From positions 1,161,501 through 1,225,500 of the forward strand of contig NZ_CP084752.1 of the NCBI RefSeq assembly GCF_020535545.1: a stretch of DNA of 64,000 nucleotides. The letters run 5' to 3'. This DNA is from Roseateles sp. XES5. GTDB taxonomy: Bacteria > Pseudomonadota > Alphaproteobacteria > Rhizobiales > Rhizobiaceae. The position numbers were made by a program, and so were the translations under genes. Position 1 is the stretch's first letter. Every line of letters begins with the position of its first letter. Of the stretch, positions 1-64,000 are shown in pieces. The notes below the pieces were generated by a model that saw only the letters and a program-made list of their open reading frames with translations, did no database searches and was not told the DNA's origin.

Positions 1-369
1 GTCCATCAGGAACTGGCGGGCGAACATCGCGTTCTGCTCGCCCACATTGGAGAAGCGGGCGATCGTCTTGGCGCCGCCGAAGATCTTCGCCTCCAGCCGG
101 TCGCGGCGGGCGCCCTGCTTGAGGAGGCCGTTGATCAGAAGTTCCATCAGATGCACGCCGTAGCGTGTGGCATCGCCCCCCGAGGCCAGAGCCTCGGCCG
201 AGCCCGGCAGCAGGAAGTGATTCATGCCGCCGACGCCAATCACCGGGTCGCGCATGCAGGCGGCCACGCAAGACCCGAGAATGGTGGTGAGCACCACATT
301 CGGGTCGTTGAGGACCTTATATTCGCCCTGGATGACATGGACGCGGCGCGTCCCGGCGTCTGTTATCAT
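1..369 (-). CDS. cheD: CheD, chemoreceptor glutamine deamidase (partial)
   Basis: CheD deamidates glutamines on chemoreceptors and so helps adaptation. The visible 123 codons cover the N-terminal two thirds or so; the C-terminus lies beyond the left edge. The family signature is present: LGSCVAAC with the catalytic Cys, then GGMNHFLLP with the catalytic His, followed by the YG..LME helix. The ATG overlaps the cheY2 TGA (positions 366-369), so the two are translationally coupled. It is the last visible gene of the minus-strand che operon, where rhizobial operons normally place cheD. No deviation from the family is visible in the part present. Confidence 0.93.
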
Positions 370-755
370 TTCAATGCCCCGAACACGGCTTCGATAGCCG
401 CCTTCATCTTTTCGATGGTGAACGGCTTGGCGAGAACGTTGTTCGCACCGAGCGCGGCCGCCTTCTGCACCAGCGCGCGGTCGCCCTGCGCGGTGAGGAT
501 GATGAAGGCCGCCTTCTTGGTGTTCGGGTTGGACCGAACCGCCTGAAGGAACTCGATGCCGTCCATCTTCGGCATGTTGAAGTCGGAGATGACGAGGTGG
601 TGCGGCTGCTGGGCCATGATGGCCATGCCCTGCGCGCCGTCGCCGGCCGCGGTGATCTGCTTGAAGCCGAGCTGTTGCAGGGCATCGCCCAGCAGCAGGC
701 GGCTCGTCACCTGGTCGTCAACGATGAGTACTTTGATTTTTTCAGCGATAGACAT
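366..755 (-). CDS. cheY2: CheY2, motor-controlling response regulator
   Basis: Single-domain receiver of 129 residues. It has the acidic pair D13/D14, phospho-acceptor D58 in [11 protein letters not shown]88 and K110, the complete CheY active site. In Ensifer meliloti the second CheY of this operon, placed just before cheD, is the one that acts on the flagellar motor when phosphorylated by CheA; I assign CheY2 by that position. The start overlaps the cheB stop (TAATG) and the stop overlaps the cheD start, so all three are tightly coupled. The CheY2 role is inference from synteny, while the receiver fold is plain from sequence. Confidence 0.93.
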
Positions 756-1810
756 TATTCGCTCCCTTCTCTACGGGCCGCAGTGATCTTCAAGATTTCC
801 TCCCCTATGGAGGAGAGCGGATACTGGTGCTCGACGGCGCCCAGCTCGAAAGCCACTCTCGGCATTCCATATACGACGCAGGTTTTTTCGTTCTGACCGA
901 TGGTCCGCGCCCCTGCGTGGCGCATTTTCAATAGGCCTGCCGCCCCGTCCCGGCCCATGCCGGTCAGGATGACGCCGACGGCGTTGCGGCCGGCAAGCTC
1001 GGCCACAGAATCGAACAGCACATCCACCGACGGGCGATGGCCGTTGACCGGGTCGCGCTCGATCAGCCGGCAGCAGGGCGCGTGCGGATTGGCGATCTGC
1101 AAGTGCCGGTCGCCGCCGGGCGCCAGATAAATCTTGCCGATCTCCAGCCGCGCGCCGTCCGTCGCTTCCTGCACCACGGGCGCGCAGAGACGGTTCAGCC
1201 GGTCCGCAAAGCTCTTGGTGAAGCTCGGCGGCATGTGCTGCGTGATGACGGTCGGCGGGCAGTTGACCGGGAATTTCTGCAGGACGGCGATCAGCGCCTC
1301 GACGCCGCCCGTCGACGAACCGATGGCGACGACCCTGCGGCCGGGCTTGTAGCTGGCGGCCGGGTTGACGTTGGAGGCCGTCGGCGCGAGCGGCGGCGGC
1401 TCGGCGTGGAAGCGGCGCTGCGAACGGGCGGCGGCCTTGACCTTCTCGGCGAGGTCGCCGAAGGGACGGGCATCGCCCGGCTGCGGCTTGCCGACACAGT
1501 CGAAGGCGCCGATTTCCAGCGCCATCAGCGAGGCCTCGGCGCCGCGATGGGTCAGCGTGGAGACCATGATGACCGGCATCGGCCGGAGCTTCATGATCTT
1601 GTCGAGGAATTCGAGCCCGTTCATGTTCGGCATCTCGATATCCAGCGTCACGACGTCGGGATTGAGCTGCTTGATCGCGTTGCGGGCTTCCATGGCATCG
1701 CCCGCCTGGCCGATGACGTTGACATCGGGGTCGGCGTTGAGCACGGCCGTGATCAGGCCGCGCATGGTCGGCGAATCGTCGACGACGAGTACGCGCGCGG
1801 GTGCCATCAT
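755..1810 (-). CDS. cheB: CheB, protein-glutamate methylesterase/deamidase
   Basis: Removes methyl groups from chemoreceptor glutamates during adaptation and can deamidate glutamines. The 351-residue protein has an N-terminal receiver (D11/D12, phospho-acceptor D57 in [12 protein letters not shown]), a proline-rich linker at about 135-160, and a C-terminal methylesterase domain. The catalytic triad is recognisable: Ser in [11 protein letters not shown], His in [11 protein letters not shown] and Asp in GMGRDGAAG. Two ATGs in a row open the frame and the first overlaps the cheR TGA. The length is normal. It pairs with CheR immediately upstream and is presumably activated by CheA phosphorylation. 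Confidence 0.96.
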
Positions 1811-2712
1811 GCGCCCCTCCTGTGCTTGCCGGTGTAGCGATAGGTTGTGATGCCGATGTTATCGAACTGGTTCTTCGCCTCGCCCGAGACGCGCTCGGAA
1901 TGGCCGATATAGAGGTGGCCGTTGTCGCCGAGCATGCCGGCGAAACGCGACCAGATCTTCATCTGCGTCGGCTCGTCGAAATAGATGACGACGTTGCGGC
2001 AGAAGATCACGTCGAACGGTCCCTTGAAGGGCCATTGTGCCATCAGGTTCAGTTCGTTGAAGGTGATGAGCCGCTTGACGCGGTCGTCGATCTGCCACTT
2101 CTGCCGGCCGCCCGTATCCACGTCGCGGAAGAACTGCTTGCGCATGGCCGGGTTCACCGTCTCCAGCGCATTGGCGTCATAGGCGCCGGCGCGGGCGATG
2201 GCGAGGATCTTCGGGTCGATGTCGGTCGCCAGGATGCGGAAGTCGTAGTCGGCGACATTCGGCATCATCGAGAGAACGGTGAGCGCGATGGAATAGGGCT
2301 CCTGTCCGTCCGAACAGGCGGCCGACCAGATGCGCACGCGGCCACCATTGCGGGCACGGGCGAGCAGGTCCGGCAGCACGTCGCTCTTCAGGTGGTCGAA
2401 ATGGTGGTTCTCGCGGAAGAAGCGCGTGAAGTTCGTCGTCAGGTGCGACAGCATCTCCTTGCGCGCCGAAGCCCCGGCCGGCGAGGAGACGAGCGCGCAA
2501 TATTCCCGGAAGCCCTTGAGGCCGAGCTGGCGGATATGCTTCGACAGGCGCGAATAGACCAGCGAGGCCTTGGTCTCGTTGAGATAGATGCCCGCATCGG
2601 CATAGATCATGGCGGCGATCTCGGAGAGATCCCGACGGGTCAGCGGATATTCGCCGCTTGCCAGGCATTCGTCCGGGGACTGCCTCGTATCGATGGCCGG
2701 TGAATAGGTCAT
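1807..2712 (-). CDS. cheR: CheR, chemoreceptor glutamate methyltransferase
   Basis: SAM-dependent methyltransferase that adds methyl groups to receptor glutamates, opposing CheB. The 301-residue protein shows the all-helical N-terminal domain ([20 protein letters not shown]) and then the Rossmann-like catalytic domain with the CheR signature [14 protein letters not shown], the ATDID SAM-contact motif, and [15 protein letters not shown]. No TPR extension is present. The start overlaps the cheW TGA at 2709-2712. The length and all motifs are those of an ordinary functional CheR. Confidence 0.96.
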
Positions 2713-3173
2713 GCGGCTTCGCTTTCCGTATGCGGGAACAGGGACTCAAGTTCGATCAGGCAGATCATGCGACCCTCGATGGCGAGGATGCCGCGGGCAT
2801 AGGCCTTCGCCGCCTCGTTGGCGATGTCGGGCGTCGGCTGCATGTTGTCTTCGGTCACGGTCAGGATGTCGGAGACGGCATCGACCAGGAGCCCCACCAC
2901 CTTCTGCCCGACCTGGGCGACGATGATGACGTGGCGCACGGTCGGCTCGGCCGGCTTCATGCCGAGCCGCAGCGACAGGTCGACGATCGGCAGCACCGCA
3001 CCGCGCAGGTTGATCACGCCCAGCACATAGGAGGGCGCGTGCGGCATGGACGTCGCGGGAGTCCAACCACGGATTTCCCGGACCGACATGATGTTCACGC
3101 AGAACTCCTGATCGCCGATCCTGAAGGCGATCAGTTCGCGTCCATGGGTGAGATTCTTGACCGCAGACGTCAT
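2709..3173 (-). CDS. cheW: CheW, receptor-kinase coupling protein
   Basis: Adaptor that links chemoreceptor tips to the CheA P5 domain in the signalling array. A single CheW-like SH3-pair domain of 154 residues. Family landmarks seen are [20 protein letters not shown] near the N-terminus, [23 protein letters not shown] in the middle, and [12 protein letters not shown] with a following I-EG-MI-L-E-L strand at the C-terminus. It lies 6 bp downstream of cheA and overlaps cheR. It has no added domains and is ordinary for the family. Confidence 0.95.
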
Positions 3174-3179
3174 GGGCTA

Positions 3180-5459
3180 TCAACCGGTGGCAGCGAGCGA
3201 AATGTCTTGTTTCAGGGACTGGCCGCGCGAAGCGGCGACAACCGCATCGACGTCCAGGATGAGAGCGACGCGCCCGTCACCGAGAATGGTGGCGGCGGCG
3301 ATGCCAGGCACGTGGGTGTAGTTCGCCTCCAGGCTCTTGATGACGACCTGGCGTTGGCCCTGGATCGCATCGACCATGAGGGCGCGCTGGCCGCCGCCTT
3401 CCGATTCGACGAGAAGCGCGACGCCCTCGATCGGATTGGCCTGGGTGGCGCGGAAGTTGAGGATCCGGCCGACATCCACCAGCGGGCAGAACGAGTTGCG
3501 GATCGAGATGAGCCGCTGCGAGGCGCCGAAGGAATGGATGGCGGAGGCTTCCGGCTGCAGCGTCTCGACGATGGCCGTTAGCGGCACGACGAGCGTCTGG
3601 CCGGCGACCGTGACCACCATGCCATCGAGGACGGCAAGCGTCAGCGGCAGGCTCATGGTGAAGACGGAACCCTGCCCCGGCTTCGAGGAGATCGAGATGC
3701 GGCCGCCAAGCGCCTGGATCGAACGCTTGACGACGTCCATGCCGACGCCGCGGCCGGACAGGTCCGAGACCTTGTCGGCGGTGGAGAAGCCGGCGTGGAA
3801 GATCAGGTTGTCGATTTCCTCGTCCGACAGGTTCGCATCGGCCGCGATCAGGTCGTTGTCGATGGCCTTCTGGCGCACCTTCTCGCGGTTGATGCCGGCG
3901 CCGTCGTCGGCCAGCTCGATGACGATGCGGCCCGAACGGTGCTTGGCGGTCAGGCGAACCGTGCCTTCCGGGTTCTTGCCGAGGGCTTCGCGCTTCTCCG
4001 GCATTTCGAGGCCGTGGTCGACCGCGTTGCGGATCATGTGCGTCAGCGGCTCGGCGAGCTTGTCGATGACGGTCTTGTCGACTTCGGTGTTCTCGCCTTC
4101 GGTGATGAGGCGGACCGACTTGCCGGTGATGTCGGCGATTTCGCGAACGGTGCGGGCCATGCGCTGGAAGACCGGCTTCACCGGCTGCGCGCGGATGGCC
4201 ATCACCGAATCCTGGATCTCGCGGGTGAGCTGCTGCAGCTCTTCCAGACCCATATTGATGGAGGACGTGCCGTTGTTGTCGTTCTCGACCACGCTCTGCG
4301 AAAGCATCGCCTGGTTGATGACAAGCTCGCCCACGAGGTTGATCAGGCGGTCGACGCGGTCGAGATCGACGCGGATCGTCTGGCCGGCGGCAGCGGCCTG
4401 GTTCGCCTGCGCGGCGCTGGCGGCAGAAGCTGCGGCAGCGGCCTTGTTCTCGGCGGCGCGGCTTGCGACCTGCGCGACCTTGGTGGCCGTTTCGGCAGCG
4501 GCGACGGCAGCGGCGGCATCGCTTTCGATGACGGCCGGTTCATCCGCAGCGGCGGAGCCGCCATCGTCCAGCATCGACAGGTCGAACGGCACGGGCTGCA
4601 TCGGCTGTTCTTCGTCGCTTGCCGCTTCACCGACGACGTCTTCCTCGATGGTGTTGATGTCGAGATCGCAATCCCACTCGGCAAATTCGAAGACGGAGCG
4701 CACGCCGTCCTCGCCCTTGTCGGTCGTCACGGAAATCTTCCAGGAGAAATAGGCTTCCTCCGGGTTCATCTTGTCGAGCGTCGGCAGGCTGTCCATGTCG
4801 CAATAGACGCTCATCTCGCCGAGGCGGGAGACATCGCGCAGCAGGAGGACTGCTTCGTTCCCCTTGGCGTAGAGGTCTTTCTTCGGCTTGAACGTGACCT
4901 GAACGGTCGGCACGTAATGATCGGCGCCTTCCTCGTCGAAATCGCCGAAGGAGAACGGGATCGGCTGGAAGCCTTCGTCGTTGACCGGCGGCTTTTCGAC
5001 GACAACGGGCGCAGGCGCGGCCGCCTTGGGAGCGGCGGCGGGCTTGGGCGCGGGCGCTTCGGCGGCGGCCGGCGCTTCGCCATGGGCGAGCGCTTCCAGT
5101 TCGCGGATGAGGGTGCGGCTACGCGCCTCGTCGACGCTGCCGCCGTCGCGGGCCGCATTGGTCAGGTCCGCCAGGACGTCGGCGGACTTCAGCATGACCT
5201 TCAGGACGTCCTGGGTAGGCTCCAGCTTGTTGGATCGAACGCAATCCAGTGTCGTCTCGAACACATGGGCGAAGGAGACGAGATCGTCGAGGCCGAATGC
5301 GCCGGCACCGCCCTTGATCGAGTGGACGGCGCGGAACACGGCATTGACCGTTTCCGGGTCGCGATCCCCGTCATTCAGCTTCAAGAGACCGGATTCCAGT
5401 TCCGCGAGCTGCTCCTCGCACTCCTGGAAGAAGATCTCTTTGATTTCGTTCATATCCAT
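3180..5459 (-). CDS. cheA: CheA, chemotaxis histidine kinase
   Basis: Central kinase of the array: autophosphorylates on the Hpt histidine and passes phosphate to CheY1, CheY2 and CheB. The 759-residue protein has in order an Hpt/P1 domain with H46 (AVHSIKGGAGAFG), a long Ala/Pro-rich linker (about 130-160), a P2-like regulator-binding region, an Ala-rich linker (about 310-350), the P3 dimerisation helices, the P4 ATPase (HMIRNAVDHGLE N-box, ADDGAGI G1 box, GRGVGMDVV G2 box) and a C-terminal CheW-like P5. The length fits rhizobial CheA. It starts 23 bp after cheY1 ends, in the same operon. Confidence 0.97.
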   Translation of the reverse strand: MDMNEIKEIFFQECEEQLAELESGLLKLNDGDRDPETVNAVFRAVHSIKGGAGAFGLDDLVSFAHVFETTLDCVRSNKLEPTQDVLKVMLKSADVLADLTNAARDGGSVDEARSRTLIRELEALAHGEAPAAAEAPAPKPAAAPKAAAPAPVVVEKPPVNDEGFQPIPFSFGDFDEEGADHYVPTVQVTFKPKKDLYAKGNEAVLLLRDVSRLGEMSVYCDMDSLPTLDKMNPEEAYFSWKISVTTDKGEDGVRSVFEFAEWDCDLDINTIEEDVVGEAASDEEQPMQPVPFDLSMLDDGGSAAADEPAVIESDAAAAVAAAETATKVAQVASRAAENKAAAAASAASAAQANQAAAAGQTIRVDLDRVDRLINLVGELVINQAMLSQSVVENDNNGTSSINMGLEELQQLTREIQDSVMAIRAQPVKPVFQRMARTVREIADITGKSVRLITEGENTEVDKTVIDKLAEPLTHMIRNAVDHGLEMPEKREALGKNPEGTVRLTAKHRSGRIVIELADDGAGINREKVRQKAIDNDLIAADANLSDEEIDNLIFHAGFSTADKVSDLSGRGVGMDVVKRSIQALGGRISISSKPGQGSVFTMSLPLTLAVLDGMVVTVAGQTLVVPLTAIVETLQPEASAIHSFGASQRLISIRNSFCPLVDVGRILNFRATQANPIEGVALLVESEGGGQRALMVDAIQGQRQVVIKSLEANYTHVPGIAAATILGDGRVALILDVDAVVAASRGQSLKQDISLAATG

Positions 5460-5482
5460 CGGGAAAATCCTGGACTGGAGGA

Positions 5483-5848
5483 TTAGGCGGTTACGCGCTC
5501 GATCGCATCGATCAGCTTGGTCGGGTCGAAGGGCTTGACGATCCAGCCCGTCGCACCGGCCTGGCGGGCGCGGTTCTTCTTCTCGGCATCGCTTTCGGTG
5601 GTCAGAACGAGGATCGGGATGGCCCGGTACTTCTCGTTGCGGCGCACGCCTTCGATGAAGCCGAAGCCGTCGAGGCGCGGCATGTTGATGTCGGTGACGA
5701 TGACATCCGGGTTGGCGTTCTCGAGGACTTCCAGGCCCTCGACGCCGTCTTCCGCCTGGATGGTCTCGAAGCCTGCATTGTTGAGAGTGACCAGAAGCAT
5801 GTTCCGGATCGTCCGGGAGTCATCCACGGTCAGGACTTTTTTCTTCAT
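5483..5848 (-). CDS. cheY1: CheY1, phosphate-sink response regulator
   Basis: Receiver-only protein of 121 residues with D9/D10, D53 in TDINMPRLDG, T84 and K105. In Ensifer meliloti the first CheY of this operon does not drive the motor. It drains phosphate back from CheY2-P through CheA, replacing CheZ, which rhizobia lack. The assignment here rests on position between the STAS gene and cheA. Its ATG overlaps the upstream cheS stop. The protein is otherwise a standard CheY and the functional split between the two CheYs cannot be read from sequence alone. Confidence 0.92.
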   Translation of the reverse strand: MKKKVLTVDDSRTIRNMLLVTLNNAGFETIQAEDGVEGLEVLENANPDVIVTDINMPRLDGFGFIEGVRRNEKYRAIPILVLTTESDAEKKNRARQAGATGWIVKPFDPTKLIDAIERVTA

Positions 5849-6144
5849 TGCCTAGCCTCCTGTGCCAGCAAGTGATCAATATTCACGCCGATAAGTTGCA
5901 TTGTCTTCATGAAAGGGTCGGACACCTTGGTGAAGGTGAAGGGCTGCTTGTCCTCTTCCCAGCTCTTGGCGCCGGCCATCAGAACCTGGGCGCAGAGCGC
6001 GCCGACCCGCTCGACCGCCGAGGCGTCGATGACGAGCGGATTGCCCTTGAAGCCCATGAGCTGGGTATGCAGCGCCGTCGCCTCGTTGAGATCGAGGACG
6101 GGGGCAAGGCTTAGACTTTTCTGAGCGGCTTTCTTGCTCGCCAT
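5845..6144 (-). CDS. cheS: CheS-like STAS-domain chemotaxis protein
   Basis: Small protein of 99 residues with a STAS-type fold pattern: L-PVLDLNEATALHTQLM at the start, a hydrophobic NPLVIDASAVERVGALCAQVL core and a C-terminal amphipathic helix. In Ensifer meliloti the protein encoded at this place, CheS (about 97 residues), binds CheA and speeds CheY1 dephosphorylation. I transfer the name by position and size. No Ser phosphorylation site typical of anti-sigma antagonists is conserved at DASAVERV, which fits a binding rather than a phospho-switch role. It lies 138 bp after icpA. Confidence 0.8.
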   Translation of the reverse strand: MASKKAAQKSLSLAPVLDLNEATALHTQLMGFKGNPLVIDASAVERVGALCAQVLMAGAKSWEEDKQPFTFTKVSDPFMKTMQLIGVNIDHLLAQEARQ

Positions 6145-6282
6145 TATCGTTTTCCTTGTCTGAAGCAGTGACTGCGTCTGTCCAAATGCGCCGTTCCACC
6201 ATTGGGAGCCGGTGGCAGGCCTTCTTCCGAAAGCCGGCTGCGCGCCGTGGAGAACCAGTGCCGGGGTTGCTTCGCCGTCATC

Positions 6283-7893
6283 TCAGCCTCCAAAGCCGAC
6301 GGCCCGCGCCGTCAGGAAATCGAGGGGAGAGGACGGCGTCTCGGTTGCCGGCATCGTCGCGCGCGGCTCCGCCTGCGCGGGGCGAGCCGGGCGGCGAAGA
6401 TCGCGCTGCGACGAAACGTGGAATTCGCGGATCGTACGGCCGAGTTCGAGAATGACCGTCTGGAGATCGCCGCCCGTGCCGCCGAGACGGCCGGCATCGG
6501 CGGCGTCGGCTTCCAGCGTGCGGCCGGCGCGGCCGATCTCGGCCGAGATCCCGTTCAGCCCGTCGGCATCGACGGCGCTCTCGCGCACGATGCCGGTGAT
6601 GGCGCCGTTGATCTCCTCGACCTGACGGACGATGTTGCCGATGGCATCCTGCGTGCGGTGGACGTGCTCGACGCCGGCCTCGACCTGCGCCTTCGTGCCC
6701 GTCACCAGCTGCTTGATCTCGCGTGCCGCCCCGGCCGAGCGCTGGGCCAGGGCCCGCACCTCGGCGGCCACCACGGCAAAGCCGCGGCCCTGCTCGCCGG
6801 CGCGGGCGGCTTCCACCGCGGCATTGAGCGCCAGGATATTGGTCTGGAAGGCGATGCCGTCGATCACGCCGATGATCTCGCCGATCTTTTCCGCCGAAGC
6901 CTCGATATCCGCCATGGCCGACATCGCTTCGCCGACGATGTTGCCGCTGAGCGCGACGGATGCCTGCGTGGATGCGGCCGCGGCCTGGGCCTTGCGGGTC
7001 TCACCGAGCGTCTGGCGCACGCGTTCGACGATCGTGCCGAGGGCGTTGGCGGTCTCGATGAGGCTTGCCGACTGTTCCGAGGAGCGGCTCGAGAGCGCCT
7101 GCGCGCCGGAAGCGAGCGTGCCGACGAGGCGGTCGGTCTCGCCGGCGCGGTCGGCGGCCGAGGCAAGGCGGGACTGGATTTCGTCGAGCGCACCGTTCAG
7201 CATTTCGGCAAGGTCGCGCCAGGCGTCGGGCATCTCGCCGGAAACGCGCTGGGAGAGATCGAGCTGCGAAAGACCGCGAATGGTTTCGCCGAAGACGCGG
7301 TCGAGTTCGGCACGGTCCTGCTGGCGCTGCTCGCCGAGCGCGCGGGCATGGGCGTGACGCAGCTCGTTGAAGCGCAGGGAGACGCCGATTTCCGCATCGA
7401 CCATGGCCGTGCGCAGGAAGGCGGAGACGAGCTCGGTCAGTTCCTTGCGACGGGCCTTGCCGGCGCCGGGCAGGATGGATTTCGGCCAGTATTCCTCGAT
7501 GAGACCGGTGACGACCGTCTCGAGCACGACCGAATGGCCGGCGATGCGCCAGCGCGGATCGAGACCCATCTGGCTTTCGCTGTCGGAGAGAACCTTCACC
7601 CGTTCGGCATAGAGCCCGTCGAACCGCGCGTCGGTCAGGACGCTCCAGTGGGAGCTCTGGAGGTCGTGCAGCCGGTCGATCTGGCGCTCGCTCTGGAAGT
7701 GGCGGGCGGCATCGGGAAAGGTCTGGAAACGCTGGAAAAGGTCGCGAAGCGCGGTTTCGACATGCCGTTCGAGGGTCTGGCGGTGGCGGCGCAGGATATC
7801 GCCGTCGGTGCTTTCCACCCCGGCAAAGCGCAAACGGTCGCGCAGGCTGGCCGCCTGTCCCGTTCGTGCCTGTTCTGCCGGCATTTCCTGCAC
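6283..7893 (-). CDS. icpA: IcpA-type cytoplasmic globin-coupled chemoreceptor
   Basis: First gene of the che operon; a soluble receptor of about 536 residues with no transmembrane segment. Residues about 20-165 follow the globin-coupled sensor (protoglobin) pattern, ending in [11 protein letters not shown]. They are followed by a helical linker and an MCP signalling domain whose hairpin tip, centred on [19 protein letters not shown], is intact. Where heme-binding relatives have His four residues before the Gly of the IGL motif, this protein has Glu (SESQMGL, about residue 106), so heme binding is doubtful. TTG, GTG and ATG starts are possible at 7896, 7893 and 7884; GTG is chosen because GGGAG lies 7 bases upstream. 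The ligand is unknown. Confidence 0.88.
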
Positions 7894-7896
7894 CAA

Positions 7897-8286
7897 TTCG
7901 CTCCCAAACCAACGATGCCCGGTCCTCCGTCGCGGATGACCGACTGAATTTTCAGCATGGAGGAGAGGTTTTGGCCGAGCCGTACGCTGCCGGGAGGCGG
8001 CATGCGTGGCGTCCCCGTCGATCCATGATCAAATTCGGTGAAACTCGAATACCGGCTCTTTTCCGGTACGGCGGTTCGGCATCATGCCTGGGTGAGAAAT
8101 GGCGAATTTCCCATTCCGACGTGTAGACCCCATGTTTATGGTTAATTCCTTGCCTGAAGGTTAATAGTTCACACCTTGCTTATGGCTTCGCTAAAATTAA
8201 CACGACCCGACGTTGCGTAAGCTACACGCAAGTTCGCGCGCGTAGGGTCGGCCATGGACTGACGATGTTGTCAGGAGGAACGAGCA
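7897..8286. other. Intergenic region upstream of the che operon
   Basis: About 390 bases between divergent icpA and a small plus-strand ORF. It should carry the che operon promoter on the minus strand and the promoter of the small ORF on the plus strand. It contains AT-rich patches around 8130-8210 (for example the repeated GTTAAT), unlike the GC-rich coding DNA. I could not identify a sigma-54, flagellar class II or other promoter motif that I would defend, nor an RNA gene. Confidence 0.4.
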
Positions 8287-8400
8287 ATGATTGTTCTGGC
8301 ATTGGGTGCGACCGTGATCGCTTCGGCCACACTGGCCGCCATCTATCTTCTTCTCGATATCGAGGCCGGCCGCGCGACGGCCAAGGCGCGGGTTTTCTGA
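8287..8400 (+). CDS. 37-residue single-span membrane miniprotein
   Basis: A 37-codon frame with an excellent Shine-Dalgarno AGGAGG (8274-8279) seven bases before the ATG. The product has a hydrophobic stretch (IVLALGATVIASATLAAIYLL, about residues 2-23) that would make one transmembrane helix, followed by an acidic-basic tail ending in Arg-Val-Phe. I do not recognise a family. It stands alone, 87 bases before a stress-type membrane protein gene. The start site strength and the clean amphipathic layout make it a credible gene; conservation is untested. Confidence 0.6.
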   Translation: MIVLALGATVIASATLAAIYLLLDIEAGRATAKARVF

Positions 8401-8487
8401 AAATCTTGCTCCACTCGCCTCTTGCTTTCCCGAAAGCGGCTGCCAGATTCAGCCGTGACAGAATGATACTGTCAAAGGGAGCACATT

Positions 8488-8742
8488 ATGGGCATTGAAA
8501 GCATTCTGGTTTTCCTCATCGTCGGCGCCATTGCCGGCTGGCTTGCGGGCCTTATCGTCTCGGGCTTCGGCTTCGGCCTCGTCGGCAATATCGTCGTCGG
8601 CATCGTCGGCGCCTTCATCGCCGGCTACCTCTTCCCCGCCATCGGCATCAGCCTCGGCAGCGGCATCATCGCCGCCATCATCCATTCCACGATCGGCGCC
8701 GTGATCCTGCTCGTGCTCATCAAGGTCATCAAGCGCGCCTGA
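8488..8742 (+). CDS. GlsB/YeaQ/YmgE family small membrane protein
   Basis: 84-residue, very Gly- and Ile-rich protein of the transglycosylase-associated (GlsB/YeaQ/YmgE) family, which is often induced by stress; its molecular function is not established. Three hydrophobic helices cover nearly the whole chain: about 4-22, 30-50 and 57-80, with the characteristic AGWLAGLIV start and a Lys/Arg-rich end. A GGGAG ribosome binding site precedes the ATG by about 8 bases. It is probably monocistronic: the downstream gene converges on it and no strong hairpin is obvious between them. Confidence 0.88.
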   Translation: MGIESILVFLIVGAIAGWLAGLIVSGFGFGLVGNIVVGIVGAFIAGYLFPAIGISLGSGIIAAIIHSTIGAVILLVLIKVIKRA

Positions 8743-8797
8743 CAGGCCGCGGGAACCGCAGGCCGTGGCGGCTCCCCCGCCGCGGCTTTTCCGCCGG

Positions 8798-9082
8798 CTA
8801 CCAGTCCCAGCCGCGCAATTCGCGCTCGCGGGAGGTCGGCAGACGCGTGCCGGTGCTCGTTATGCCGTTCTTCTCGCACACATAGACATTGCGCGGCATC
8901 CAGCGGGAGCTGTCCTGCGAGGGAACCTCCACCCGCAACTGGCAGGTCGTGGCATTCTTGCTGCTGTATTCGGCGGTGGCGTCGGACGGAACGACCCCGG
9001 GAAGATCCTTGTATACCTGCGCCTGACCGCCAGCGGCGGACATCAAGAGGGCCAGAAGGGCAAGGGCAGCTCGTGTCTTCAT
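8798..9082 (-). CDS. Secreted protein of unknown function
   Basis: 94 residues starting MKTRAALALLALLMSAAGGQAQ, a textbook Sec signal peptide with an A-x-A type cleavage site near residue 20. The mature part is about 72 residues, polar, with two Cys (TTCQLRVEVP and NVYVCEKNG) that could pair in the periplasm. I do not recognise a family. The start is placed by the signal peptide; a longer frame to 9145 has no ribosome binding site and an unlikely leader. A GAGG directly abuts the chosen ATG, which is closer than ideal, so the start is moderately certain. Confidence 0.68.
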   Translation of the reverse strand: MKTRAALALLALLMSAAGGQAQVYKDLPGVVPSDATAEYSSKNATTCQLRVEVPSQDSSRWMPRNVYVCEKNGITSTGTRLPTSRERELRGWDW

Positions 9083-9191
9083 CCTCGTTTCCGGCAGGCG
9101 CCGGCCTTTCGCAATCCATAAAGAGATACCGCCGGCGGGAAACATGCGCTATAGCCCAGCGGATATTCAGACAGCTTAGATGGGGTTTTTC

Positions 9192-9818
9192 ATGGCAAGT
9201 GCAATGCGGTATCACGAAGGTGACATCTCGGCCGCCGATGCCGCCCGCTATACCGGCGCCATCGCCATCGACACCGAAACGCTCGGCCTGATCCCGCGCC
9301 GCGACCGGCTCTGCGTCGTGCAGCTGTCGCCGGGCGACGGCACCGCCGACGTCATTCGCATCGCCGCCGGCCAGAAGGAAGCGCCGAACCTCACCGCCAT
9401 GCTGGAAGACACCGCACGCCAGAAGATCTTCCACTACGGCCGCTTCGACATCGCCGTGCTGTTCCACACCTTCGGCGTCACCACCACGCCGGTGTTCTGC
9501 ACCAAGATCGCCTCGCGCCTGACGCGGACCTATACCGACCGTCACGGCCTCAAGGACAACCTCAAGGAACTGCTCGAGGTCGACATTTCCAAGCAGCAGC
9601 AGTCCTCCGACTGGGCGGCGGAAACGCTCTCGCAGGCGCAACTCGACTATGCCGCCTCCGATGTGCTGCATCTTCATGCGCTGCGCGACAAGCTGATGGG
9701 CCGCCTCGTGCGCGACGGCCGGCTGGCCCATGCGGAAGCCTGCTTCGCCTTCCTGCCGACCCGCTCCAAGCTCGATCTTCTCGGCTGGGACGAGACCGAC
9801 ATCTTCGCCCATAGCTGA
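9192..9818 (+). CDS. RNase D-like DEDDy 3'-5' exonuclease
   Basis: 208-residue 3'-5' exoribonuclease of the short RNase D class found in alphaproteobacteria, without HRDC domains. The catalytic DEDDy set is visible: D27 and E29 (AIDTETLGL), D86 (HYGRFDIAVL), and Y153 with D157 (LDYAASDVLHL). The ATG at 9192 is preferred over the one at 9180 because GGGG sits 6 bases before it. By family it probably trims structured RNA or tRNA 3' ends, though the short form need not have the same substrate as full-length Rnd. It is followed after 8 bases by a DUF817 gene. Confidence 0.88.
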   Translation: MASAMRYHEGDISAADAARYTGAIAIDTETLGLIPRRDRLCVVQLSPGDGTADVIRIAAGQKEAPNLTAMLEDTARQKIFHYGRFDIAVLFHTFGVTTTPVFCTKIASRLTRTYTDRHGLKDNLKELLEVDISKQQQSSDWAAETLSQAQLDYAASDVLHLHALRDKLMGRLVRDGRLAHAEACFAFLPTRSKLDLLGWDETDIFAHS

Positions 9819-9826
9819 GCGCATCC

Positions 9827-10699
9827 GTGGAAACCGGCCGGCAGCACCAAACCGGGCCGACGCTGGAGCCGCTGCGCCGGCGCATCCGCGGCCGACTCGA
9901 AGCCCTTCGGCCGGGTCTTGCGGAATTCCTGCTGTTCGGGCTGAAACAGGCCTGGGCCTGCCTCTTCGGCGGGCTCATGCTCGGCCTCATCATCCTGACG
10001 AAGCTCATCTGGCAGCCGGACTGGCCGATCCATCGCTACGACGCGCTCTTCGTCCTGGCGCTCGCCATCCAGATCACCTTCCTGACGCTCAAGATGGAGA
10101 CCTTCGAGGAAGCCAAGGTCATCCTGATCTACCATCTCGTCGGCACGGCCATGGAGATCTTCAAGGTCCATATGGGCTCGTGGGCCTATCCCGAGGAGGC
10201 CGTCATCCGCCTTGGCGGCGTGCCGCTCTTTTCCGGCTTCATGTATGCCTCGGTCGGCAGCTACATGGCGCGCGCCATCCGCATCTTCGACATGCGCTTC
10301 ACGCACTACCCGCCCTTCTGGGCAACGGCGCTGCTGGCAATCGCCATCTACGCCAATTTCTATGCGCACCACTATGTCACGGATATCCGCCTCGGCCTCT
10401 TCGCGGCGACGGTGCTGCTCTTCGGGCGCGTGCGCATCTATTATACGGTGGAGCGCAAGGCACGCTGGATGCCGCTCGTCGTCGCCGCCTTCCTCACCAG
10501 CATCTTCCTCTGGATCGCCGAGAACATCGGTACGGCGACGGGCGTGTGGCTCTATCCGGACCAGCAGACCTGGCACATGGTGCCCTTCACCAAGCTCGGC
10601 TCGTGGTATCTGCTGCTCTATGTCAGCTTCGTGCTCGTGACGGTCGTCTGCCGTCCGCAGTCGCCCGATACCCCCGAAATCCGGCAGGATCAGGCTTAA
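9827..10699 (+). CDS. DUF817 family integral membrane protein
   Basis: 290-residue multi-pass membrane protein with a GTG start. About seven hydrophobic segments are seen between residues 40 and 275. DUF817 landmarks include MEIFKVHMGSWAYPE, PLFSGFMYASVGSYMARA, NFYAHHYVTDIR and IAENIGTATGVWLYPDQ. Repeated His, Glu and Asp near membrane faces suggest a carotenoid-biosynthesis-like or metal-dependent membrane enzyme fold, but that is speculation; the family has no established function. It follows the RNase D-like gene by 8 bases and is probably cotranscribed with it. Confidence 0.82.
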   Translation: METGRQHQTGPTLEPLRRRIRGRLEALRPGLAEFLLFGLKQAWACLFGGLMLGLIILTKLIWQPDWPIHRYDALFVLALAIQITFLTLKMETFEEAKVILIYHLVGTAMEIFKVHMGSWAYPEEAVIRLGGVPLFSGFMYASVGSYMARAIRIFDMRFTHYPPFWATALLAIAIYANFYAHHYVTDIRLGLFAATVLLFGRVRIYYTVERKARWMPLVVAAFLTSIFLWIAENIGTATGVWLYPDQQTWHMVPFTKLGSWYLLLYVSFVLVTVVCRPQSPDTPEIRQDQA

Positions 10700-10749
10700 C
10701 GCCCGGTTAACGCCCGAAGCGCTATCCTCCCGGCAACTGGAGGTTTGCC

Positions 10750-11988
10750 ATGTTGACACCCCTGCAGAGCGCGCAGTCCACCGCCGCCGTCTCGGCCATG
10801 CAGTCGCTCGTCGATACGATCGAGGAACGCCGCCGCGAGGAGGCGGAGAAGGCGAGCGGACGCAAGACCGACGACATCCGCGAGCAGGCGCACCTGCAAT
10901 CGGACGATACCGCGCGCCAGGCGAACGCCCGCATCAACGAGCACTTCTTCGGCAGCAATGCGCGCGGCGGCGATACGCTTGCCAAGCTGATCTCCCGCTT
11001 CAGCGATACGCTCGGCCTCAGCCAGCAGGAGGGCGAATCCGCCCGTGCCTTCGCCCAGCGCCTCGCCGACAAGCTTGCCCTCGTCGAGAGCATCGACCTG
11101 CCTGCCAAGGGCAGCACGCTCAACGTCTCCCTCCGTGCGCTCGGCACCAGCCTTGCAGCCGTCCAGCAGGCGATGAGCGGCCCCTCGGACGATGCCGCCG
11201 CCAATCTCGTCGCGCGCCTCGCCTTCGCGGGCGGCGTGACGCAGGGCGAAGGGGAAGCGGATGCCGATTACGAGCAGCGCCTTTCCGCCCTCCTGACGCG
11301 CCAGCGTGGCGAGTTGCCGGCCGACATCACGACCGTCGAGAAGACGTCGGGCCTTTCCGACCTCGGCCTCAAGGCGGCCGATCTCGTCGCCGCGATCCGC
11401 AATCCCTACGGTCCCGAAGCCGAGCGCGTGAAGGATGCGCTGGCCGAAAAGGCCGATGCGGAAAAGGCGCTGACGCCGGAGATGCGGAAGATCATCGCAC
11501 GCCTGGAGGATACCGCCGATCCGAAGACGATCGAGGAACTGAAGCTCGATCGTACCAAGCGCGACCCGACGCGCATCGAGGATGCGCAGACCCGCGGGGA
11601 GCGCGAGGACACGATCCGCACGCTCGAGGCCGGCAAGAAGCTCGAAGACGTCGAGAAGCTTCAGGACGCCGTGGGGCGCGCCCACGAGGAGGCGACGAAG
11701 GGCAAGACGGACGGCCGGAAACCCGCCGACGCCCTCGATACGATCCAGCTGCTTTCCGCCGGCACGGAAGCGACCGACACCGTCGAAAAGGCCACGGCGA
11801 AGAGTGGCGGGAAACCGGCCGACGCCAGGGAGGCGCCCGCCGAGAACAGCGCGGAAGCCGTGCACGACCTCGATGCGGCGAGCATCCGCGAGCAGCAGGA
11901 CCGCGAGGAAGCCAAGAAGGACATCTTCGTGCTGCGCGTCGACGACAACGGCATCTACGATCTCATCACGCGCCAGCTCGTTGCCTGA
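10750..11988 (+). CDS. Large helical rhizobial protein of unknown function
   Basis: 412 residues, highly charged, predicted mostly helical, with no signal peptide or membrane segment. A GGAGG ribosome binding site precedes the ATG. The N-terminus (QSTAAVSAMQSLVDTIEERRREE) and middle are amphipathic helices; residues about 260-390 are Glu/Lys/Asp-rich and coiled-coil-like. The end (FVLRVDDNGIYDLITRQLVA) is more ordered. It contains IRNPYGPEAERVK near residue 217, a motif also present in the unrelated-looking protein at 14304. I do not recognise a family. Convergent with the next gene across a repeat element. Confidence 0.75.
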   Translation: MLTPLQSAQSTAAVSAMQSLVDTIEERRREEAEKASGRKTDDIREQAHLQSDDTARQANARINEHFFGSNARGGDTLAKLISRFSDTLGLSQQEGESARAFAQRLADKLALVESIDLPAKGSTLNVSLRALGTSLAAVQQAMSGPSDDAAANLVARLAFAGGVTQGEGEADADYEQRLSALLTRQRGELPADITTVEKTSGLSDLGLKAADLVAAIRNPYGPEAERVKDALAEKADAEKALTPEMRKIIARLEDTADPKTIEELKLDRTKRDPTRIEDAQTRGEREDTIRTLEAGKKLEDVEKLQDAVGRAHEEATKGKTDGRKPADALDTIQLLSAGTEATDTVEKATAKSGGKPADAREAPAENSAEAVHDLDAASIREQQDREEAKKDIFVLRVDDNGIYDLITRQLVA

Positions 11989-12034
11989 CAGCCATGCCCT
12001 ATCGCTATTCCATTGAGGAAATGACGGCTGGTCC

Positions 12035-12137
12035 TAGAGCATGTCAGGTTCAGATTGAACCAGACGTGCTCCAAATTCTTTTGTTTTCGTTTGTCTTTTC
12101 GGGAAAACCGGTCCCCACTTTCCCTGACAAACTCTAG
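12035..12137. repeat. Modular palindromic repeat, copy 1 (modules B+C)
   Basis: Begins TAGAGCATGTCAGGTTCA, an imperfect palindrome with GTGCTC (module B), then runs through TTCTTTTGTTTTCGTTTGTC and GGAAAACCGGTCCCCACTTT to end TGACAAACTCTAG (module C). The same text recurs at 30010, 48269 and 49385. This copy lies between convergent genes, and its terminal CTA (12134-12136) is the stop codon of the minus-strand gene. It is an intergenic mosaic repeat of the kind known in rhizobia. Confidence 0.85.
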
Positions 12138-12469
12138 GGCTTGCGCCGCACGACCCCGATACGGGCGATGACCTCCGGCGGGATGGCGTAGCGGCGGATC
12201 GCATCCTTCTGGCTGCGCAGCCCGCACATTTCCCGCTGGATGAAGAAGGCCCAGACCTTGTCGGCCGCATCGTTCAGGAGGTCTTCGCGCTCCGCCGCGC
12301 CGCAGCCGGCGGCAAGGCGCTCGGAAAGCAGCGCGACCGCCTTCTCCACCTTCAGCCCGTGCCGGCCGAGCGAATCCGCCCGCTCGGCCATCAGTTCGTA
12401 TTCGAGGATGTTGAGGCCCGTCTCCCTGGTGAAGGAGGGGGCAAGCGCCTGCGGCGGGCGAACCGTCAT
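12134..12469 (-). CDS. Small conserved rhizobial protein of unknown function
   Basis: 111 residues, soluble, mostly helical and without Cys-rich or membrane features. The pattern LNILEYELMAERADSLGRHGLKVEKAV followed by KVWAFFIQREMCGLRSQKDAIRRYAIPPEVIARIG looks like an uncharacterised alphaproteobacterial family (possibly DUF6665, from memory and not checked). The stop codon TAG is supplied by the end of a repeat element. It lies 57 bases downstream of the nicotinamide phosphoribosyltransferase gene on the same strand and may be cotranscribed with it. No function is proposed. Confidence 0.75.
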   Translation of the reverse strand: MTVRPPQALAPSFTRETGLNILEYELMAERADSLGRHGLKVEKAVALLSERLAAGCGAAEREDLLNDAADKVWAFFIQREMCGLRSQKDAIRRYAIPPEVIARIGVVRRKP

Positions 12470-12526
12470 CTCTTGTCTCCTGTCGTCGGCCCCAAGATGA
12501 TGCCGCGCAGGCCGGACTGCAAGAGA

Positions 12527-13912
12527 TCAGCCGGCCGCGCGGGCGCGCACCGCGTCGAAGCTCCAGTCGACGAGGAGTTCACCGTCGCGCCAGACCGGCT
12601 GCAACCGGTTTTCCCGGCCTGCAAGCTGATCGACACGGGCCGCTTCCAGCCCGACATAGCCTTCGACCACCGCCTGGCGGCCGGCCTTGGAGGCCTTGAG
12701 GTTCATCGTGGCCGGGCGCTTGTAGACGTCATGCCAGGCGCCGGCGGTGTCCTGCCGGGCATTGGCCTTCATGGCGAAGGAATAGGTATCCCGGTTGACG
12801 CGCTGGAGGAGTCCCGCCCCCATGCCGAAGGCGATGTTCTCCGCCGAGAAGCCGAAGGCCTCGAGACGGCCGAGGATGAGGCCGATATCGGACGGCGAGA
12901 TGCCGTCGCCCTGGATGACGCGCACGCTGTTGTCGAGCACCTTGTAGCCCTTGCCGTTGAGATGCGTGCCGAAGGCATAGGCGAGCTGGCGCACGACCTG
13001 CACCGGCGTTTCCACCGGATCGCCGCTGTCCGGGCGCACGACGAGCGTGCCGCCCGCGGCCTGCACCTTCTCCTTGAGCTGCTTGCCCCAGATCTCCGCG
13101 ACGGCATTGTTGATGTCGTAACTGTCGGAAACGACGGCATAGAGACCCTTGCCGCCGAACTTGTCGATCATGTTGCCATAGGCTTCCGCCTCGCGCTCCT
13201 GTCCCCAGGAGGTCATGGTGGAGTGCTCGGAGGCCGGGATGGAGAAGCCGGCCATGTCGGCGCCGTAATAGCGGCGGGCATAGAGCACCGCGCTGACCGT
13301 ATCCGTGCCCATGAAATTGACGAGATGCGCCGTACCGCCGATGCCGGCCTGTTCGAAACTGGTGGTTCCGCGCGCGCCAAAATCGTGCAGGCGGAAGGGC
13401 AGGACGGCGGCCGGGTCGTCGCAGGTCCTTTCCAGGATCGGCTGGATGATCTGCTTCACCTTACGCGAATTGGAGGCCACAGTGCTCGGGTACCAGATGG
13501 CGCGCAGGAACGCCGTCTCGATATAGGAGGTCAGCCAGTAGCAGGCGGGATCGGTGTTGACGACCTGCGCCATCGGCACGCCGCGGCGCACCATCGTGCC
13601 CTCCGGCAGCGCCTCGATGAGGAGCGGCAGGTAGCCGCCGTGCTTGCGCACGATATGCGTCCAGCCCTCGCGGTTGAACGGCAGGCCATGCGCCGTGACG
13701 ATCCCCTCGGCCTCGTCGACATCCGCCATCGTCACCGGCTTCGACAGATATTCCTTGAGGAACATCTGGAGCCCGAAGAACAGCACTTCCGGGTGATCGG
13801 AATGGCCGCGCGCCTCGACATAGGACGAGATCGCCCGGGTTTCCGGCGGATATTGCAGGTAGTGGCTGAACTTGTAGCTGTCGGTGTTGAGGATGAGGTT
13901 GGTGAGGTTCAT
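12527..13912 (-). CDS. nadV: Nicotinamide phosphoribosyltransferase (NAMPT/NadV type)
   Basis: Makes nicotinamide mononucleotide from nicotinamide and PRPP, the one-step NAD salvage route. The 461 residues align by motif with animal NAMPT: D11 and Y13 in NTDSYKFSHY, the HDFGARGTTSFEQAGIGGTAHL loop, D204 in GTDTVS, H230 in PASEHSTMTSWG (the phosphorylated His in the family), and VRPDSGDP for ribose-phosphate. The Asp204 counterpart of human Asp219 is the residue thought to favour nicotinamide over nicotinate. The alternative name nicotinate phosphoribosyltransferase (PncB) fits less well. Confidence 0.88.
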   Translation of the reverse strand: MNLTNLILNTDSYKFSHYLQYPPETRAISSYVEARGHSDHPEVLFFGLQMFLKEYLSKPVTMADVDEAEGIVTAHGLPFNREGWTHIVRKHGGYLPLLIEALPEGTMVRRGVPMAQVVNTDPACYWLTSYIETAFLRAIWYPSTVASNSRKVKQIIQPILERTCDDPAAVLPFRLHDFGARGTTSFEQAGIGGTAHLVNFMGTDTVSAVLYARRYYGADMAGFSIPASEHSTMTSWGQEREAEAYGNMIDKFGGKGLYAVVSDSYDINNAVAEIWGKQLKEKVQAAGGTLVVRPDSGDPVETPVQVVRQLAYAFGTHLNGKGYKVLDNSVRVIQGDGISPSDIGLILGRLEAFGFSAENIAFGMGAGLLQRVNRDTYSFAMKANARQDTAGAWHDVYKRPATMNLKASKAGRQAVVEGYVGLEAARVDQLAGRENRLQPVWRDGELLVDWSFDAVRARAAG

Positions 13913-14303
13913 CGAAAGGTCTCCGCCGCATCCGCGGTCCGCAAATCCCCGGCGGCCGACAGTGCGGGCAAGATTTACGCGAGGTGAGCATAAGGGGCAA
14001 GGGCCGTGCCTCGCTGCGGATGCGAACGACGCGAACGACGCGAACGCGGCGTTAACCTTCTGTTAACCATAAAATGCCAATTGTTAGCGTCATAGTGGTT
14101 CGGAGTACCGGGGTTTCCCGTCCGGCACAGTTCGCGGTTCAGTGTTTCGCCGGTTTACCCGCCGCCTCCCGCAGAAATGCCCGGTTCGCCGGGCTGAAAG
14201 CTCACCAGCTCGCAGCGTCGCGCATGATGCGCCATCCGACGAATGATGGAACATTGGCAGGCCTTGCGATGCGGATGGCATCGACGGCGAACAGGAGGCA
14301 GGC
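13913..14303. other. Intergenic region between divergent nadV and the 14304 gene
   Basis: About 390 bases holding the promoters of both divergent genes. Seen inside are a short tandem run of GCGAACGAC (three copies near 14026-14050) and an AT-rich patch with two GTTAACC-like words (14051-14072) that may be a promoter core. No tRNA, small RNA or convincing operator was found. A partial NAD-responsive site could be expected here but I cannot point to one. Confidence 0.4.
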
Positions 14304-15971
14304 ATGCTGCCGCGTGTGGCGACGACGACCGGAACAGCACAGCCCTCCCCCGCCCTCGAGGGGCGGGTGGCGGTTGACGCCGCCGTCAAGCCGCAGCTTT
14401 CCGCCGCCGCCCTTGCCAATCTCAAGGCCGAAGTGCTGCTTCGCCTGCTCGAAACCATGCTGAAGCACATGCCGCGCACGGCCGAGCCCAGCCCCGGCCG
14501 CGATCTTCTGGAAACGCTGCTCGGCGCGCTGAAGGCCCTGCCCGGGCGCGACGGCGACAATGCCGGCAGGCTTGCCGATATCATCGCCCGATTGCCGCCG
14601 GCCCTGCGGCCAAGCGTCGAGAAGCTGATCTCCACCGTGCTCTCCGCGATGCCGACGCGCAGCCTCATCGAGATCGTGCGCAATCCCAACGGGCCGGAAG
14701 CCCAGAAGCTCGCCACCCTGATCGCGACCGGTCTCGACCTCGACAGCCCCGTTGCCGGCGCGGAGCGTCAGGCCAAGCCGGTGAGCCTCACCGCCCAGCA
14801 GCTCGCTGCCGTCGGCCGCCAAGGGGCGCAGCAGAGCGCACAGGCCCTTCAGACGAACCAGATGCCCGGCGATGCCCGCGCCCTTCAGGCGACGCTGAAA
14901 CGCATCTTCGACTTCGACACCGGCGGCAAGCCGCGTCCCCTGCCCGGCCGAGCGGCGGAGGCTGGCGCGGACCGGCAGATGCCGGCCGGAACGGCCCGCG
15001 CCGCAAGCGAGGCCCGCCCTGCCCAAATCGAACCCCACCTTCCGACGCCCGCCACCCGCGCCGCCAGCCCGCAGCAACCCGTGGACGCCAGCGAGGCCGC
15101 CGCCCGTCACAATGGCGCGGCGGAAGAAGCACGAACGGAAACGCCCGCCGTGAAGCGCGAGGCGCTGCCCCTCAAGGCACAGGACACCAACACGGCCGGA
15201 CAGGCGCTGGCCCGCAGCGTGCTGCAGGCCGTGGCGCGGGACCTGCCGCCCGCCCTTCTGACGCAGGCCGTCGTCCAGCTCGTCGAGAACCTGTCACCGG
15301 AGGAAGCGACGTTCCTGCGCACGCTGCTCGAGCGTCCGTTCGATCCCGCCATAGAGCAGGAAATCGCCCTGATCGTGCGCGAGCACGTGGACGAGGCGGC
15401 CGAAGAATTCCTGAAGCCCGAAACCGGCAGCGAGACACGCAAGGCCCGGCCCGACGGATTGCCGGCCGGCATGCAGCCCGCCACGGCGGAAGACGGCGAT
15501 GTCCCGCTTGCGAAGGGCGATGCCCTGGCCCTTGCCGGCGAAACCACCAGGGCAAAGCCTGACGCCACGCAGACCGCTTCGATACCATCGCAGCCGGCGG
15601 CGGAGCAGGAAGAGCCCCTGCCCTTGCCCCGGTCCCGCGATACGGCCGCGCCGATCGTCGACGCCACACCGGAAAGACTGCTTGCCACGCCCGTGCTGCG
15701 CGAGGGCGTGCCCGTTGCTTTCGTTCCCTATCTCCCGGCCGAAGAGGACCTCGAATGGCCGCAGAGCCGCGAGCCTGAAAAGGACGAGGAAACCGGCGGC
15801 GACAACGAAGACGAAGGCGGGGAAGCGGACGAGGATACGCAGGATGCACCCGCCGAGGACGAGCCGGAGACTGCCGACATGGCGCGCCGGCGCGAGAAGA
15901 CGGCGGAGATGGTGGGCGTGCTGGAACCCGGCCTCGTCTTCTACCAGAAGCTCGGCGACTACTGGACGTAA
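14304..15971 (+). CDS. Large low-complexity protein of unknown function
   Basis: 555 residues, no signal peptide or membrane span. Residues about 30-160 are helical and leucine-rich (ALANLKAEVLLRLLETMLKHM; TRSLIEIVRNPNGPEAQKLATL). A disordered Ala/Pro/Glu region (about 200-290) is followed by a second helical block (LLTQAVVQLVENLSPEEATFLRTLLERPFDPAIEQEIALIV). An acidic stretch near 490-530 precedes a defined end (VLEPGLVFYQKLGDYWT). The RNPNGPEA motif echoes the 10750 protein. I recognise no family; a scaffold or chaperone-like role is possible but unsupported. A good hairpin follows the stop. Confidence 0.68.
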   Translation: MLPRVATTTGTAQPSPALEGRVAVDAAVKPQLSAAALANLKAEVLLRLLETMLKHMPRTAEPSPGRDLLETLLGALKALPGRDGDNAGRLADIIARLPPALRPSVEKLISTVLSAMPTRSLIEIVRNPNGPEAQKLATLIATGLDLDSPVAGAERQAKPVSLTAQQLAAVGRQGAQQSAQALQTNQMPGDARALQATLKRIFDFDTGGKPRPLPGRAAEAGADRQMPAGTARAASEARPAQIEPHLPTPATRAASPQQPVDASEAAARHNGAAEEARTETPAVKREALPLKAQDTNTAGQALARSVLQAVARDLPPALLTQAVVQLVENLSPEEATFLRTLLERPFDPAIEQEIALIVREHVDEAAEEFLKPETGSETRKARPDGLPAGMQPATAEDGDVPLAKGDALALAGETTRAKPDATQTASIPSQPAAEQEEPLPLPRSRDTAAPIVDATPERLLATPVLREGVPVAFVPYLPAEEDLEWPQSREPEKDEETGGDNEDEGGEADEDTQDAPAEDEPETADMARRREKTAEMVGVLEPGLVFYQKLGDYWT

Positions 15972-15991
15972 CATCATCCTCCCAAAGAAAA

Positions 15992-16019
15992 AGCCCGCGG
16001 GGATCGCTCCCCGCGGGCT
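15992..16019 (-). terminator. Rho-independent terminator of rpsA
   Basis: A 12-bp perfect stem (AGCCCGCGGGGA and its complement) with a 4-base loop. On the minus strand it is followed by TTTTTCTTT, so it terminates rpsA; it may also stop the converging plus-strand gene. Confidence 0.88.
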
Positions 16020-16040
16020 CTTCATTTCGTAAGCGAAGGC

Positions 16041-17747
16041 TTACTCGGCGTTGTTGCGGTTCTTCAGAGCCGCGCCGAGGATGTCGCCGAGCGAAGCGCC
16101 CGAGTCGGACGAACCGAACTGTGCGACGGCTTCCTTCTCTTCGGCGATTTCCAGCGCCTTGATCGAAAGCTGGATCTTGCGATCCTTCTTCGAGAAGTTC
16201 AGGACGCGGGCGTCGACGGTCTGGCCGACCGAGAAACGCTCCGGACGCTGTTCGTCACGGTCACGCGACAGGTCGCCACGACGGATGAACGAGGTGATGT
16301 CTTCGTGGTTGACGAGCTTCACTTCGATGCCGCCATCGTTGACCGCGATGACTTCAGCCGAAACGACGGCGTTCTTGCGCAGGTCGCCGGAAGCGGCAGC
16401 TTCGCCGACCGAATCGCGGCCGAGCTGCTTGATGCCGAGCGAGATGCGCTCCTTGTCGACGTCCACATCGAGAACGACAGCCTTGACGACGTCGCCCTTG
16501 TTGAACTCCTCGATGACCTGCTCGCCCGGACGGTTCCAGTCGAGGTCGGAGAGGTGCACCATGCCGTCCACGTCGCCTTCGAGGCCGATGAACAGACCGA
16601 ACTCGGTCTTGTTCTTGACTTCGCCTTCGACTTCCGTGCCAGCCGGGTGGCTGTGCGCGAAGGCCTGCCACGGGTTCTCGAGGGTCTGCTTGAGACCGAG
16701 CGAGATGCGGCGCTTCGTCGGGTCGACTTCGAGAACGACAACGTCGACTTCCTGGCTCGTGGACAGGATCTTGCCGGGATGTACGTTCTTCTTCGTCCAG
16801 GACATTTCGGAGATGTGGATCAGGCCTTCGATGCCCGGTTCCAGCTCGACGAACGCACCGTAGTCGGTGATGTTCGTGACGGTACCGGAGATCTTCTTGC
16901 CGACCGGGTACTTCGTGCCGATGCCATCCCACGGATCCGACTCGAGCTGCTTCATGCCGAGCGAGATGCGGTGGGTTTCCTGGTTGATGCGGATGATCTG
17001 AACCTTGACCTGCTGGCCAATGGACAGGATTTCCGACGGATGGTTGACACGGCGCCATGCCATGTCGGTGATGTGCAGCAGGCCGTCGATGCCGCCCAGG
17101 TCCACGAACGCACCGTACTCGGTGATGTTCTTGACCACGCCGTCAACAACCTGGCCTTCTTCGAGGTTCTGAACGATTTCAGAACGCTGCTCGGCGCGCG
17201 ACTCTTCGAGAACCGTGCGGCGCGAAACGACGATGTTGCCGCGACGCTTGTCCATCTTGAGGATTTCGAAGGGCTGCGGGTTGTGCATGAGCGGCGTGAC
17301 GTCGCGGATCGGACGGATGTCGACCTGCGAACGCGGCAGGAAGGCGACGGCGCCGTCGAGATCGACGGTGAAGCCACCCTTGACCTGGTTGAAGATGACG
17401 CCTTCGACGCGCTCGCCGGCTTCGAACTTGACTTCGAGCTTGGCCCAGCTTTCTTCGCGGCGAGCCTTTTCGCGCGAGAGAACAGCTTCACCAAGCGCGT
17501 TTTCGATGCGCTCGACGTAAACTTCGACTTCGTCGCCGACCTTCAGCGTGCCGTCCTTCGACTTCGCGCCGAATTCCTTCAGCGGAACGCGGCCTTCAAC
17601 CTTGAGGCCGACGTCAACGATGGCGACGTCCTTTTCGATCGCGGTAACGATGCCCTTGGCGACGTAGCCTTCGGCGAGATCGTTAGCGGCGAAGGATTCC
17701 TGCAGAAGGGCTGCGAAATCTTCGCGCGTGGGGTTTGCTTGAGACAT
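16041..17747 (-). CDS. rpsA: 30S ribosomal protein S1
   Basis: Binds mRNA leaders and helps load them on the 30S subunit. The 568-residue protein has six S1/OB repeats. The first two are diverged, ribosome-binding ones (GYVAKGIVTAIEKDVAIVDVG at about 27, GVIFNQVKGGFTVDLDGAVAFLP at about 115). Four canonical RNA-binding repeats follow, with the G-YGAFV-L---GLIHIS pattern at about 200, 285, 372 and 460. The tail is rich in Gly, Ser and Glu. It is downstream of cmk, the usual cmk-rpsA arrangement. A strong terminator follows. No anomalies. Confidence 0.97.
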   Translation of the reverse strand: MSQANPTREDFAALLQESFAANDLAEGYVAKGIVTAIEKDVAIVDVGLKVEGRVPLKEFGAKSKDGTLKVGDEVEVYVERIENALGEAVLSREKARREESWAKLEVKFEAGERVEGVIFNQVKGGFTVDLDGAVAFLPRSQVDIRPIRDVTPLMHNPQPFEILKMDKRRGNIVVSRRTVLEESRAEQRSEIVQNLEEGQVVDGVVKNITEYGAFVDLGGIDGLLHITDMAWRRVNHPSEILSIGQQVKVQIIRINQETHRISLGMKQLESDPWDGIGTKYPVGKKISGTVTNITDYGAFVELEPGIEGLIHISEMSWTKKNVHPGKILSTSQEVDVVVLEVDPTKRRISLGLKQTLENPWQAFAHSHPAGTEVEGEVKNKTEFGLFIGLEGDVDGMVHLSDLDWNRPGEQVIEEFNKGDVVKAVVLDVDVDKERISLGIKQLGRDSVGEAAASGDLRKNAVVSAEVIAVNDGGIEVKLVNHEDITSFIRRGDLSRDRDEQRPERFSVGQTVDARVLNFSKKDRKIQLSIKALEIAEEKEAVAQFGSSDSGASLGDILGAALKNRNNAE

Positions 17748-17858
17748 TGAAACTCCTGATGTGCCAATGGCACGGGCGCCGGGGGTTAGCGTTGGTAATG
17801 AACGAGGCGCTATCCGCTGCCCATGGGCAGCAAATCCGGCGCGGGGACAGGCCTTGTT

Positions 17859-18490
17859 CTATTGCTTAAGCGCGGCGTCGATGAACGACTTTGCCGCCGA
17901 AAACGCCGCCTCTATACTCATTTCCGAGGTATCGAGCAAGTGTGCATCGTCGGCAGGCTTCAGCGGACTGTCCGCCCGGCCCATGTCGCGCTCGTCGCGG
18001 CGGCGGATATCCTCGAGGATCGTCCCATAATCGGCCACCCCGCCGCCGGCGAGGATCTCGTCGCAGCGGCGCCTGGCACGCACCTCGGCCGAGGCCGTGA
18101 CGTAGAGTTTGACCGGCGCGTCCGGGCAGACGACCGTGCCGATGTCGCGCCCGTCGAGCACCGTGCCCGGCTCGCGGGCGGCAAAGGCCTGCTGCGCCTC
18201 GACCAGCGCCCGGCGCACCGCGGGCATGACCGCGATCTTCGAGGCCGCCTCGCCGATGGCATGGGCCGACAGCACCGCGCGGTCGAGACCGCCGAGATCG
18301 AGCTTCCTCGCGACATCGGCGGCGATCGACTCGTCATCCAGCGGCAGGCCGCGATCGAGCAGGGCCTTTGCCGTCGCACGGTAGGTCAGCCCCGTATCGA
18401 GGTGATGGAAACCGTAGTCTTCCGCGATGCGGCGCGACAGCGTGCCCTTGCCGGCGGCGGCGGGACCGTCGATGGCAATGGTGAAGGTCA

Positions 18491-18491
<1 letters not shown>
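17859..18491 (-). CDS. cmk: Cytidylate kinase
   Basis: Phosphorylates CMP and dCMP to the diphosphates for nucleotide supply. The 210-residue NMP kinase starts [17 protein letters not shown] with the Walker A P-loop at residues 9-16. The substrate-binding LDTGLTYRA motif, the [12 protein letters not shown] segment and the lid-type [14 protein letters not shown] arginines are all visible. The ATG overlaps the aroA TGA by one base, so translation is coupled. A longer N-terminal open frame runs through aroA in another frame and is not part of the protein. The aroA-cmk-rpsA order is conserved in rhizobia. Confidence 0.95.
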
Positions 18492-19942
<1,451 letters not shown>

Positions 19943-20114
19943 TCATCATCCCGTCTTGCAAACATTCGACAGAAGGCTGACGGCAGGCTTCCCGAAGTTT
20001 GGCTTTGACAGGATAGCGCAAGACGATTATGGGGACCGGCTAATCATTTTCCCCTTCAACGCGCCGGAAACACCGGCCCCGCCGGCAAGAAACGGCACCT
20101 GAGAGGCTTTGACA

Positions 20115-20504
20115 GTGGCAAAACCGGAACTCGGCACCAAACGCATCGACCCGGAAACGGGCAAGAAGTTCTACGACCTGAACCGCGACCCGATCGTTTC
20201 GCCCTATACGGGCAAGTCCTACCCGCTCTCCTTCTTCGAGGAAACGTCTGCGGCGGCCGTCCTGGAAAAGGATGAGGACGAGGACGTCAACGAAGTCGAT
20301 ACGGAGAACACGGAAGTCGAACTCGTCTCGCTCGAGGACGCCGACGAGGATGCAGCAGGCGGCGACGACCTGCCGGATCTCGGGGACGACGACGTCGAGA
20401 TCGACGGCGACGACGACGACACGTTCCTGGAACAGGACGAAGACGACGACGATGACGACATGAGCGGCCTCATCGGCGTCACGGGCGACGAAGACGAAGC
20501 GTAA
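20115..20504 (+). CDS. TIGR02300 family protein with acidic tail
   Basis: 129 residues, opening with AKPELGTKRIDPETGKKFYDLNR, the conserved N-terminal zinc-ribbon-like signature of this alphaproteobacterial family, though without the Cys pairs of many members. The C-terminal 85 residues are almost wholly Asp/Glu (VEIDGDDDDTFLEQDEDDDDDD), ending SGLIGVTGDEDEA. The GTG at 20115 is chosen: GAGAGG lies about 8 bases before it. Function unknown; it could bind a basic partner. It is divergent from aroA and followed by a clear terminator. Confidence 0.88.
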   Translation: MAKPELGTKRIDPETGKKFYDLNRDPIVSPYTGKSYPLSFFEETSAAAVLEKDEDEDVNEVDTENTEVELVSLEDADEDAAGGDDLPDLGDDDVEIDGDDDDTFLEQDEDDDDDDMSGLIGVTGDEDEA

Positions 20505-20513
20505 GACCTTGAT

Positions 20514-20550
20514 AAACCGGCCGGTTTTAAAAAAATCGGCCGGTTTTCAT
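20514..20550 (+). terminator. Terminator after the TIGR02300 gene
   Basis: Stem AAACCGGCCG with complementary CGGCCGGTTT around an A/T-rich loop, followed by TCATTTTT. It sits ten bases after the stop codon and isolates the gene from the following tRNA. Confidence 0.78.
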
Positions 20551-20650
20551 TTTTCGGCTTGCTATCTCCGAAACCCGGAAGTAATAAGCCGCCACACCGG
20601 ACGGCAACGCCGCTTCGGTTCCCGGAAACCGGCCTTGCCGGACCCGATAC

Positions 20651-20726
<76 letters not shown>

Positions 20727-20848
20727 AATCTTCCCTGTTAAGAATTCGAATCTGACGCACGTAAAGGCGCATTTCTGCGACCGCCACCGAAACGTTCAAG
20801 CGTCGAGGCGAGCCGTATCCGGCCCGCACGCCAACCAATTCAGATAAT

Positions 20849-21388
20849 TCAGAACTTCACACCCACGGCGAGGCCGGCATGGGTGAGGCCGTCGTTGGGG
20901 CCGTCGCACAGGCCGGCATTGGAGGAGTGGTCGACGGTCGCCATGACGCGGACCTTTTCGCTGACCTGCATGCCGAGGGCCGCGTGTTCGCGGAACAGGA
21001 AGCGGCAGCCGAGCAACGGGCCGGTGCCGCTGTCGAGATTGCCGTTGTGCACCGTTCCGCCGGCGCCGACTTCCGCGAAGAAGGTTTCCGTGATCGGCAG
21101 GTGCCAGTTGAGGCCGAGATAGGCCTGGTCGGTCGCATCCGCCCCGCCCGAGACACCGACCTGAACGCGCGGCTCCAGCAGGACCTTGGCGACGCCGGTC
21201 TGCGAGGAGTGGAATGGGGCGATGAAGACTTCGGCCGAGCCGACGACGCCCTTGTCCTTCGCGGCCTTGCCGGCGATGACGCCGCTCGCACCGAGCCGCA
21301 CTTCATCGATCAGGTCGCCCGCCGCAGCGCAGGGAGCGTAGAGCCCGTAAGACGCTGCCATCAGCGCGGCCGCCAGGAAAACCTTCAT
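20849..21388 (-). CDS. PagL-like lipid A deacylase / outer-membrane beta-barrel
   Basis: 179 residues with a signal peptide (MKVFLAAALMAASYGLYAPCAAA) and alternating beta-strand pattern ending in Phe, as outer-membrane barrels do. The segment VDHSSNAGLCDGPNDGLTHAG carries the His-Ser pair and SNAGL-PN-G pattern of the PagL/acyloxyacyl hydrolase family, which removes the 3-O acyl chain of lipid A. The catalytic Glu is plausible but not pinned down. One Cys pair (GCRF, LCDG) could form a disulphide. A simpler reading is a structural barrel, so the enzymatic call is moderate. It faces the tRNA convergently. Confidence 0.7.
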   Translation of the reverse strand: MKVFLAAALMAASYGLYAPCAAAGDLIDEVRLGASGVIAGKAAKDKGVVGSAEVFIAPFHSSQTGVAKVLLEPRVQVGVSGGADATDQAYLGLNWHLPITETFFAEVGAGGTVHNGNLDSGTGPLLGCRFLFREHAALGMQVSEKVRVMATVDHSSNAGLCDGPNDGLTHAGLAVGVKF

Positions 21389-21489
21389 CGCATCCCCCGA
21401 ATCACCTGGGGGCAGTGTTCGTGCCGCGCCGGGTTTTGTACAGGCGGAAACGGAATAGACATCAAACTCTCCAGCCGACCGCCCGATGC

Positions 21490-21759
21490 CTAGGGCTGCT
21501 CGCGCATGCCGGGCGCAGCCTCGCGCTGGTCCGCGTCTTCGAGGTCCGTCTTCACGATGAAGGTATCATTGTGCTGGCGGGCAGCTTCGCGCAGCGCACC
21601 GAGATTGGGCTCGTCATCCGGCCCGATCTCGCCATCGCCCTGGTCGATTTCGCGCTCGGCCTGATACCAGTGGTCGTCCGGCTTGCCTTCGGGCGCGCCG
21701 TCCCGCTGCCAGAGTTCGTAGGCGCGGTTGCGGATGCGGTCTTCACGTTCGTCGGTCAT
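21490..21759 (-). CDS. DUF2934 domain protein
   Basis: 89 residues, hydrophilic. The N-terminal MTDEREDRIRNRAYELWQRDGAPEGKPDDHWYQAERE is the DUF2934 motif (I-RRAYELWE-EG-P-G---EHW--AE), common in rhizobia and often doubled or alone. The remainder is acidic and rich in Asp/Glu/Gln. No signal peptide. Function unknown. A GGGAGCG ribosome binding site lies just before the ATG. It is divergent from the TMEM43-like gene at 21898. Confidence 0.88.
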   Translation of the reverse strand: MTDEREDRIRNRAYELWQRDGAPEGKPDDHWYQAEREIDQGDGEIGPDDEPNLGALREAARQHNDTFIVKTDLEDADQREAAPGMREQP

Positions 21760-21897
21760 GGAAGCGCTCCCTTTTCTCTCGTCAGCGGGAAACGGACAGC
21801 CAGGCCGGATGTTCCGTGCTTGCGCGCTTCAGAGACCGCGAATAAGCATGCTTCTTCAGGCGTCTTTCGCACGACGCCAGCTTTGTCGGGGGACATC

Positions 21898-23067
21898 ATG
21901 AGCTTTACGGAAACGACGACCACATCCTGGTTTTCCAGGCTGAAGGGCGCGCTGATCAAGATCCTGGTCGGCTTCATCCTTCTGATCGGCTGCATCTGGC
22001 TTCTTTTCTGGAACGAGGGGCGGTCGGTGAAGACCTACCGCGCGCTGGTCGAAGGCGCAGGGCTCGTCGTTTCCGTCGAGAACGGCAGCATCGATCCCGC
22101 CAACGACGGCAAGCTCGTGCACATTTCCGGGCCGGTGAAGCCGGTCGGCGTGCCGGAGGACAACGTGCTCGGCGTTTCCGCGGAAGGCGCGGCCGGGCTG
22201 GAGCGCATCGTCGAGATGTACCAGTGGGTGGAGACCTCGAAATCCGAGACGAAGAAGCAGCTCGGCGGCAGCGAGGAGACCGTGACCACCTATTCCTACC
22301 ACAAGGAATGGAACCGCCGCGAAATCAGCTCCGGCAGCTTCCGCCAGTCGGGTCACGACAATCCGCAAAAGCCCATCGACGATGAGCGCTTTGCGGTGCC
22401 TTCGGCGACGATCGGCGCCTTCAGCGTGGATGGCGAAGCGGTGGCAAGGCTCGGCGAGGAACGTCCCGTTCCGCTCACCGCCATCGAGGCGAACCGTCTC
22501 GGCGAGGCCGTGAGCCTCGGCAAGCCGGTCTCGACCATCGGGGGCCAGGCCGTCTTCTCCTTCAATCCGCAGGACCCGCAGGTCGGCGACATCCGCATCC
22601 ATTTCGAGCGCTCGGACATTGCCGAGGCGAGCTTCATCGCCGCCCAGCACGGCACGGGCCTGACGCCCTACAAAACGTCGAACGGGCGCGAACTTTTCCT
22701 CAGCGACGCCGGCATTACCGATGCGGCGGCCATGTTCGACGCGGCGCAGAGCGAGAACACCATCATCACCTGGGCGGTGCGCATCGGCGGCCTTGTCGGC
22801 CTCTTCGTCGGCTTCGCCTCGATCTTCTCCATCCTCGGGGTGATCGCCGACGTCGTGCCGTTCGTCGGCTCCATCGTGCGTTTCGGCACGTCGGCCATCG
22901 CGCTCATCTTCACGCTGCTGCTCGGCCCGGCAATCATCGCGATTGCCTGGATCGCCTATCGCCCGCTCATCGCCATCGCGGTTCTGGCCGCCGGCATTGC
23001 GCTCGCCGTGGGCATCCTCTATCTGCGACGCGGCAAGGCGGCAGCCCCGGCACCCGCCCGGGCGTGA
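21898..23067 (+). CDS. TMEM43 family membrane protein
   Basis: 389 residues. One transmembrane helix near the N-terminus (LIKILVGFILLIGCIWLLFWNEG, with the hallmark FWNEGR-V family motif) is followed by a large extracytoplasmic domain (about 45-290) and three or four C-terminal helices (about 300-385). This is the architecture of the TMEM43/LUMA family, of unknown biochemical role in bacteria. It starts at ATG 21898. The YdcF-like gene begins 24 bases downstream and is likely cotranscribed. Confidence 0.85.
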   Translation: MSFTETTTTSWFSRLKGALIKILVGFILLIGCIWLLFWNEGRSVKTYRALVEGAGLVVSVENGSIDPANDGKLVHISGPVKPVGVPEDNVLGVSAEGAAGLERIVEMYQWVETSKSETKKQLGGSEETVTTYSYHKEWNRREISSGSFRQSGHDNPQKPIDDERFAVPSATIGAFSVDGEAVARLGEERPVPLTAIEANRLGEAVSLGKPVSTIGGQAVFSFNPQDPQVGDIRIHFERSDIAEASFIAAQHGTGLTPYKTSNGRELFLSDAGITDAAAMFDAAQSENTIITWAVRIGGLVGLFVGFASIFSILGVIADVVPFVGSIVRFGTSAIALIFTLLLGPAIIAIAWIAYRPLIAIAVLAAGIALAVGILYLRRGKAAAPAPARA

Positions 23068-23091
23068 CGGCAAAGGCAGGGTGAGCGGCGC

Positions 23092-23883
23092 GTGACCTTC
23101 TACATCTCGAAGATCTTCTGGCTTCTCGCCCAGCCGCTCTCGCTCGCCCTCATCCTCCTCCTCGCCGGCCTGCTGGCGGGGCTTTTGAAATGGAACCACC
23201 TGCGTGCCATAGCGAGCCTCGCAGCAGCGCTCGTGCTCTTCCTGACGCTCTTCACCTCGACCGGCGCCGTGCTGCTACAGACGCTGGAGGACCGGATCGC
23301 GCGCGCAGACCTGCCCGCGGGCGGGCCTTCCTGCATCATCACGCTCGGTGGCGGCTTCGAGTCCGAGATCATCGCGGCGCGCGGCGGCTTCGAGATGACC
23401 CAGGCCGGCGACCGCTTCGTCGAAACCTTGCGGCTCGCGCGGCAATTCCCCGAGGCGCGCATCCTGATTTCCGGCGGCGACGGCTCGTTCAGCGGCGCCT
23501 ATGAGGGCGACGCCGTGGTCGGCACGCGGTTCTTCGAAGCCTTCGGCGTTCCGGCAACACGGGTGATCCGCGAGACGCAATCGCGCGACACCTTCGAAAA
23601 TGCCGGGAACACGCAGGCGCTGCTGAAGGAAAACGGTCTCGAAGGCTGCCTGCTGGTGACCTCCGCCTTCCACATGCCGCGCTCGGTCGGGCTCTTCCGC
23701 AAGCTCGGCCTGGAGGTCCTGCCCTGGCCGACGGACTATCGCACGACCGGCAAGGCGAGCCTTGGGCTCGACTTCACGCAGCCCTCAGCCAACAGCCAGC
23801 TGATGACGACGGCGCTACGCGAATGGACGGGGCTGCTCTTCTCGTATCTTGCGGGCCGCACGCACGCTTTCTTCCCGCAATAG
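23092..23883 (+). CDS. YdcF/ElyC-type DUF218 membrane protein
   Basis: 263 residues with a GTG start. Two N-terminal membrane helices (about 8-32 and 40-60) anchor a DUF218 domain: IITLGGGFES, ILISGGDGSF, the SRDTFENAGNTQ motif and LLVTSAFHMPRSVGLFRKLGL. Relatives include ElyC and SanA, linked to envelope and peptidoglycan-precursor integrity. The chain is longer than plain YdcF and matches the ElyC layout better. It ends one base before the converging gene's stop. Confidence 0.85.
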   Translation: MTFYISKIFWLLAQPLSLALILLLAGLLAGLLKWNHLRAIASLAAALVLFLTLFTSTGAVLLQTLEDRIARADLPAGGPSCIITLGGGFESEIIAARGGFEMTQAGDRFVETLRLARQFPEARILISGGDGSFSGAYEGDAVVGTRFFEAFGVPATRVIRETQSRDTFENAGNTQALLKENGLEGCLLVTSAFHMPRSVGLFRKLGLEVLPWPTDYRTTGKASLGLDFTQPSANSQLMTTALREWTGLLFSYLAGRTHAFFPQ

Positions 23884-23884
23884 G

Positions 23885-24358
23885 CTACTTCTTCGAGATC
23901 GTCTCGAAGCGGGTGTTCCGCACGCGGATCGTCATGGTGCAGTATTCGTCGTCATCGCGGCCGCAGCTTGCGGCATTCGCCTTCAGTTCCAGCACCATGT
24001 TGCCGAAGCGCTTCTTCATGCTGTAGCCGTAGAGGTCGGCATTGGCGGCGAGGAAATAGCCGCCTTCGGCGACGCGGATGTAGAATTCATGCGGGCAGCC
24101 GACATCGCCGCACAGGCCGCCGGGCACGCCGTCGCAGTTCACCGCGCCGAGATTGAAGATCGCATCGACCAGCTTGTCATTGTTGAAATCGACGGTGTCG
24201 GCGAAGTCCTCGCCATAGAGCGCCGTCTTGCAGCGACCGGCGACCTCCGCCTGAACCGCGGCCAGCGCATCGGGCACGATCTCGGCGGCACGCACGGGCG
24301 CGGCAGCCGAAACGAGGGCGGCGGAGACGAGCGCGAGGAAACTCATGCGGATGGCCAT
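23885..24358 (-). CDS. Secreted cysteine-containing protein of unknown function
   Basis: 157 residues with a Sec signal peptide (MAIRMSFLALVSAALVSAAAPVRAA). The mature part contains six Cys: RCKTAL, NCDGVPGGLCGDVGCPHEF, SCGRDDDEYCTM, likely disulphide-bonded in the periplasm. VDFNNDKLVDAIFNLGAVNCDG resembles the Asp-rich loop of FG-GAP or calcium-binding repeats. No recognised catalytic motif. The stop lies one base from the converging ydcF-like stop. Confidence 0.75.
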   Translation of the reverse strand: MAIRMSFLALVSAALVSAAAPVRAAEIVPDALAAVQAEVAGRCKTALYGEDFADTVDFNNDKLVDAIFNLGAVNCDGVPGGLCGDVGCPHEFYIRVAEGGYFLAANADLYGYSMKKRFGNMVLELKANAASCGRDDDEYCTMTIRVRNTRFETISKK

Positions 24359-24489
24359 CTCTCAAACCTTTCCATGGCAGGCGATTCGGTCATTATGCGG
24401 CAGAGCCGCGCGCAGCGTGATTCTGCCGGCGCGCGCACTCTACTGCGGCAAAGCTGTCGCGAGGCTTAGCTCGCAAAGAGGGGGAAGAC

Positions 24490-25125
24490 GTGCCGATCCT
24501 GGAACTGCTCGACTATACCGGCGTTGCGGTGTTTGCCGCGACTGGCGCGCTGTCGGCCTCGCGCAAGCAGCTCGACATCATCGGCTTCCTGTTCCTGGCG
24601 GCGGCGACGGGCATCGGCGGCGGCACGTTCCGCGACGTCATCCTCGGCGCGACGCCCGTCTTCTGGGTGGTGAACCCGACCTATCTCATCGTCTGCGTCG
24701 CCGTCGCGCTTGTCGTCTTCATGCTCGCCCACCGCATCGAATCGCGTTACCGCCTGCTGCTCTGGCTCGATGCCATGGGCGTTTCGGCCTATTGCGTGAT
24801 GGGGGCGGCCAAGGGCTATGCGGCGACGGGCTCGCCGACGGTGGCGATCACCACCGGCGTCCTCACCGCCAGCTTCGGCGGCATCATCCGCGACCTCCTG
24901 GCCAACGAGCCCTCCGTGCTGCTGCGGCCGGAGGTCTATGTGACGGCGGCGCTGATCGGGGCTGCGGGCTTCACGGCGGCGACGGTCGCCGGCACGCCGC
25001 TCTGGGTGGCATCGGCCATCGGCATGGGCGCGGCCTTCATCGTGCGCGGCGGGGCGCTGCGCTTCGGCTGGCGCTTCCCGATCTACAAGCCGCGGCCCGG
25101 ACGGCATCCCGACGATGTGATGTGA
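24490..25125 (+). CDS. Trimeric intracellular cation (TRIC/YicG) family channel
   Basis: 211 residues, seven membrane helices with the internally duplicated UPF0126/TRIC pattern: GALSASRKQLDIIGFLFLAAATGIGGGTFRDVILG and, in the second half, GVLTASFGGIIRDLLANEPSVLLRPEVY. The GG-RD (GGGTFRD, GGIIRD) motifs line the pore in the family. GTG start with an A-rich GAGGGGGA ribosome binding site. Bacterial relatives conduct monovalent cations; physiological role is uncertain. Converges on irr with a six-base gap. Confidence 0.88.
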   Translation: MPILELLDYTGVAVFAATGALSASRKQLDIIGFLFLAAATGIGGGTFRDVILGATPVFWVVNPTYLIVCVAVALVVFMLAHRIESRYRLLLWLDAMGVSAYCVMGAAKGYAATGSPTVAITTGVLTASFGGIIRDLLANEPSVLLRPEVYVTAALIGAAGFTAATVAGTPLWVASAIGMGAAFIVRGGALRFGWRFPIYKPRPGRHPDDVM

Positions 25126-25131
25126 GGACGA

Positions 25132-25551
25132 TCAGTCCTTGCAGGGGCGCAGGCGGATGATCACGTCGACATGCGCGATCTCCATGCCGGCGGGCGGTTC
25201 CGGCAGGTTGCCGATCTCGATATTGCTGACGGGAATATCGAGCACGTGGTTCTCGCCCTCCACGAAGAAGTGGTGGTGGTCGGAGATGTTGGTGTCGAAA
25301 TAGGTCTTGGCGCTTTCGACCGCGAGAACCCGGATGAGGCCGGCCTCGGTGAACTGGTGCAGCGTGTTGTAGACGGTCGCGAGCGAAACGGGCACGCCGG
25401 CGGTGACGGCTTCCTCGTGCAGTTCCTCCACCGTCAGATGCCGGTCGCCCTTGGCGAAAAGCAGGTCGGCGAGTGCCACGCGCTGGCGCGTCGGGCGCAG
25501 GCCGGAGTGGCGCAGGCGCTCTTCGATGGGCAACTCGTTTACATGCTTCAT
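25132..25551 (-). CDS. irr: Irr, heme-responsive Fur-family iron regulator
   Basis: Transcriptional regulator of iron and heme genes in rhizobia; binds ICE motifs when heme is low. The 139-residue protein has the winged-helix part (GLRPTRQRVALADLLF, SLATVYNTLHQFTEAGLI) and the dimerisation domain with SDHHHFFVEG, the three-His motif bound by heme. The N-terminal Cys-Pro heme regulatory motif of Bradyrhizobium is absent, as in other Rhizobiaceae. Start at MKHVNEL; a longer frame is less likely. Divergent from fabA, an arrangement I recall in other Rhizobiaceae. Confidence 0.93.
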   Translation of the reverse strand: MKHVNELPIEERLRHSGLRPTRQRVALADLLFAKGDRHLTVEELHEEAVTAGVPVSLATVYNTLHQFTEAGLIRVLAVESAKTYFDTNISDHHHFFVEGENHVLDIPVSNIEIGNLPEPPAGMEIAHVDVIIRLRPCKD

Positions 25552-25866
25552 GGGCGAGCGATCCGCTTGTCTGGCCTTGAACAATAATCTTGAGCTTTCG
25601 ATATAACTTTAGCGTTGCCGGGATTCAATAGGATTGCGACGGCGTGAGGGCGTCCGACATGCCGAAAACCGGGGCCTTCGCCCCCGTCACGGCAATTTAC
25701 GCTGGCTGTCACGGCGAGCATCATGTATGCGGACTGCTGAAATAACGTCTCGCCCATGCCGGGTGCGGCGATAAAAAGGGAGGGGAGGAGGCGCTTCAAT
25801 TCGCACCGCTCCTCCTCTAAAACGGACGCAGAGCAAGCGTTCTTCAAGACCGGGATGAGACATTCG
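25552..25866. other. Intergenic region between irr and fabA
   Basis: 315 bases between divergent irr and fabA. It contains an AT-rich tract near 25580-25630 likely to hold the irr promoter and an AAAAGGGAGGGGAGG purine run near 25775. I looked for a palindromic ICE or Fur-like box but found no dyad I would defend. The region should still be the control point for irr autoregulation and fab expression. Confidence 0.4.
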
Positions 25867-26382
25867 ATGACGACCAGGCAATCCAGCTACAACTATGAGG
25901 AAATTCTGACCTGCGGCCGCGGCGAACTGTTCGGCCCCGGCAATGCGCAGCTTCCTCTGCCGCCGATGCTGATGGTCCACCGCATCACCGACATTTCCGA
26001 AACGGGCGGCGCCTTCGACAAGGGCTATATCCGCGCCGAATACGACGTGAAGCCCGACGACTGGTACTTCCCCTGCCACTTCCAGGGCAACCCGATCATG
26101 CCGGGCTGCCTCGGCCTCGACGGCATGTGGCAGCTCACCGGCTTCTTCCTCGGCTGGCTCGGCGAGCCCGGCCGCGGCATGGCGCTCTCCACCGGCGAAG
26201 TGAAGTTCAAGGGCATGGTCCGCCCCCACACGAAGCTCCTCGAATACGGCATCGACTTCAAGCGCGTGATGCGCGGCCGCCTCGTGCTCGGCACGGCCGA
26301 CGGCTGGCTGAAGGCCGATGGCGAGACCATCTATCAGGCGACCGACCTGCGCGTCGGCCTGTCGAAGGACAAGGAAGCCTAA
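25867..26382 (+). CDS. fabA: FabA, beta-hydroxydecanoyl-ACP dehydratase/isomerase
   Basis: Introduces the double bond in unsaturated fatty acid synthesis by isomerising trans-2 to cis-3-decenoyl-ACP. The 171-residue protein shows the hot-dog fold with H71 (WYFPCHFQG) and D85 ([13 protein letters not shown]), the catalytic pair with the same spacing as Escherichia coli FabA. The ATG at 25867 gives the family N-terminus ([23 protein letters not shown]); the frame upstream is open but not conserved in character. First gene of fabA-fabB-fabI. Confidence 0.97.
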
Positions 26383-26448
26383 GGCTTAGAGCCTTTGGAG
26401 GGCGGCCCGCCGCCCTCTCCACGAGACGTTCAAGAAAAGGTCAGGAAT

Positions 26449-27672
26449 ATGAGACGGGTAGTTGTCACGGGTCTGGGGATCGTATCCTCCATCGGGAACA
26501 ACGCGGACGAAGTGACGGCCTCGCTGCGCGACGCGCGTTCGGGCATCAGCTTCTCGCAGGATTTCGCCGACCACGGCTTCAAGTGCCAGGTCTGGGGCTC
26601 TCCCAACATCGATACGACCGAGCTCGTCGATCGCCGTGCGGCCCGCTTCCTTTCGCAGGGCGGCGCATGGAACCACGTCGCCATGAAGCAGGCGATCGCC
26701 GATTCCGGCCTTGAAGAGTCCGAATACGCCGCCAATCCGCGCGCCGGCATCATCATGGGCTCGGGCGGTCCGTCCACCCGCACGCTCATCGAGGCGGCCG
26801 AGATCACCATCAAGAACAATTCGCCCAAGCGCATCGGCCCCTTCGCCGTGCCGAAGGCGATGTCCTCGACGGCTTCGGCGACGCTTGCCACCTGGTTCAA
26901 GATCCACGGCGTCAACTACTCGATCTCGTCGGCCTGCTCGACCTCCGCGCATTGCATCGGCAATGCCGCGGAAATGATCCAGTGGGGCAAGCAGGACATC
27001 ATGTTCGCCGGCGGCCACGAAGACCTCGACTGGACCATGTCGAACCTCTTCGACGCCATGGGCGCCATGTCCTCCAAGTACAACGACACACCCTCCACCG
27101 CCTCGCGCGCCTATGATATCAGCCGCGACGGCTTCGTCATCGCCGGCGGCGCGGGCGTTCTGGTTCTTGAAGAGCTCGAGCACGCCAAGGCCCGCGGCGC
27201 GAAGATCTATGCCGAGATCGTCGGCTACGGCGCGACCTCCGACGGCTACGACATGGTTGCCCCGTCGGGTGAAGGCGCGATGCGCTGCATGCGCCAGGCC
27301 CTGTCCACCGTGAAGGGCGACGTCGACTACATCAACACGCACGGCACCTCGACGCCCGTCGGCGACTCGAAGGAAATCGGCGCGATCCGCGAAGTCTTCG
27401 GCGACAAGATCCCGCACATCCAGTCGACCAAGTCGCTGACCGGCCATTCGCTCGGCGCCGCCGGCGTGCAGGAATCGATCTACGGCCTCCTGATGATGCA
27501 GGCCGGCTTCATCGGCGAAAGCGCCCATATCACCGAACTGGACCCCGAATTCGATGGCGTTCCGATCGTGCGCAAGCGCATCGACAATGCCAAGATCGAC
27601 ACGGTTCTTTCCAACTCCTTCGGCTTCGGCGGCACGAACGCCACGCTGGTCTTCCAGCGCCACAACGGATGA
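26449..27672 (+). CDS. fabB: FabB, beta-ketoacyl-ACP synthase I
   Basis: Elongates the cis-3-decenoyl-ACP made by FabA, committing it to unsaturated lipids. The 407-residue thiolase-fold condensing enzyme has the Cys-His-His triad: C163 ([10 protein letters not shown]), H298 ([11 protein letters not shown]) and H333 ([10 protein letters not shown]). A Lys in the KS loop (STKSLTG) is also conserved. The start is set at [10 protein letters not shown], 66 bases after fabA. Its TGA overlaps the fabI ATG (27669-27672). Length and motifs are typical. Confidence 0.97.
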
Positions 27673-28484
27673 CGTCAATGACGGGGATCATGAACGGCAA
27701 GCGCGGCCTCATCATGGGGGTCGCGAACAACCACTCTATCGCCTGGGGCATCGCACAGAAGCTTGCCGGCGCCGGCGCCGAACTCGCCTTCACCTACCAG
27801 GGCGAAGCGCTCGGCAAGCGCGTGAAGCCGCTTGCCGCCGAACTCGGCTCGGATTTCGTCATCCCCTGCGACGTCGAGGACATCGCCTCGGTCGATGCGA
27901 CGATCGACGCGATCAAGGAAAAGTGGGGCAAGCTCGATTTCGTCGTGCACGCCATCGGCTTCTCCGACAAGAACGAGCTCAAGGGCCTTTATGCCGACAC
28001 CTCGCGCGACAACTTCTCGCGCACCATGGTGATCTCCTGCTTCTCCTTCACGGAGATCGCCAAGCGCGCCGCGGAGATCATGACGGACGGCGGTTCGCTG
28101 CTGACGCTCACCTATGGCGGCTCGGTTCGCATCATGCCGAACTACAACGTCATGGGCGTCGCCAAGGCCGCGCTTGAAGCGTCCGTGCGTTACCTCGCCG
28201 GCGATTACGGCCCGCAGGGCATCCGCGTCAACGCGATCTCCGCCGGTCCGATCCGCACGCTGGCCGGCGCCGGCATTTCGGACGCCCGCGCCATGCTGTC
28301 CTGGCAGCAGAAGAACGCGCCGCTGCGCCGCACCGTCACCATCGAGGACGTCGGCAATTCGGCGCTCTACCTGCTCTCCGACATGTCGAGCGGCGTCACC
28401 GGCGAAATCCACTATGTGGATGCCGGCTACAACATCACCTCCATGCCGACGCTGGAGCGACTGGCGAAAGCGGACAGCGAATAA
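27669..28484 (+). CDS. fabI: FabI, NADH-dependent enoyl-ACP reductase
   Basis: Reduces trans-2-enoyl-ACP in the last step of each fatty acid elongation cycle; the triclosan and diazaborine target. The 271-residue short-chain reductase has the nucleotide loop [17 protein letters not shown], and the catalytic Tyr159 and Lys166 in NYNVMGVAK with the FabI spacing Y-x6-[19 protein letters not shown] ([16 protein letters not shown]) follows. Rhizobia usually have a second FabI elsewhere. Third gene of the unsaturated fatty acid operon; followed by a terminator. Confidence 0.96.
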
Positions 28485-28492
28485 ACAAATTG

Positions 28493-28527
28493 CGGCGCGA
28501 AGTTTTCAGCTTCGCGCCGTTTTCTTT
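28493..28527 (+). terminator. Terminator of fabA-fabB-fabI
   Basis: Ten-bp stem CGGCGCGAAG pairing with CTTCGCGCCG, loop TTTTCAG, then TTTTCTTT. It starts nine bases after the fabI stop. Confidence 0.9.
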
Positions 28528-28530
28528 CGC

Positions 28531-28758
28531 TCACAGCACCGTCAGAACGGCGACGAGCAGGATCACGGCGGCAAGCACGCCGAGCAGCAGCAGACGCACC
28601 CTGGGGTTCATTTCAAGCGGCTTGCCGTCCGCGCCGCGCTTCAAGAAGGCGAGCGGCACTTCGGAGGTCGGCGTATGCCCCTCCGCTTCCTTCACATCCT
28701 TTGCGATGACCTCCGCCACATCTTCCATCATGGGCGGCCTTGCAGGTCCAAAAGCCAT
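28531..28758 (-). CDS. Small tail-anchored membrane protein of unknown function
   Basis: 75 residues. The N-terminal 50 are soluble (MAFGPARPPMMEDVAEVIAKDVKEAEG then PLAFLKRGADGKPLEMNP), and the last 25 form a single hydrophobic helix (RLLLLGVLAAVILLVAVLTVL) running to the C-terminus, a tail-anchor layout. The ATG at 28758 has GGAG seven bases upstream; a longer frame to 28818 lacks one. I do not recognise a family. It lies between the fabI terminator and the LysE gene, on the same strand as the latter. Confidence 0.72.
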   Translation of the reverse strand: MAFGPARPPMMEDVAEVIAKDVKEAEGHTPTSEVPLAFLKRGADGKPLEMNPRVRLLLLGVLAAVILLVAVLTVL

Positions 28759-28824
28759 TGCGGGTCTCCTGAACGAGGACGATCCGGCGATGGTGGACCT
28801 GTTTCGGCAAAATGGCAAATCGGC

Positions 28825-29424
28825 CTATTCGAAAAGGACGGGCACGAGCGACAGCACCAGAAGCAGCGCCATGGCGCGATTGAACAGCTTGAGGCTCTCC
28901 TTTCGCGTGATGAACCGCGCAGCGCCCACGCCGACGCCGGCCCAGGCGAGCGTGCTCACCAGCGTCGCCCCGCCGAAGATGACGGCAAAGGCGGCAGGTA
29001 CGAAGACATCGCCCGCCGCCCCGCCGCCATAGGTGACGACGGCGCCCGCGACCATCACCCAGAGCTTCGGATTGACGAGTTGCAGCAGCGCGCCCTCGAT
29101 GAAGGTGAAGGGTCGCGCGCGGCCGCGCTCCACCGCAAGGCCAACAGGCGCCGTGGCGATGCGCCAGGCGAGCCAGAGCAGATAGGCGACGCCGATCCAT
29201 TTCAGCGCCAGATGCACGCGCGGTTCCGAGAGGACCGCGCCGCCGGCCGCCGCCACAGTAAAGATGATGACCGCGACGCCGATGCCCATGCCGGTGGCGA
29301 CGGGCAGCGTGCGCCGGAAGCCGTAATTCGCGCCGGAGGCCGTGACCATCGTGTTGTTCGGCCCCGGCGTGCCGGCCATGGCGAAGGCGAAGCTCGTCGC
29401 CGCCAGTATCCAGGTCCAATCCAT
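28825..29424 (-). CDS. LysE/RhtB family amino acid exporter
   Basis: 199 residues with six predicted membrane helices. The family signature AMAGTPGPNNTMVTASGANYG at the N-terminus is clear, as are the NPKLWVMVAGAV loop and the hydrophobic halves around it. Substrate probably an amino acid or related compound. The start at MDWTW avoids a longer hydrophilic leader. It is divergent from an Lrp/AsnC regulator, the usual arrangement in which the regulator senses the exported amino acid. Confidence 0.88.
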   Translation of the reverse strand: MDWTWILAATSFAFAMAGTPGPNNTMVTASGANYGFRRTLPVATGMGIGVAVIIFTVAAAGGAVLSEPRVHLALKWIGVAYLLWLAWRIATAPVGLAVERGRARPFTFIEGALLQLVNPKLWVMVAGAVVTYGGGAAGDVFVPAAFAVIFGGATLVSTLAWAGVGVGAARFITRKESLKLFNRAMALLLVLSLVPVLFE

Positions 29425-29553
29425 CCTGCTCTCTCCTGCAAACGATGGCAGCCTATGCCGCCCCGCGCGCAACGGGGTTGCGAAGATGCCAGCAATGAAG
29501 AAGAATTTGGCATCCCATGCCGCTGCATGGCTTGAACGTTTGTGAGGATTTCA

Positions 29554-30012
29554 ATGCAGCTCGACGAGATCGATCGCCGCATCCTGCGCGAATTGCAGCA
29601 GGATGGCCGCCTGCAGAACATCGAGCTGGCAAGGCGCGTCGGCCTATCCCCCTCCCCGTGCCTGCGCCGGGTGAAGCTTCTGGAAGAGGCCGGCATCATC
29701 GGCCGCTATGTCGCGGTCGTGGATCAGGCGAAGGTGGGCCTCAAGCTCTCCATGTTCGCGCGCATCTCGCTGACGGCGCAGGATGCCGAGACCATCGAAC
29801 ACTTCATCGCCGCCATGAAGCGGCTGCCGGAGGTGGTGGAGTGCTACATCATGCTCGGCGAGAGCGACGCGCTGCTGCGCGTCGTCGTCCCGGATCTCGA
29901 GGACTACCGTCGCTTCCAGTCGACGCATCTCACCCGCAGGAACGGCATCCAGACCGTCAAGACGGACGTGCCCAGCGAAACGGTCAAGCAGAGCTTCGCG
30001 CTGCCGCTATAG
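29554..30012 (+). CDS. Lrp/AsnC family transcriptional regulator
   Basis: 152 residues: an N-terminal winged helix (LDEIDRRILRELQQDGRLQNIELARRVGLSPSPCLRRVKLLEEAGII) and a C-terminal RAM ligand-binding domain (VVECYIMLGESDALLRVVVPDLEDY). ATG 29554 follows GAGG by about six bases. It likely controls the divergent LysE exporter through the 129-base spacer; the ligand is not predictable. Its stop codon TAG lies at the first base triplet of a repeat element. Confidence 0.93.
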   Translation: MQLDEIDRRILRELQQDGRLQNIELARRVGLSPSPCLRRVKLLEEAGIIGRYVAVVDQAKVGLKLSMFARISLTAQDAETIEHFIAAMKRLPEVVECYIMLGESDALLRVVVPDLEDYRRFQSTHLTRRNGIQTVKTDVPSETVKQSFALPL

Positions 30013-30175
30013 AGCATTTCCAGCCGAAACGGGACCGCTTCGGCGTCGGATAATGCGGTAAAAACAAAAAGCTAGCGCATGTCAGGTTCAGCTTGAACCA
30101 GACATGCTCTAAATTCTTTTGTTTTCGTTTGTCTTTTCGGGAAACCGGTTCCCACTTTTCCCTGACAAACTCTAG
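30010..30175. repeat. Modular palindromic repeat, copy 2 (modules A+B+C)
   Basis: The fullest copy. Module A starts TAGAGCATTTCCAGCCGAA and includes the CCGAAACGGGACCGCTTCGG dyad. Module B is GCATGTCAGGTTCAGCTTG with complementary AACCAGACATGC. Module C runs from AAATTCTTTTGTTTTCG to CCCTGACAAACTCTAG. It fills the gap between convergent Lrp and rsmC, and supplies the lrp stop. Confidence 0.88.
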
Positions 30176-30178
30176 CGA

Positions 30179-31195
30179 TCAGCGCCGGCCCCACAGCACC
30201 TTGAAGCGGGCGTTGCGGCAAAGCTCGCCGCTGTCCTTGAAGGCTTCCTTCAGGACCGGCTCGTAGGGCAGGCCGCGATTGGCGACCATCAGCAGACGGC
30301 CGCCGGCCTTGAGCGATTTGGCCGCCATGCGGATCATGCCGGCGCCGAGCGAATGGTCGGCGGCATGGCCTTCATGGAAGGGCGGGTTCATGACGATGAG
30401 GTCATAGTGGTCGCGCGGCGTTTCCGCCGTCAGGTCGAACCAGTAGTAGCGCGCCGGGATATTCGGGCAGTTCTCCGCCATGTTCTCCCTGGCGGCTTCC
30501 AGCGCCTCGTAATGCGCCTCGAAGAGGTCGATGCCCTTCACCTGCGGGGCGCGGCCGCCGAGCATGACCGAGAGATAGCCCCAGCCCGCGCCGAAATCGG
30601 CGGCATGGCCGTTGAAGTCCTCGGGGATGCGGGTGGCGAGCAGTTCGGAGCCCTCGTCGATACGGTCGTGCGAGAACATGCCGGGGGCAGCCGTGAAGCG
30701 GCCGACGATGCGCACCGGCTTCGCCGCGAGCTTGGCGATCGCGTCCGCCGGGTCTTCCGGCCGGGCGAACCAGATGGCGAGGCCATGGTACTTCGGCATG
30801 GAATCGCCTGTCAGGCCGAGCTGGTCAAGGCGCTTGCGCATGGACTGCACGCCGTCTTCCTTGCCGCCGGCAACGACGATCAGGCCGCCCGTGCGCACGA
30901 GGCGGAGGGCTTCCGCGATGCGGTTCTCGTTCTCACCCTTGTGCTTGGTCATCAGGATGAGCGCGCCGTCGAAATCCTCGCCCTCGATGACGGGCTTCAC
31001 GGGGGCGCGCACGGCTTCCAGACCGCGGTACAGCGAGCGCAGAGGCTGCACGGCCTCGAGCGCCGCGCCGAAGCCTTCCGGCGGGCGCTGGCCGGCTTCC
31101 GCGCCGAGGAACAGGTAGCGCTCGCCCTCGCCCGGCATGCCGAGCGTACCGGAGGCAAAGGGATGGAACAGGGTTTTCAGGGCGTCGCGGGTCAT
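30179..31195 (-). CDS. rsmC: RsmC-like rRNA guanine-N2 methyltransferase
   Basis: SAM-dependent methyltransferase, likely for G1207 of 16S rRNA. The 338-residue protein has the degenerate N-terminal RsmC half (about 1-165), then the active half: FTAAPGMFSHDRIDEGSELL, HAADFGAGWGYLS for SAM, the KGIDLFEAHYEALEAA acidic loop and the NPPFHEG catalytic motif at N270-F273. The RLLMVANRGLPYE stretch near the end is also characteristic. It is downstream of lrp but on the opposite strand. Confidence 0.85.
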   Translation of the reverse strand: MTRDALKTLFHPFASGTLGMPGEGERYLFLGAEAGQRPPEGFGAALEAVQPLRSLYRGLEAVRAPVKPVIEGEDFDGALILMTKHKGENENRIAEALRLVRTGGLIVVAGGKEDGVQSMRKRLDQLGLTGDSMPKYHGLAIWFARPEDPADAIAKLAAKPVRIVGRFTAAPGMFSHDRIDEGSELLATRIPEDFNGHAADFGAGWGYLSVMLGGRAPQVKGIDLFEAHYEALEAARENMAENCPNIPARYYWFDLTAETPRDHYDLIVMNPPFHEGHAADHSLGAGMIRMAAKSLKAGGRLLMVANRGLPYEPVLKEAFKDSGELCRNARFKVLWGRR

Positions 31196-31234
31196 GGTCG
31201 GCTTTCGGCGGGTGATTGGTCCAGGAAAAGAAAA

Positions 31235-31261
31235 GGGCGCGGAACGTGCCGCTCCGCGCCC
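31235..31261 (-). terminator. Rho-independent terminator of pnp
   Basis: GGGCGCGG pairs with CCGCGCCC around an 11-base loop. On the minus strand it is followed by CTTTTCTTTTCC. It lies 22 bases beyond the pnp stop. Confidence 0.8.
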
Positions 31262-31282
31262 CCTTCATGCATTGTCTTGCGA

Positions 31283-33424
31283 TTACTCGGCAGCTTCGCC
31301 GTCGCCCTTCTTGTCGGCGGCGATTTCCTTGCCGGTCGCCTGATCGACGACCTTCATGGAGAGGCGAACCTTGCCGCGCTCGTCGAAGCCCATCAGCTTG
31401 ACCCAGACCTTGTCGCCTTCCTTGACGACGTCGGAGGTCTTGGCAACGCGCTCCTGAGCGAGCTGCGAGATGTGCACGAGGCCGTCGCGCGGGCCGAAGA
31501 AGTTGACGAAGGCGCCGAAGTCGGCGGTCTTGACGACCGTGCCTTCGTAGATCTGGCCGACTTCCGGTTCCGCGACGATGGAGTGGATCCACTTGCGGGC
31601 CGCTTCGATCTCCTTGCCGGACGAGGACGCGATCTTGATCGTGCCGTCGTCTTCGATGTTGATCTTGGCGCCGGTCTTCTCGACGATTTCGCGGATGACC
31701 TTGCCGCCCGTGCCGATGACTTCACGGATCTTGTCGACCGGGATGTTCATGACTTCGATGCGCGGTGCGAATTCGCCGAGCTGGCTGCGGCCTTCGGAGA
31801 TGGCGTGGGCCATCACACCCAGGATGTGCATGCGGGCTTCCTTGGCCTGGGCCAGGGCGACCTGCATGATTTCCTTGGTGATGCCCTGGATCTTGATGTC
31901 CATCTGCAGGGCGGTGATGCCGGTGGTGGAACCGGCCACCTTGAAGTCCATATCGCCCAGGTGATCTTCGTCACCCAGGATGTCGGTCAGCACGGCGAAA
32001 CGGTTGCCGTCCTTGATCAGACCCATGGCGATGCCGGCCACATGGGCCTTCAGGGGCACGCCGGCGTCCATCAGCGACAGGCAGCCGCCGCAGACCGAAG
32101 CCATGGACGACGAACCGTTGGACTCGGTGATCTCGGAGACCACGCGGATCGAGTAGGGGAAGTCTTCCTTGTTCGGCAGCACGGCCACCAGGGCGCGCTT
32201 GGCCAGACGGCCGTGACCGATCTCGCGGCGCTTGGGGCTGCCCACGCGACCGGTTTCGCCGGTGGCGAAGGGAGGCATGTTGTAGTGCAGCATGAAGCGC
32301 TCGCTGTACTCGCCAGCCAGGGCGTCGATCACCTGGGCGTCACGCTCGGTGCCCAGGGTCGCGGCCACCAGGGCCTGGGTCTCGCCGCGGGTGAACAGCG
32401 AGGAGCCGTGGGCGCGCGGCAGCACGCCGACTTCCGAAACGATGGCGCGAACGGTTTCGAGATCGCGGCCGTCGATGCGGCTCTTGGTGTCGAGGATGTT
32501 CCAGCGAACGATCTTGGCCTGCAGGTGCTTGAAGACGGCGCCGATGACTTCGGCGCTGTACTTCGGCTCGACGCCTTCCGGCAGGAAGTGTGCCTTGACC
32601 TTGGCCTTGACGGCGTCGACGGCAGCGTAGCGATCGGCCTTCTGGGTGATCTTGTAGGCAGCGCGGAGTTCGGTTTCTGCGATGCCGAGCATTTCGGCTT
32701 CGAGTTCGGAATGATCTTCCGGCGTGAAGTCGCGCGGTTCCTTGGCAGCCACTTCAGCGAGCTTGATGATCGCGTCGATGACCGGCTGGAAGCCCTTGTG
32801 GCCGAACATGACGGCGCCGAGCATGACGTCTTCGTTCAGTTCCTTGGCTTCGGATTCGACCATCAGGACGGCGTCCTGCGTGCCGGCGACGACGAGGTCG
32901 AGAACCGACTCGTCCATCTCGTCCAGATGCGGGTTCAGGACGTATTCGCCGTTGATGTAGCCGACGCGCGCGCCGCCGACCGGGCCCATGAAGGGAACGC
33001 CGGAGATCGTGAGCGCAGCCGAAGCGGCAACCATCGACAGGACGTCGGGATCGTTTTCGAGATCATGCTGGACGACCGTGACGACGACCTGCGTGTCGTT
33101 CTTGTAGCCTTCGGGGAACAGCGGACGGATCGGACGGTCGATCAGGCGGCTGGTCAGGGTCTCCAGCTCGCTGGGACGGCCTTCACGCTTGAAGAAGCTG
33201 CCGGGGATCTTGCCGGCGGCATAGGTCTTCTCGATGTAGTCGACGGTCAGGGGGAAGAAGTCCTGGCCCGGCTTGGGGGCCTTGGCGGAAACGACGGTCG
33301 CGAGAACGACGGTTTCGCCGTAGGTCGCCAGAACCGCGCCGTCAGCCTGACGGGCGATCTTGCCGGTTTCCAGCTTGAGCGGACGGCCCGCCCATTCGAT
33401 TTCAACCGTATGGGTATCGAACAT
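31283..33424 (-). CDS. pnp: Polyribonucleotide nucleotidyltransferase (PNPase), mosaic gene
   Basis: Processive 3'-5' phosphorolytic RNase of the degradosome and cold-shock response. The 713-residue protein has two RNase PH domains, with the [11 protein letters not shown] and [13 protein letters not shown] active-site motifs in the second, then KH (about 555-615, [18 protein letters not shown]) and S1 (about 620-690) domains. The frame is intact. Residues about 47-102 and 342-542 look betaproteobacterial: [19 protein letters not shown] and [19 protein letters not shown], for instance, where rhizobia have [19 protein letters not shown] and [16 protein letters not shown] (from memory). All leucines there are CTG. 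See the findings. Confidence 0.95.
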
Positions 33425-33773
33425 GTCTTGTCCTTCTTGGCAGATACGCGCACCGCCGCCCGAAAAGGCGCAGGTGGTCTATCCGCGTTCGTGACGCATC
33501 ATGGGCAAGACAACGGGAGGCTTCCGGAAAGGGCTCGCGATCGTCGCGTCTTACGGCTTTTCAGCCTGGCCGACGACAGGCGCGCGCCTGAAGCATCCTG
33601 CAATCCTGCCCCATGACAGGTCATCGGTTGGTTCCGCAGGACCGGCCCATCCGGCCTGCTGGAAAATCCCGTTTCGCGAGGCGGCCTCAACCGGCACTGG
33701 CTAAACGGTACGGCGGAATTTTCTTCCGCAAAAGAAAGCGGCGGGCGTTCGCAAGGAACGCCCGCCGAAAGGA
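33425..33773. other. Intergenic rpsO-pnp region
   Basis: About 350 bases between rpsO and pnp on the minus strand. At its upstream end is the rpsO terminator; the rest should hold the pnp promoter and long 5' leader. In enterobacteria the pnp leader has an RNase III-cut hairpin for autoregulation. I see GC-rich inverted words but no single long duplex I would claim as its counterpart. Confidence 0.4.
33739..33767 (-). terminator. Terminator between rpsO and pnp
   Basis: A 12-bp perfect stem (CGGCGGGCGTTC and complement) with a 5-base loop; on the minus strand it is followed by CTTTCTTTTGC. It starts six bases after the rpsO stop. Confidence 0.85.
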
Positions 33774-34043
33774 TTAGCGGCGAATGCCGAGAGCAGCAAT
33801 CAGCTTGCTGTAACGGGCTTCGTCCTTCTTCTTGAGGTAGTCAAGAAGCGAGCGGCGGCTGGAAACCAGCGTCAGAAGGCCACGACGCGAGTGGTTGTCC
33901 TTCTTGTGGTCCTTGAAGTGGCCGGTCAGGTTGTTGATACGCTCGGTCAGGATCGCGACCTGAACTTCCGGAGAACCGGTGTCGCCTTCGTTGGTGGCGT
34001 ATTCCTTGATCAGCGCAGCCTTGCGCTCAGCAGTGATCGACAT
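33774..34043 (-). CDS. rpsO: 30S ribosomal protein S15
   Basis: Primary 16S rRNA-binding protein that organises the central domain of the 30S subunit. 89 residues, the standard length, with [36 protein letters not shown] and [20 protein letters not shown], the diagnostic S15 core. Starts [16 protein letters not shown]. Precedes pnp as in most bacteria, with a terminator between. No sign of the foreign patches found in pnp. Confidence 0.97.
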
Positions 34044-34205
34044 CGAGATGTCCTTTCATGAATGGAGAACCAAAGTCGCCAAAAGCCGGGATGTCGTCCA
34101 GCAATGGCCGTGAAGGCAAGCGGGCAGGCCCGCATTGCTGGCGGTGCCTATAAACCATTAGCGGGCGAAATGGAAGGGGCCGTCATCAAGCGCCTGAACG
34201 GCCCG

Positions 34206-34523
34206 TCAGCGCCGATCCGCCGGCTGGCCGGGCGCGGCCTCGCGTGCATCGCCGTCCTTCGGGCAGACGACATAGGCGCCGAAGATCCAGCCAAGCCGTT
34301 CCCCCTGCCGCGCGACGAAGAGCCAGCGCTTGTTGCCGATCTTCGTTTCCTCCAGCACCTCGACGCGCGTGCCGTTGGACAGCGTCGTCACGATCGCGCC
34401 GTTCGGCGCGGCGCGCACGTTGAGCGGCGTTCCCGTCGGATCGTCGACGAGGCATTCGGCGGCAAGCGCCGGGGCGGCGGAAAGAAGCGTGGCGGCCAGG
34501 ATCGTCCGCGAGAAAAGCGTCAT
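34206..34523 (-). CDS. Periplasmic SH3-domain protein
   Basis: 105 residues starting MTLFSRTILAATLLSAAPALAA, a Sec signal peptide, then a bacterial SH3 (SH3_3) domain: TPLNVRAAPNGAIVTTLSNGTRVEVLEETKIGNKRWLFVARQGERLGWIFGAYV. Such domains bind peptidoglycan or envelope partners. Two Cys (ECLVDD and VVCPKD) flank the domain and could close it. MHVM six codons earlier is an alternative start. It lies between the kinase gene and rpsO. Confidence 0.85.
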   Translation of the reverse strand: MTLFSRTILAATLLSAAPALAAECLVDDPTGTPLNVRAAPNGAIVTTLSNGTRVEVLEETKIGNKRWLFVARQGERLGWIFGAYVVCPKDGDAREAAPGQPADRR

Positions 34524-34557
34524 GACATGCACCTGAAATGATGGAAAGGCCGGCGCG

Positions 34558-36210
34558 TCATGGCGCGCCTTCCGGCCGATGGGCCTCCTCGTCGCGCAGG
34601 CGGGCCAGCGGGATCGTCACCCGCCATTCGATGCCGTCGTCATGCACGATGAAATCGAGCTTCGCATCGAGCGCCAGTCCCAGCATGCGCTCCAGCACCA
34701 CGCTGCCGAAGCCCTTGCGGCTGGCGGCGATGGCCGCCTTGTCGATCGTCGCCCGGCTTTCGCGCCAGACAAGGTTCAGGTCCTCGCCCGCGGCCACCCA
34801 GCTCAGCGAGACGATGCCCGTCTCGTTGGCGAGCGCGCCGTATTTGGTGGCATTGGTCGACAGCTCGTGCAGGGCCATGCCGAGGGTCTGGGAGGCCTGC
34901 GGGTCGAGCAGCACGGCGGGGCCGGCGATGCGCACGCGCGCCGCATCGTCGGGCGTGAAGGGTTTGAGCTGGTTCTTCGCCAGCTCGAAGAGGTTGATGC
35001 CCTGCGTCGCGTTGGCGATCATCAGGTCCGTGGAGCGGGCAAGGCCGGCCACGCGCTTGCGGAAGGTCTCGGCGAAATCCGTGGCGTTCTCCGCCCCCGC
35101 CGCCGACTGGTTCAGCATGGCCTGAATGACGGTCAGCTGGTTCTTCGAGCGGTGCGCCACCTCGCGCATCAGGAAACGCACCTCGTTTTCCGACTTGACC
35201 CGCGCATCGGCCGCTTCCGCGAGCGCATGCGAAACGGTCTCCAGTTCGGAAATGGCATAGGAGCGGGGCGCGACCCGTTCCCCCTGGCCGAGGCGGCGCG
35301 CATCCTGGGCAAGCAGCCGCACGTCACGCGAGAGAACGCGGGCGATGCCGGCCGCGCTCACGGCGGCAAGCAGCGCGAAGACCGCCCCGCCGATCGTCAG
35401 CCACAGGAAGGAGGAAACGGCCGGGGCCTGCACATCGGAGGATTTCGCCCAGGCGATCATGCGCCAGCCGGCAAGCGAAGAGAATTCGGTGACGACCTGA
35501 TAGTTCGTTCTGTCCTGCTGCATGGTGCTGACGCCAAGCCGGAGCGAGGGCACGACCCGCAGGAAGAAGGGCTTGCCCGTCTTTTCCTTTTCGTCGGTCG
35601 AGACGATGACAGTGCCCTGCGTGTCGAGCACCGCGGCATTCCAGCCGGGCGAGAGGACATCCGGATTGACCGCGCGGCGCAGCGCCTCGGCGTTCTTCGT
35701 CAGGGTCAGCAGCACATGCTGGCCGTTCGGCAGGCGCATCGGCAGGTAGACGTTGAACACCCATTGCTGTGCGGTCTTGCCGAAGAAGAGATCGGAGACC
35801 ATGCGCTCGCCGCGCGCCAGCGCCAGGCCTGCCGAGACCGGCTCGGAGGTGGTGCTCAGCGGCGCGCCATAGGGCACGCGCGTGTTGATAAGCTGGCGCA
35901 TCGACTGGTCGATGACGATGAAATAGATGTCCGTGCCTTCCAGCGCCTTGGTGGCCTGGCCGTGCAGGGCCGCATAGTCGCCCTTCAGCAACCCGTCCGA
36001 GGTCGACAGGAAGTTCAGCGTCGAGAACATGCCCGAGATTTCGCGCTCCACGGCCCGGTTCACGGCGCCGGTGGAGGTGCGCAGCAAGGATTCGAAGATG
36101 CGCTCCTGCGCCTCGTTGGTGCGCTTCAGCACGACAATGGAGAAGAGGAAGGCAGGAATGACGACGACGAGGATGAGGCAGACGAGATAGAAGGCGACCG
36201 GATGGTGCAT
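34558..36210 (-). CDS. HWE-family sensor histidine kinase
   Basis: 550-residue membrane kinase. An N-terminal helix (about 8-28) and a second one (about 268-292) bracket a periplasmic sensor of the dCache type. After a HAMP-like linker comes the HWE kinase core: H353 in REVAHRSKNQLTVIQAML (the HRxKN form), ALHELSTNATKYGAL as N-box and LVWRESRA, the W-x-E motif defining HWE kinases. Such kinases often feed PhyR-type general stress control in rhizobia; no response regulator is adjacent. It sits between truB and the SH3 gene. Confidence 0.88.
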   Translation of the reverse strand: MHHPVAFYLVCLILVVVIPAFLFSIVVLKRTNEAQERIFESLLRTSTGAVNRAVEREISGMFSTLNFLSTSDGLLKGDYAALHGQATKALEGTDIYFIVIDQSMRQLINTRVPYGAPLSTTSEPVSAGLALARGERMVSDLFFGKTAQQWVFNVYLPMRLPNGQHVLLTLTKNAEALRRAVNPDVLSPGWNAAVLDTQGTVIVSTDEKEKTGKPFFLRVVPSLRLGVSTMQQDRTNYQVVTEFSSLAGWRMIAWAKSSDVQAPAVSSFLWLTIGGAVFALLAAVSAAGIARVLSRDVRLLAQDARRLGQGERVAPRSYAISELETVSHALAEAADARVKSENEVRFLMREVAHRSKNQLTVIQAMLNQSAAGAENATDFAETFRKRVAGLARSTDLMIANATQGINLFELAKNQLKPFTPDDAARVRIAGPAVLLDPQASQTLGMALHELSTNATKYGALANETGIVSLSWVAAGEDLNLVWRESRATIDKAAIAASRKGFGSVVLERMLGLALDAKLDFIVHDDGIEWRVTIPLARLRDEEAHRPEGAP

Positions 36211-36410
36211 CCGCCGGCGGGCAGGGCCGGTCCCTGCACCTTCTCCCGCTTCCCCCGGCGCCCGCTTCTCCGGCGGACACCGTCCTGTCAGTCGGCGCCA
36301 TCGTCAACAGCCAGCCCCTCACCCTTCGCAACACGGCAGCCAAGCGCCGCCCGGCCCACCCCTCGAGCGAACCTCGCCGGCCCATAAAGCCCGCAGCTTG
36401 TGGTGAAATC

Positions 36411-36441
36411 AAGTCAGGGGCGGATGGTTCCGCCCCCTGAT
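36411..36441. terminator. Hairpin after truB
   Basis: TCAGGGGCGG, TTCCGCCCCCTGA form a stem directly after the truB stop. On the minus strand the tail is CTTGATTTC, only weakly U-rich, so minus-strand termination is uncertain. On the plus strand it is followed by TTTTT. Confidence 0.45.
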
Positions 36442-36443
36442 TT

Positions 36444-37376
36444 TTAGCCCGCAAAGACCCGCTTCGGACGGAACTCGCCGCCGCCGATCTCGCCGATAGC
36501 GACCAGCTTGCCGCGCGCCGTGGCATAGGCCTCATCGGCGGAAACCGGCGCATCGCGGCCGCGCAGGATGATCGGATTGCCCATGCGCAGGCGGTGCGCC
36601 TGGTCGTCGTTGACGACGATCTGCGGCAGGCTGGAGAGCGCTTCGCCGGTGTCGATCAGGAAGGCGTCGAGGGCGGCAAGGCGCTCGGCGTCGTCCTCGA
36701 TCTTTTCCAGCGCCGTCAGGTCGGCGAGCGGCACCATGTCGTCCTCGCCGAAGGGCGCGACGAAGGTGCGGCGCAGCGCCGAGATATGGCCGTAGCAGCC
36801 GAGCTGGCGGCCGAAATCGCGGGCGAGCGCGCGCACATAGGTGCCCTTGCCGCATTCGACCTCGAAGGCGGCCGTGTTCTCGTCCGAGCCGATCAGCGTC
36901 AGGCGGTGGATTTCCACCTCGCGCGAGGGGATCTCGACCGTCTCGCCCTCGCGGGCAAGATCATAGGCCCGTTCGCCGTCGATCTTGATCGCGGAGAACT
37001 GCGGCGGGATCTGCTGGATGACGCCGGTATATTCGCCGAGGATCGCCTTGATCGCGTCGGCCGTCGGGCGTGTGTCGGCGCTGCGGACCACCTCGCCCTC
37101 GAGGTCGTCCGTCGTGCGTTCCTCACCCCAGGTGACGGTGAACTCATAGATCTTCCGCCCGTCCATGACATAGGGCACGGTCTTGGTGGCATCGCCCAGC
37201 GCGATCGGCAGCATGCCGGACGCCAGCGGGTCGAGCGTACCGGCATGGCCGGCCTTCTGCGCCTTGAACAGCCACTTGATCTTGGAGACGGCTTCGGTCG
37301 AGCCGAAATCGAACGGCTTGTCGAGGATCAGCCAGCCGGAAACCGGCCGGCCCTTGGGTTTGCGGGGTCTGGACAT
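36444..37376 (-). CDS. truB: tRNA pseudouridine-55 synthase
   Basis: Makes pseudouridine 55 in the T-loop of tRNAs. The 310-residue protein has [21 protein letters not shown] and the catalytic Asp in [18 protein letters not shown], followed by Y--TV-LG---D---EGEV and [12 protein letters not shown]. The C-terminal PUA-like part is present (about 245-310). Twelve bases downstream of rbfA, in the rimP-nusA-ylxR-infB-rbfA-truB order. Here an HWE kinase and an SH3 protein separate it from rpsO. Confidence 0.96.
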
Positions 37377-37388
37377 CTGTATCCTGGA

Positions 37389-37799
37389 TTATTGATCGTC
37401 TTCGCCGTCTTCGGCGGAAAGATCGCGGGCGACTTCCGGCGAGCGCAGGAGATCGTCGATCTTCTTGTAGTTGTCGAAGCTGGTATCGTCGCGGAAGCGC
37501 ACGTCCGGCATGTATTTCATCTGGCGCAGTTGCGGGCCGAGGCGGCCGCGGATGAACTTCGAATTGCGGTTCAGCGCCTCGATCACGGCCTCGTGGTCCT
37601 TGACGCCGAGCGGCGTCACATAGGCCGTGGCGTGCTTCAGGTCCGGCGACATGCGCACTTCCGAAATGGAAATCACGGTCTTTTCGAGAAGCGGGTCGCG
37701 CACTTCGCCGCGCTGGAGAACCTGGGTGATCGCCGCGCGCACCTGCTCGCCCACGCGCAGCATGCGTTGCGACGGCGCCGAGGATGTTGCTCTGGTCAT
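37389..37799 (-). CDS. rbfA: Ribosome-binding factor A
   Basis: 30S maturation and cold adaptation factor, acting near the 5' helix of 16S rRNA. 136 residues with the KH-type fold: [50 protein letters not shown] and the [21 protein letters not shown] end. Start at [11 protein letters not shown]; the open frame upstream runs through the hairpin region. It is separated from infB by a strong terminator-like hairpin. Confidence 0.95.
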
Positions 37800-37812
37800 G
37801 GTCGTCACCTTC

Positions 37813-37849
37813 AAAAAAATGCGAGCGCCGAAAAGGTCCGGCGCTCGCA
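37813..37849 (-). terminator. Strong terminator-like hairpin between infB and rbfA
   Basis: An 11-bp stem (TGCGAGCGCCG and complement, 37820-37849) with an 8-base loop, followed on the minus strand by seven T (37813-37819). It lies 22 bases after infB and 14 before the rbfA start, within a conserved operon. Confidence 0.88.
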
Positions 37850-37871
37850 CGATACTCTATCCGTCGAACGC

Positions 37872-40538
37872 TTACAGCGTGCGCGTGATATGCTCCACGC
37901 GGAAGCACTCGATCTGGTCGCCCGCGCGGATGTCTTCGTAGCTCTCGAAGGCCATGCCGCATTCCTGGCCGACATTGACTTCCGACACTTCGTCCTTGAA
38001 GCGCTTGAGCGTCTTGAGCTTGCCTTCGTGGATGACGACGTTGTCGCGAACCAGGCGCACGCCGACGCCACGCTCGACCTTGCCTTCGGTGACGCGGCAA
38101 CCCGCGACCTTGCCGACCTTCGTGATGTTGAACACCTCGAGGATTTCGGCGTAGCCGAGGAAGGTTTCGCGGCGCTCGGGCGAGAGCAGACCGGACATGG
38201 CCGCCTTCACGTCATCCACCAGATCGTAGATGATGTTGTAGTAGCGGATTTCGATGCCCTGGCGCTCGGCAAGCGAGCGGGCCTGTGCGTTCGCACGGAC
38301 GTTGAAGCCGATGATGGCGGCGTTGGACGCTTCGGCGAGCGAAATGTCCGACTCGGTGATGGCGCCTGCGCCGGAATGCACGATGCGCACCCGCACTTCG
38401 TCCGTGCCGAGCTTTTCGAGCGCGCCGGCAATGGCTTCGATCGAGCCCTGCACGTCGCCCTTGATGAGCAGCGGGAATTCCTTGAGACCGGAATTCTGCA
38501 GCTGGTTCATCATCTGCTCGAGCGAGCCGCGCGAACCCGACTGGCGTGCCACCTGCTTTTCGCGGGCGAGACGCTGGCGGTACTCGGAGATCTCGCGGGC
38601 GCGGCTCTCGTTCTCGACGACGGCGAACTTGTCGCCGGCGGCCGGCGTACCGGAAAGACCGAGAACCTCGACCGGCATGGCGGGACCGGCTTCCTTGACG
38701 TGTTCGCCCTTGTCGTTGACGAGCGCGCGCACGCGGCCCCACTGATCGCCGGCGACCAGGATCTGGCCGGGCTTCAGCGTACCGGTCTGCACGAGAACCG
38801 TCGCGACGGCACCGCGGCCGCGGTCGAGCTGGGCTTCGACGACGACGCCCTCTGCCGTGCGGTTCGGGTTGGCCTTAAGGTCGAGGATTTCAGCCTGCAG
38901 CAGGATGGCTTCGAGCAGCTTGTCGAGGTTCGTGCCGTTCTTGGCCGAGACTTCCACGTCGAGCGTTTCACCGCCCATGGATTCGACGAACACCTCGTGC
39001 TGGAGGAGCTGCGTGCGAACGCGCTGGGCGTCTGCCGTCGGCTTGTCGATCTTGGTGACCGCCACCACGATGGGCACACCGGCCGCCTTGGCGTGGTGCA
39101 CGGCTTCCTTGGTCTGGGGCATGACGCCGTCATCGGCCGCACAGACCAGGATGACGATGTCGGTGGCCTTGGCACCGCGGGCACGCATGGCCGTGAAGGC
39201 CTCGTGACCCGGGGTGTCCAGGAAGGTGATGGTGCCGCGCGGGGTGTCCACGTGGTAGGCACCGATATGCTGCGTGATGCCGCCGGCTTCGCCCGCGGCC
39301 ACCCGGCTGCGACGGATGTAGTCCAGCAGCGAGGTCTTACCGTGGTCGACGTGACCCATGACGGTGACGACCGGCGGACGGGATTCCTGATCGCCTTCTT
39401 CGTCGGCAACGTTGAAGATGCCTTCTTCGACGTCGGATTCCGAAACGCGCTTGACGGTATGGCCGAATTCGCCGGCGATGAGTTCAGCCAGGTCGGCGTC
39501 GATCAGATCGCCGGGCTTCATCATCTGACCTTCCTTCATCAGGTACTTGATGACGTCGACGGCGCGTTCGGACATGCGCTGCGACAGTTCCTGAATGGTG
39601 ATGGTCTCGGGCAGGACGACTTCGCGCGAAATCTTCTCGCGCGTTTCCTGCATCATGGAGCGCTTGAACTTCTCCTGGCGGCGACGCATGGCCGAGAGCG
39701 AGCGACCGCGCTGTGCGCCGTCCTCGTCGCTCGACGCCGTGGTCAGCGTCAGCTTGCCCTGGCGGCGGCCGTCGTCGGCCTTCGGACGGGCGGGAGCCTT
39801 GGCCGGCTCGGGACGCTTGACCGCGCCGCGATTGGCGGGCGCGCCGCCGCGCGGACGCTTGTCGTCGTCCTCTTCGGTTTCGCGGCGGCCGCGACCGGCG
39901 ACCGGCGTGGATGCCGGAGCCGGAGCAGGCGTGCGGGTCGGCTGCGGGCGGGCTTCAGCAACAGCAGGCTTGTTGGCCACGGGCTGCGCGGCAACCTCTT
40001 CCTCTACGACGGGCGCCGGTGCGGCAGCCTCGGCGGCGCGGCGCTCGGCCTCTTCCTTCTCGCGCTGGATGCGGGCTTCTTCCTCGACGACGCGACGGGC
40101 TTCTTCTTCCACCTTGCGGCGGGCCTCGTCCTCGGCGCGCTGGCGGGCTTCGGCAGCGTCGCGGATCTGCGCTTCGGCAAGCGCGCGACGACGGGCCTCG
40201 ACCTCGTCAGGGGAGAGCTGGTTCAGGACAACGCCGCGCGGACGGCTCTGCTCGGCCTGGCGCGAGGGCTGCTGCTGCATGGGGCGCGCGGGCTGCGGCG
40301 CGGGGCGCGTCTGCTGCGGCTCCGGCTGGCGCTGCACGGGCGCGACGGGCGCCGCTGCCTGGCGTTCTTCACCCGGGCGGCTGAAATGGCGCTTCGTGCG
40401 GGTCTCGACCACGACGGCCTTCGTCCGGCCACGACCCATGTCCTGGCGAACGGTTCCCTGCTGAACCCCCGAGGGCTTCAGGCTCAGGGTCTTCTTGCCA
40501 GCCACGCTGATCGTCTTGTCGTCTTCGTTGTCGGTCAT
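37872..40538 (-). CDS. infB: Translation initiation factor IF-2, mosaic gene
   Basis: GTPase that places initiator tRNA on the 30S subunit. The 888-residue protein has the long low-complexity N-domain (Ala/Arg/Glu-rich coiled coil about 115-190), then the IF2 N2/G domains: G1 [13 protein letters not shown]3 DTPGHEAF and G4 TKID, then domains II, III and IV (ending [18 protein letters not shown]). Residues about 390-501 read like betaproteobacterial IF2 and use only CTG for Leu, while the flanks are rhizobial and CTC-rich. The frame is intact. Confidence 0.95.
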
Positions 40539-40639
40539 TCCGTTCCGTTCCTAAGATCAGGGCCGGATGCGGATCGGACCCTGTCGTTCAAATGTGTACA
40601 TCCAATGCGATTTCGGCCGGCGGAGAGCCGGTGACCGCG

Positions 40640-41293
40640 TCATTGGTTTGGCTGGCCAGCGCCGCCATGTGCTCCCACCCGGGCGTCGCCCCGGTATTTT
40701 TCGAGCATGATTGCGCGCTTCACTACACCCTCACCCGCCTGCCCTGCAAGCGCTGCGGCATGGATAAAAGCATTCTGACCCAAAAGGCCCTCCAATTCGC
40801 CCTCGGAGAAGAGCTTGAAGGAGGGTATTTCCATTTCGTCCTCGGTGAGGAAGCTTGCAGCCTTCCGCGCCTGGTCTATTTTCCTGACGCCGTCCGCCGC
40901 CGCGTCCGTCGCGTGGAAGACCGCAAGAGCGGCCAGGGCACGCACGGCCTGATCGACTTTCGAGGCGCCCGTGATGAACTGGCCGGCCTTGCGCGCCATA
41001 TTCATCATGCCGCCGAGCTGGGCCGCCATGAGCCTGTCCACCTCGGCGCCGAGTTCCGGTCCGGCCTTGGCCTCCGCCTTCAACGCACGCCCGAAAAGCT
41101 TTCTGGCAACCGCCTTGTCGACGATCGCCCGTTCCGCCTTTACCCAGCATCCGCGTCCGGGGAGTTCACGCTTCAGGTCCGGCACGACGCTGCCGTCGGG
41201 ACCTGCGACGAAGCGGATCAGATCGTCCGCCTCGCCTTTTTCGCGTGTCACGATGCACATGCGGTCGTTCACGCCGTCGTCCTTCTTGCCCAT
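40640..41293 (-). CDS. ylxR: YlxR/DUF448 RNA-binding protein with L7Ae-like domain
   Basis: 217 residues. The N-terminal half is the YlxR (DUF448) domain: DRMCIVTREKGEADDLIRFVAGPDG and PGRGCWVKAERA. The C-terminal half (about 100-190) has a RNA-binding L7Ae-like pattern (AKGEAVRALAALA-like FITGASKVDQAVRALA and FTEDEMEIPSF-type region). Located between nusA and infB as in most bacteria; probably a transcription or ribosome assembly factor. Start MGKKDDGVNDRMCIV is preferred over a longer one. Confidence 0.9.
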   Translation of the reverse strand: MGKKDDGVNDRMCIVTREKGEADDLIRFVAGPDGSVVPDLKRELPGRGCWVKAERAIVDKAVARKLFGRALKAEAKAGPELGAEVDRLMAAQLGGMMNMARKAGQFITGASKVDQAVRALAALAVFHATDAAADGVRKIDQARKAASFLTEDEMEIPSFKLFSEGELEGLLGQNAFIHAAALAGQAGEGVVKRAIMLEKYRGDARVGAHGGAGQPNQ

Positions 41294-41367
41294 ATAGGTT
41301 TCCGCTCTTGCCAACGCAAACCGCCGTGCAAATCAGCGGGCGACATGCTCAACCGTAAGGACGCCGA

Positions 41368-42969
41368 TCAGGCGTCCTCTTCGCCGCCTTCGACAGCCGG
41401 CTCTTCTTCGTTTGCCAGATCCTCTTCCGTGATCCAGCCGGCCGCCAGACGGGCCTGCACGATCATGGCTTCGGCCTCGGCGCGGGAAAGCTCGAACTTC
41501 GAGAACAGGCCCTCGAACTTCTTCGTCTCGCCGTCCTTGCGTTCGGACCAGCCGACGAGGTCGTCGGCGGCGCAGCCGGCGAAGTCCTCGATCGTCTTGA
41601 TGCCGTCCTCGCCGAGCGCGACGAGCATCTGGCCCGTGATGCCGTTGATCTGGCGCAGTTCGTCGGCAACGCCGAGTTCCTTGCGCTTGGCGTCCATCTC
41701 GGCCTCGATGCGGTCGAGATATTCGCGGGCGCGGGTCTGGATTTCCTGGGCCGTGTCTTCGTCGAAACCGTCGATGGAGGCGATTTCGTCGAGATCGACA
41801 TAGGCAAGCTCCTCGACGGCCGCGAAGCCCTCGGAGGCCAGAACCTGGCCGACCATCTCGTCGACGTCGAGCGATTCCATGAAGAGGTTGGTGCGCTCGT
41901 TGAATTCCTTCTGGCGGCGCTCGGACTCTTCGGCTTCCGTCAGGATGTCGATATCCCAGCCGGTGAGCTGCGAGGCGAGGCGCACGTTCTGACCGCGGCG
42001 GCCGATGGCGAGCGAGAGCTGCTCGTCCGGAACGACCACTTCGATGCGCTCGGCATCCTCATCGAGAACGACCTTGGCGACTTCCGCCGGCTGCAGGGCG
42101 TTGACGATGAACGAGGCCGGGTCCTGCGACCACGGAATGATGTCGATCTTCTCGCCCTGAAGCTCGCCGACGACGGCCTGGACGCGCGAGCCGCGCATAC
42201 CGACGCAGGCGCCGACCGGATCGATGGACGAGTCGTTCGAGATGACGGCGATCTTGGCGCGCGAACCCGGGTCACGGGCAACCGACTTGATCTGGATGAT
42301 GCCGTCGTAGATTTCCGGAACTTCCATGGTGAAGAGCTTCACCATGAACTGCGGATGGGTACGCGACAGGAAGATCTGCGGGCCGCGCTGTTCGCGGCGC
42401 ACGTCGTAGACGAAGGCGCGGACGCGGTCGCCGTAGCGCATGTTCTCGCGCGGGATCATCTCGTCGCGGCGGATGATGCCTTCGCCGCGGCCGAGGTCGA
42501 CGATGACGTTGCCGTATTCGACGCGCTTGACCGTGCCGTTGACGATCTCGCCGATACGATCCTTGTATTCGTCGTACTGGCGGTCACGCTCGGCTTCGCG
42601 CACCTTCTGCACGATGACCTGCTTGGCCGACTGGGCGGCGATGCGGCCGAAGTCCATCGGCGGCAGCGGGTCGGCGATGAAGTCGCCGAGCTTGGCGTCC
42701 GGGTTGCGGTCGCGCGCCAGTTCCAGCGGGATCTGGGTGGAATAGTCCTCGGCGTGTTCGACGACCTCGAGCAGACGCTGGAGACGGATTTCACCGGTCT
42801 TGGAATTGATGTCGGCGCGGATGTTCGATTCCGTGCCGTAACGCGAGCGGGCCGCCTTCTGGATGGCGTCGGCCATCGCGGCAAGCACGATCTCGCGGTC
42901 GATGACCTTTTCACGGGCCACGGCATCCGCGATCTGCAGAAGCTCAAGCCGGTTCGCACTGACTGCCAT
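41368..42969 (-). CDS. nusA: Transcription elongation/termination factor NusA
   Basis: Binds RNA polymerase to modulate pausing, termination and antitermination. The 533-residue protein starts MAVSANRLELLQIADAVAREK, has the NusA N-domain, S1 (IVNGTVKRVEYGNVIVDLG), KH1 (DPVGACVGMRGSRVQAVVGEL), KH2 (LSLAIGRRGQNVRLASQLTGW), and two helix-hairpin-helix acidic repeats at the C-terminus. The tail is acidic. Start chosen at the MAVSANRLEL family N-terminus, not the longer frame. In the rimP operon. Confidence 0.97.
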   Translation of the reverse strand: MAVSANRLELLQIADAVAREKVIDREIVLAAMADAIQKAARSRYGTESNIRADINSKTGEIRLQRLLEVVEHAEDYSTQIPLELARDRNPDAKLGDFIADPLPPMDFGRIAAQSAKQVIVQKVREAERDRQYDEYKDRIGEIVNGTVKRVEYGNVIVDLGRGEGIIRRDEMIPRENMRYGDRVRAFVYDVRREQRGPQIFLSRTHPQFMVKLFTMEVPEIYDGIIQIKSVARDPGSRAKIAVISNDSSIDPVGACVGMRGSRVQAVVGELQGEKIDIIPWSQDPASFIVNALQPAEVAKVVLDEDAERIEVVVPDEQLSLAIGRRGQNVRLASQLTGWDIDILTEAEESERRQKEFNERTNLFMESLDVDEMVGQVLASEGFAAVEELAYVDLDEIASIDGFDEDTAQEIQTRAREYLDRIEAEMDAKRKELGVADELRQINGITGQMLVALGEDGIKTIEDFAGCAADDLVGWSERKDGETKKFEGLFSKFELSRAEAEAMIVQARLAAGWITEEDLANEEEPAVEGGEEDA

Positions 42970-43084
42970 TGTCTCAGGTCTCCATGGTCGAGCCGGGGCT
43001 TTGGCCTCCGGCATATCTGGAGCGGCGTGCCGCTCCGGTTCCGTCCTCTCCGCTCCGCCGCGACGGGCGGAACGCACTCACAAC

Positions 43085-43699
43085 TTATTCTTCGTCGTCG
43101 CCGTCTTCGTCGTTCTGGTTGGCGGCCTGCGCGGCCTTCGCCTTCTTGTCGGCGGCCAGCGCGTCGCGGATCAGCTCGTCCGTCAGGATCAGCTTGCCCT
43201 CGGCAAGCGCCGTGAACGGAATGACGATCGTCGGCTCCTCGCCGGGGGCGGGCTGGTCGCGTTCCAGCGTGAAGCCGTTTTCGTCGGCGGCGAGGATCTT
43301 GCCACGGAAGCGCTTGCGGCTCTCGACGAGGATCGACGTCTCGCATTTCAAGAGGTGGCCGAGCCAGCGGGTGAAATCCGACTTGCGCACCATCGGCCGG
43401 TCGATGCCGGGCGAGGAAACCTCGAGATGATACGCCTTGTCGATGGGATCCTCAACGTCGAGCACCGGCGAGACGGCCATGGAGACCGCTTCGCAGTCCT
43501 CAACCGTCATCGTGCCGTCCGGCCGCTCGCACATGATCTGCAGCGTCGCGCCGTTCTGCGCCAGAAGGCGCACGCGCACGAGGCGGTAGCCGATCTGCTC
43601 GATGGTCGGCTCGATGATGTCGGCGACGCGGCGGTCGAGACCGGTCTCGACGATCAGCCGCGGCTCGATGGCGTTTTCTGTCTGGGTCGTGTCAGTCAT
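43085..43699 (-). CDS. rimP: Ribosome maturation factor RimP
   Basis: Assists 30S maturation. The 204-residue protein has the two expected parts: an alpha/beta N-domain ([59 protein letters not shown]) and the C-terminal SH3-like part ([15 protein letters not shown]). The C-terminal tail is long, Ala/Asp-rich. First gene of rimP-nusA-ylxR-infB-rbfA-truB. A terminator-like hairpin sits 50-100 bases upstream of the start. Confidence 0.95.
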
Positions 43700-43746
43700 G
43701 ACATGCCCTCCCCGGGATAGTCGTTATCATGCGCTTGATCGGGGCA

Positions 43747-43780
43747 ATAAAAAAGAGCGGGTCCTCGCGGGCCCACTCTT
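43747..43780 (-). promoter_or_regulatory. Terminator-like hairpin in the rimP leader
   Basis: On the minus strand AAGAGTGGGCCC and GGACCCGCTCTT pair (one mismatch, one G-U) around a 4-base loop, followed by TTTTTTATTG. It is 48 bases upstream of the rimP start, so it may attenuate the whole operon. It could also block antisense transcription. Confidence 0.6.
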
Positions 43781-43982
43781 CATCTGACGATCAAGAATTT
43801 GAGGCTGATATAGACCGGGTTCGTCACAATTGCAAGGTGGGCGTTCAGCCCCTCCCCAGCGGCGCCCGATGGTGCACGCTTTTCGTCCGAAGAGATTTGA
43901 GACATTCGCCGCCACCGGCTTGCCGCTTTCGTCCTTTGAACTAGATTGTCCCCAACGCTGCGTCGAGAATGAGTGCCCCACC

Positions 43983-45611
43983 GTGCCGGACCGGAAATCC
44001 CCCCTCGCCCCCTTCCGAAACGAAACCTTTCGGCTGATCTGGGCGGCAAGCCTGATTTCCAACTTCGGCGGGCTCATCCAGTCGGTCGGCGCGGCCTGGA
44101 TGATGGCCTCCATCTCCTCCTCCGCCAACATGGTGGCACTGGTGCAGGCCTCGACCTCGCTGCCGATCATGCTGTTTTCCGTTGCCGCCGGGGCGCTCGC
44201 CGACAATTTCGACCGGCGCAAGCTGATGCTGACGGCGCAGTGTTTCATGCTTCTGGTCGCGGTGGGCCTGACGCTCTGTACCTGGTACGGCGTCATCACG
44301 CCCTGGCTGCTCCTGACCTTCACCTTCCTGCTCGGCTGCGGCGTGGCGCTGAACAACCCGGCCTGGCAGGCCTCCGTCGGCGACATGGTGCCGCGCGAGG
44401 ACCTGCCCGCCGCCGTCTCGCTCAACAGCATGGGCTTCAACCTCACCCGCTCCGTCGGCCCCGCCATCGGCGGCGCCATCGTGGCGGCGGCGGGCGCGGC
44501 GGCGGCCTTCGCCACCAATGCGCTCAGCTATTTCGCCCTGCTCTATGCGCTCTTGCGCTGGAAGCCGAACGTTTCGCCGAACACCCTGCCGCGCGAGGAT
44601 TTCGTGCGCGCCATCTCGGCGGGCCTGCGCTACGTCTCCATGTCGCCCAATATCGGCAAGGTGCTGCTGCGCGGCTTTGCCTTCGGCCTTGCCACCAGCT
44701 CCATCCTCTCGCTGCTGCCGCTGATCGCGCGCGACCTCATCCAGGGCGGACCGCTGACCTACGGCGTCCTGCTCGGCTGCTTCGGCCTCGGCGCCATCGG
44801 CGGCGCGCTGATGAATGCGCGCCTGCGCGAAAAATTCACCAGCGAGACCATCGCCCGCATGGCCTTCACCGGCTTTGCCGTCAGCGCCAGCATTTCCGCG
44901 ATCAGCGCCTCCGCGCTGCTGACCGGCGCCGTGCTGCTGATCGCCGGCGCCTCCTGGGTCATGGCGCTCTCGCTGTTCAACACGACGGTGCAGCTTTCCA
45001 CTCCGCGCTGGGTGGTGGCGCGCGCGCTCTCGCTCTACCAGACGACCACCTTCGGCGGCATCGCCGCCGGAAGCTGGATCTGGGGCTCGACGGCGGAGAC
45101 GCACGGCGCGGAGGCCGCGCTGCTCGCCTCGGCCGTGGCGATGATCGCCGGTGCGGCGCTCGGCCTGCGCTTTGCCCTTCCCGAACTCGAAAGCCTCAAT
45201 GTCGACCCGCTCAACCGCTTCAGCGAACCCGACCTGCCGCTGGACCTGAAACCCCGCAGCGGCCCCATCGTCATTCTCATCGATTACGAGATCGCCGAAG
45301 GGGATATTCCGGAATTCCTGGAAACCATGACCGAACGGCGGCGCATCCGCATCCGCGACGGCGCGGGCCAATGGGCGCTGATGCGCGACCTCGAAAATCC
45401 CACGATCTGGACCGAGACCTACCATGTGCCGACCTGGGTGGAATATGTGCGCCACAACCAGCGCCGCACCCATGCGGACGCCGCCAATGGCGAGAAGCTG
45501 CGCCAGTTGCACAGCGGCGCCGAGGAACCGCGCGTCCACCGCATGATCGAGCGCCAGACGATCGTTCCGCACGAATACGAGCGCTTCAAGCGGCAGGTCG
45601 ATATCCACTAG
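43983..45611 (+). CDS. MFS exporter with C-terminal soluble domain (MFS_3 family)
   Basis: 542 residues with a GTG start. Residues about 15-400 have 10-12 membrane helices of the MFS_3 (EntS-like) family; landmarks are FRLIWAASLISNFGGLIQSVGAAWMM and LGCGVALNNPAWQASVGDMV. A soluble 130-residue tail follows, beginning IVILIDYEIAEGDIPEFLETM and ending PHEYERFKRQVDIH. The tail looks like the ferredoxin-type fold of ABM-like monooxygenases, as in this family. Substrate unknown. Start selection is moderate; ATG 43869 is possible. Confidence 0.82.
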   Translation: MPDRKSPLAPFRNETFRLIWAASLISNFGGLIQSVGAAWMMASISSSANMVALVQASTSLPIMLFSVAAGALADNFDRRKLMLTAQCFMLLVAVGLTLCTWYGVITPWLLLTFTFLLGCGVALNNPAWQASVGDMVPREDLPAAVSLNSMGFNLTRSVGPAIGGAIVAAAGAAAAFATNALSYFALLYALLRWKPNVSPNTLPREDFVRAISAGLRYVSMSPNIGKVLLRGFAFGLATSSILSLLPLIARDLIQGGPLTYGVLLGCFGLGAIGGALMNARLREKFTSETIARMAFTGFAVSASISAISASALLTGAVLLIAGASWVMALSLFNTTVQLSTPRWVVARALSLYQTTTFGGIAAGSWIWGSTAETHGAEAALLASAVAMIAGAALGLRFALPELESLNVDPLNRFSEPDLPLDLKPRSGPIVILIDYEIAEGDIPEFLETMTERRRIRIRDGAGQWALMRDLENPTIWTETYHVPTWVEYVRHNQRRTHADAANGEKLRQLHSGAEEPRVHRMIERQTIVPHEYERFKRQVDIH

Positions 45612-45660
45612 GATCAAAGCACCATTTGCCGACCGGCATGGACTGAAGGGCGATGGCTTC

Positions 45661-45726
45661 TAGCGCATTTTGTTTTACCGCATTGTCCGACGCCGAAGCG
45701 ATGCCGCTTCAGCTGGAAATGCTCTA
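45661..45726. repeat. Modular palindromic repeat, copy 3 (module A, reverse)
   Basis: Inverse of module A: CCGACGCCGAAGCGATGCCGCTTC and CAGCTGGAAATGCTCTA. It lies between convergent MFS and mltB-like genes. Its terminal CTA (45724-45726) is the stop codon of the minus-strand gene. Confidence 0.78.
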
Positions 45727-46980
45727 ACGCAGCCTGGATTTCAGCGACGCATCCGGATAGCAGGTCGGCGCGAGGCCGGCCTTCGCCTGCCAGTCGCCAA
45801 GCGAACGACGGGTCTTGTAGCCCGGCAGGCCATCGACCTTGCCGACGTCGTAGCCTTTGGCGACGAGCGCCTTCTGCATGGCCAGCACATCCGAGCGCAG
45901 CATCTTGCCGACATCGCCCCAGGCGCCCTGGAAGGGGCCGCTGCCATAGGCGATGCGGTCGGCAAGGTTGCCGATGAAGAGGGCGTAGAGGTCGGAGTTG
46001 TTGTATTCCTTGATCACGTAGAAATTCGGCGTGACGATGAATTCCGGCCCATGCGTGCCGGCCGGCACAAGCATCATGCCCGAGGCCTTCGCCTCGCCGG
46101 AGGAGAAGGCCTTGCCCGAAATGCGGGTGATGCCGCTCGACGCCCAGGCCGAGATCGGCTTGGCGAGATCGGGGCCTTCCTGCGCGCAGGAGACGCCATC
46201 GGGGATCGTGACCTCGTAACCCCAGCCGCGGCCCGCCTGCCAGCCCTTCTTGACGAGGTAATTGGCGATGGACGCAAGGCTGTCGGGCACCGAACCCCAG
46301 ATGTCGCGCACGCCGTCGCCGTCGAAATCGACGGCATATTGCAGGTAGCTCGTCGGCATGAACTGCGGCTGGCCGAGCGCGCCGGCCCAGGACCCCTTCA
46401 ACTGCGCGACCGTGCGGTCGCCGCCGTCGACGATGTGCAGGGCGGCGATCAGCTCCTTGCGGAAGAGGTCCTTGCGCGTCGACATGAAGGCCTTGGTGGC
46501 CAGCACCTCGACCGCCGAATAGGGGATCTTCGCGCTGCCGAAACCCGACTCGCGGCCCCAGATCGCCACGACGACCTCACCCGGCACGCCGAAGCGCTGC
46601 TCGATCTTGCGCAGCGTGGCGGCATGGGTCTTGGCAAGGCTCCTGCCCGTCGCCGCCAGTCCCTGAAGGCGCTTTTCGGAGAAATAGGCGCCGGGCGAGG
46701 AGAATTCCGCCTGGCTCTGCGCCTGGTCCTTCTGCGGCTTGGAGCCCGGCGGAACGAGGTCCGGCAGATCCCAGTTGAGCGTCACGCCCTCCATGGCGGC
46801 GCGGAAGGCCTTCTCGCTGACGCCGGTCTTCTCGGCCGCCGGCCAGAGATCCTTGTCGATCCAGGCGCGGAACAGCTTTTCCACCTCGGCCTTCGATGCG
46901 GCATGGGCGGGGAATGCGGCAAGGGCCAGGGCCGTTGCGAATGCGAGACGAGGGGTGAAGCGCCGCAGGCGTCGAAGCAT
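45724..46980 (-). CDS. MltB-like lytic murein transglycosylase
   Basis: Cleaves peptidoglycan between MurNAc and GlcNAc to give anhydro ends. The 418-residue protein has a signal peptide (LAFATALALAAFPAHAA), an SLT_2/MltB domain with the catalytic Glu in VVAIWGRESGFG and the SWAGALGQPQFMPTSYLQYAVDFDGDG motif, and a C-terminal peptidoglycan-binding domain (DVLAMQKALVAKGYDVGKVDGLPGYKTRRSLGDWQ). ATG 46980 is chosen: GGAGG lies about 8 bases before it. The stop codon comes from a repeat element. Confidence 0.92.
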   Translation of the reverse strand: MLRRLRRFTPRLAFATALALAAFPAHAASKAEVEKLFRAWIDKDLWPAAEKTGVSEKAFRAAMEGVTLNWDLPDLVPPGSKPQKDQAQSQAEFSSPGAYFSEKRLQGLAATGRSLAKTHAATLRKIEQRFGVPGEVVVAIWGRESGFGSAKIPYSAVEVLATKAFMSTRKDLFRKELIAALHIVDGGDRTVAQLKGSWAGALGQPQFMPTSYLQYAVDFDGDGVRDIWGSVPDSLASIANYLVKKGWQAGRGWGYEVTIPDGVSCAQEGPDLAKPISAWASSGITRISGKAFSSGEAKASGMMLVPAGTHGPEFIVTPNFYVIKEYNNSDLYALFIGNLADRIAYGSGPFQGAWGDVGKMLRSDVLAMQKALVAKGYDVGKVDGLPGYKTRRSLGDWQAKAGLAPTCYPDASLKSRLR

Positions 46981-46992
46981 CGTCAAACCTCC

Positions 46993-47598
46993 TCAGATCG
47001 CCGTGCGCGCCCTGAGCGCCGCCGTCAATGTGCCCTCGTCGAGATAGTCGAGCTCGCCGCCGACAGGCACGCCATGGGCGAGCCGCGTGATCTTCACATC
47101 GAGGCCGGAAAGCTGGTCGGTGATATAGTGCGCCGTCGTCTGCCCCTCGACGGTCGCGTTGACCGCGATGATCAGCTCGCGCACGGCCCCGCCCGCCACA
47201 CGGTCGACGAGGCCGCGAATGTTGAGGTCGTCAGGCCCGACGCCGTCGAGCGGCGAGAGCGTGCCGCCGAGCACGTGATAGGCCGCGTTCATCGCGCTGG
47301 CGCGCTCCAGCGCCCACAGGTCGGAGACGTCCTCGACGACGATGATGACCGACTGGTCACGGCGCACGTCGGTGCAGACCGTGCAGGGATCGCTGGTGTC
47401 CACATTGCCGCAGCAGGAGCAGATGCGCACCTTGCGATGGGCCTCGCCCATCGCGTCGGCCAGGGGACCGAGCAACTGGTCCTTCTTCTTGACGAGGTGC
47501 AGCGCCGCCCGGCGCGCCGAGCGCGGCCCGAGGCCCGGCACCTTCGCCAGAAGCTGGATGAGTTTTTCGATTTCGGGGCCGGTGACTCGTTTTGCCAT
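46993..47598 (-). CDS. recR: Recombination mediator RecR
   Basis: Partner of RecO and RecF in loading RecA at gaps. The 201-residue protein has the helix-hairpin-helix start ([27 protein letters not shown]), a zinc finger C60-x2-C63...C72-x2-C75, and a Toprim domain ([56 protein letters not shown]). Complete and normal length. It lies 12 bases before the mltB-like gene start. In many bacteria it is near ybaB and dnaX, as here, though two genes intervene. Confidence 0.96.
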
Positions 47599-47656
47599 TG
47601 CCGGTATCTAGCCCATATCCAGGGGAAACGGAATCCACCTCTCGGGGAGGCAGCGC

Positions 47657-48271
47657 GTGATCAGAATTCTTGCCGTATGCACGGGCGTCGCCCGGCCGGT
47701 TCCCGGCAAAAGCTACAAGACCGGCATTTTCAAGACGCCGACCGATGCGGCCGTGGTCGTCGACCGCGAGGGGCTTCTGGGCGACGCCATCTGCAACCGC
47801 AAGCACCACGGCGGACCCGAACAGGCGGTCTACGGTCTCGGCTCGGTGGATCTCGACTGGTGGTCGAAGACGCTCGGCCGCAGCATCGAACCCGGGACCT
47901 TCGGCGAGAACCTCGTCATCCAGGGCGTCGACAGCCGCAGCGTTTCGGTCGGCGACCGGTTCGAGACGGAGAGCGTACTCCTCGAAGTGACCTCGACGCG
48001 CATTCCCTGCAACACGCTGACGGCGCGCATGGGCGATCCGGCTTTCGCAAGGCGCTTCATCCAGGCCGGCCGGCCGGGTTTCTATTGCCGGGTGCTTCGC
48101 GACGGCGTCGTCCAGGCCGGCGATGCGGTGACCTATGCGCCCTTTCACGGCGAGCCGGTCACCATGCCGGAGCTGCTGCGCACCTACGGCAAGAACATTT
48201 CGGAAGAAGACCGCATCCGCTACCTCGCCGCCCCGATCAACGACAAGCTGCGCGCCGCCCTGACCGGTTAG
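47657..48271 (+). CDS. MOSC domain protein
   Basis: 204 residues, GTG start. A full MOSC domain: DREGLLGDAICNRKHHGGPEQAVYGL, WWSKTLGRSIEPGTFGENLVIQGVD, RIPCNTLTARMGDPAFARRF with the conserved Cys, and GRPGFYCRVLRDGVVQAGDAV. Such proteins handle molybdenum cofactor sulfur or reduce N-hydroxylated compounds (YiiM-like). Its stop codon TAG opens a repeat element. Divergent from recR across 58 bases. Confidence 0.88.
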   Translation: MIRILAVCTGVARPVPGKSYKTGIFKTPTDAAVVVDREGLLGDAICNRKHHGGPEQAVYGLGSVDLDWWSKTLGRSIEPGTFGENLVIQGVDSRSVSVGDRFETESVLLEVTSTRIPCNTLTARMGDPAFARRFIQAGRPGFYCRVLRDGVVQAGDAVTYAPFHGEPVTMPELLRTYGKNISEEDRIRYLAAPINDKLRAALTG

Positions 48272-48382
48272 AGTTTGTCAGGGAAAAGTGGGAACCGGTT
48301 TTCCCGAAAAGACAAACGAAAACAAAAGAATTTAGAGCATTTCCAGCCGAAGCGGGATCGCTTCGGCGCCGGTAATCTTCTA
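48269..48382. repeat. Modular palindromic repeat, copy 4 (C reversed + A)
   Basis: Starts TAGAGTTTGTCAGGGAAAAG, the reverse of module C, includes AACCGGTTTTCCCG and AAAACAAAAGAATTTAGAGC, then module A with CCGAAGCGGGATCGCTTCGG. It sits between convergent MOSC and LysE genes. The first TAG is the MOSC stop; the terminal CTA serves as the stop of the minus-strand gene. Confidence 0.85.
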
Positions 48383-48991
48383 GCGGGCGGCGATGGCGGC
48401 CGCAGCGCCGGCCATGGTGCCGGCGCTCAGCCGGTTGGCGATGCGCACGGCACGCGGGCTCTTCAGGAAGAGGCGGGCGCGCGAGGCAAGGAAGACCCAG
48501 GCGAGATCGATCGCGACAAGCACGACGAACATGGTCGCCACCAGTTCGGCCCAGCCGACCAGCGTGACGGCGCCGAGATCGATGATCGCCGGCAGCAGCG
48601 CGACATAGAACATCATGATCTTGGGATTGCCGAGCGTCACCGTCAGCCCGGCGAAGAACAGTTTCATGCCGGAGCGCGCGTCGGGCAGCGTCTCCTCGCC
48701 GGTCTCGGTCGGGGCGAACCACATCTTCCAGGCGAGATAGAGCAGATAGGCGACGCCGAGCCACTTGATGGCGACGAAGGCGGCGTGGAAGGTTTCCGCG
48801 ATGGCGGCAAGGCCAAGCACCGCGCAGGTGAGCCAGACGCCCTCGCCGATCCACATGGCGGCGAGGAAGGGCATCACATCCTTCGGCCCGCGCGAAAGAA
48901 CGCGGGCGACAAGCGCGGCAATGCTCGGACCGGGCGAACCGGCCGCCATCATCAGCGCGCCGGCAAAGACAAGCAGGGTCATCAGGCTCAT
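48380..48991 (-). CDS. LysE/RhtB family exporter
   Basis: 203 residues, six predicted helices. MSLMTLLVFAGALMMAAGSPGPSIAALVARVLSRG carries the GSPGPS signature; LGNPKIMMFYVALLPAII is the middle motif. A RhtB-type amino acid exporter whose substrate is unknown. No Lrp or LysR regulator is adjacent, unlike the copy at 28825. Its stop codon is at the edge of a repeat. ybaB is 35 bases downstream on the same strand, that is upstream in transcription. Confidence 0.88.
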   Translation of the reverse strand: MSLMTLLVFAGALMMAAGSPGPSIAALVARVLSRGPKDVMPFLAAMWIGEGVWLTCAVLGLAAIAETFHAAFVAIKWLGVAYLLYLAWKMWFAPTETGEETLPDARSGMKLFFAGLTVTLGNPKIMMFYVALLPAIIDLGAVTLVGWAELVATMFVVLVAIDLAWVFLASRARLFLKSPRAVRIANRLSAGTMAGAAAAIAAR

Positions 48992-49026
48992 GGGAATTCC
49001 TCCTCGCGAGCCTGAAGCCTACAGGA

Positions 49027-49350
49027 TCAGAACGGCAGTTTGAAGCCGGGCGGAATCGGCAGGCCGGCGGTCAGCGCCTTGGTCTTTTCGGCGGCCTGCG
49101 CTTCGGCCTTTTCCTTGGCATCCTTGTGAGCGGCGACGATCAGATCCTCGAGGATCTCGACATCATCTTCCTTGAAGAGCGAGGGGTCGATCTTCAGGCC
49201 CTTGAGGTTGCCCTTGCCGTCGAGCGTGACGGAGACGAGACCACCGCCGGAGGCGCCGTTCACCTCGAGGGCGGCGATCTCCTCCTGCATCTTCTCCATC
49301 TTGGCCTGCATTTCCTTGACCTTGCCCATCATGCCCATGATGTCACGCAT
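49027..49350 (-). CDS. ybaB: YbaB/EbfC nucleoid-associated protein
   Basis: DNA-binding dimer of 107 residues with [58 protein letters not shown], the tweezer fold sequence, and the acidic-basic end ending [17 protein letters not shown]. The usual order dnaX-ybaB-recR is kept, with a LysE, MOSC and mltB-like gene inserted between ybaB and recR. A repeat element fills the gap to dnaX. Confidence 0.95.
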
Positions 49351-49384
49351 CGGTCTCTCCTCTTCGTCTCGTGGTGTTAGGCTC

Positions 49385-49442
49385 TTTGTTTTCGTTTGTC
49401 TTTTCGGGAAAACCGGTTCCCACTTTTCCCTGACAAACTCTA
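49385..49442. repeat. Modular palindromic repeat, copy 5 (module C)
   Basis: TTTGTTTTCGTTTGTCTTTTCGGGAAAACCGG to CTGACAAACTCTAG, module C as in copies 1, 2 and 4. It lies between ybaB and dnaX on the same strand, the only non-convergent copy. The terminal CTA (49440-49442) is the dnaX stop codon. Confidence 0.85.
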
Positions 49443-51304
49443 GTGTTCGATATCGTCGCCGGGCAGGATGTCGCCCTCGGCGGATTCGGCGGCGGCCGCC
49501 ACCTCGACGGTTTCAGGCTCGTCTTCCGTTTCCTGCACCTTGATGCGCACGTCGGTGATCTTGGCGCCGGGGAAGCGCTGCAGGATGGCGGCGACGTCGG
49601 GGTCCTGGCGGGCATCGGCGACGCGCGCTTCCTGCGCCATCGTCTCGGCCTCTGAAAGGGTCGGGCCGCCGGCCTCGCGCGACAGGATCACCAGCCAGCG
49701 GATACCGGTCCATTCGAGCAGCCGGTTCTGAAGCTCGCTGACAAGCGACTTGGGCGCATCGTTGGCAAGGCCGATCTCAAGCTTGCCCGCCTCGACGCTG
49801 ACCGGCCGCACGAAGGCGCGCACGAGGGCGCGCAGGCGGATGTCGCGGTTCTTGGTGCAAAGATCGGCAATGTCGGCGATCGACGTGACCGGCACTTTCG
49901 GCGTGGCGGCCGGCTGCGCGGCCGGCGCGGCCTCGGTGCGACCAAGGGGCTGGGCCATGGGTTCGGCCTGCGGCACGGCGCGCAGCATGGTCGCGCCGCC
50001 CGACTGGGCGCGCAGCGGCGCATCCGGCTGGCGCGCGACGGCGGCGACGGAGGCCGGCGCGGAGGGCTGGCCAGAATAGCCGCCCGATTGCGGCGCACGG
50101 CCGCCATTGCCACTGCCGTTGCCTTCGCCGCTGGAAAGCTCGGCAAGCCGGCGCGCCGCCTCTTCCGGCGAGGGAAGGTTGGCGGCATGCGCGAGGCGGA
50201 TGAGGACCATCTCGGCGGCGCCGGCGGGGCGGCTGGAGGCCTCGGTTTCCGGAATGCCCTTCAGCAGCATCTGCCACATGCGCGACAGCGCGGTGACGGC
50301 GATGGAATTGGCGAATTCGACGCCGCGCACGCGCTCGATCTCGCTCAGCGACTGGTCGCCGGCGGCATCGGGCACATATTTCATGCGGGTGACGAGATGG
50401 GTGAAATCGGCAAGGTCCGTCAGGACGACCGAGGGGCTGGCGCCGGCCTCGTATTGCGCGGCGAATTCGGCGAGCGCCGCCGCCGCGTCGCCCTTCACGA
50501 TATGTTCGAAGAGATCGACGATGCGGGCGCGGTCGGCAAGGCCGAGCATGGAGCGCACGGCATCGACCTCGACGCGGCCCGCCCCATGGGCGATCGCCTG
50601 GTCGAGCAGCGACAGGCCGTCGCGCGCCGAACCCTCGGCCGCGCGGGCGACCATGGCGAGCGCATCCGGCTCGAACGCGATGCCTTCCTTGCCCAGGATG
50701 GTGGTGAAGAGGCCGACGAGGTCTGCGGTGCCATGGGGCGCAGATTGAACTGCAGGCAGCGCGAGAGCACGGTGACCGGCACCTTCTGCGGATCGGTGGT
50801 GGCCAGCACGAACTTCAGGTACTCGGGCGGCTCCTCCAGCGTCTTCAGCATGGCGTTGAAGGCGGTGTTCGAGAGCATGTGCACTTCGTCGATCATGTAG
50901 ACCTTGAAGCGCGCCGAAACCGGGCGGTAGCGCACCTGCTCGATGATTTCCCTGATATCGTCGATGCCGGTATGGGAAGCGGCGTCCATCTCGATGACGT
51001 CGACATGCCGGCCTTCCATGATCGCCTGGCAATGCTCGCCGGGCATGCGAAGGTCGATCGTCGGCTTGTCGATCTCGGCCGTCTTGTAGTTGAGCGCGCG
51101 GGCAAGGATGCGGGCGGTCGTCGTCTTGCCGACGCCGCGCACGCCCGTCAGCATATAGGCCTGGGCGATGCGGCCGGTCTCGAACGCATTGGTCAGCGTG
51201 CGGACCATCGGCTCCTGGCCGACCATGAGATCGGAAAAGTCCTTCGGGCGGTATTTGCGCGCGAGGACTCTGTAGGCAGCCGGTTTTTGGGTTTCGTCGC
51301 TCAT
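49440..51304 (-). pseudogene. dnaX: dnaX, DNA polymerase III tau/gamma subunit, one-base frameshift
   Basis: Clamp-loader ATPase. The frame starts at MSDETQKPAAYRVLARKYRPKDF and shows Walker A (GVRGVGKTTTARIL), DEVHMLSN and SRCLQFNLR. After about residue 194 (near 50730) the reading frame breaks and the downstream half continues one base back: DLVGLFTTILGKEGIAF, ARAAEGSARDGLSLLDQAIAHG, then the disordered and tau C-terminal domains ending at 49440. Restoring one base near GTCTGC-GGTGCC gives 621 residues, the normal size. No slippery heptamer is present, so a sequencing or assembly error is most likely; this gene is essential. Confidence 0.85.
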
Positions 51305-51348
51305 CGACCCTGCCGTAAATCGAACGTCTGTCCCGACAGGACGGAAAG

Positions 51349-51448
51349 GTGGGAGGCTGGCACGATGACCCGTGCCGGGGCTCGTTAGGGCTGCTTCCTT
51401 CCGGACCTGACCCGGTTGGCGAGTGGCTCGTCCACCACCAACCTCCCG
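51349..51448 (-). ncRNA. ffs: Signal recognition particle RNA (4.5S type)
   Basis: On the minus strand the invariant SRP apex GGTCAGGTCCGGAAGGAAGC is present, flanked by AACCG and AGCCC. The ends GGGAGGTTGG and CCAGCCTCCC pair perfectly (one G-U), giving a rod of about 100 nt. It lies just upstream of dnaX, a common rhizobial position. Ends are estimated from the stem. Confidence 0.94.
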
Positions 51449-51562
51449 TCCCCCATATCGGCAATATTCCATCCGAATGCAAGCGCACCCGACAAAAAAC
51501 TGTTGGAGGGAATTGAGGTGCATGGCATGAATTTCATGCAAGCAGCATTTCGGGAGAACCCC

Positions 51563-51973
51563 TTGAGCGATTTTCGACCCGACGAACGACTGGCGCGCGA
51601 CAGCGATCTCATCACGAAGATCGGCCTGTGCGAGCTGCGCCTGATGAAGGATGCGCGCTGGCCCTGGCTGGTGCTGGTGCCGCAGCGGCCCGATGTCAGC
51701 GAGGTCTTCGACCTCACCCCGCTCGACCAGACCATGCTGACCTTCGAGACCGTGCTGGTGGCCGAGGCGCTGAAGACCGTCACGGGCGCGGCGAAGATCA
51801 ATGTCGGCGCGCTCGGCAACATCGTTCGCCAGCTGCACGTCCATGTCATCGCGCGCAGCGAGGGCGATGCGAACTGGCCCGGCCCCGTCTGGGGCTACGG
51901 CACCGCCGAGCCGCGCTCGGCCGCGGAAACCAAGGCCTTCACGGCCAAGCTGCTGGACGCAATGACCCCATGA
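51563..51973 (+). CDS. HIT family protein
   Basis: 136 residues, histidine-triad hydrolase or transferase fold: LCELRLMKDARWPWLVLVPQRPDVSEVFDLTPLD and the HIT motif QLHVHVIARSEGDANWPGPVWG (H-x-H-x form, with the third His replaced by Arg/Ser). Start set at the TTG 51563 because homologues I recall begin MSDF at that point; ATG 51527, with GAGG upstream, is an alternative adding 12 residues. The stop overlaps the nudC ATG, so both are translated together. Confidence 0.82.
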   Translation: MSDFRPDERLARDSDLITKIGLCELRLMKDARWPWLVLVPQRPDVSEVFDLTPLDQTMLTFETVLVAEALKTVTGAAKINVGALGNIVRQLHVHVIARSEGDANWPGPVWGYGTAEPRSAAETKAFTAKLLDAMTP

Positions 51974-52941
51974 AGCCATCGCTTTTCGATTTCTATCGCC
52001 CGCATCCGGAACCCAGCACCATGGTGGCCTTTGCGGAAAATTCGCTCGACCGCCAGTCGGAGCACCGCGCGCCGGACTGCCTGGAACAGGCCTTCAAGGC
52101 CGAGACGGTGCATGCCTTCGCCATTGCCGGCGGCAAACTCGTCGTCAAGCACGACGAGAAGATCATCGATCCGCTCTTCGCGCCCTATGAACTTGCCGAA
52201 CTCGACCCCGTGCCGGAGGATGCCATCCTGCTCGGCTACCTCAAGAACGGCGAACCGCGGCTGGCGATCCCCGTACGGGCCGATCCCGACACGCTGCACG
52301 AGCCGCTGAAGGCGGCCGACGGGCGCACGCTCTACCGCCAGCAGATGCTCGAAGACGACCTGCTCGGCCAGTTCGCGCAGGCCTCCAGCCTGATGACCTG
52401 GAACGGCAACAACCGTTTCTGCGGCAAGTGCGGGTCGCCGACCCGTTCGGAGATCGGCGGCTACCGCCGCGTCTGCGAGGCGTGCAATCACACGACCTTC
52501 CCGCGCACCGATCCCGTCGCGATCATGCTGATCATCGATATCGAGCGGGACCTGTGCCTGCTCGGCCGTTCGCCGCACTTTCAGCCGGGTGTCTATTCCT
52601 GCCTCGCGGGCTTCCTGGAGCCGGGCGAAACCATCGAGCATACCGTGCGGCGCGAGACGCTGGAGGAATCCGGCATCAAGGTCGGCCGCGTGCGCTACCA
52701 TGCCTCGCAGCCCTGGCCGATGCCGCATTCGCTGATGATCGGCTGCTACGGCGAGGCGATGTCCTTCGACATCCGCCGCGACGAGACGGAACTGGAGGAT
52801 TGCCGCTGGTTCACCCGCGCGCAGACCGCGGCGATGCTGGAACAGAGCGCCATCGTCGGTCCCGCGACCGGCGTCGCCACCCCGCCGAAGGGCGCCATCG
52901 CGCACCGGCTGATGCGCGACTGGCTGGACTGGCAGGGCTGA
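51970..52941 (+). CDS. nudC: NADH pyrophosphatase NudC (NAD-capped RNA decapping)
   Basis: Hydrolyses NADH and removes NAD caps from RNA. The 323-residue protein has an N-terminal domain, a zinc ribbon (C151-x2-C154, C169-x2-C172), the Nudix box GFLEPGETIEHTVRRETLEESGI (214-236) and the SQPWPMPHSLM motif diagnostic of NudC. TWFTRAQ-type (RWFTRAQTAAML) end. Overlaps the HIT gene by four bases. Stop codon adjoins the converging membrane gene's stop in TGATCA. Confidence 0.95.
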   Translation: MKPSLFDFYRPHPEPSTMVAFAENSLDRQSEHRAPDCLEQAFKAETVHAFAIAGGKLVVKHDEKIIDPLFAPYELAELDPVPEDAILLGYLKNGEPRLAIPVRADPDTLHEPLKAADGRTLYRQQMLEDDLLGQFAQASSLMTWNGNNRFCGKCGSPTRSEIGGYRRVCEACNHTTFPRTDPVAIMLIIDIERDLCLLGRSPHFQPGVYSCLAGFLEPGETIEHTVRRETLEESGIKVGRVRYHASQPWPMPHSLMIGCYGEAMSFDIRRDETELEDCRWFTRAQTAAMLEQSAIVGPATGVATPPKGAIAHRLMRDWLDWQG

Positions 52942-53178
52942 TCAGCGAAGGCCGAAATGCAGCCTGTCGCCCGGATGCTCGCGCAGCCGAAGGCGCGGCG
53001 CCAGAACGCGGGCGATGACGGGGCTGACGAGGAAGGTCACCGCGATCCAGGCGGGCAACAGGTATTTCGCCTCGGCACTGAAGGCGGGAACCGTCAGGAT
53101 GGCGATCGTGCCGGTGCCGAAGACGACGGCATTCACCATCATCGAGACGAAGAGCGTGATATAGGTGATCGTGCGCAT
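52942..53178 (-). CDS. Small two-helix membrane protein
   Basis: 78 residues. Two hydrophobic helices: ITYITLFVSMMVNAVVFGTGTIAILTV and KYLLPAWIAVTFLVSPVIARVLA, then a short basic tail RLRLREHPGDRLHFGLR. GGAG eight bases upstream of the ATG supports the start. I do not recognise a family. It is cotranscribed possibly with pheA, which lies 70 bases upstream on the same strand. No functional clue. Confidence 0.75.
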   Translation of the reverse strand: MRTITYITLFVSMMVNAVVFGTGTIAILTVPAFSAEAKYLLPAWIAVTFLVSPVIARVLAPRLRLREHPGDRLHFGLR

Positions 53179-53248
53179 GGGCATCTCCTTTCCCGAGGGA
53201 AATGCCCCGCCGGCGGCGCTGTTCCGCGCCGCCTGACGATCGTCAAGT

Positions 53249-54100
53249 TCAAAGCGCGCTGCGCATCGGATGGGCGCGATAGGTGCCGAGGATGCGGACC
53301 TTTTCCGAAAAGAAGCGCAGCTCCTCCAGCGCGCGGCGCACCGGCAGGTCGTCCGGATGGCCCTCGATATCGGCATAGAACTGGGTCGCGTAGAACTTGC
53401 CGCCGATCTGGTAGCTTTCCAGCTTCGTCATGTTGATGCCGTTGGTGGCGAAACCGCCGAGCGCTTTATAGAGCGCTGCCGGGATGTTGCGCACATTGAA
53501 GACGAAGGTGGTGACGATGATCTCGTCGTTGTCGCGCTCGATGGGCTTGGCTTCACGCGACAGGACGACGAAACGGGTGACGTTGCTTTCCGTGTCCTCG
53601 ACATTCTCCGCGATGATCGACAGGCCGTAGAGATCGGCCGCAAGGCGCGGGGCAAGCGCGGCCATGGAGCGGTCGCCGGTTTCCGAAACGAGCTTGGCCG
53701 CCCCCGCGGTGTCGCCGGCGATCACCGGCTTCCAGCCGTTGAGGCGGACGATCTTGCGGCACTGGCCGAGTGCGTGGATGTGGCTGTGCACCGTGCGCAC
53801 TTCATCCTTCGTCACGCCCGGCAGCACCATGAGCTGGAAGCGGATTGGCATGAAATATTCGCCGACGATGTGCAGGCGCGATTCCGGCAGCAGATGGTGG
53901 ATGTCGGCGACGCGGCCGGCGATCGTGTTCTCGATCGGAATCATGCCGAGGTCGGCATCACCGTTCTCGACGGCAAGGAACGCGTCCTCGAAGGTCTGGC
54001 AGGGCAGCGGTTCCATGCTGGGGAACATGTCGCGGCTCGCCATGTCGGAATTGGCGCCATATTCGCCCTGGAAGGCGATCTTGTTGGTCTTCATGATCAT
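53249..54100 (-). CDS. pheA: Prephenate dehydratase
   Basis: Converts prephenate to phenylpyruvate in phenylalanine synthesis. The 283-residue monofunctional enzyme has the dehydratase part (KIAFQGEYGANSDMASRDMF, GMIPIENTIAGRVADIHHLLPES, NVTRFVVLSRE with the T-R-F motif), and a C-terminal ACT domain (TTFVFNVRNIPAALYKALGGFATNGINMTKLESYQIG) for phenylalanine feedback. Two ATGs (54100, 54094) can start it. It begins 16 bases after kdsB, probably one operon. Confidence 0.95.
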   Translation of the reverse strand: MIMKTNKIAFQGEYGANSDMASRDMFPSMEPLPCQTFEDAFLAVENGDADLGMIPIENTIAGRVADIHHLLPESRLHIVGEYFMPIRFQLMVLPGVTKDEVRTVHSHIHALGQCRKIVRLNGWKPVIAGDTAGAAKLVSETGDRSMAALAPRLAADLYGLSIIAENVEDTESNVTRFVVLSREAKPIERDNDEIIVTTFVFNVRNIPAALYKALGGFATNGINMTKLESYQIGGKFYATQFYADIEGHPDDLPVRRALEELRFFSEKVRILGTYRAHPMRSAL

Positions 54101-54116
54101 GGGGTCGGCGTCCGTA

Positions 54117-54872
54117 TCAGATGGGGTGGGCCGCGAGCATCGCGCGGGCCTTTTCAAGGTCGGCGGGAGTATCGACACCGAGCGGAACGGTGTCAACGAT
54201 CTCGGCATCGATGCGCATGCCGGCTTCGAGCGCGCGCAACTGCTCCAGCGATTCCCGCTTTTCCAGCGTCGAGGGCTTCAGCGAGACGAAGGTTTCCAGC
54301 GCCTTGCGACGATAGGCATAGAGGCCGATATGGTGGTAGAGCGGGCCGTTGCCATAAGGCGCCGTCGCGCGCGTGAAATAAAGCGCGCGCAGCCGGCTCT
54401 CGCCGATCGGCGAGCCGACGACCTTGACGACGTTCGGGTTGGTCTTTTCCTCTTCCTCGCGGATCTCCGTCGTCAGCGTCGCGATATCGGTCGCGGCGTT
54501 TTCCAGCGGGCGCAGCGCGGCGCGGATGGTTTCCGGATCGATGGTCGGCAGGTCGCCCTGCACGTTGATGACGATCTCGGCCCGGCGCTCCGGATCGCTC
54601 TTCATCAGCGCCTCATGGATGCGGTCGGAGCCGGACTGGTGGTCGACCCGCGTCATCACCGCCTCGAAGCCCGCGGCGGTGACCGCGTCGAGAATATCCT
54701 GGTGATCGACCGCGACGACGATCCGTCCGACATCGGCCGCGGCCGCCCGGCGCGCAACCTGCACGATCATCGGCAGGCCCGCAATGTCGGCGAGCGGCTT
54801 GCCGGGAAGACGCGTGGAAGCCATGCGCGCGGGAATGAGGACGAGGGTCTTGTCAAATTTGCCGGGATTCAT
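54117..54872 (-). CDS. kdsB: CMP-KDO synthetase
   Basis: Activates Kdo for lipopolysaccharide inner core. The 251-residue protein starts [30 protein letters not shown], with the [10 protein letters not shown] nucleotide-binding motif; other landmarks are [34 protein letters not shown]-like [12 protein letters not shown] and [14 protein letters not shown]. Start at the family N-terminus; the frame extends upstream without support. First gene of kdsB-pheA; divergent from the cytochrome gene. Confidence 0.95.
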
Positions 54873-55023
54873 CGCAGGCCCTTCAAAACCCCCGGGAAAA
54901 GTGTCAAAAGGTCTCAGTGCGGGGGCTACAATCACTGTTGCAACGAAGCAGCAAAAGACATAGGTTCCGCGCGATTTCAAGACTGGCCGGCGTCTGTCCG
55001 CCGGTTCCTAGGGGAGCGTTTGA

Positions 55024-55797
55024 ATGAACTCTTATGTGAACATGGGCGTGGGGGCCCTTCTGGGCACCGTATTCGTACTGATGTCCGTGTCGATCGCTTC
55101 TGAAGGCATTTTCCATTCGGGCGAACCCGAGAAGGAAGGTTTCGCGATCGTGGCCGAGGAAACGGGCGGCGAAGCGGCCGGCGGCGGCGAAGAAGCCAAG
55201 GGCACGCCGATTGCAACCCTGCTCGCCAGCGCGGATGCCGCAGCCGGCGAAACCGTCTTCAAGAAATGTGCGAGCTGTCACACCCCGGAGAAGGGCGGAC
55301 CGAACAAGGTCGGCCCCAATCTCTGGGACATCGTGAACCGCCCGATCGCCTCGCATGAAGGCTTCAGCTACTCCGCAGGTATGACCACCTTCTCCGAAGG
55401 CCACAAGGTCGTCTGGGACTTCGATCACCTGAACTACTTCCTTGAAGCGCCGAAGAAGCACGTCCCGGGCACCGCCATGGGCTTCGCCGGCCTCAAGAAG
55501 GAAGACGAGCGCGCCAACCTGATCGCCTACCTGCACACGCTTTCCGACAACCCGGCTCCTCTGCCGACCGCGTCGAGCGAAGGCGCTGCCGCAACGGGCA
55601 CGGACGGTGCAGCTCCGGCCGAGGGCGGCGCTGCCGCCACGACGACCGAAGGTGGTGCTGCTGCCACGACAACCGAAGGCGGCGCCGCTGCGACGACGAC
55701 GGAAGGTGGCGCTGCGGCGACCACGACCGAGGGCGCTGCCCCGGCCGAAGGCACCACGACGCAGGGCACCACGACGGAACAGCCGGCCGCTCAGTAA
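55024..55797 (+). CDS. cycM: Membrane-anchored class I cytochrome c (CycM type)
   Basis: Electron carrier of 257 residues with an N-terminal uncleaved anchor (about 7-26) and a cytochrome c domain: C82-x2-C85-H86 ([10 protein letters not shown]), [21 protein letters not shown] and the Met ligand M152 ([11 protein letters not shown]). This is the layout of the rhizobial CycM/cytochrome c552 that serves cytochrome oxidase. The C-terminus carries a low-complexity Thr/Ala/Glu tail with four copies of GGAAATTTE, absent from short relatives. Followed by a terminator. Confidence 0.92.
55624..55731 (+). repeat. Four tandem 27-bp units inside cycM
   Basis: Four in-frame units of 27 bases encode GGAAATTTE each. 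Third-position differences show the copies have diverged at the nucleotide level while the peptide is conserved. Confidence 0.9.
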
Positions 55798-55820
55798 GAC
55801 GCGCCAGCTACGAATTGGAA

Positions 55821-55848
55821 AACCCGGCCTTCGCGCCGGGTTTTTTGT
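55821..55848 (+). terminator. Terminator of cycM
   Basis: AACCCGGC and GCCGGGTT stem with a 6-base loop, followed by TTTTTTG. Twenty-four bases after the cycM stop. Confidence 0.9.
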
Positions 55849-56005
55849 TTTCCGTCATTCCTCGCAGTCTTTCTTCGCCGCCCATCGTCACCGTGCCCCT
55901 GGCGCGCACCTGCCCTTCGGGGCAAGCGCGGATCCACGATGGAAGAGCGGCGAGCCACCGGGGACCCGCAGCCGGGCTTTTCTTACGGGCGGAAGGCGAC
56001 CACGC

Positions 56006-56950
56006 CTATGCCAGCAGCCAGGCCCAGAAGGAGACGCTGACCACGCCGAGCGCCGTCGTCATGGTGATGGTGGAGGAGGCGAGCGCATGGCCGACGCCGA
56101 AATGGTTGGCGAGCAGCCAGGCATTGACGCCCGTCGGCACCGAGGAGGTCAGCACCATCGCCGCCGTCCATTCCGGGCTGAGGCCGAGCAGCCGGCAGGC
56201 GACATAGACACAGCCCGGCAGCAGCACCAGCTTGAGGGCGGTCATGGCCAGCGCGATGCCGGCATTGCCGCCGATCTTGTACTTGTTGAGCGCCATGCCG
56301 ATGGAAACCAGCGCGGCGGGCGCGGCCGTCGCCGCGAGCTGGTCGACCACCACCTTGACCGGGCCGACAAGCGGCACGCTGAACGCATGGAACAGCGCGC
56401 CGGCGACAAGGCCGATGACCAGCGGATTGCGCACGAGGCTCTTCGCAATGCCGAGAAGAAGGGCCGCGAAGCTCTGCGGCTCGCGGGTGCCCTCCTTGCG
56501 TTCGGCCCGCTCCATGAGGATGGTGCCGGCGATCATCATGGTCGGCAGGTGCACCGAGAGCAGCACGGAAATCGCCACCAGCCCGTCCTCCCCGACGACG
56601 CGCGAGACGAGCGGCAGGCCGATGAAGACCGTGTTGGCGAAGGCGGAGGAGACGCCAGCGAGCACCCCGATCCGCCGGTCACGCTTGAAGATGAGGGTCG
56701 CGACCAGATGGGCGACGGTCCAGGTGACGGCGACGCCGCCGAAATAGGCGACCCAGATGCGCCAGGGCGATTCGCCGGCGAACTCCGCCTCGGCAATGGT
56801 GCGGAAGAGCAGCAGCGGCACGGCAACGCGGAAGACGAACTCGCCGAGCCCCTCGCCCAGCTCCTGCCGCAGATAGCCGGTGCGCACGAGCAGCCAGCCG
56901 ATCAGGATCAGCGCGAAGATGGGCAGGACATTGAGGGCGACATCAGACAT
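56006..56950 (-). CDS. AEC (auxin efflux carrier) family transporter
   Basis: 314 residues, ten predicted helices in two halves. Landmarks are PIFALILIGWLLVRTGYL at the start, the GVSSAFANTVFIGLPLV motif in the first half, and the LTSSVPTGVNAWLLANHFG motif in the second. Bacterial members carry malate, malonate or related anions rather than auxin. No regulator adjacent. Convergent with cycM and preceded by a long intergenic region. Confidence 0.9.
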   Translation of the reverse strand: MSDVALNVLPIFALILIGWLLVRTGYLRQELGEGLGEFVFRVAVPLLLFRTIAEAEFAGESPWRIWVAYFGGVAVTWTVAHLVATLIFKRDRRIGVLAGVSSAFANTVFIGLPLVSRVVGEDGLVAISVLLSVHLPTMMIAGTILMERAERKEGTREPQSFAALLLGIAKSLVRNPLVIGLVAGALFHAFSVPLVGPVKVVVDQLAATAAPAALVSIGMALNKYKIGGNAGIALAMTALKLVLLPGCVYVACRLLGLSPEWTAAMVLTSSVPTGVNAWLLANHFGVGHALASSTITMTTALGVVSVSFWAWLLA

Positions 56951-57431
56951 GAGACCGTCCGGAAACGAAGAGGGACGACATCATGGGTAGGGCAATCGCG
57001 GGGACGGGTCCAGCAGTGACCGTGGGAAGAAGACATGAAAAAAGCGAGGGTTATCCCCCCGCTTCCTCATCCCGGTCTGGCCGGGGAAGTGTTTCGCGCG
57101 GCGCCAGTACATCCGTGGTCGCTGCGATTTCGAAACACGACTTTCGTGTCTGACGAGGTTTCTACCGGCCCGCTGTAACAGCGGTATGACAGAGAACGCC
57201 CATCGGTGATTTGGAGTCTGCGCCGATATGGTTAACAAAAGGTTAACGCGACGCCTCGCCAAAATTTTTCGCATTTCCAGCGATTGAACCGGCAAACTCA
57301 AACGTCTTCTCCCTGGTTCCATGCGCCATCCCCTTTGCCTCTCCCCCAAGCGCTCAGTCTTTCGATTGACAAGCCCGGGCGAGGTCGGGACAGTGGCGCG
57401 GCAACGAGACGGGCAGCGGTAGGAGGACTTC
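56951..57431. other. Intergenic region before the alpha-2-macroglobulin gene
   Basis: 480 bases between divergent AEC and alpha-2-macroglobulin genes. Two GTTAAC words (57231, 57241) lie in an AT-richer stretch that may be a promoter. The proximal part near the AEC gene is purine-rich. AGGAGG at 57421 is the ribosome binding site of the downstream gene. I find no RNA gene or repeat copy. Confidence 0.4.
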
Positions 57432-60400
57432 ATGTCTATGCGCGCATTCTTCGGTTTCTCGGCACTTCTTCTTGCCAGTATCGCCTCCCCACCCCTTCCC
57501 GCGCAGGCGGAAGAAACGCGCACCGTCGTGACGACGGATAACAGCGACTATTTCGGTTTCGACCTGCGCACAGTGCAGGACGTGACGCTCGACCAGTGCA
57601 AGACCGACTGCATCGACGACATGTCGTGCCGCGCCTTCACCTATAATCCCAAGGTGAAGTGGTGCTTCCTGAAGAGCGACTTCAACCAGCTCAACCATTT
57701 CCAGGGCGCCATCGCCGGCAAGGTGGTCAAGGCCGACAATGCCGCCGATATCGGCGCAGCACCGGCGCTTTCCTTCATCAGCGACTACATGCTGACCGAT
57801 GCCCGGGCCCTGCGCGACAATCTCTCCATGCCTTCCGGGCAGGAAGGCCAGGGCTCGGAAAGCCTCGCCTCGCTCGGCCGCATCGAGACGGCTTCCAGCC
57901 GCTTCGACGAGGCGCTCGCCGCCTATAAGGGCGCGCTCTCGATTGCGCCCAACGACTACTATCTCTGGATCGAGACGGCCGAATCCATGGGCCGTGCGAA
58001 CAACAACAGCTATCTGGCCGGCCAGGGCGCGCTTGCCGCGATCAACGCCTACCAGCTCTCGCGCACGACCGAGACGCGCGCCCGCGCGCTCGCCGTGATG
58101 GCCGACACGCTCGACAAGTCGGCGAACTACCGCGCCGGCATCAACGCCTACAAGGCGAGCCTCGAGCTGAAGGACGACGTCGCGGTGCGATCGGCCTATC
58201 TCGGCCTTCGCGCCCGGCAGGGCTTCCGCATCGTCAACCACACGATCGATTCCGACAGCGCCAATCCGCGCGCCTGCGTCGAGTTCTCCGAACCGCTGGT
58301 CAAGTCCGGCGCGGACTACGCCTCCTTCGTCACGCTGGACGGCGCGGCGCCGAAGGCCGTCGAGGCGAAGGACCGGCAGATCTGCGTCGAGGGCCTGGCG
58401 CACGGCCAGCGCTACAAGATCGCCTTCCGCTCCGGCCTGCCGTCGGCGGTCGACGAACCCCTGGCCTCGCCTGTCGATCTCGACGTCTACGTGCAGGACC
58501 GCGCCGCCATGGTGCGCTTCACCGGCGACGGCTTCGTGCTGCCCGGCAGCGTTCGCCGCGGCATCCCGATCGTCTCGGTCAACACCGACAGCGCCGACCT
58601 GAAGCTCTACCGCGTCGGCGACCGCGCCATCGCGGGGCTGCTCGCCGAAAGCCGCTTCCTCACCCAGCTCGACGGCTATTCCGCCAGCAATATCGAGGAC
58701 CAGAGCGGCGAACTCGTCTGGCAGGGCAAGATCGACATCTCCCCGGAGCTGAACAAGGACGTCGTCACCAGCTTCCCGGTCGACGAGGCTCTGCCGCAGC
58801 GTAAGCCCGGCGTCTACGTGCTGACCGCCGCGGCCTCGAACGGCCGCAGCAACGAGTGGGACACCAAGGCGACGCAATGGTTCGTCGTCTCGGATGTCGG
58901 CCTCACCACCTATGCCGGCACGGACGGGCTCAACGTCTTCGCCCGCTCGCTCGACAGCGCCGGCCCGCTGGAAGGCGTCGAGCTTCAGCTCATCGCCAAA
59001 AACAACGAGGTGCTCGGCACGGCGACGACCGACGCCGACGGCCGCGCCACCTTCACCGCCGGCCTGATGCGCGGCACCGCCGCCAACACCCCGGCCGTCA
59101 TTCTGGCCAAAAAGGGCGAAGGCGACTTCGTCTTCCTCGACATGACGCGCGCCGGCTTCGACCTTTCGGATCGCGGCGTCACCGGCCGTCCGGCGCCCGG
59201 CGCCATCGACGTGCTGACCTGGACCGAGCGCGGCATCTACCGCGCCGGCGAGACGGTGCATGTCTCGGCGCTTGCCCGCGACGTCGAATCCAATGCCGTC
59301 GAGAAGCTGCCGCTCACCTTCATCTTCAACCGCCCGGACGGCGTGGAAGACCGCCGCATGGTGGCGGAATCGACGCTTGGCGGCTACGCCGTCGACCTGC
59401 CGCTGCAGGAAAACAGCATGCGCGGCACCTGGACCATGCAGGTCCATACCGATCCGAAGGCGACGGCGATTGCCGAAAAGACCTTCCTCGTCGACGACTT
59501 CGTGCCCGACCGCATCGAATTCGACATGACGAGCGAGACCAAGGCCATCGAGACCGGCGTTGCCGCCCCCGTCTCCGTCGAGGGCCGCTATCTCTACGGC
59601 GCGCCGGGCGCAGGCCTTGAGATCGAAGGCGACGTCGCGCTGAAGCCGACGCGCGCGGATGCCGCCTATCCGGGCTATGTCTTCGGTCTTGCCGACGAGG
59701 AAGCCATCGAAGAGAACCGCATCCCGCTCGACGGTCTCGACGTGCTCGACGACGAGGGCAAGGCGACCTTCGACATCAACGTGACGGACCTTCCTTCCAC
59801 CACCCAGCGCCTCGAAGCGCTCGTGACGCTGCGCATGACGGAAGCGGGCGGCCGCGCCGTCGAACGCAACCTCACCCTGCCGGTCAAGGCGACCGGCGCG
59901 ATGATCGGCGTGAAGCCGGAATTTGCCGGCGACCTCTCGGAAAACAGCGTCGCCAACTTCCATGTCGTCGCGGTCGATCCGGACGGCAAGCGGGAGACGA
60001 TGCAGGGCATGCCCTGGAAGCTGCTCGCCATCGAGCGCGATTACCAGTGGTACCGCGAGGGCAGCTCCTGGCGCTACGAGCCCGTCATGACGACGAAGCA
60101 GGTCGCCAACGGCACGCTCGACGTCACCACGGACGGCGGCCGCATCTCAGCACCCGTCACCTGGGGCCGCTACCGCCTCGAAATCGAAAGCGCCGAGCCT
60201 GACGGACCGGCGACCAGCGTGGAATTCGACGCCGGCTGGTATGTCGCCGCGACCTCGACGGAAACGCCCGACGCGCTGGAAATCTCGCTCGACAAGGAAA
60301 GCTATGCCGTCGGCGACACCGCGAAGCTGAAGGTCTCGCCGCGCCATGCCGGCCAGCTCCTCATCACCATCGGCGCGGAAAGCCTCGTGGCCACCCAGAC

Positions 60401-62885
60401 CGCCAGCATCGGCGCGGAGGGCGGCGAGGTGGAAATCCCCGTCACCGAGGCCTGGGGCTCGGGCTCCTATGTCACGGCGACCCTCTTCCGCCCCGGCGCG
60501 GACCAGGAAAGCCGCATGCCGATGCGCGCCATCGGCATCACCTGGCTGAAGGTCGACCCCGCCGAACGCAAGCTCGACGTCGCGCTCGACGTGCCGGAAA
60601 AGACCCTGCCGCGCCAGCCGCTCGACATCTCGCTGAAGGTTGCCGGCGCCGGCGCCAATGAGGAAGCCTATATCACGGTTGCCGCCGTGGACGTCGGCAT
60701 CCTCAACCTCACCCGCTATGAAGCGCCCGATCCGGCCACCTGGTACTTTGGCCAGCGCCGCCTCGGCATGGAGATCCGCGACCTCTACGGCCGCCTGATC
60801 GACGGTTCGCTCGGCACCACCGGGCGGCTGCGCACCGGCGGCGACGGCGGCGAAGGGGCCCTCCAGGGCAACCCGCCGAAGGAAAAGCTCGTCGCCTTCT
60901 TCGCCGGCCCCGTAAAGCTCGATGCCGACGGCAATGCCAAGGTCAGCTTCGACATTCCGCAGTTCAACGGCACGGCCCGCGTGATGGCCGTCGCCTGGAC
61001 GAAGACCGGCGTCGGCAGCGCATCGAAGGATGTCGTGATCCGCGACCCCGTCGTCGTCACCGCCAGCCTGCCGAAGTTCCTCGCCCCCGGGGACCGCGCC
61101 GACCTGAGGCTCGACATCGCCAATACCGATGCCCCGGCCGGCGACTACACGGTCGAGATCACCCACAACGCCTCCGTGATGGTCGAACAATCGGGCGCTG
61201 GCCAGACGGTGAACCTCACGCCCGGCGGCAAGACCGCCTTGACCCTGCCGCTCGTCGGCGGCGAGGCGGGCGACGGTCTCATCACGGTGAAGCTCTCCAA
61301 CGGCGACGGCATGTCGCTCGAACAGGCGCTCAACGTGCCGGTGCGCCCGGCGGCGATGCCGATCACCACGCGCCGGCCGATCGAGATTGCCGCCAATGGC
61401 AGCCTGACCATCGACGACCAGCTTCTGGCCGACAGCCAGCTTGCCGGTGCCTCCGTCAGCCTCAGCGTCTCGCGCGCCGCGGCCTTCGACATTCCGGCCC
61501 TTCTGATGGCGCTCGACCGCTATCCCTATGGCTGCACGGAGCAGACGACGAGCCGCGCCCTGCCGCTGCTCTATCTCAGCGAGCTTTCCAAGCAGTCCGG
61601 CCTGCCGGAGGACCCGGAGACGCAGAAGCGGGTGCAGGACGCGATCTACCGCGTGCTCGCCAACCAGTCCTCGTCCGGCAGCTTCGGCCTCTGGTCTCCG
61701 GGCTATGGCGACCTCTGGCTCGACGCCTTCGTCACGGACTTCCTGACCCGCGCCCGCGAACAGAAGTTCGACGTGCCGGAGCAGGCCATGCTGCAGGCGC
61801 TTTCCAACCTGCAGAATTCCATCTCCTATGACGTGAACGTCTCCACCCAGGGCAACGAGATCGCCTATGCGCTCTATGTGCTCGCCCGCAACCGCAAGGC
61901 CGCGATCAGCGACCTGCGCTACTACGCCGACACGAAGCTCTCGGAATTCTCCTCGCCGCTCGCCCGCGCGCAGATCGCCGGCGCGCTCGGCCTCTACGGC
62001 GATGCCCAGCGTTCGATGACGATCTTCTCCAATGCGCTCGGTCTTTCCCGCGACAGCATCATGACCGCCAGCCTCGCGCGCACCGACTACGGCTCGTCGC
62101 TGCGCGACGGCGCGGCGATCCTGGCGCTGGCGGCGGAAAGCCGGCCGGTTCCGGATGTCATTCCGGAACTGAGCAAGCTCGTCGCCAAGCAGTGGGAGAC
62201 CAAGCGCTGGACCAGCACGCAGGAACAGACCTGGATGCTGCTCGCCGCCCGCTCCGTGAAGGATGCCGACAAGGACCTGAAGCTCGAAATCAACGGCGCC
62301 GAACGCGCCGGCGGCTATGCCGCGCAGATGACGGGCAAGTCCCTGCTCGAAAACCCGCTGACGGTCGTCAACCGCACCAGCGAACCGGTCTCCGCCGTGC
62401 TGACGACGGTGGCTGCCCCCGCAGATCCGCTGCCGGCCGGCGGCGACGGCTTCGCCATCGAGCGCACCTACTACACGCTCGACGGCGAGGAGGCGAACAT
62501 CACGGAGGCCTCGCAGAACGAACGTTACGTCGTGGTGCTGAAGGTGACGGAGCACAACAACTGGGCTTCGCGCATCATCATCACCGACCTCCTGCCCGCC
62601 GGTTTCGAGATCGACAATCCGAGCCTCGTCGACAGCGCGAAGCTTTCCAACTTCGACTGGCTCGGCGAGACGGAAGCGGCGCATACGGAGTTCCGCTACG
62701 ACCGCTTCGTCGCCGCCTTCAACCGCAGCGAGGGCAACAATCGCGACGTGACGCTCGCCTATGTCGTACGCGCCGTGACCCCCGGCACCTACGACCTGCC
62801 GGCCGCGCAGGTGGAGGACATGTATCGTCCGCAGTTCTCCGCCCGCACCGCGACCGGCCGCATGCAGGTCGTCAAGGCCGAGTAA
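57432..62885 (+). CDS. Alpha-2-macroglobulin family protein with thioester
   Basis: A 1817-residue periplasmic protease trap, homologous to YfhM. Signal peptide (MSMRAFFGFSALLLASIASPPLPAQA) is followed by a PAN/apple-like domain (about 45-95, CKTDC-DMSC-WCFLK), helical repeats (about 130-250), MG domains, and the thioester motif CTEQ with C1368. Downstream are the TED helices and the final receptor-like domain ending QVVKAE. AGGAGG five bases before the ATG. It is 12 bases from pbpC, the pairing seen in many proteobacteria and thought to protect the wall under attack. Confidence 0.95.
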   Translation: MSMRAFFGFSALLLASIASPPLPAQAEETRTVVTTDNSDYFGFDLRTVQDVTLDQCKTDCIDDMSCRAFTYNPKVKWCFLKSDFNQLNHFQGAIAGKVVKADNAADIGAAPALSFISDYMLTDARALRDNLSMPSGQEGQGSESLASLGRIETASSRFDEALAAYKGALSIAPNDYYLWIETAESMGRANNNSYLAGQGALAAINAYQLSRTTETRARALAVMADTLDKSANYRAGINAYKASLELKDDVAVRSAYLGLRARQGFRIVNHTIDSDSANPRACVEFSEPLVKSGADYASFVTLDGAAPKAVEAKDRQICVEGLAHGQRYKIAFRSGLPSAVDEPLASPVDLDVYVQDRAAMVRFTGDGFVLPGSVRRGIPIVSVNTDSADLKLYRVGDRAIAGLLAESRFLTQLDGYSASNIEDQSGELVWQGKIDISPELNKDVVTSFPVDEALPQRKPGVYVLTAAASNGRSNEWDTKATQWFVVSDVGLTTYAGTDGLNVFARSLDSAGPLEGVELQLIAKNNEVLGTATTDADGRATFTAGLMRGTAANTPAVILAKKGEGDFVFLDMTRAGFDLSDRGVTGRPAPGAIDVLTWTERGIYRAGETVHVSALARDVESNAVEKLPLTFIFNRPDGVEDRRMVAESTLGGYAVDLPLQENSMRGTWTMQVHTDPKATAIAEKTFLVDDFVPDRIEFDMTSETKAIETGVAAPVSVEGRYLYGAPGAGLEIEGDVALKPTRADAAYPGYVFGLADEEAIEENRIPLDGLDVLDDEGKATFDINVTDLPSTTQRLEALVTLRMTEAGGRAVERNLTLPVKATGAMIGVKPEFAGDLSENSVANFHVVAVDPDGKRETMQGMPWKLLAIERDYQWYREGSSWRYEPVMTTKQVANGTLDVTTDGGRISAPVTWGRYRLEIESAEPDGPATSVEFDAGWYVAATSTETPDALEISLDKESYAVGDTAKLKVSPRHAGQLLITIGAESLVATQTASIGAEGGEVEIPVTEAWGSGSYVTATLFRPGADQESRMPMRAIGITWLKVDPAERKLDVALDVPEKTLPRQPLDISLKVAGAGANEEAYITVAAVDVGILNLTRYEAPDPATWYFGQRRLGMEIRDLYGRLIDGSLGTTGRLRTGGDGGEGALQGNPPKEKLVAFFAGPVKLDADGNAKVSFDIPQFNGTARVMAVAWTKTGVGSASKDVVIRDPVVVTASLPKFLAPGDRADLRLDIANTDAPAGDYTVEITHNASVMVEQSGAGQTVNLTPGGKTALTLPLVGGEAGDGLITVKLSNGDGMSLEQALNVPVRPAAMPITTRRPIEIAANGSLTIDDQLLADSQLAGASVSLSVSRAAAFDIPALLMALDRYPYGCTEQTTSRALPLLYLSELSKQSGLPEDPETQKRVQDAIYRVLANQSSSGSFGLWSPGYGDLWLDAFVTDFLTRAREQKFDVPEQAMLQALSNLQNSISYDVNVSTQGNEIAYALYVLARNRKAAISDLRYYADTKLSEFSSPLARAQIAGALGLYGDAQRSMTIFSNALGLSRDSIMTASLARTDYGSSLRDGAAILALAAESRPVPDVIPELSKLVAKQWETKRWTSTQEQTWMLLAARSVKDADKDLKLEINGAERAGGYAAQMTGKSLLENPLTVVNRTSEPVSAVLTTVAAPADPLPAGGDGFAIERTYYTLDGEEANITEASQNERYVVVLKVTEHNNWASRIIITDLLPAGFEIDNPSLVDSAKLSNFDWLGETEAAHTEFRYDRFVAAFNRSEGNNRDVTLAYVVRAVTPGTYDLPAAQVEDMYRPQFSARTATGRMQVVKAE

Positions 62886-62897
62886 GGAACGACGCCG

Positions 62898-64000
62898 ATG
62901 ACGCTCTGGCGCAAGCTCCTCATCGGTTCCTTAGGTGGGGCGGCGGCGATCGCCGCCCTCGCCTTCGGGCTCGACTACGCGGACCGCGCCTTTCCGCCAC
63001 CCATCGCCGTGGCGGAGATCGTCTCGAAGGAAGTGCTCGACCGCGACGGCCGCCTGCTGCGCGCCTTCGCGACACCCGAGGGCCATTGGCGGCTGAAGAC
63101 CACGGCCGCCGATGTCGATCCGCAATTCCTGCGCATGCTCGTCGCCTATGAGGATCGGCGCTTCGAGGAGCATGCCGGCATCGACCCGCTGGCGCTGCTG
63201 CGCGCCGCCGGCCAGTTCGTCACCCATGGCCGCATCGTTTCCGGCGCCTCGACGCTTTCCATGCAGGTCGCGCGGCTGATCGAACCGCGCGAAAACCGCT
63301 CCATGCTGGCGAAACTGCGCCAGATGGCCCGCGCCGTACAGCTCGAACGGCGGCTCAGCAAGGCCGAGATCCTCGATCTCTACCTGACGCTCGCCCCCTA
63401 TGGCGGCAATCTGGAGGGCGTGCGCGCGGCGAGCCTTGCCTGGTTCGGCAAGGAGCCGAAGCGTCTTTCCGTCGCCGAAGCCGCCCTGCTCGTCGCCCTG
63501 CCGCAGCTTCCCGAAAAACGCCGCCCCGACCGCCACCGCGACGTCGCGGAAAAGGCGCGCGCGCGCGTGCTGACCCGCATGGCGGTCTCCGCCGTCATCG
63601 GCGAGGGCGAGGCCGAACGCGCCAGCGCCGAGGCCGTGCCCGACCGGCGCCGCCAGCTCCCCTCCTATGCCGCGCATCTTTCGGAACTGGCGCTGCGCAA
63701 GGATCCGAAGGCGACCGAGCACAAGACATCGCTCGACCGCACGGTGCAGGACGGCCTGGAAACCGTCGCCCGGGAGGCAGCCGAACGGCTCGGCCCAAAG
63801 ATTTCCGTGGCCATGGTGATGGCCGATGCCCGCACCGGCGAAATCCTCGGCGAAGTCGGCTCGGCGGATTATTTCGACGGCAGCCGCGCCGGCTGGATCG
63901 ACATGACGCGCATACGCCGCTCGCCCGGCTCCGCCCTGAAACCCTTCATCTATGGCCTCGCCTTCGAGGAAGGCCTCGTCGCCCAGGAAACCATCGTCGA
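62898..64000 (+). CDS. pbpC: Penicillin-binding protein 1C (partial)
   Basis: Bifunctional peptidoglycan synthase; the right edge cuts it at about residue 368. An N-terminal anchor (LLIGSLGGAAAIAALAFGL) precedes the glycosyltransferase domain with the catalytic E85 (VAYEDRRFEEHAGIDPLAL), GASTLSMQVARL and YGGNLEGVRAASLAWFGK. The transpeptidase domain begins with SPGSALKP, where S345-x2-K348 is the active-site SxxK. It starts 12 bases after the alpha-2-macroglobulin gene. Confidence 0.94.
   Translation, partial: MTLWRKLLIGSLGGAAAIAALAFGLDYADRAFPPPIAVAEIVSKEVLDRDGRLLRAFATPEGHWRLKTTAADVDPQFLRMLVAYEDRRFEEHAGIDPLALLRAAGQFVTHGRIVSGASTLSMQVARLIEPRENRSMLAKLRQMARAVQLERRLSKAEILDLYLTLAPYGGNLEGVRAASLAWFGKEPKRLSVAEAALLVALPQLPEKRRPDRHRDVAEKARARVLTRMAVSAVIGEGEAERASAEAVPDRRRQLPSYAAHLSELALRKDPKATEHKTSLDRTVQDGLETVAREAAERLGPKISVAMVMADARTGEILGEVGSADYFDGSRAGWIDMTRIRRSPGSALKPFIYGLAFEEGLVAQETIV

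What the first reader, a model, noticed from the sequence alone, without database searches (positions are those of the whole stretch)
31795..32405. Internal segment of pnp reads as betaproteobacterial, flanked by rhizobial sequence
Over about residues 342-542 the encoded PNPase follows Comamonadaceae-type text (for example [75 protein letters not shown]). The flanks, up to [18 protein letters not shown] and from [19 protein letters not shown] on, are typical rhizobial. By eye all 17 Leu codons in the block are CTG, while flanking parts use CTC often. GGT and CGT also rise inside it. Either a homologous replacement across classes in an essential degradosome enzyme, or an assembly chimera at a conserved gene.
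Basis: partly seen in the sequence, partly recalled or inferred. Interest (0 to 1): 0.72.

Follow-up and report, generated by a model that had tools for sequence, protein, structure and literature searches.

The report
Polishing artefact mimicking gene transfer
A foreign-looking block in an essential gene is not gene transfer but a data mix-up: two frog-skin bacteria sequenced together had conserved parts of their genome assemblies overwritten with each other's sequence, which is ordinary as biology but a real fault in two published genomes.

Summary
Window 31814-32426 (pnp residues 333-537) is 97.7% identical in DNA to a Roseateles/Kinneretia genome (G531); the rest of pnp is mostly Shinella-like.

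It is not horizontal transfer. In 803.5 kb of this chromosome, compared with 555 kb of G531 pieces, 24 such runs (9,571 bp) appear; 80 kb of a clean Shinella shows 3 short ones (335 bp). A second assembly, G430, is the mirror image: a Roseateles backbone with Shinella sequence in the same places (of 188 windows, 42 swapped in both, 7 in one only, 139 in neither). Where blocks overhang, the two assemblies share exact stretches of up to 294 bp. 23S rRNA is exchanged too.

Replicon lengths identify both as strains XES5 and XGS7 of one announcement (PMC8675264): Nanopore assemblies polished with medaka and Pilon. Best explanation: long and short reads of the two isolates were crossed, so short-read polishing overwrote conserved stretches with the other strain's sequence. 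The names are crossed as well: this Shinella chromosome is the assembly published as Kinneretia sp. XES5.

The parts
31283..33424 (-). pnp (polyribonucleotide nucleotidyltransferase), 713 codons, open; the only pnp in the genome; composite of Shinella backbone and two Roseateles-type blocks
   Evidence: NCBIfam TIGR03591 at 1064 bits, cut-off 525
31814..32426 (-). main Roseateles-type block (gene nt 999-1611)
   Evidence: 153 donor-type and 9 host-type sites; 97.7% over 620 bp to G531
   Evidence: 28 donor-type and 2 host-type sites; identity profile
32930..33112 (-). native Shinella stretch of 183 bp that stands identically in the pnp of the Roseateles assembly G430
   Evidence: exact match, absent from the clean reference pieces held; site map
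32426..32480 (-). native stretch of 55 bp at the edge of the main block, identical in G430
   Evidence: exact match, absent from the clean reference pieces held
39050..39371 (-). Roseateles-type block in infB (frame 37875-40550)
   Evidence: 69 donor-type and 3 host-type sites, coordinates; 97.0% over 335 bp to G531; infB by NCBIfam TIGR00487, 799 bits, cut-off 424
6712..6880 (.). possible further block, not proved
   Evidence: 92.3% to G531 over 169 bp but 80.2% to G003 over 167 bp; the stretch has many weaker matches in both genomes

Best explanation
The window comes from the assembly published as Kinneretia (now Roseateles) sp. XES5, whose backbone is a Shinella. Its partner, published as Shinella sp. 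XGS7, has a Roseateles/Kinneretia backbone. The Nanopore and Illumina data of the two isolates were crossed, so each long-read assembly was polished with the other isolate's short reads. Those reads could align only where the two genomes are similar enough (conserved genes, rRNA), and there the polisher rewrote the consensus to the foreign sequence. The pnp block is one of many such rewrites. Shown: the blocks, their number in the part surveyed, the mirror pattern, the identity of both assemblies by replicon length. Inferred: that Pilon was the step, that the crossing was of read sets, and which set was misnamed.
For: Many blocks: 24 runs, 9,571 bp of 73,076 aligned, against 3 runs, 335 bp of 36,077 in clean Shinella G003. 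21 of the 24 runs lie in genes named by curated models (two tuf copies, fusA, rpsL, rpoC, rpoB, isocitrate lyase, edd, pnp, infB, prfC, lepA), one spans rpoC-rpoB, two were not named. Mirror image: 80 kb of G430 gives 20 Shinella-like runs, 9,013 bp of 34,384 aligned; clean Roseateles G531 gives 3 runs, 335 bp of 27,703. Of 188 windows, 42 swapped in both, 3 in G000 only, 4 in G430 only, 139 in neither; of the 26 windows where clean Shinella and Roseateles are at least 80% alike 21 are swapped in G000, of the 69 under 60% only 3. Shared private sequence: 13 exact stretches of 47-294 bp, 11 absent from the clean reference pieces. rRNA: one G000 23S is 96.4-96.7% to G531 and about 82% to G003; one G430 23S is 97-98% to G003 and 82-83% to G531. 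Identity: all six G000 contig lengths and the total equal those printed for XES5; G430's three contigs fit XGS7's printed total and plasmids. Method: Trycycler on Nanopore reads, then medaka and Pilon with MiSeq reads.
Against: No raw reads could be examined. The paper's G+C row (XES5 68%, XGS7 64%) and ANI row (XES5 nearest Kinneretia asaccharophila 89.91%, XGS7 nearest Shinella zoogloeoides 88.53%) follow the names, not the sequences that I measured (G000 chromosome 64.6% in 803.5 kb), so the exact point of the mix-up is open. The same 18,961-bp plasmid is in both assemblies, which a clean swap alone does not explain. Backbone frame breaks, expected if it was never rightly polished by short reads, were not shown (inconclusive).
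Confidence: 0.87

Rival explanations
1. The two DNAs or libraries were mixed, or barcodes bled both ways, rather than read sets being crossed; foreign reads then won the consensus in conserved stretches.
For: The same 18,961-bp plasmid stands at 100% in both assemblies (14,995 bp compared), which suggests some bleed.
Against: Within blocks donor-type sites prevail almost wholly (153 to 9 and 28 to 2 in pnp), which is not expected where native short reads compete; the mirror pattern in both assemblies and the crossed names fit a crossing better.
Confidence: 0.11
2. An assembly-graph chimera: the assembler jumped between two genomes at shared sequence inside pnp.
For: Conserved genes are where such jumps happen (general knowledge).
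Against: The path returns to the host after 613 bp and does so in many genes. By proxy only 3-7 shared bases lie at the four G000 pnp junctions. The assemblers used were long-read ones.
Confidence: 0.01
3. True homologous replacement across classes: a Shinella took up Roseateles DNA and recombined parts of pnp and other conserved genes.
For: The composite frame is open and keeps the full PNPase match; replaced parts are the most conserved ones, as homologous recombination would also need.
Against: It would need the reverse exchange at the same places in a Roseateles of the same study, including 23S rRNA. Among the best 120 proteins listed for the block no other rhizobial name appears (capped list; many rows unnamed).
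Confidence: 0.005

Closest known systems
Wrong-sample or contaminated short-read polishing of a long-read assembly
   Same: Backbone right, foreign consensus only where reads of another organism can align; many places at once.
   Different: Here it is mutual between two named assemblies and has also moved rRNA identity and names. I found no paper describing this pair's fault or a like case; searches were in PMC open-licence papers only.
Genome announcement of strains XES5 and XGS7 (PMC8675264)
   Same: XES5 total 5,810,938 and all six replicon lengths equal G000; XGS7 plasmids and total fit G430.
   Different: Printed genus names are opposite to the backbones, and the printed XGS7 chromosome length (4,025,507) does not fit its own total (5,248,830), which requires 5,159,983, G430's C1.
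Intragenic homologous replacement across taxa
   Same: A block of one gene has another clade's sequence between native flanks.
   Different: Here the donor assembly carries the mirror replacement, and dozens of stretches in conserved genes are affected at once.

Membership tests
Cross-sample polishing artefact | Foreign stretches confined to places where the two genomes are alike | tested here: met
   Swapped in G000: 21 of 26 windows at 80% likeness or more, 3 of 69 under 60% (windows with under 4 informative sites dropped, number not recorded)
Cross-sample polishing artefact | Many loci affected in one assembly, not in clean relatives | tested here: met
   24 runs, 9,571 bp, against 3 runs, 335 bp in the control
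Cross-sample polishing artefact | Donor is a sample of the same study, with the mirror pattern if reads were crossed | tested here: met
   G430 has the mirror blocks; both assemblies match one announcement
Cross-sample polishing artefact | Raw reads disagree with the consensus in the blocks | not testable with these tools
Horizontal gene transfer by homologous replacement | One-way: the donor lineage keeps its own sequence at the locus | tested here: not met
   G430 carries Shinella sequence at the same place (97.3% to G003 over 671 bp)
Horizontal gene transfer by homologous replacement | Mosaic found in independently sequenced strains | tested here: inconclusive
PNPase | Full-length PNPase match over the curated cut-off | tested here: met
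   TIGR03591 1064 bits, cut-off 525; Pfam PF01138, PF03725, PF03726, PF00013, PF00575 precomputed

The most novel reading that the evidence does not exclude
For the pnp block itself no biological novelty survives. The boldest reading not excluded concerns the 18,961-bp plasmid that stands in both assemblies: it may really be carried by both a Shinella and a Roseateles from one frog colony, a recent transfer of a plasmid between bacterial classes, rather than barcode bleed.
Probability: 0.08. Interest if true: 0.3.

Novelty: not a real feature. Interest (0 to 1): 0.12.

Why it matters
It removes a false case of recombination across classes in an RNA-decay enzyme. It also shows that two published 'complete' genomes with low estimated contamination (G000 0.15%; 0.39% and 0.58% in the paper) hold each other's sequence in conserved genes and rRNA and bear each other's names. 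Work that uses them for phylogeny, 16S naming, transfer or codon analysis, or as classifier references is affected. One pond metagenome paper lists 'Shinella sp. XGS7' among sediment species (PMC12174113, one passage seen), although that assembly's backbone is Roseateles.

Tried and rejected
Rejected: horizontal replacement and graph chimera (see rivals). A second pnp in the genome: none; the two other matches cover only about residues 612-694, at 34-43% identity. Frame breaks as a test of whether the backbone was ever rightly polished: of 47 reference frames 36 full, 4 split, 7 partial in G000; of 38, 32 full, 1 split, 5 partial in G430; inconclusive, because the mechanical frames include antisense ones. 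A megablast at 98% between the assemblies found no chromosomal match because alignments run on past the identical parts; an exact-match search replaced it. In one search rpoB was not extracted, and the 'infB' alignment used an antisense frame of the same DNA; its windows come from pnp, infB, fusA and rpoC. My first name for L171 (prfC) was a guess and was confirmed; typA for L165 was not checked (its best G531 piece is only 84% over 502 bp). The search for a published like case (listings only) gave no fitting title.

Full report
WHAT WAS CLAIMED.

CHECK. The best of 19 relatives falls to 68-88% nucleotide identity over residues 341-540, where the best of 12 beta-proteobacterial genes is at 85-98%. 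Site segmentation gives the block as window 31814-32426 and a second, unreported block at 33113-33275. The main block is 97.7% identical over 620 bp to genome G531. G531 seems to be a Roseateles (Kinneretia) asaccharophilus MAG: its contig C4 is 370,398 bp long, as is the longest contig given for protein P0008, which bears that name. This link is an inference.

THE WINDOW'S OWN GENOME. G000 has one pnp and 5,810,938 bases in six contigs. Other conserved genes proved to be patched: prfC has 408 bp at 98.5% to G531, and rpsL 279 bp at 97.1% (names). In 803.5 kb of the chromosome set against 555 kb of G531 pieces (some overlapping), 24 runs of at least 92% identity in 100-bp windows add up to 9,571 bp of 73,076 aligned. 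The same scan of 80 kb of the relative G003 gives 3 runs, 335 bp of 36,077. Of the 24 runs, 21 lie in genes named by curated NCBIfam models (two tuf copies, fusA, rpsL, rpoC, rpoB, isocitrate lyase, edd, pnp, infB, prfC, lepA), one spans the rpoC-rpoB junction, and two were not named. In the window, infB carries a third block at 39050-39371.

THE MIRROR IMAGE. Among the three genomes held for the genus of G531, G430 stood out: it matches the main block at only 76%. Its pnp is a Roseateles gene with Shinella sequence in the corresponding places (97.3% to G003 over 671 bp; site map). In 80 kb of G430, 20 Shinella-like runs cover 9,013 of 34,384 aligned bp; the control, G531, gives 3 runs, 335 of 27,703 bp. 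In 188 windows from four gene regions 42 are swapped in both assemblies, 3 only in G000, 4 only in G430 and 139 in neither; swapping rises steeply with the likeness of the two clean genomes. The blocks of the two assemblies do not end at the same base, so in the overhangs both show one strain's sequence: 13 exact stretches of 47-294 bp, 11 of them absent from the clean reference pieces held. One of them, 183 bp, is window 32930-33112.

RIBOSOMAL RNA. One of the three G000 23S genes was examined: 96.4% and 96.7% to G531 over 1,291 and 1,237 bp, but 82.1-82.6% to two G003 copies. Its 16S is 95.0% to G531; no Shinella 16S was compared. A 214-bp stretch with the 5S gene stays Shinella-like (92.6% to G003). 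One G430 23S is 98.0% and 97.1% to two G003 copies and 82-83% to G531. Loci L234 and L304 contain masked N stretches. Exchanged rRNA would explain why 16S-based naming gave each assembly the other's genus; this is an inference.

WHO THEY ARE. A plasmid search with G000 C5 gave NZ_CP084760.1, 'UNVERIFIED_ORG: Shinella sp. XGS7 plasmid unnamed2', 18,961 bp, from a Xenopus laevis skin swab, Dunedin. G430's contigs C2 (69,886 bp) and C3 (18,961 bp) match the two XGS7 plasmids at 100% over the 15 kb compared. The announcement (PMC8675264; first of two parts of the text read, which holds the whole announcement and the start of the references) gives XES5, called Kinneretia, as 5,810,938 bp with a chromosome of 4,026,671 and plasmids of 895,176, 733,869, 102,922, 33,339 and 18,961: exactly G000. 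For XGS7 the total minus the plasmids is 5,159,983, exactly G430's C1, although the chromosome length printed is 4,025,507. So G000 is the XES5 assembly and G430 the XGS7 assembly.

MECHANISM. The paper assembled Nanopore reads (Trycycler with Raven, Flye and miniasm), then polished with medaka and with Pilon, using MiSeq reads of 300 bases. If each long-read assembly was polished with the other isolate's short reads, those reads could align only at conserved stretches and would rewrite them. This accounts for the dependence on likeness, the mirror pattern, the sharp edges (3-7 shared bases by proxy at the four G000 pnp junctions, 0-9 in G430) and the rRNA. The step is inferred, as no reads were available. 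Against a simple story: the paper's G+C and ANI rows follow the names and not the sequences (G000 chromosome 64.6% G+C in 803.5 kb, where the paper has 68% for XES5), and the shared 18,961-bp plasmid needs some bleed or a true shared plasmid.

VERDICT. Not a real biological feature, but a database error worth reporting to the submitters and to users of GCA_020535545.1 and GCA_020535565.1.

Noticed in passing
L188 (G000 C5) and L207 (G430 C3): The same 18,961-bp plasmid is in both assemblies, 100% over the 14,995 bp compared, with a 5-base offset of the start. Bleed between samples or a truly shared plasmid.
   Followed up: partly
G000 and G430 as wholes: The names of the two published assemblies are crossed relative to their backbones; NCBI marks the XGS7 plasmid records UNVERIFIED_ORG.
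   Followed up: yes
L292 14827-16329 (G000 16S) and 11106-13922 (G000 23S): rRNA genes of a Shinella chromosome read as Roseateles/Kinneretia: 16S 95.0%, 23S 96.4-96.7% to G531.
   Followed up: partly
L289 6349-7746 and L290 3-1700: Isocitrate lyase and phosphogluconate dehydratase (edd) also carry Roseateles-like runs, so the effect is not limited to translation and transcription genes.
   Followed up: partly
window 6712-6880: 169 bp at 92.3% to G531 but about 80% to G003; perhaps another overwritten stretch, in a sequence with many relatives in both genomes.
   Followed up: partly
proteins P0001 and P0024: Two database PNPases seem by eye to have part of the core repeated in the chain (777 and 722 aa); they look like assembly errors of their own.
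   Followed up: no
PMC12174113, section 10: A pond metagenome paper lists 'Shinella sp. XGS7' as enriched in sediment beside Rhizobacter and Rubrivivax (one passage); such reads may really be Roseateles-like.
   Followed up: no
PMC8675264, Table 1: The XGS7 chromosome length printed (4,025,507) does not fit its own total and plasmids.
   Followed up: yes
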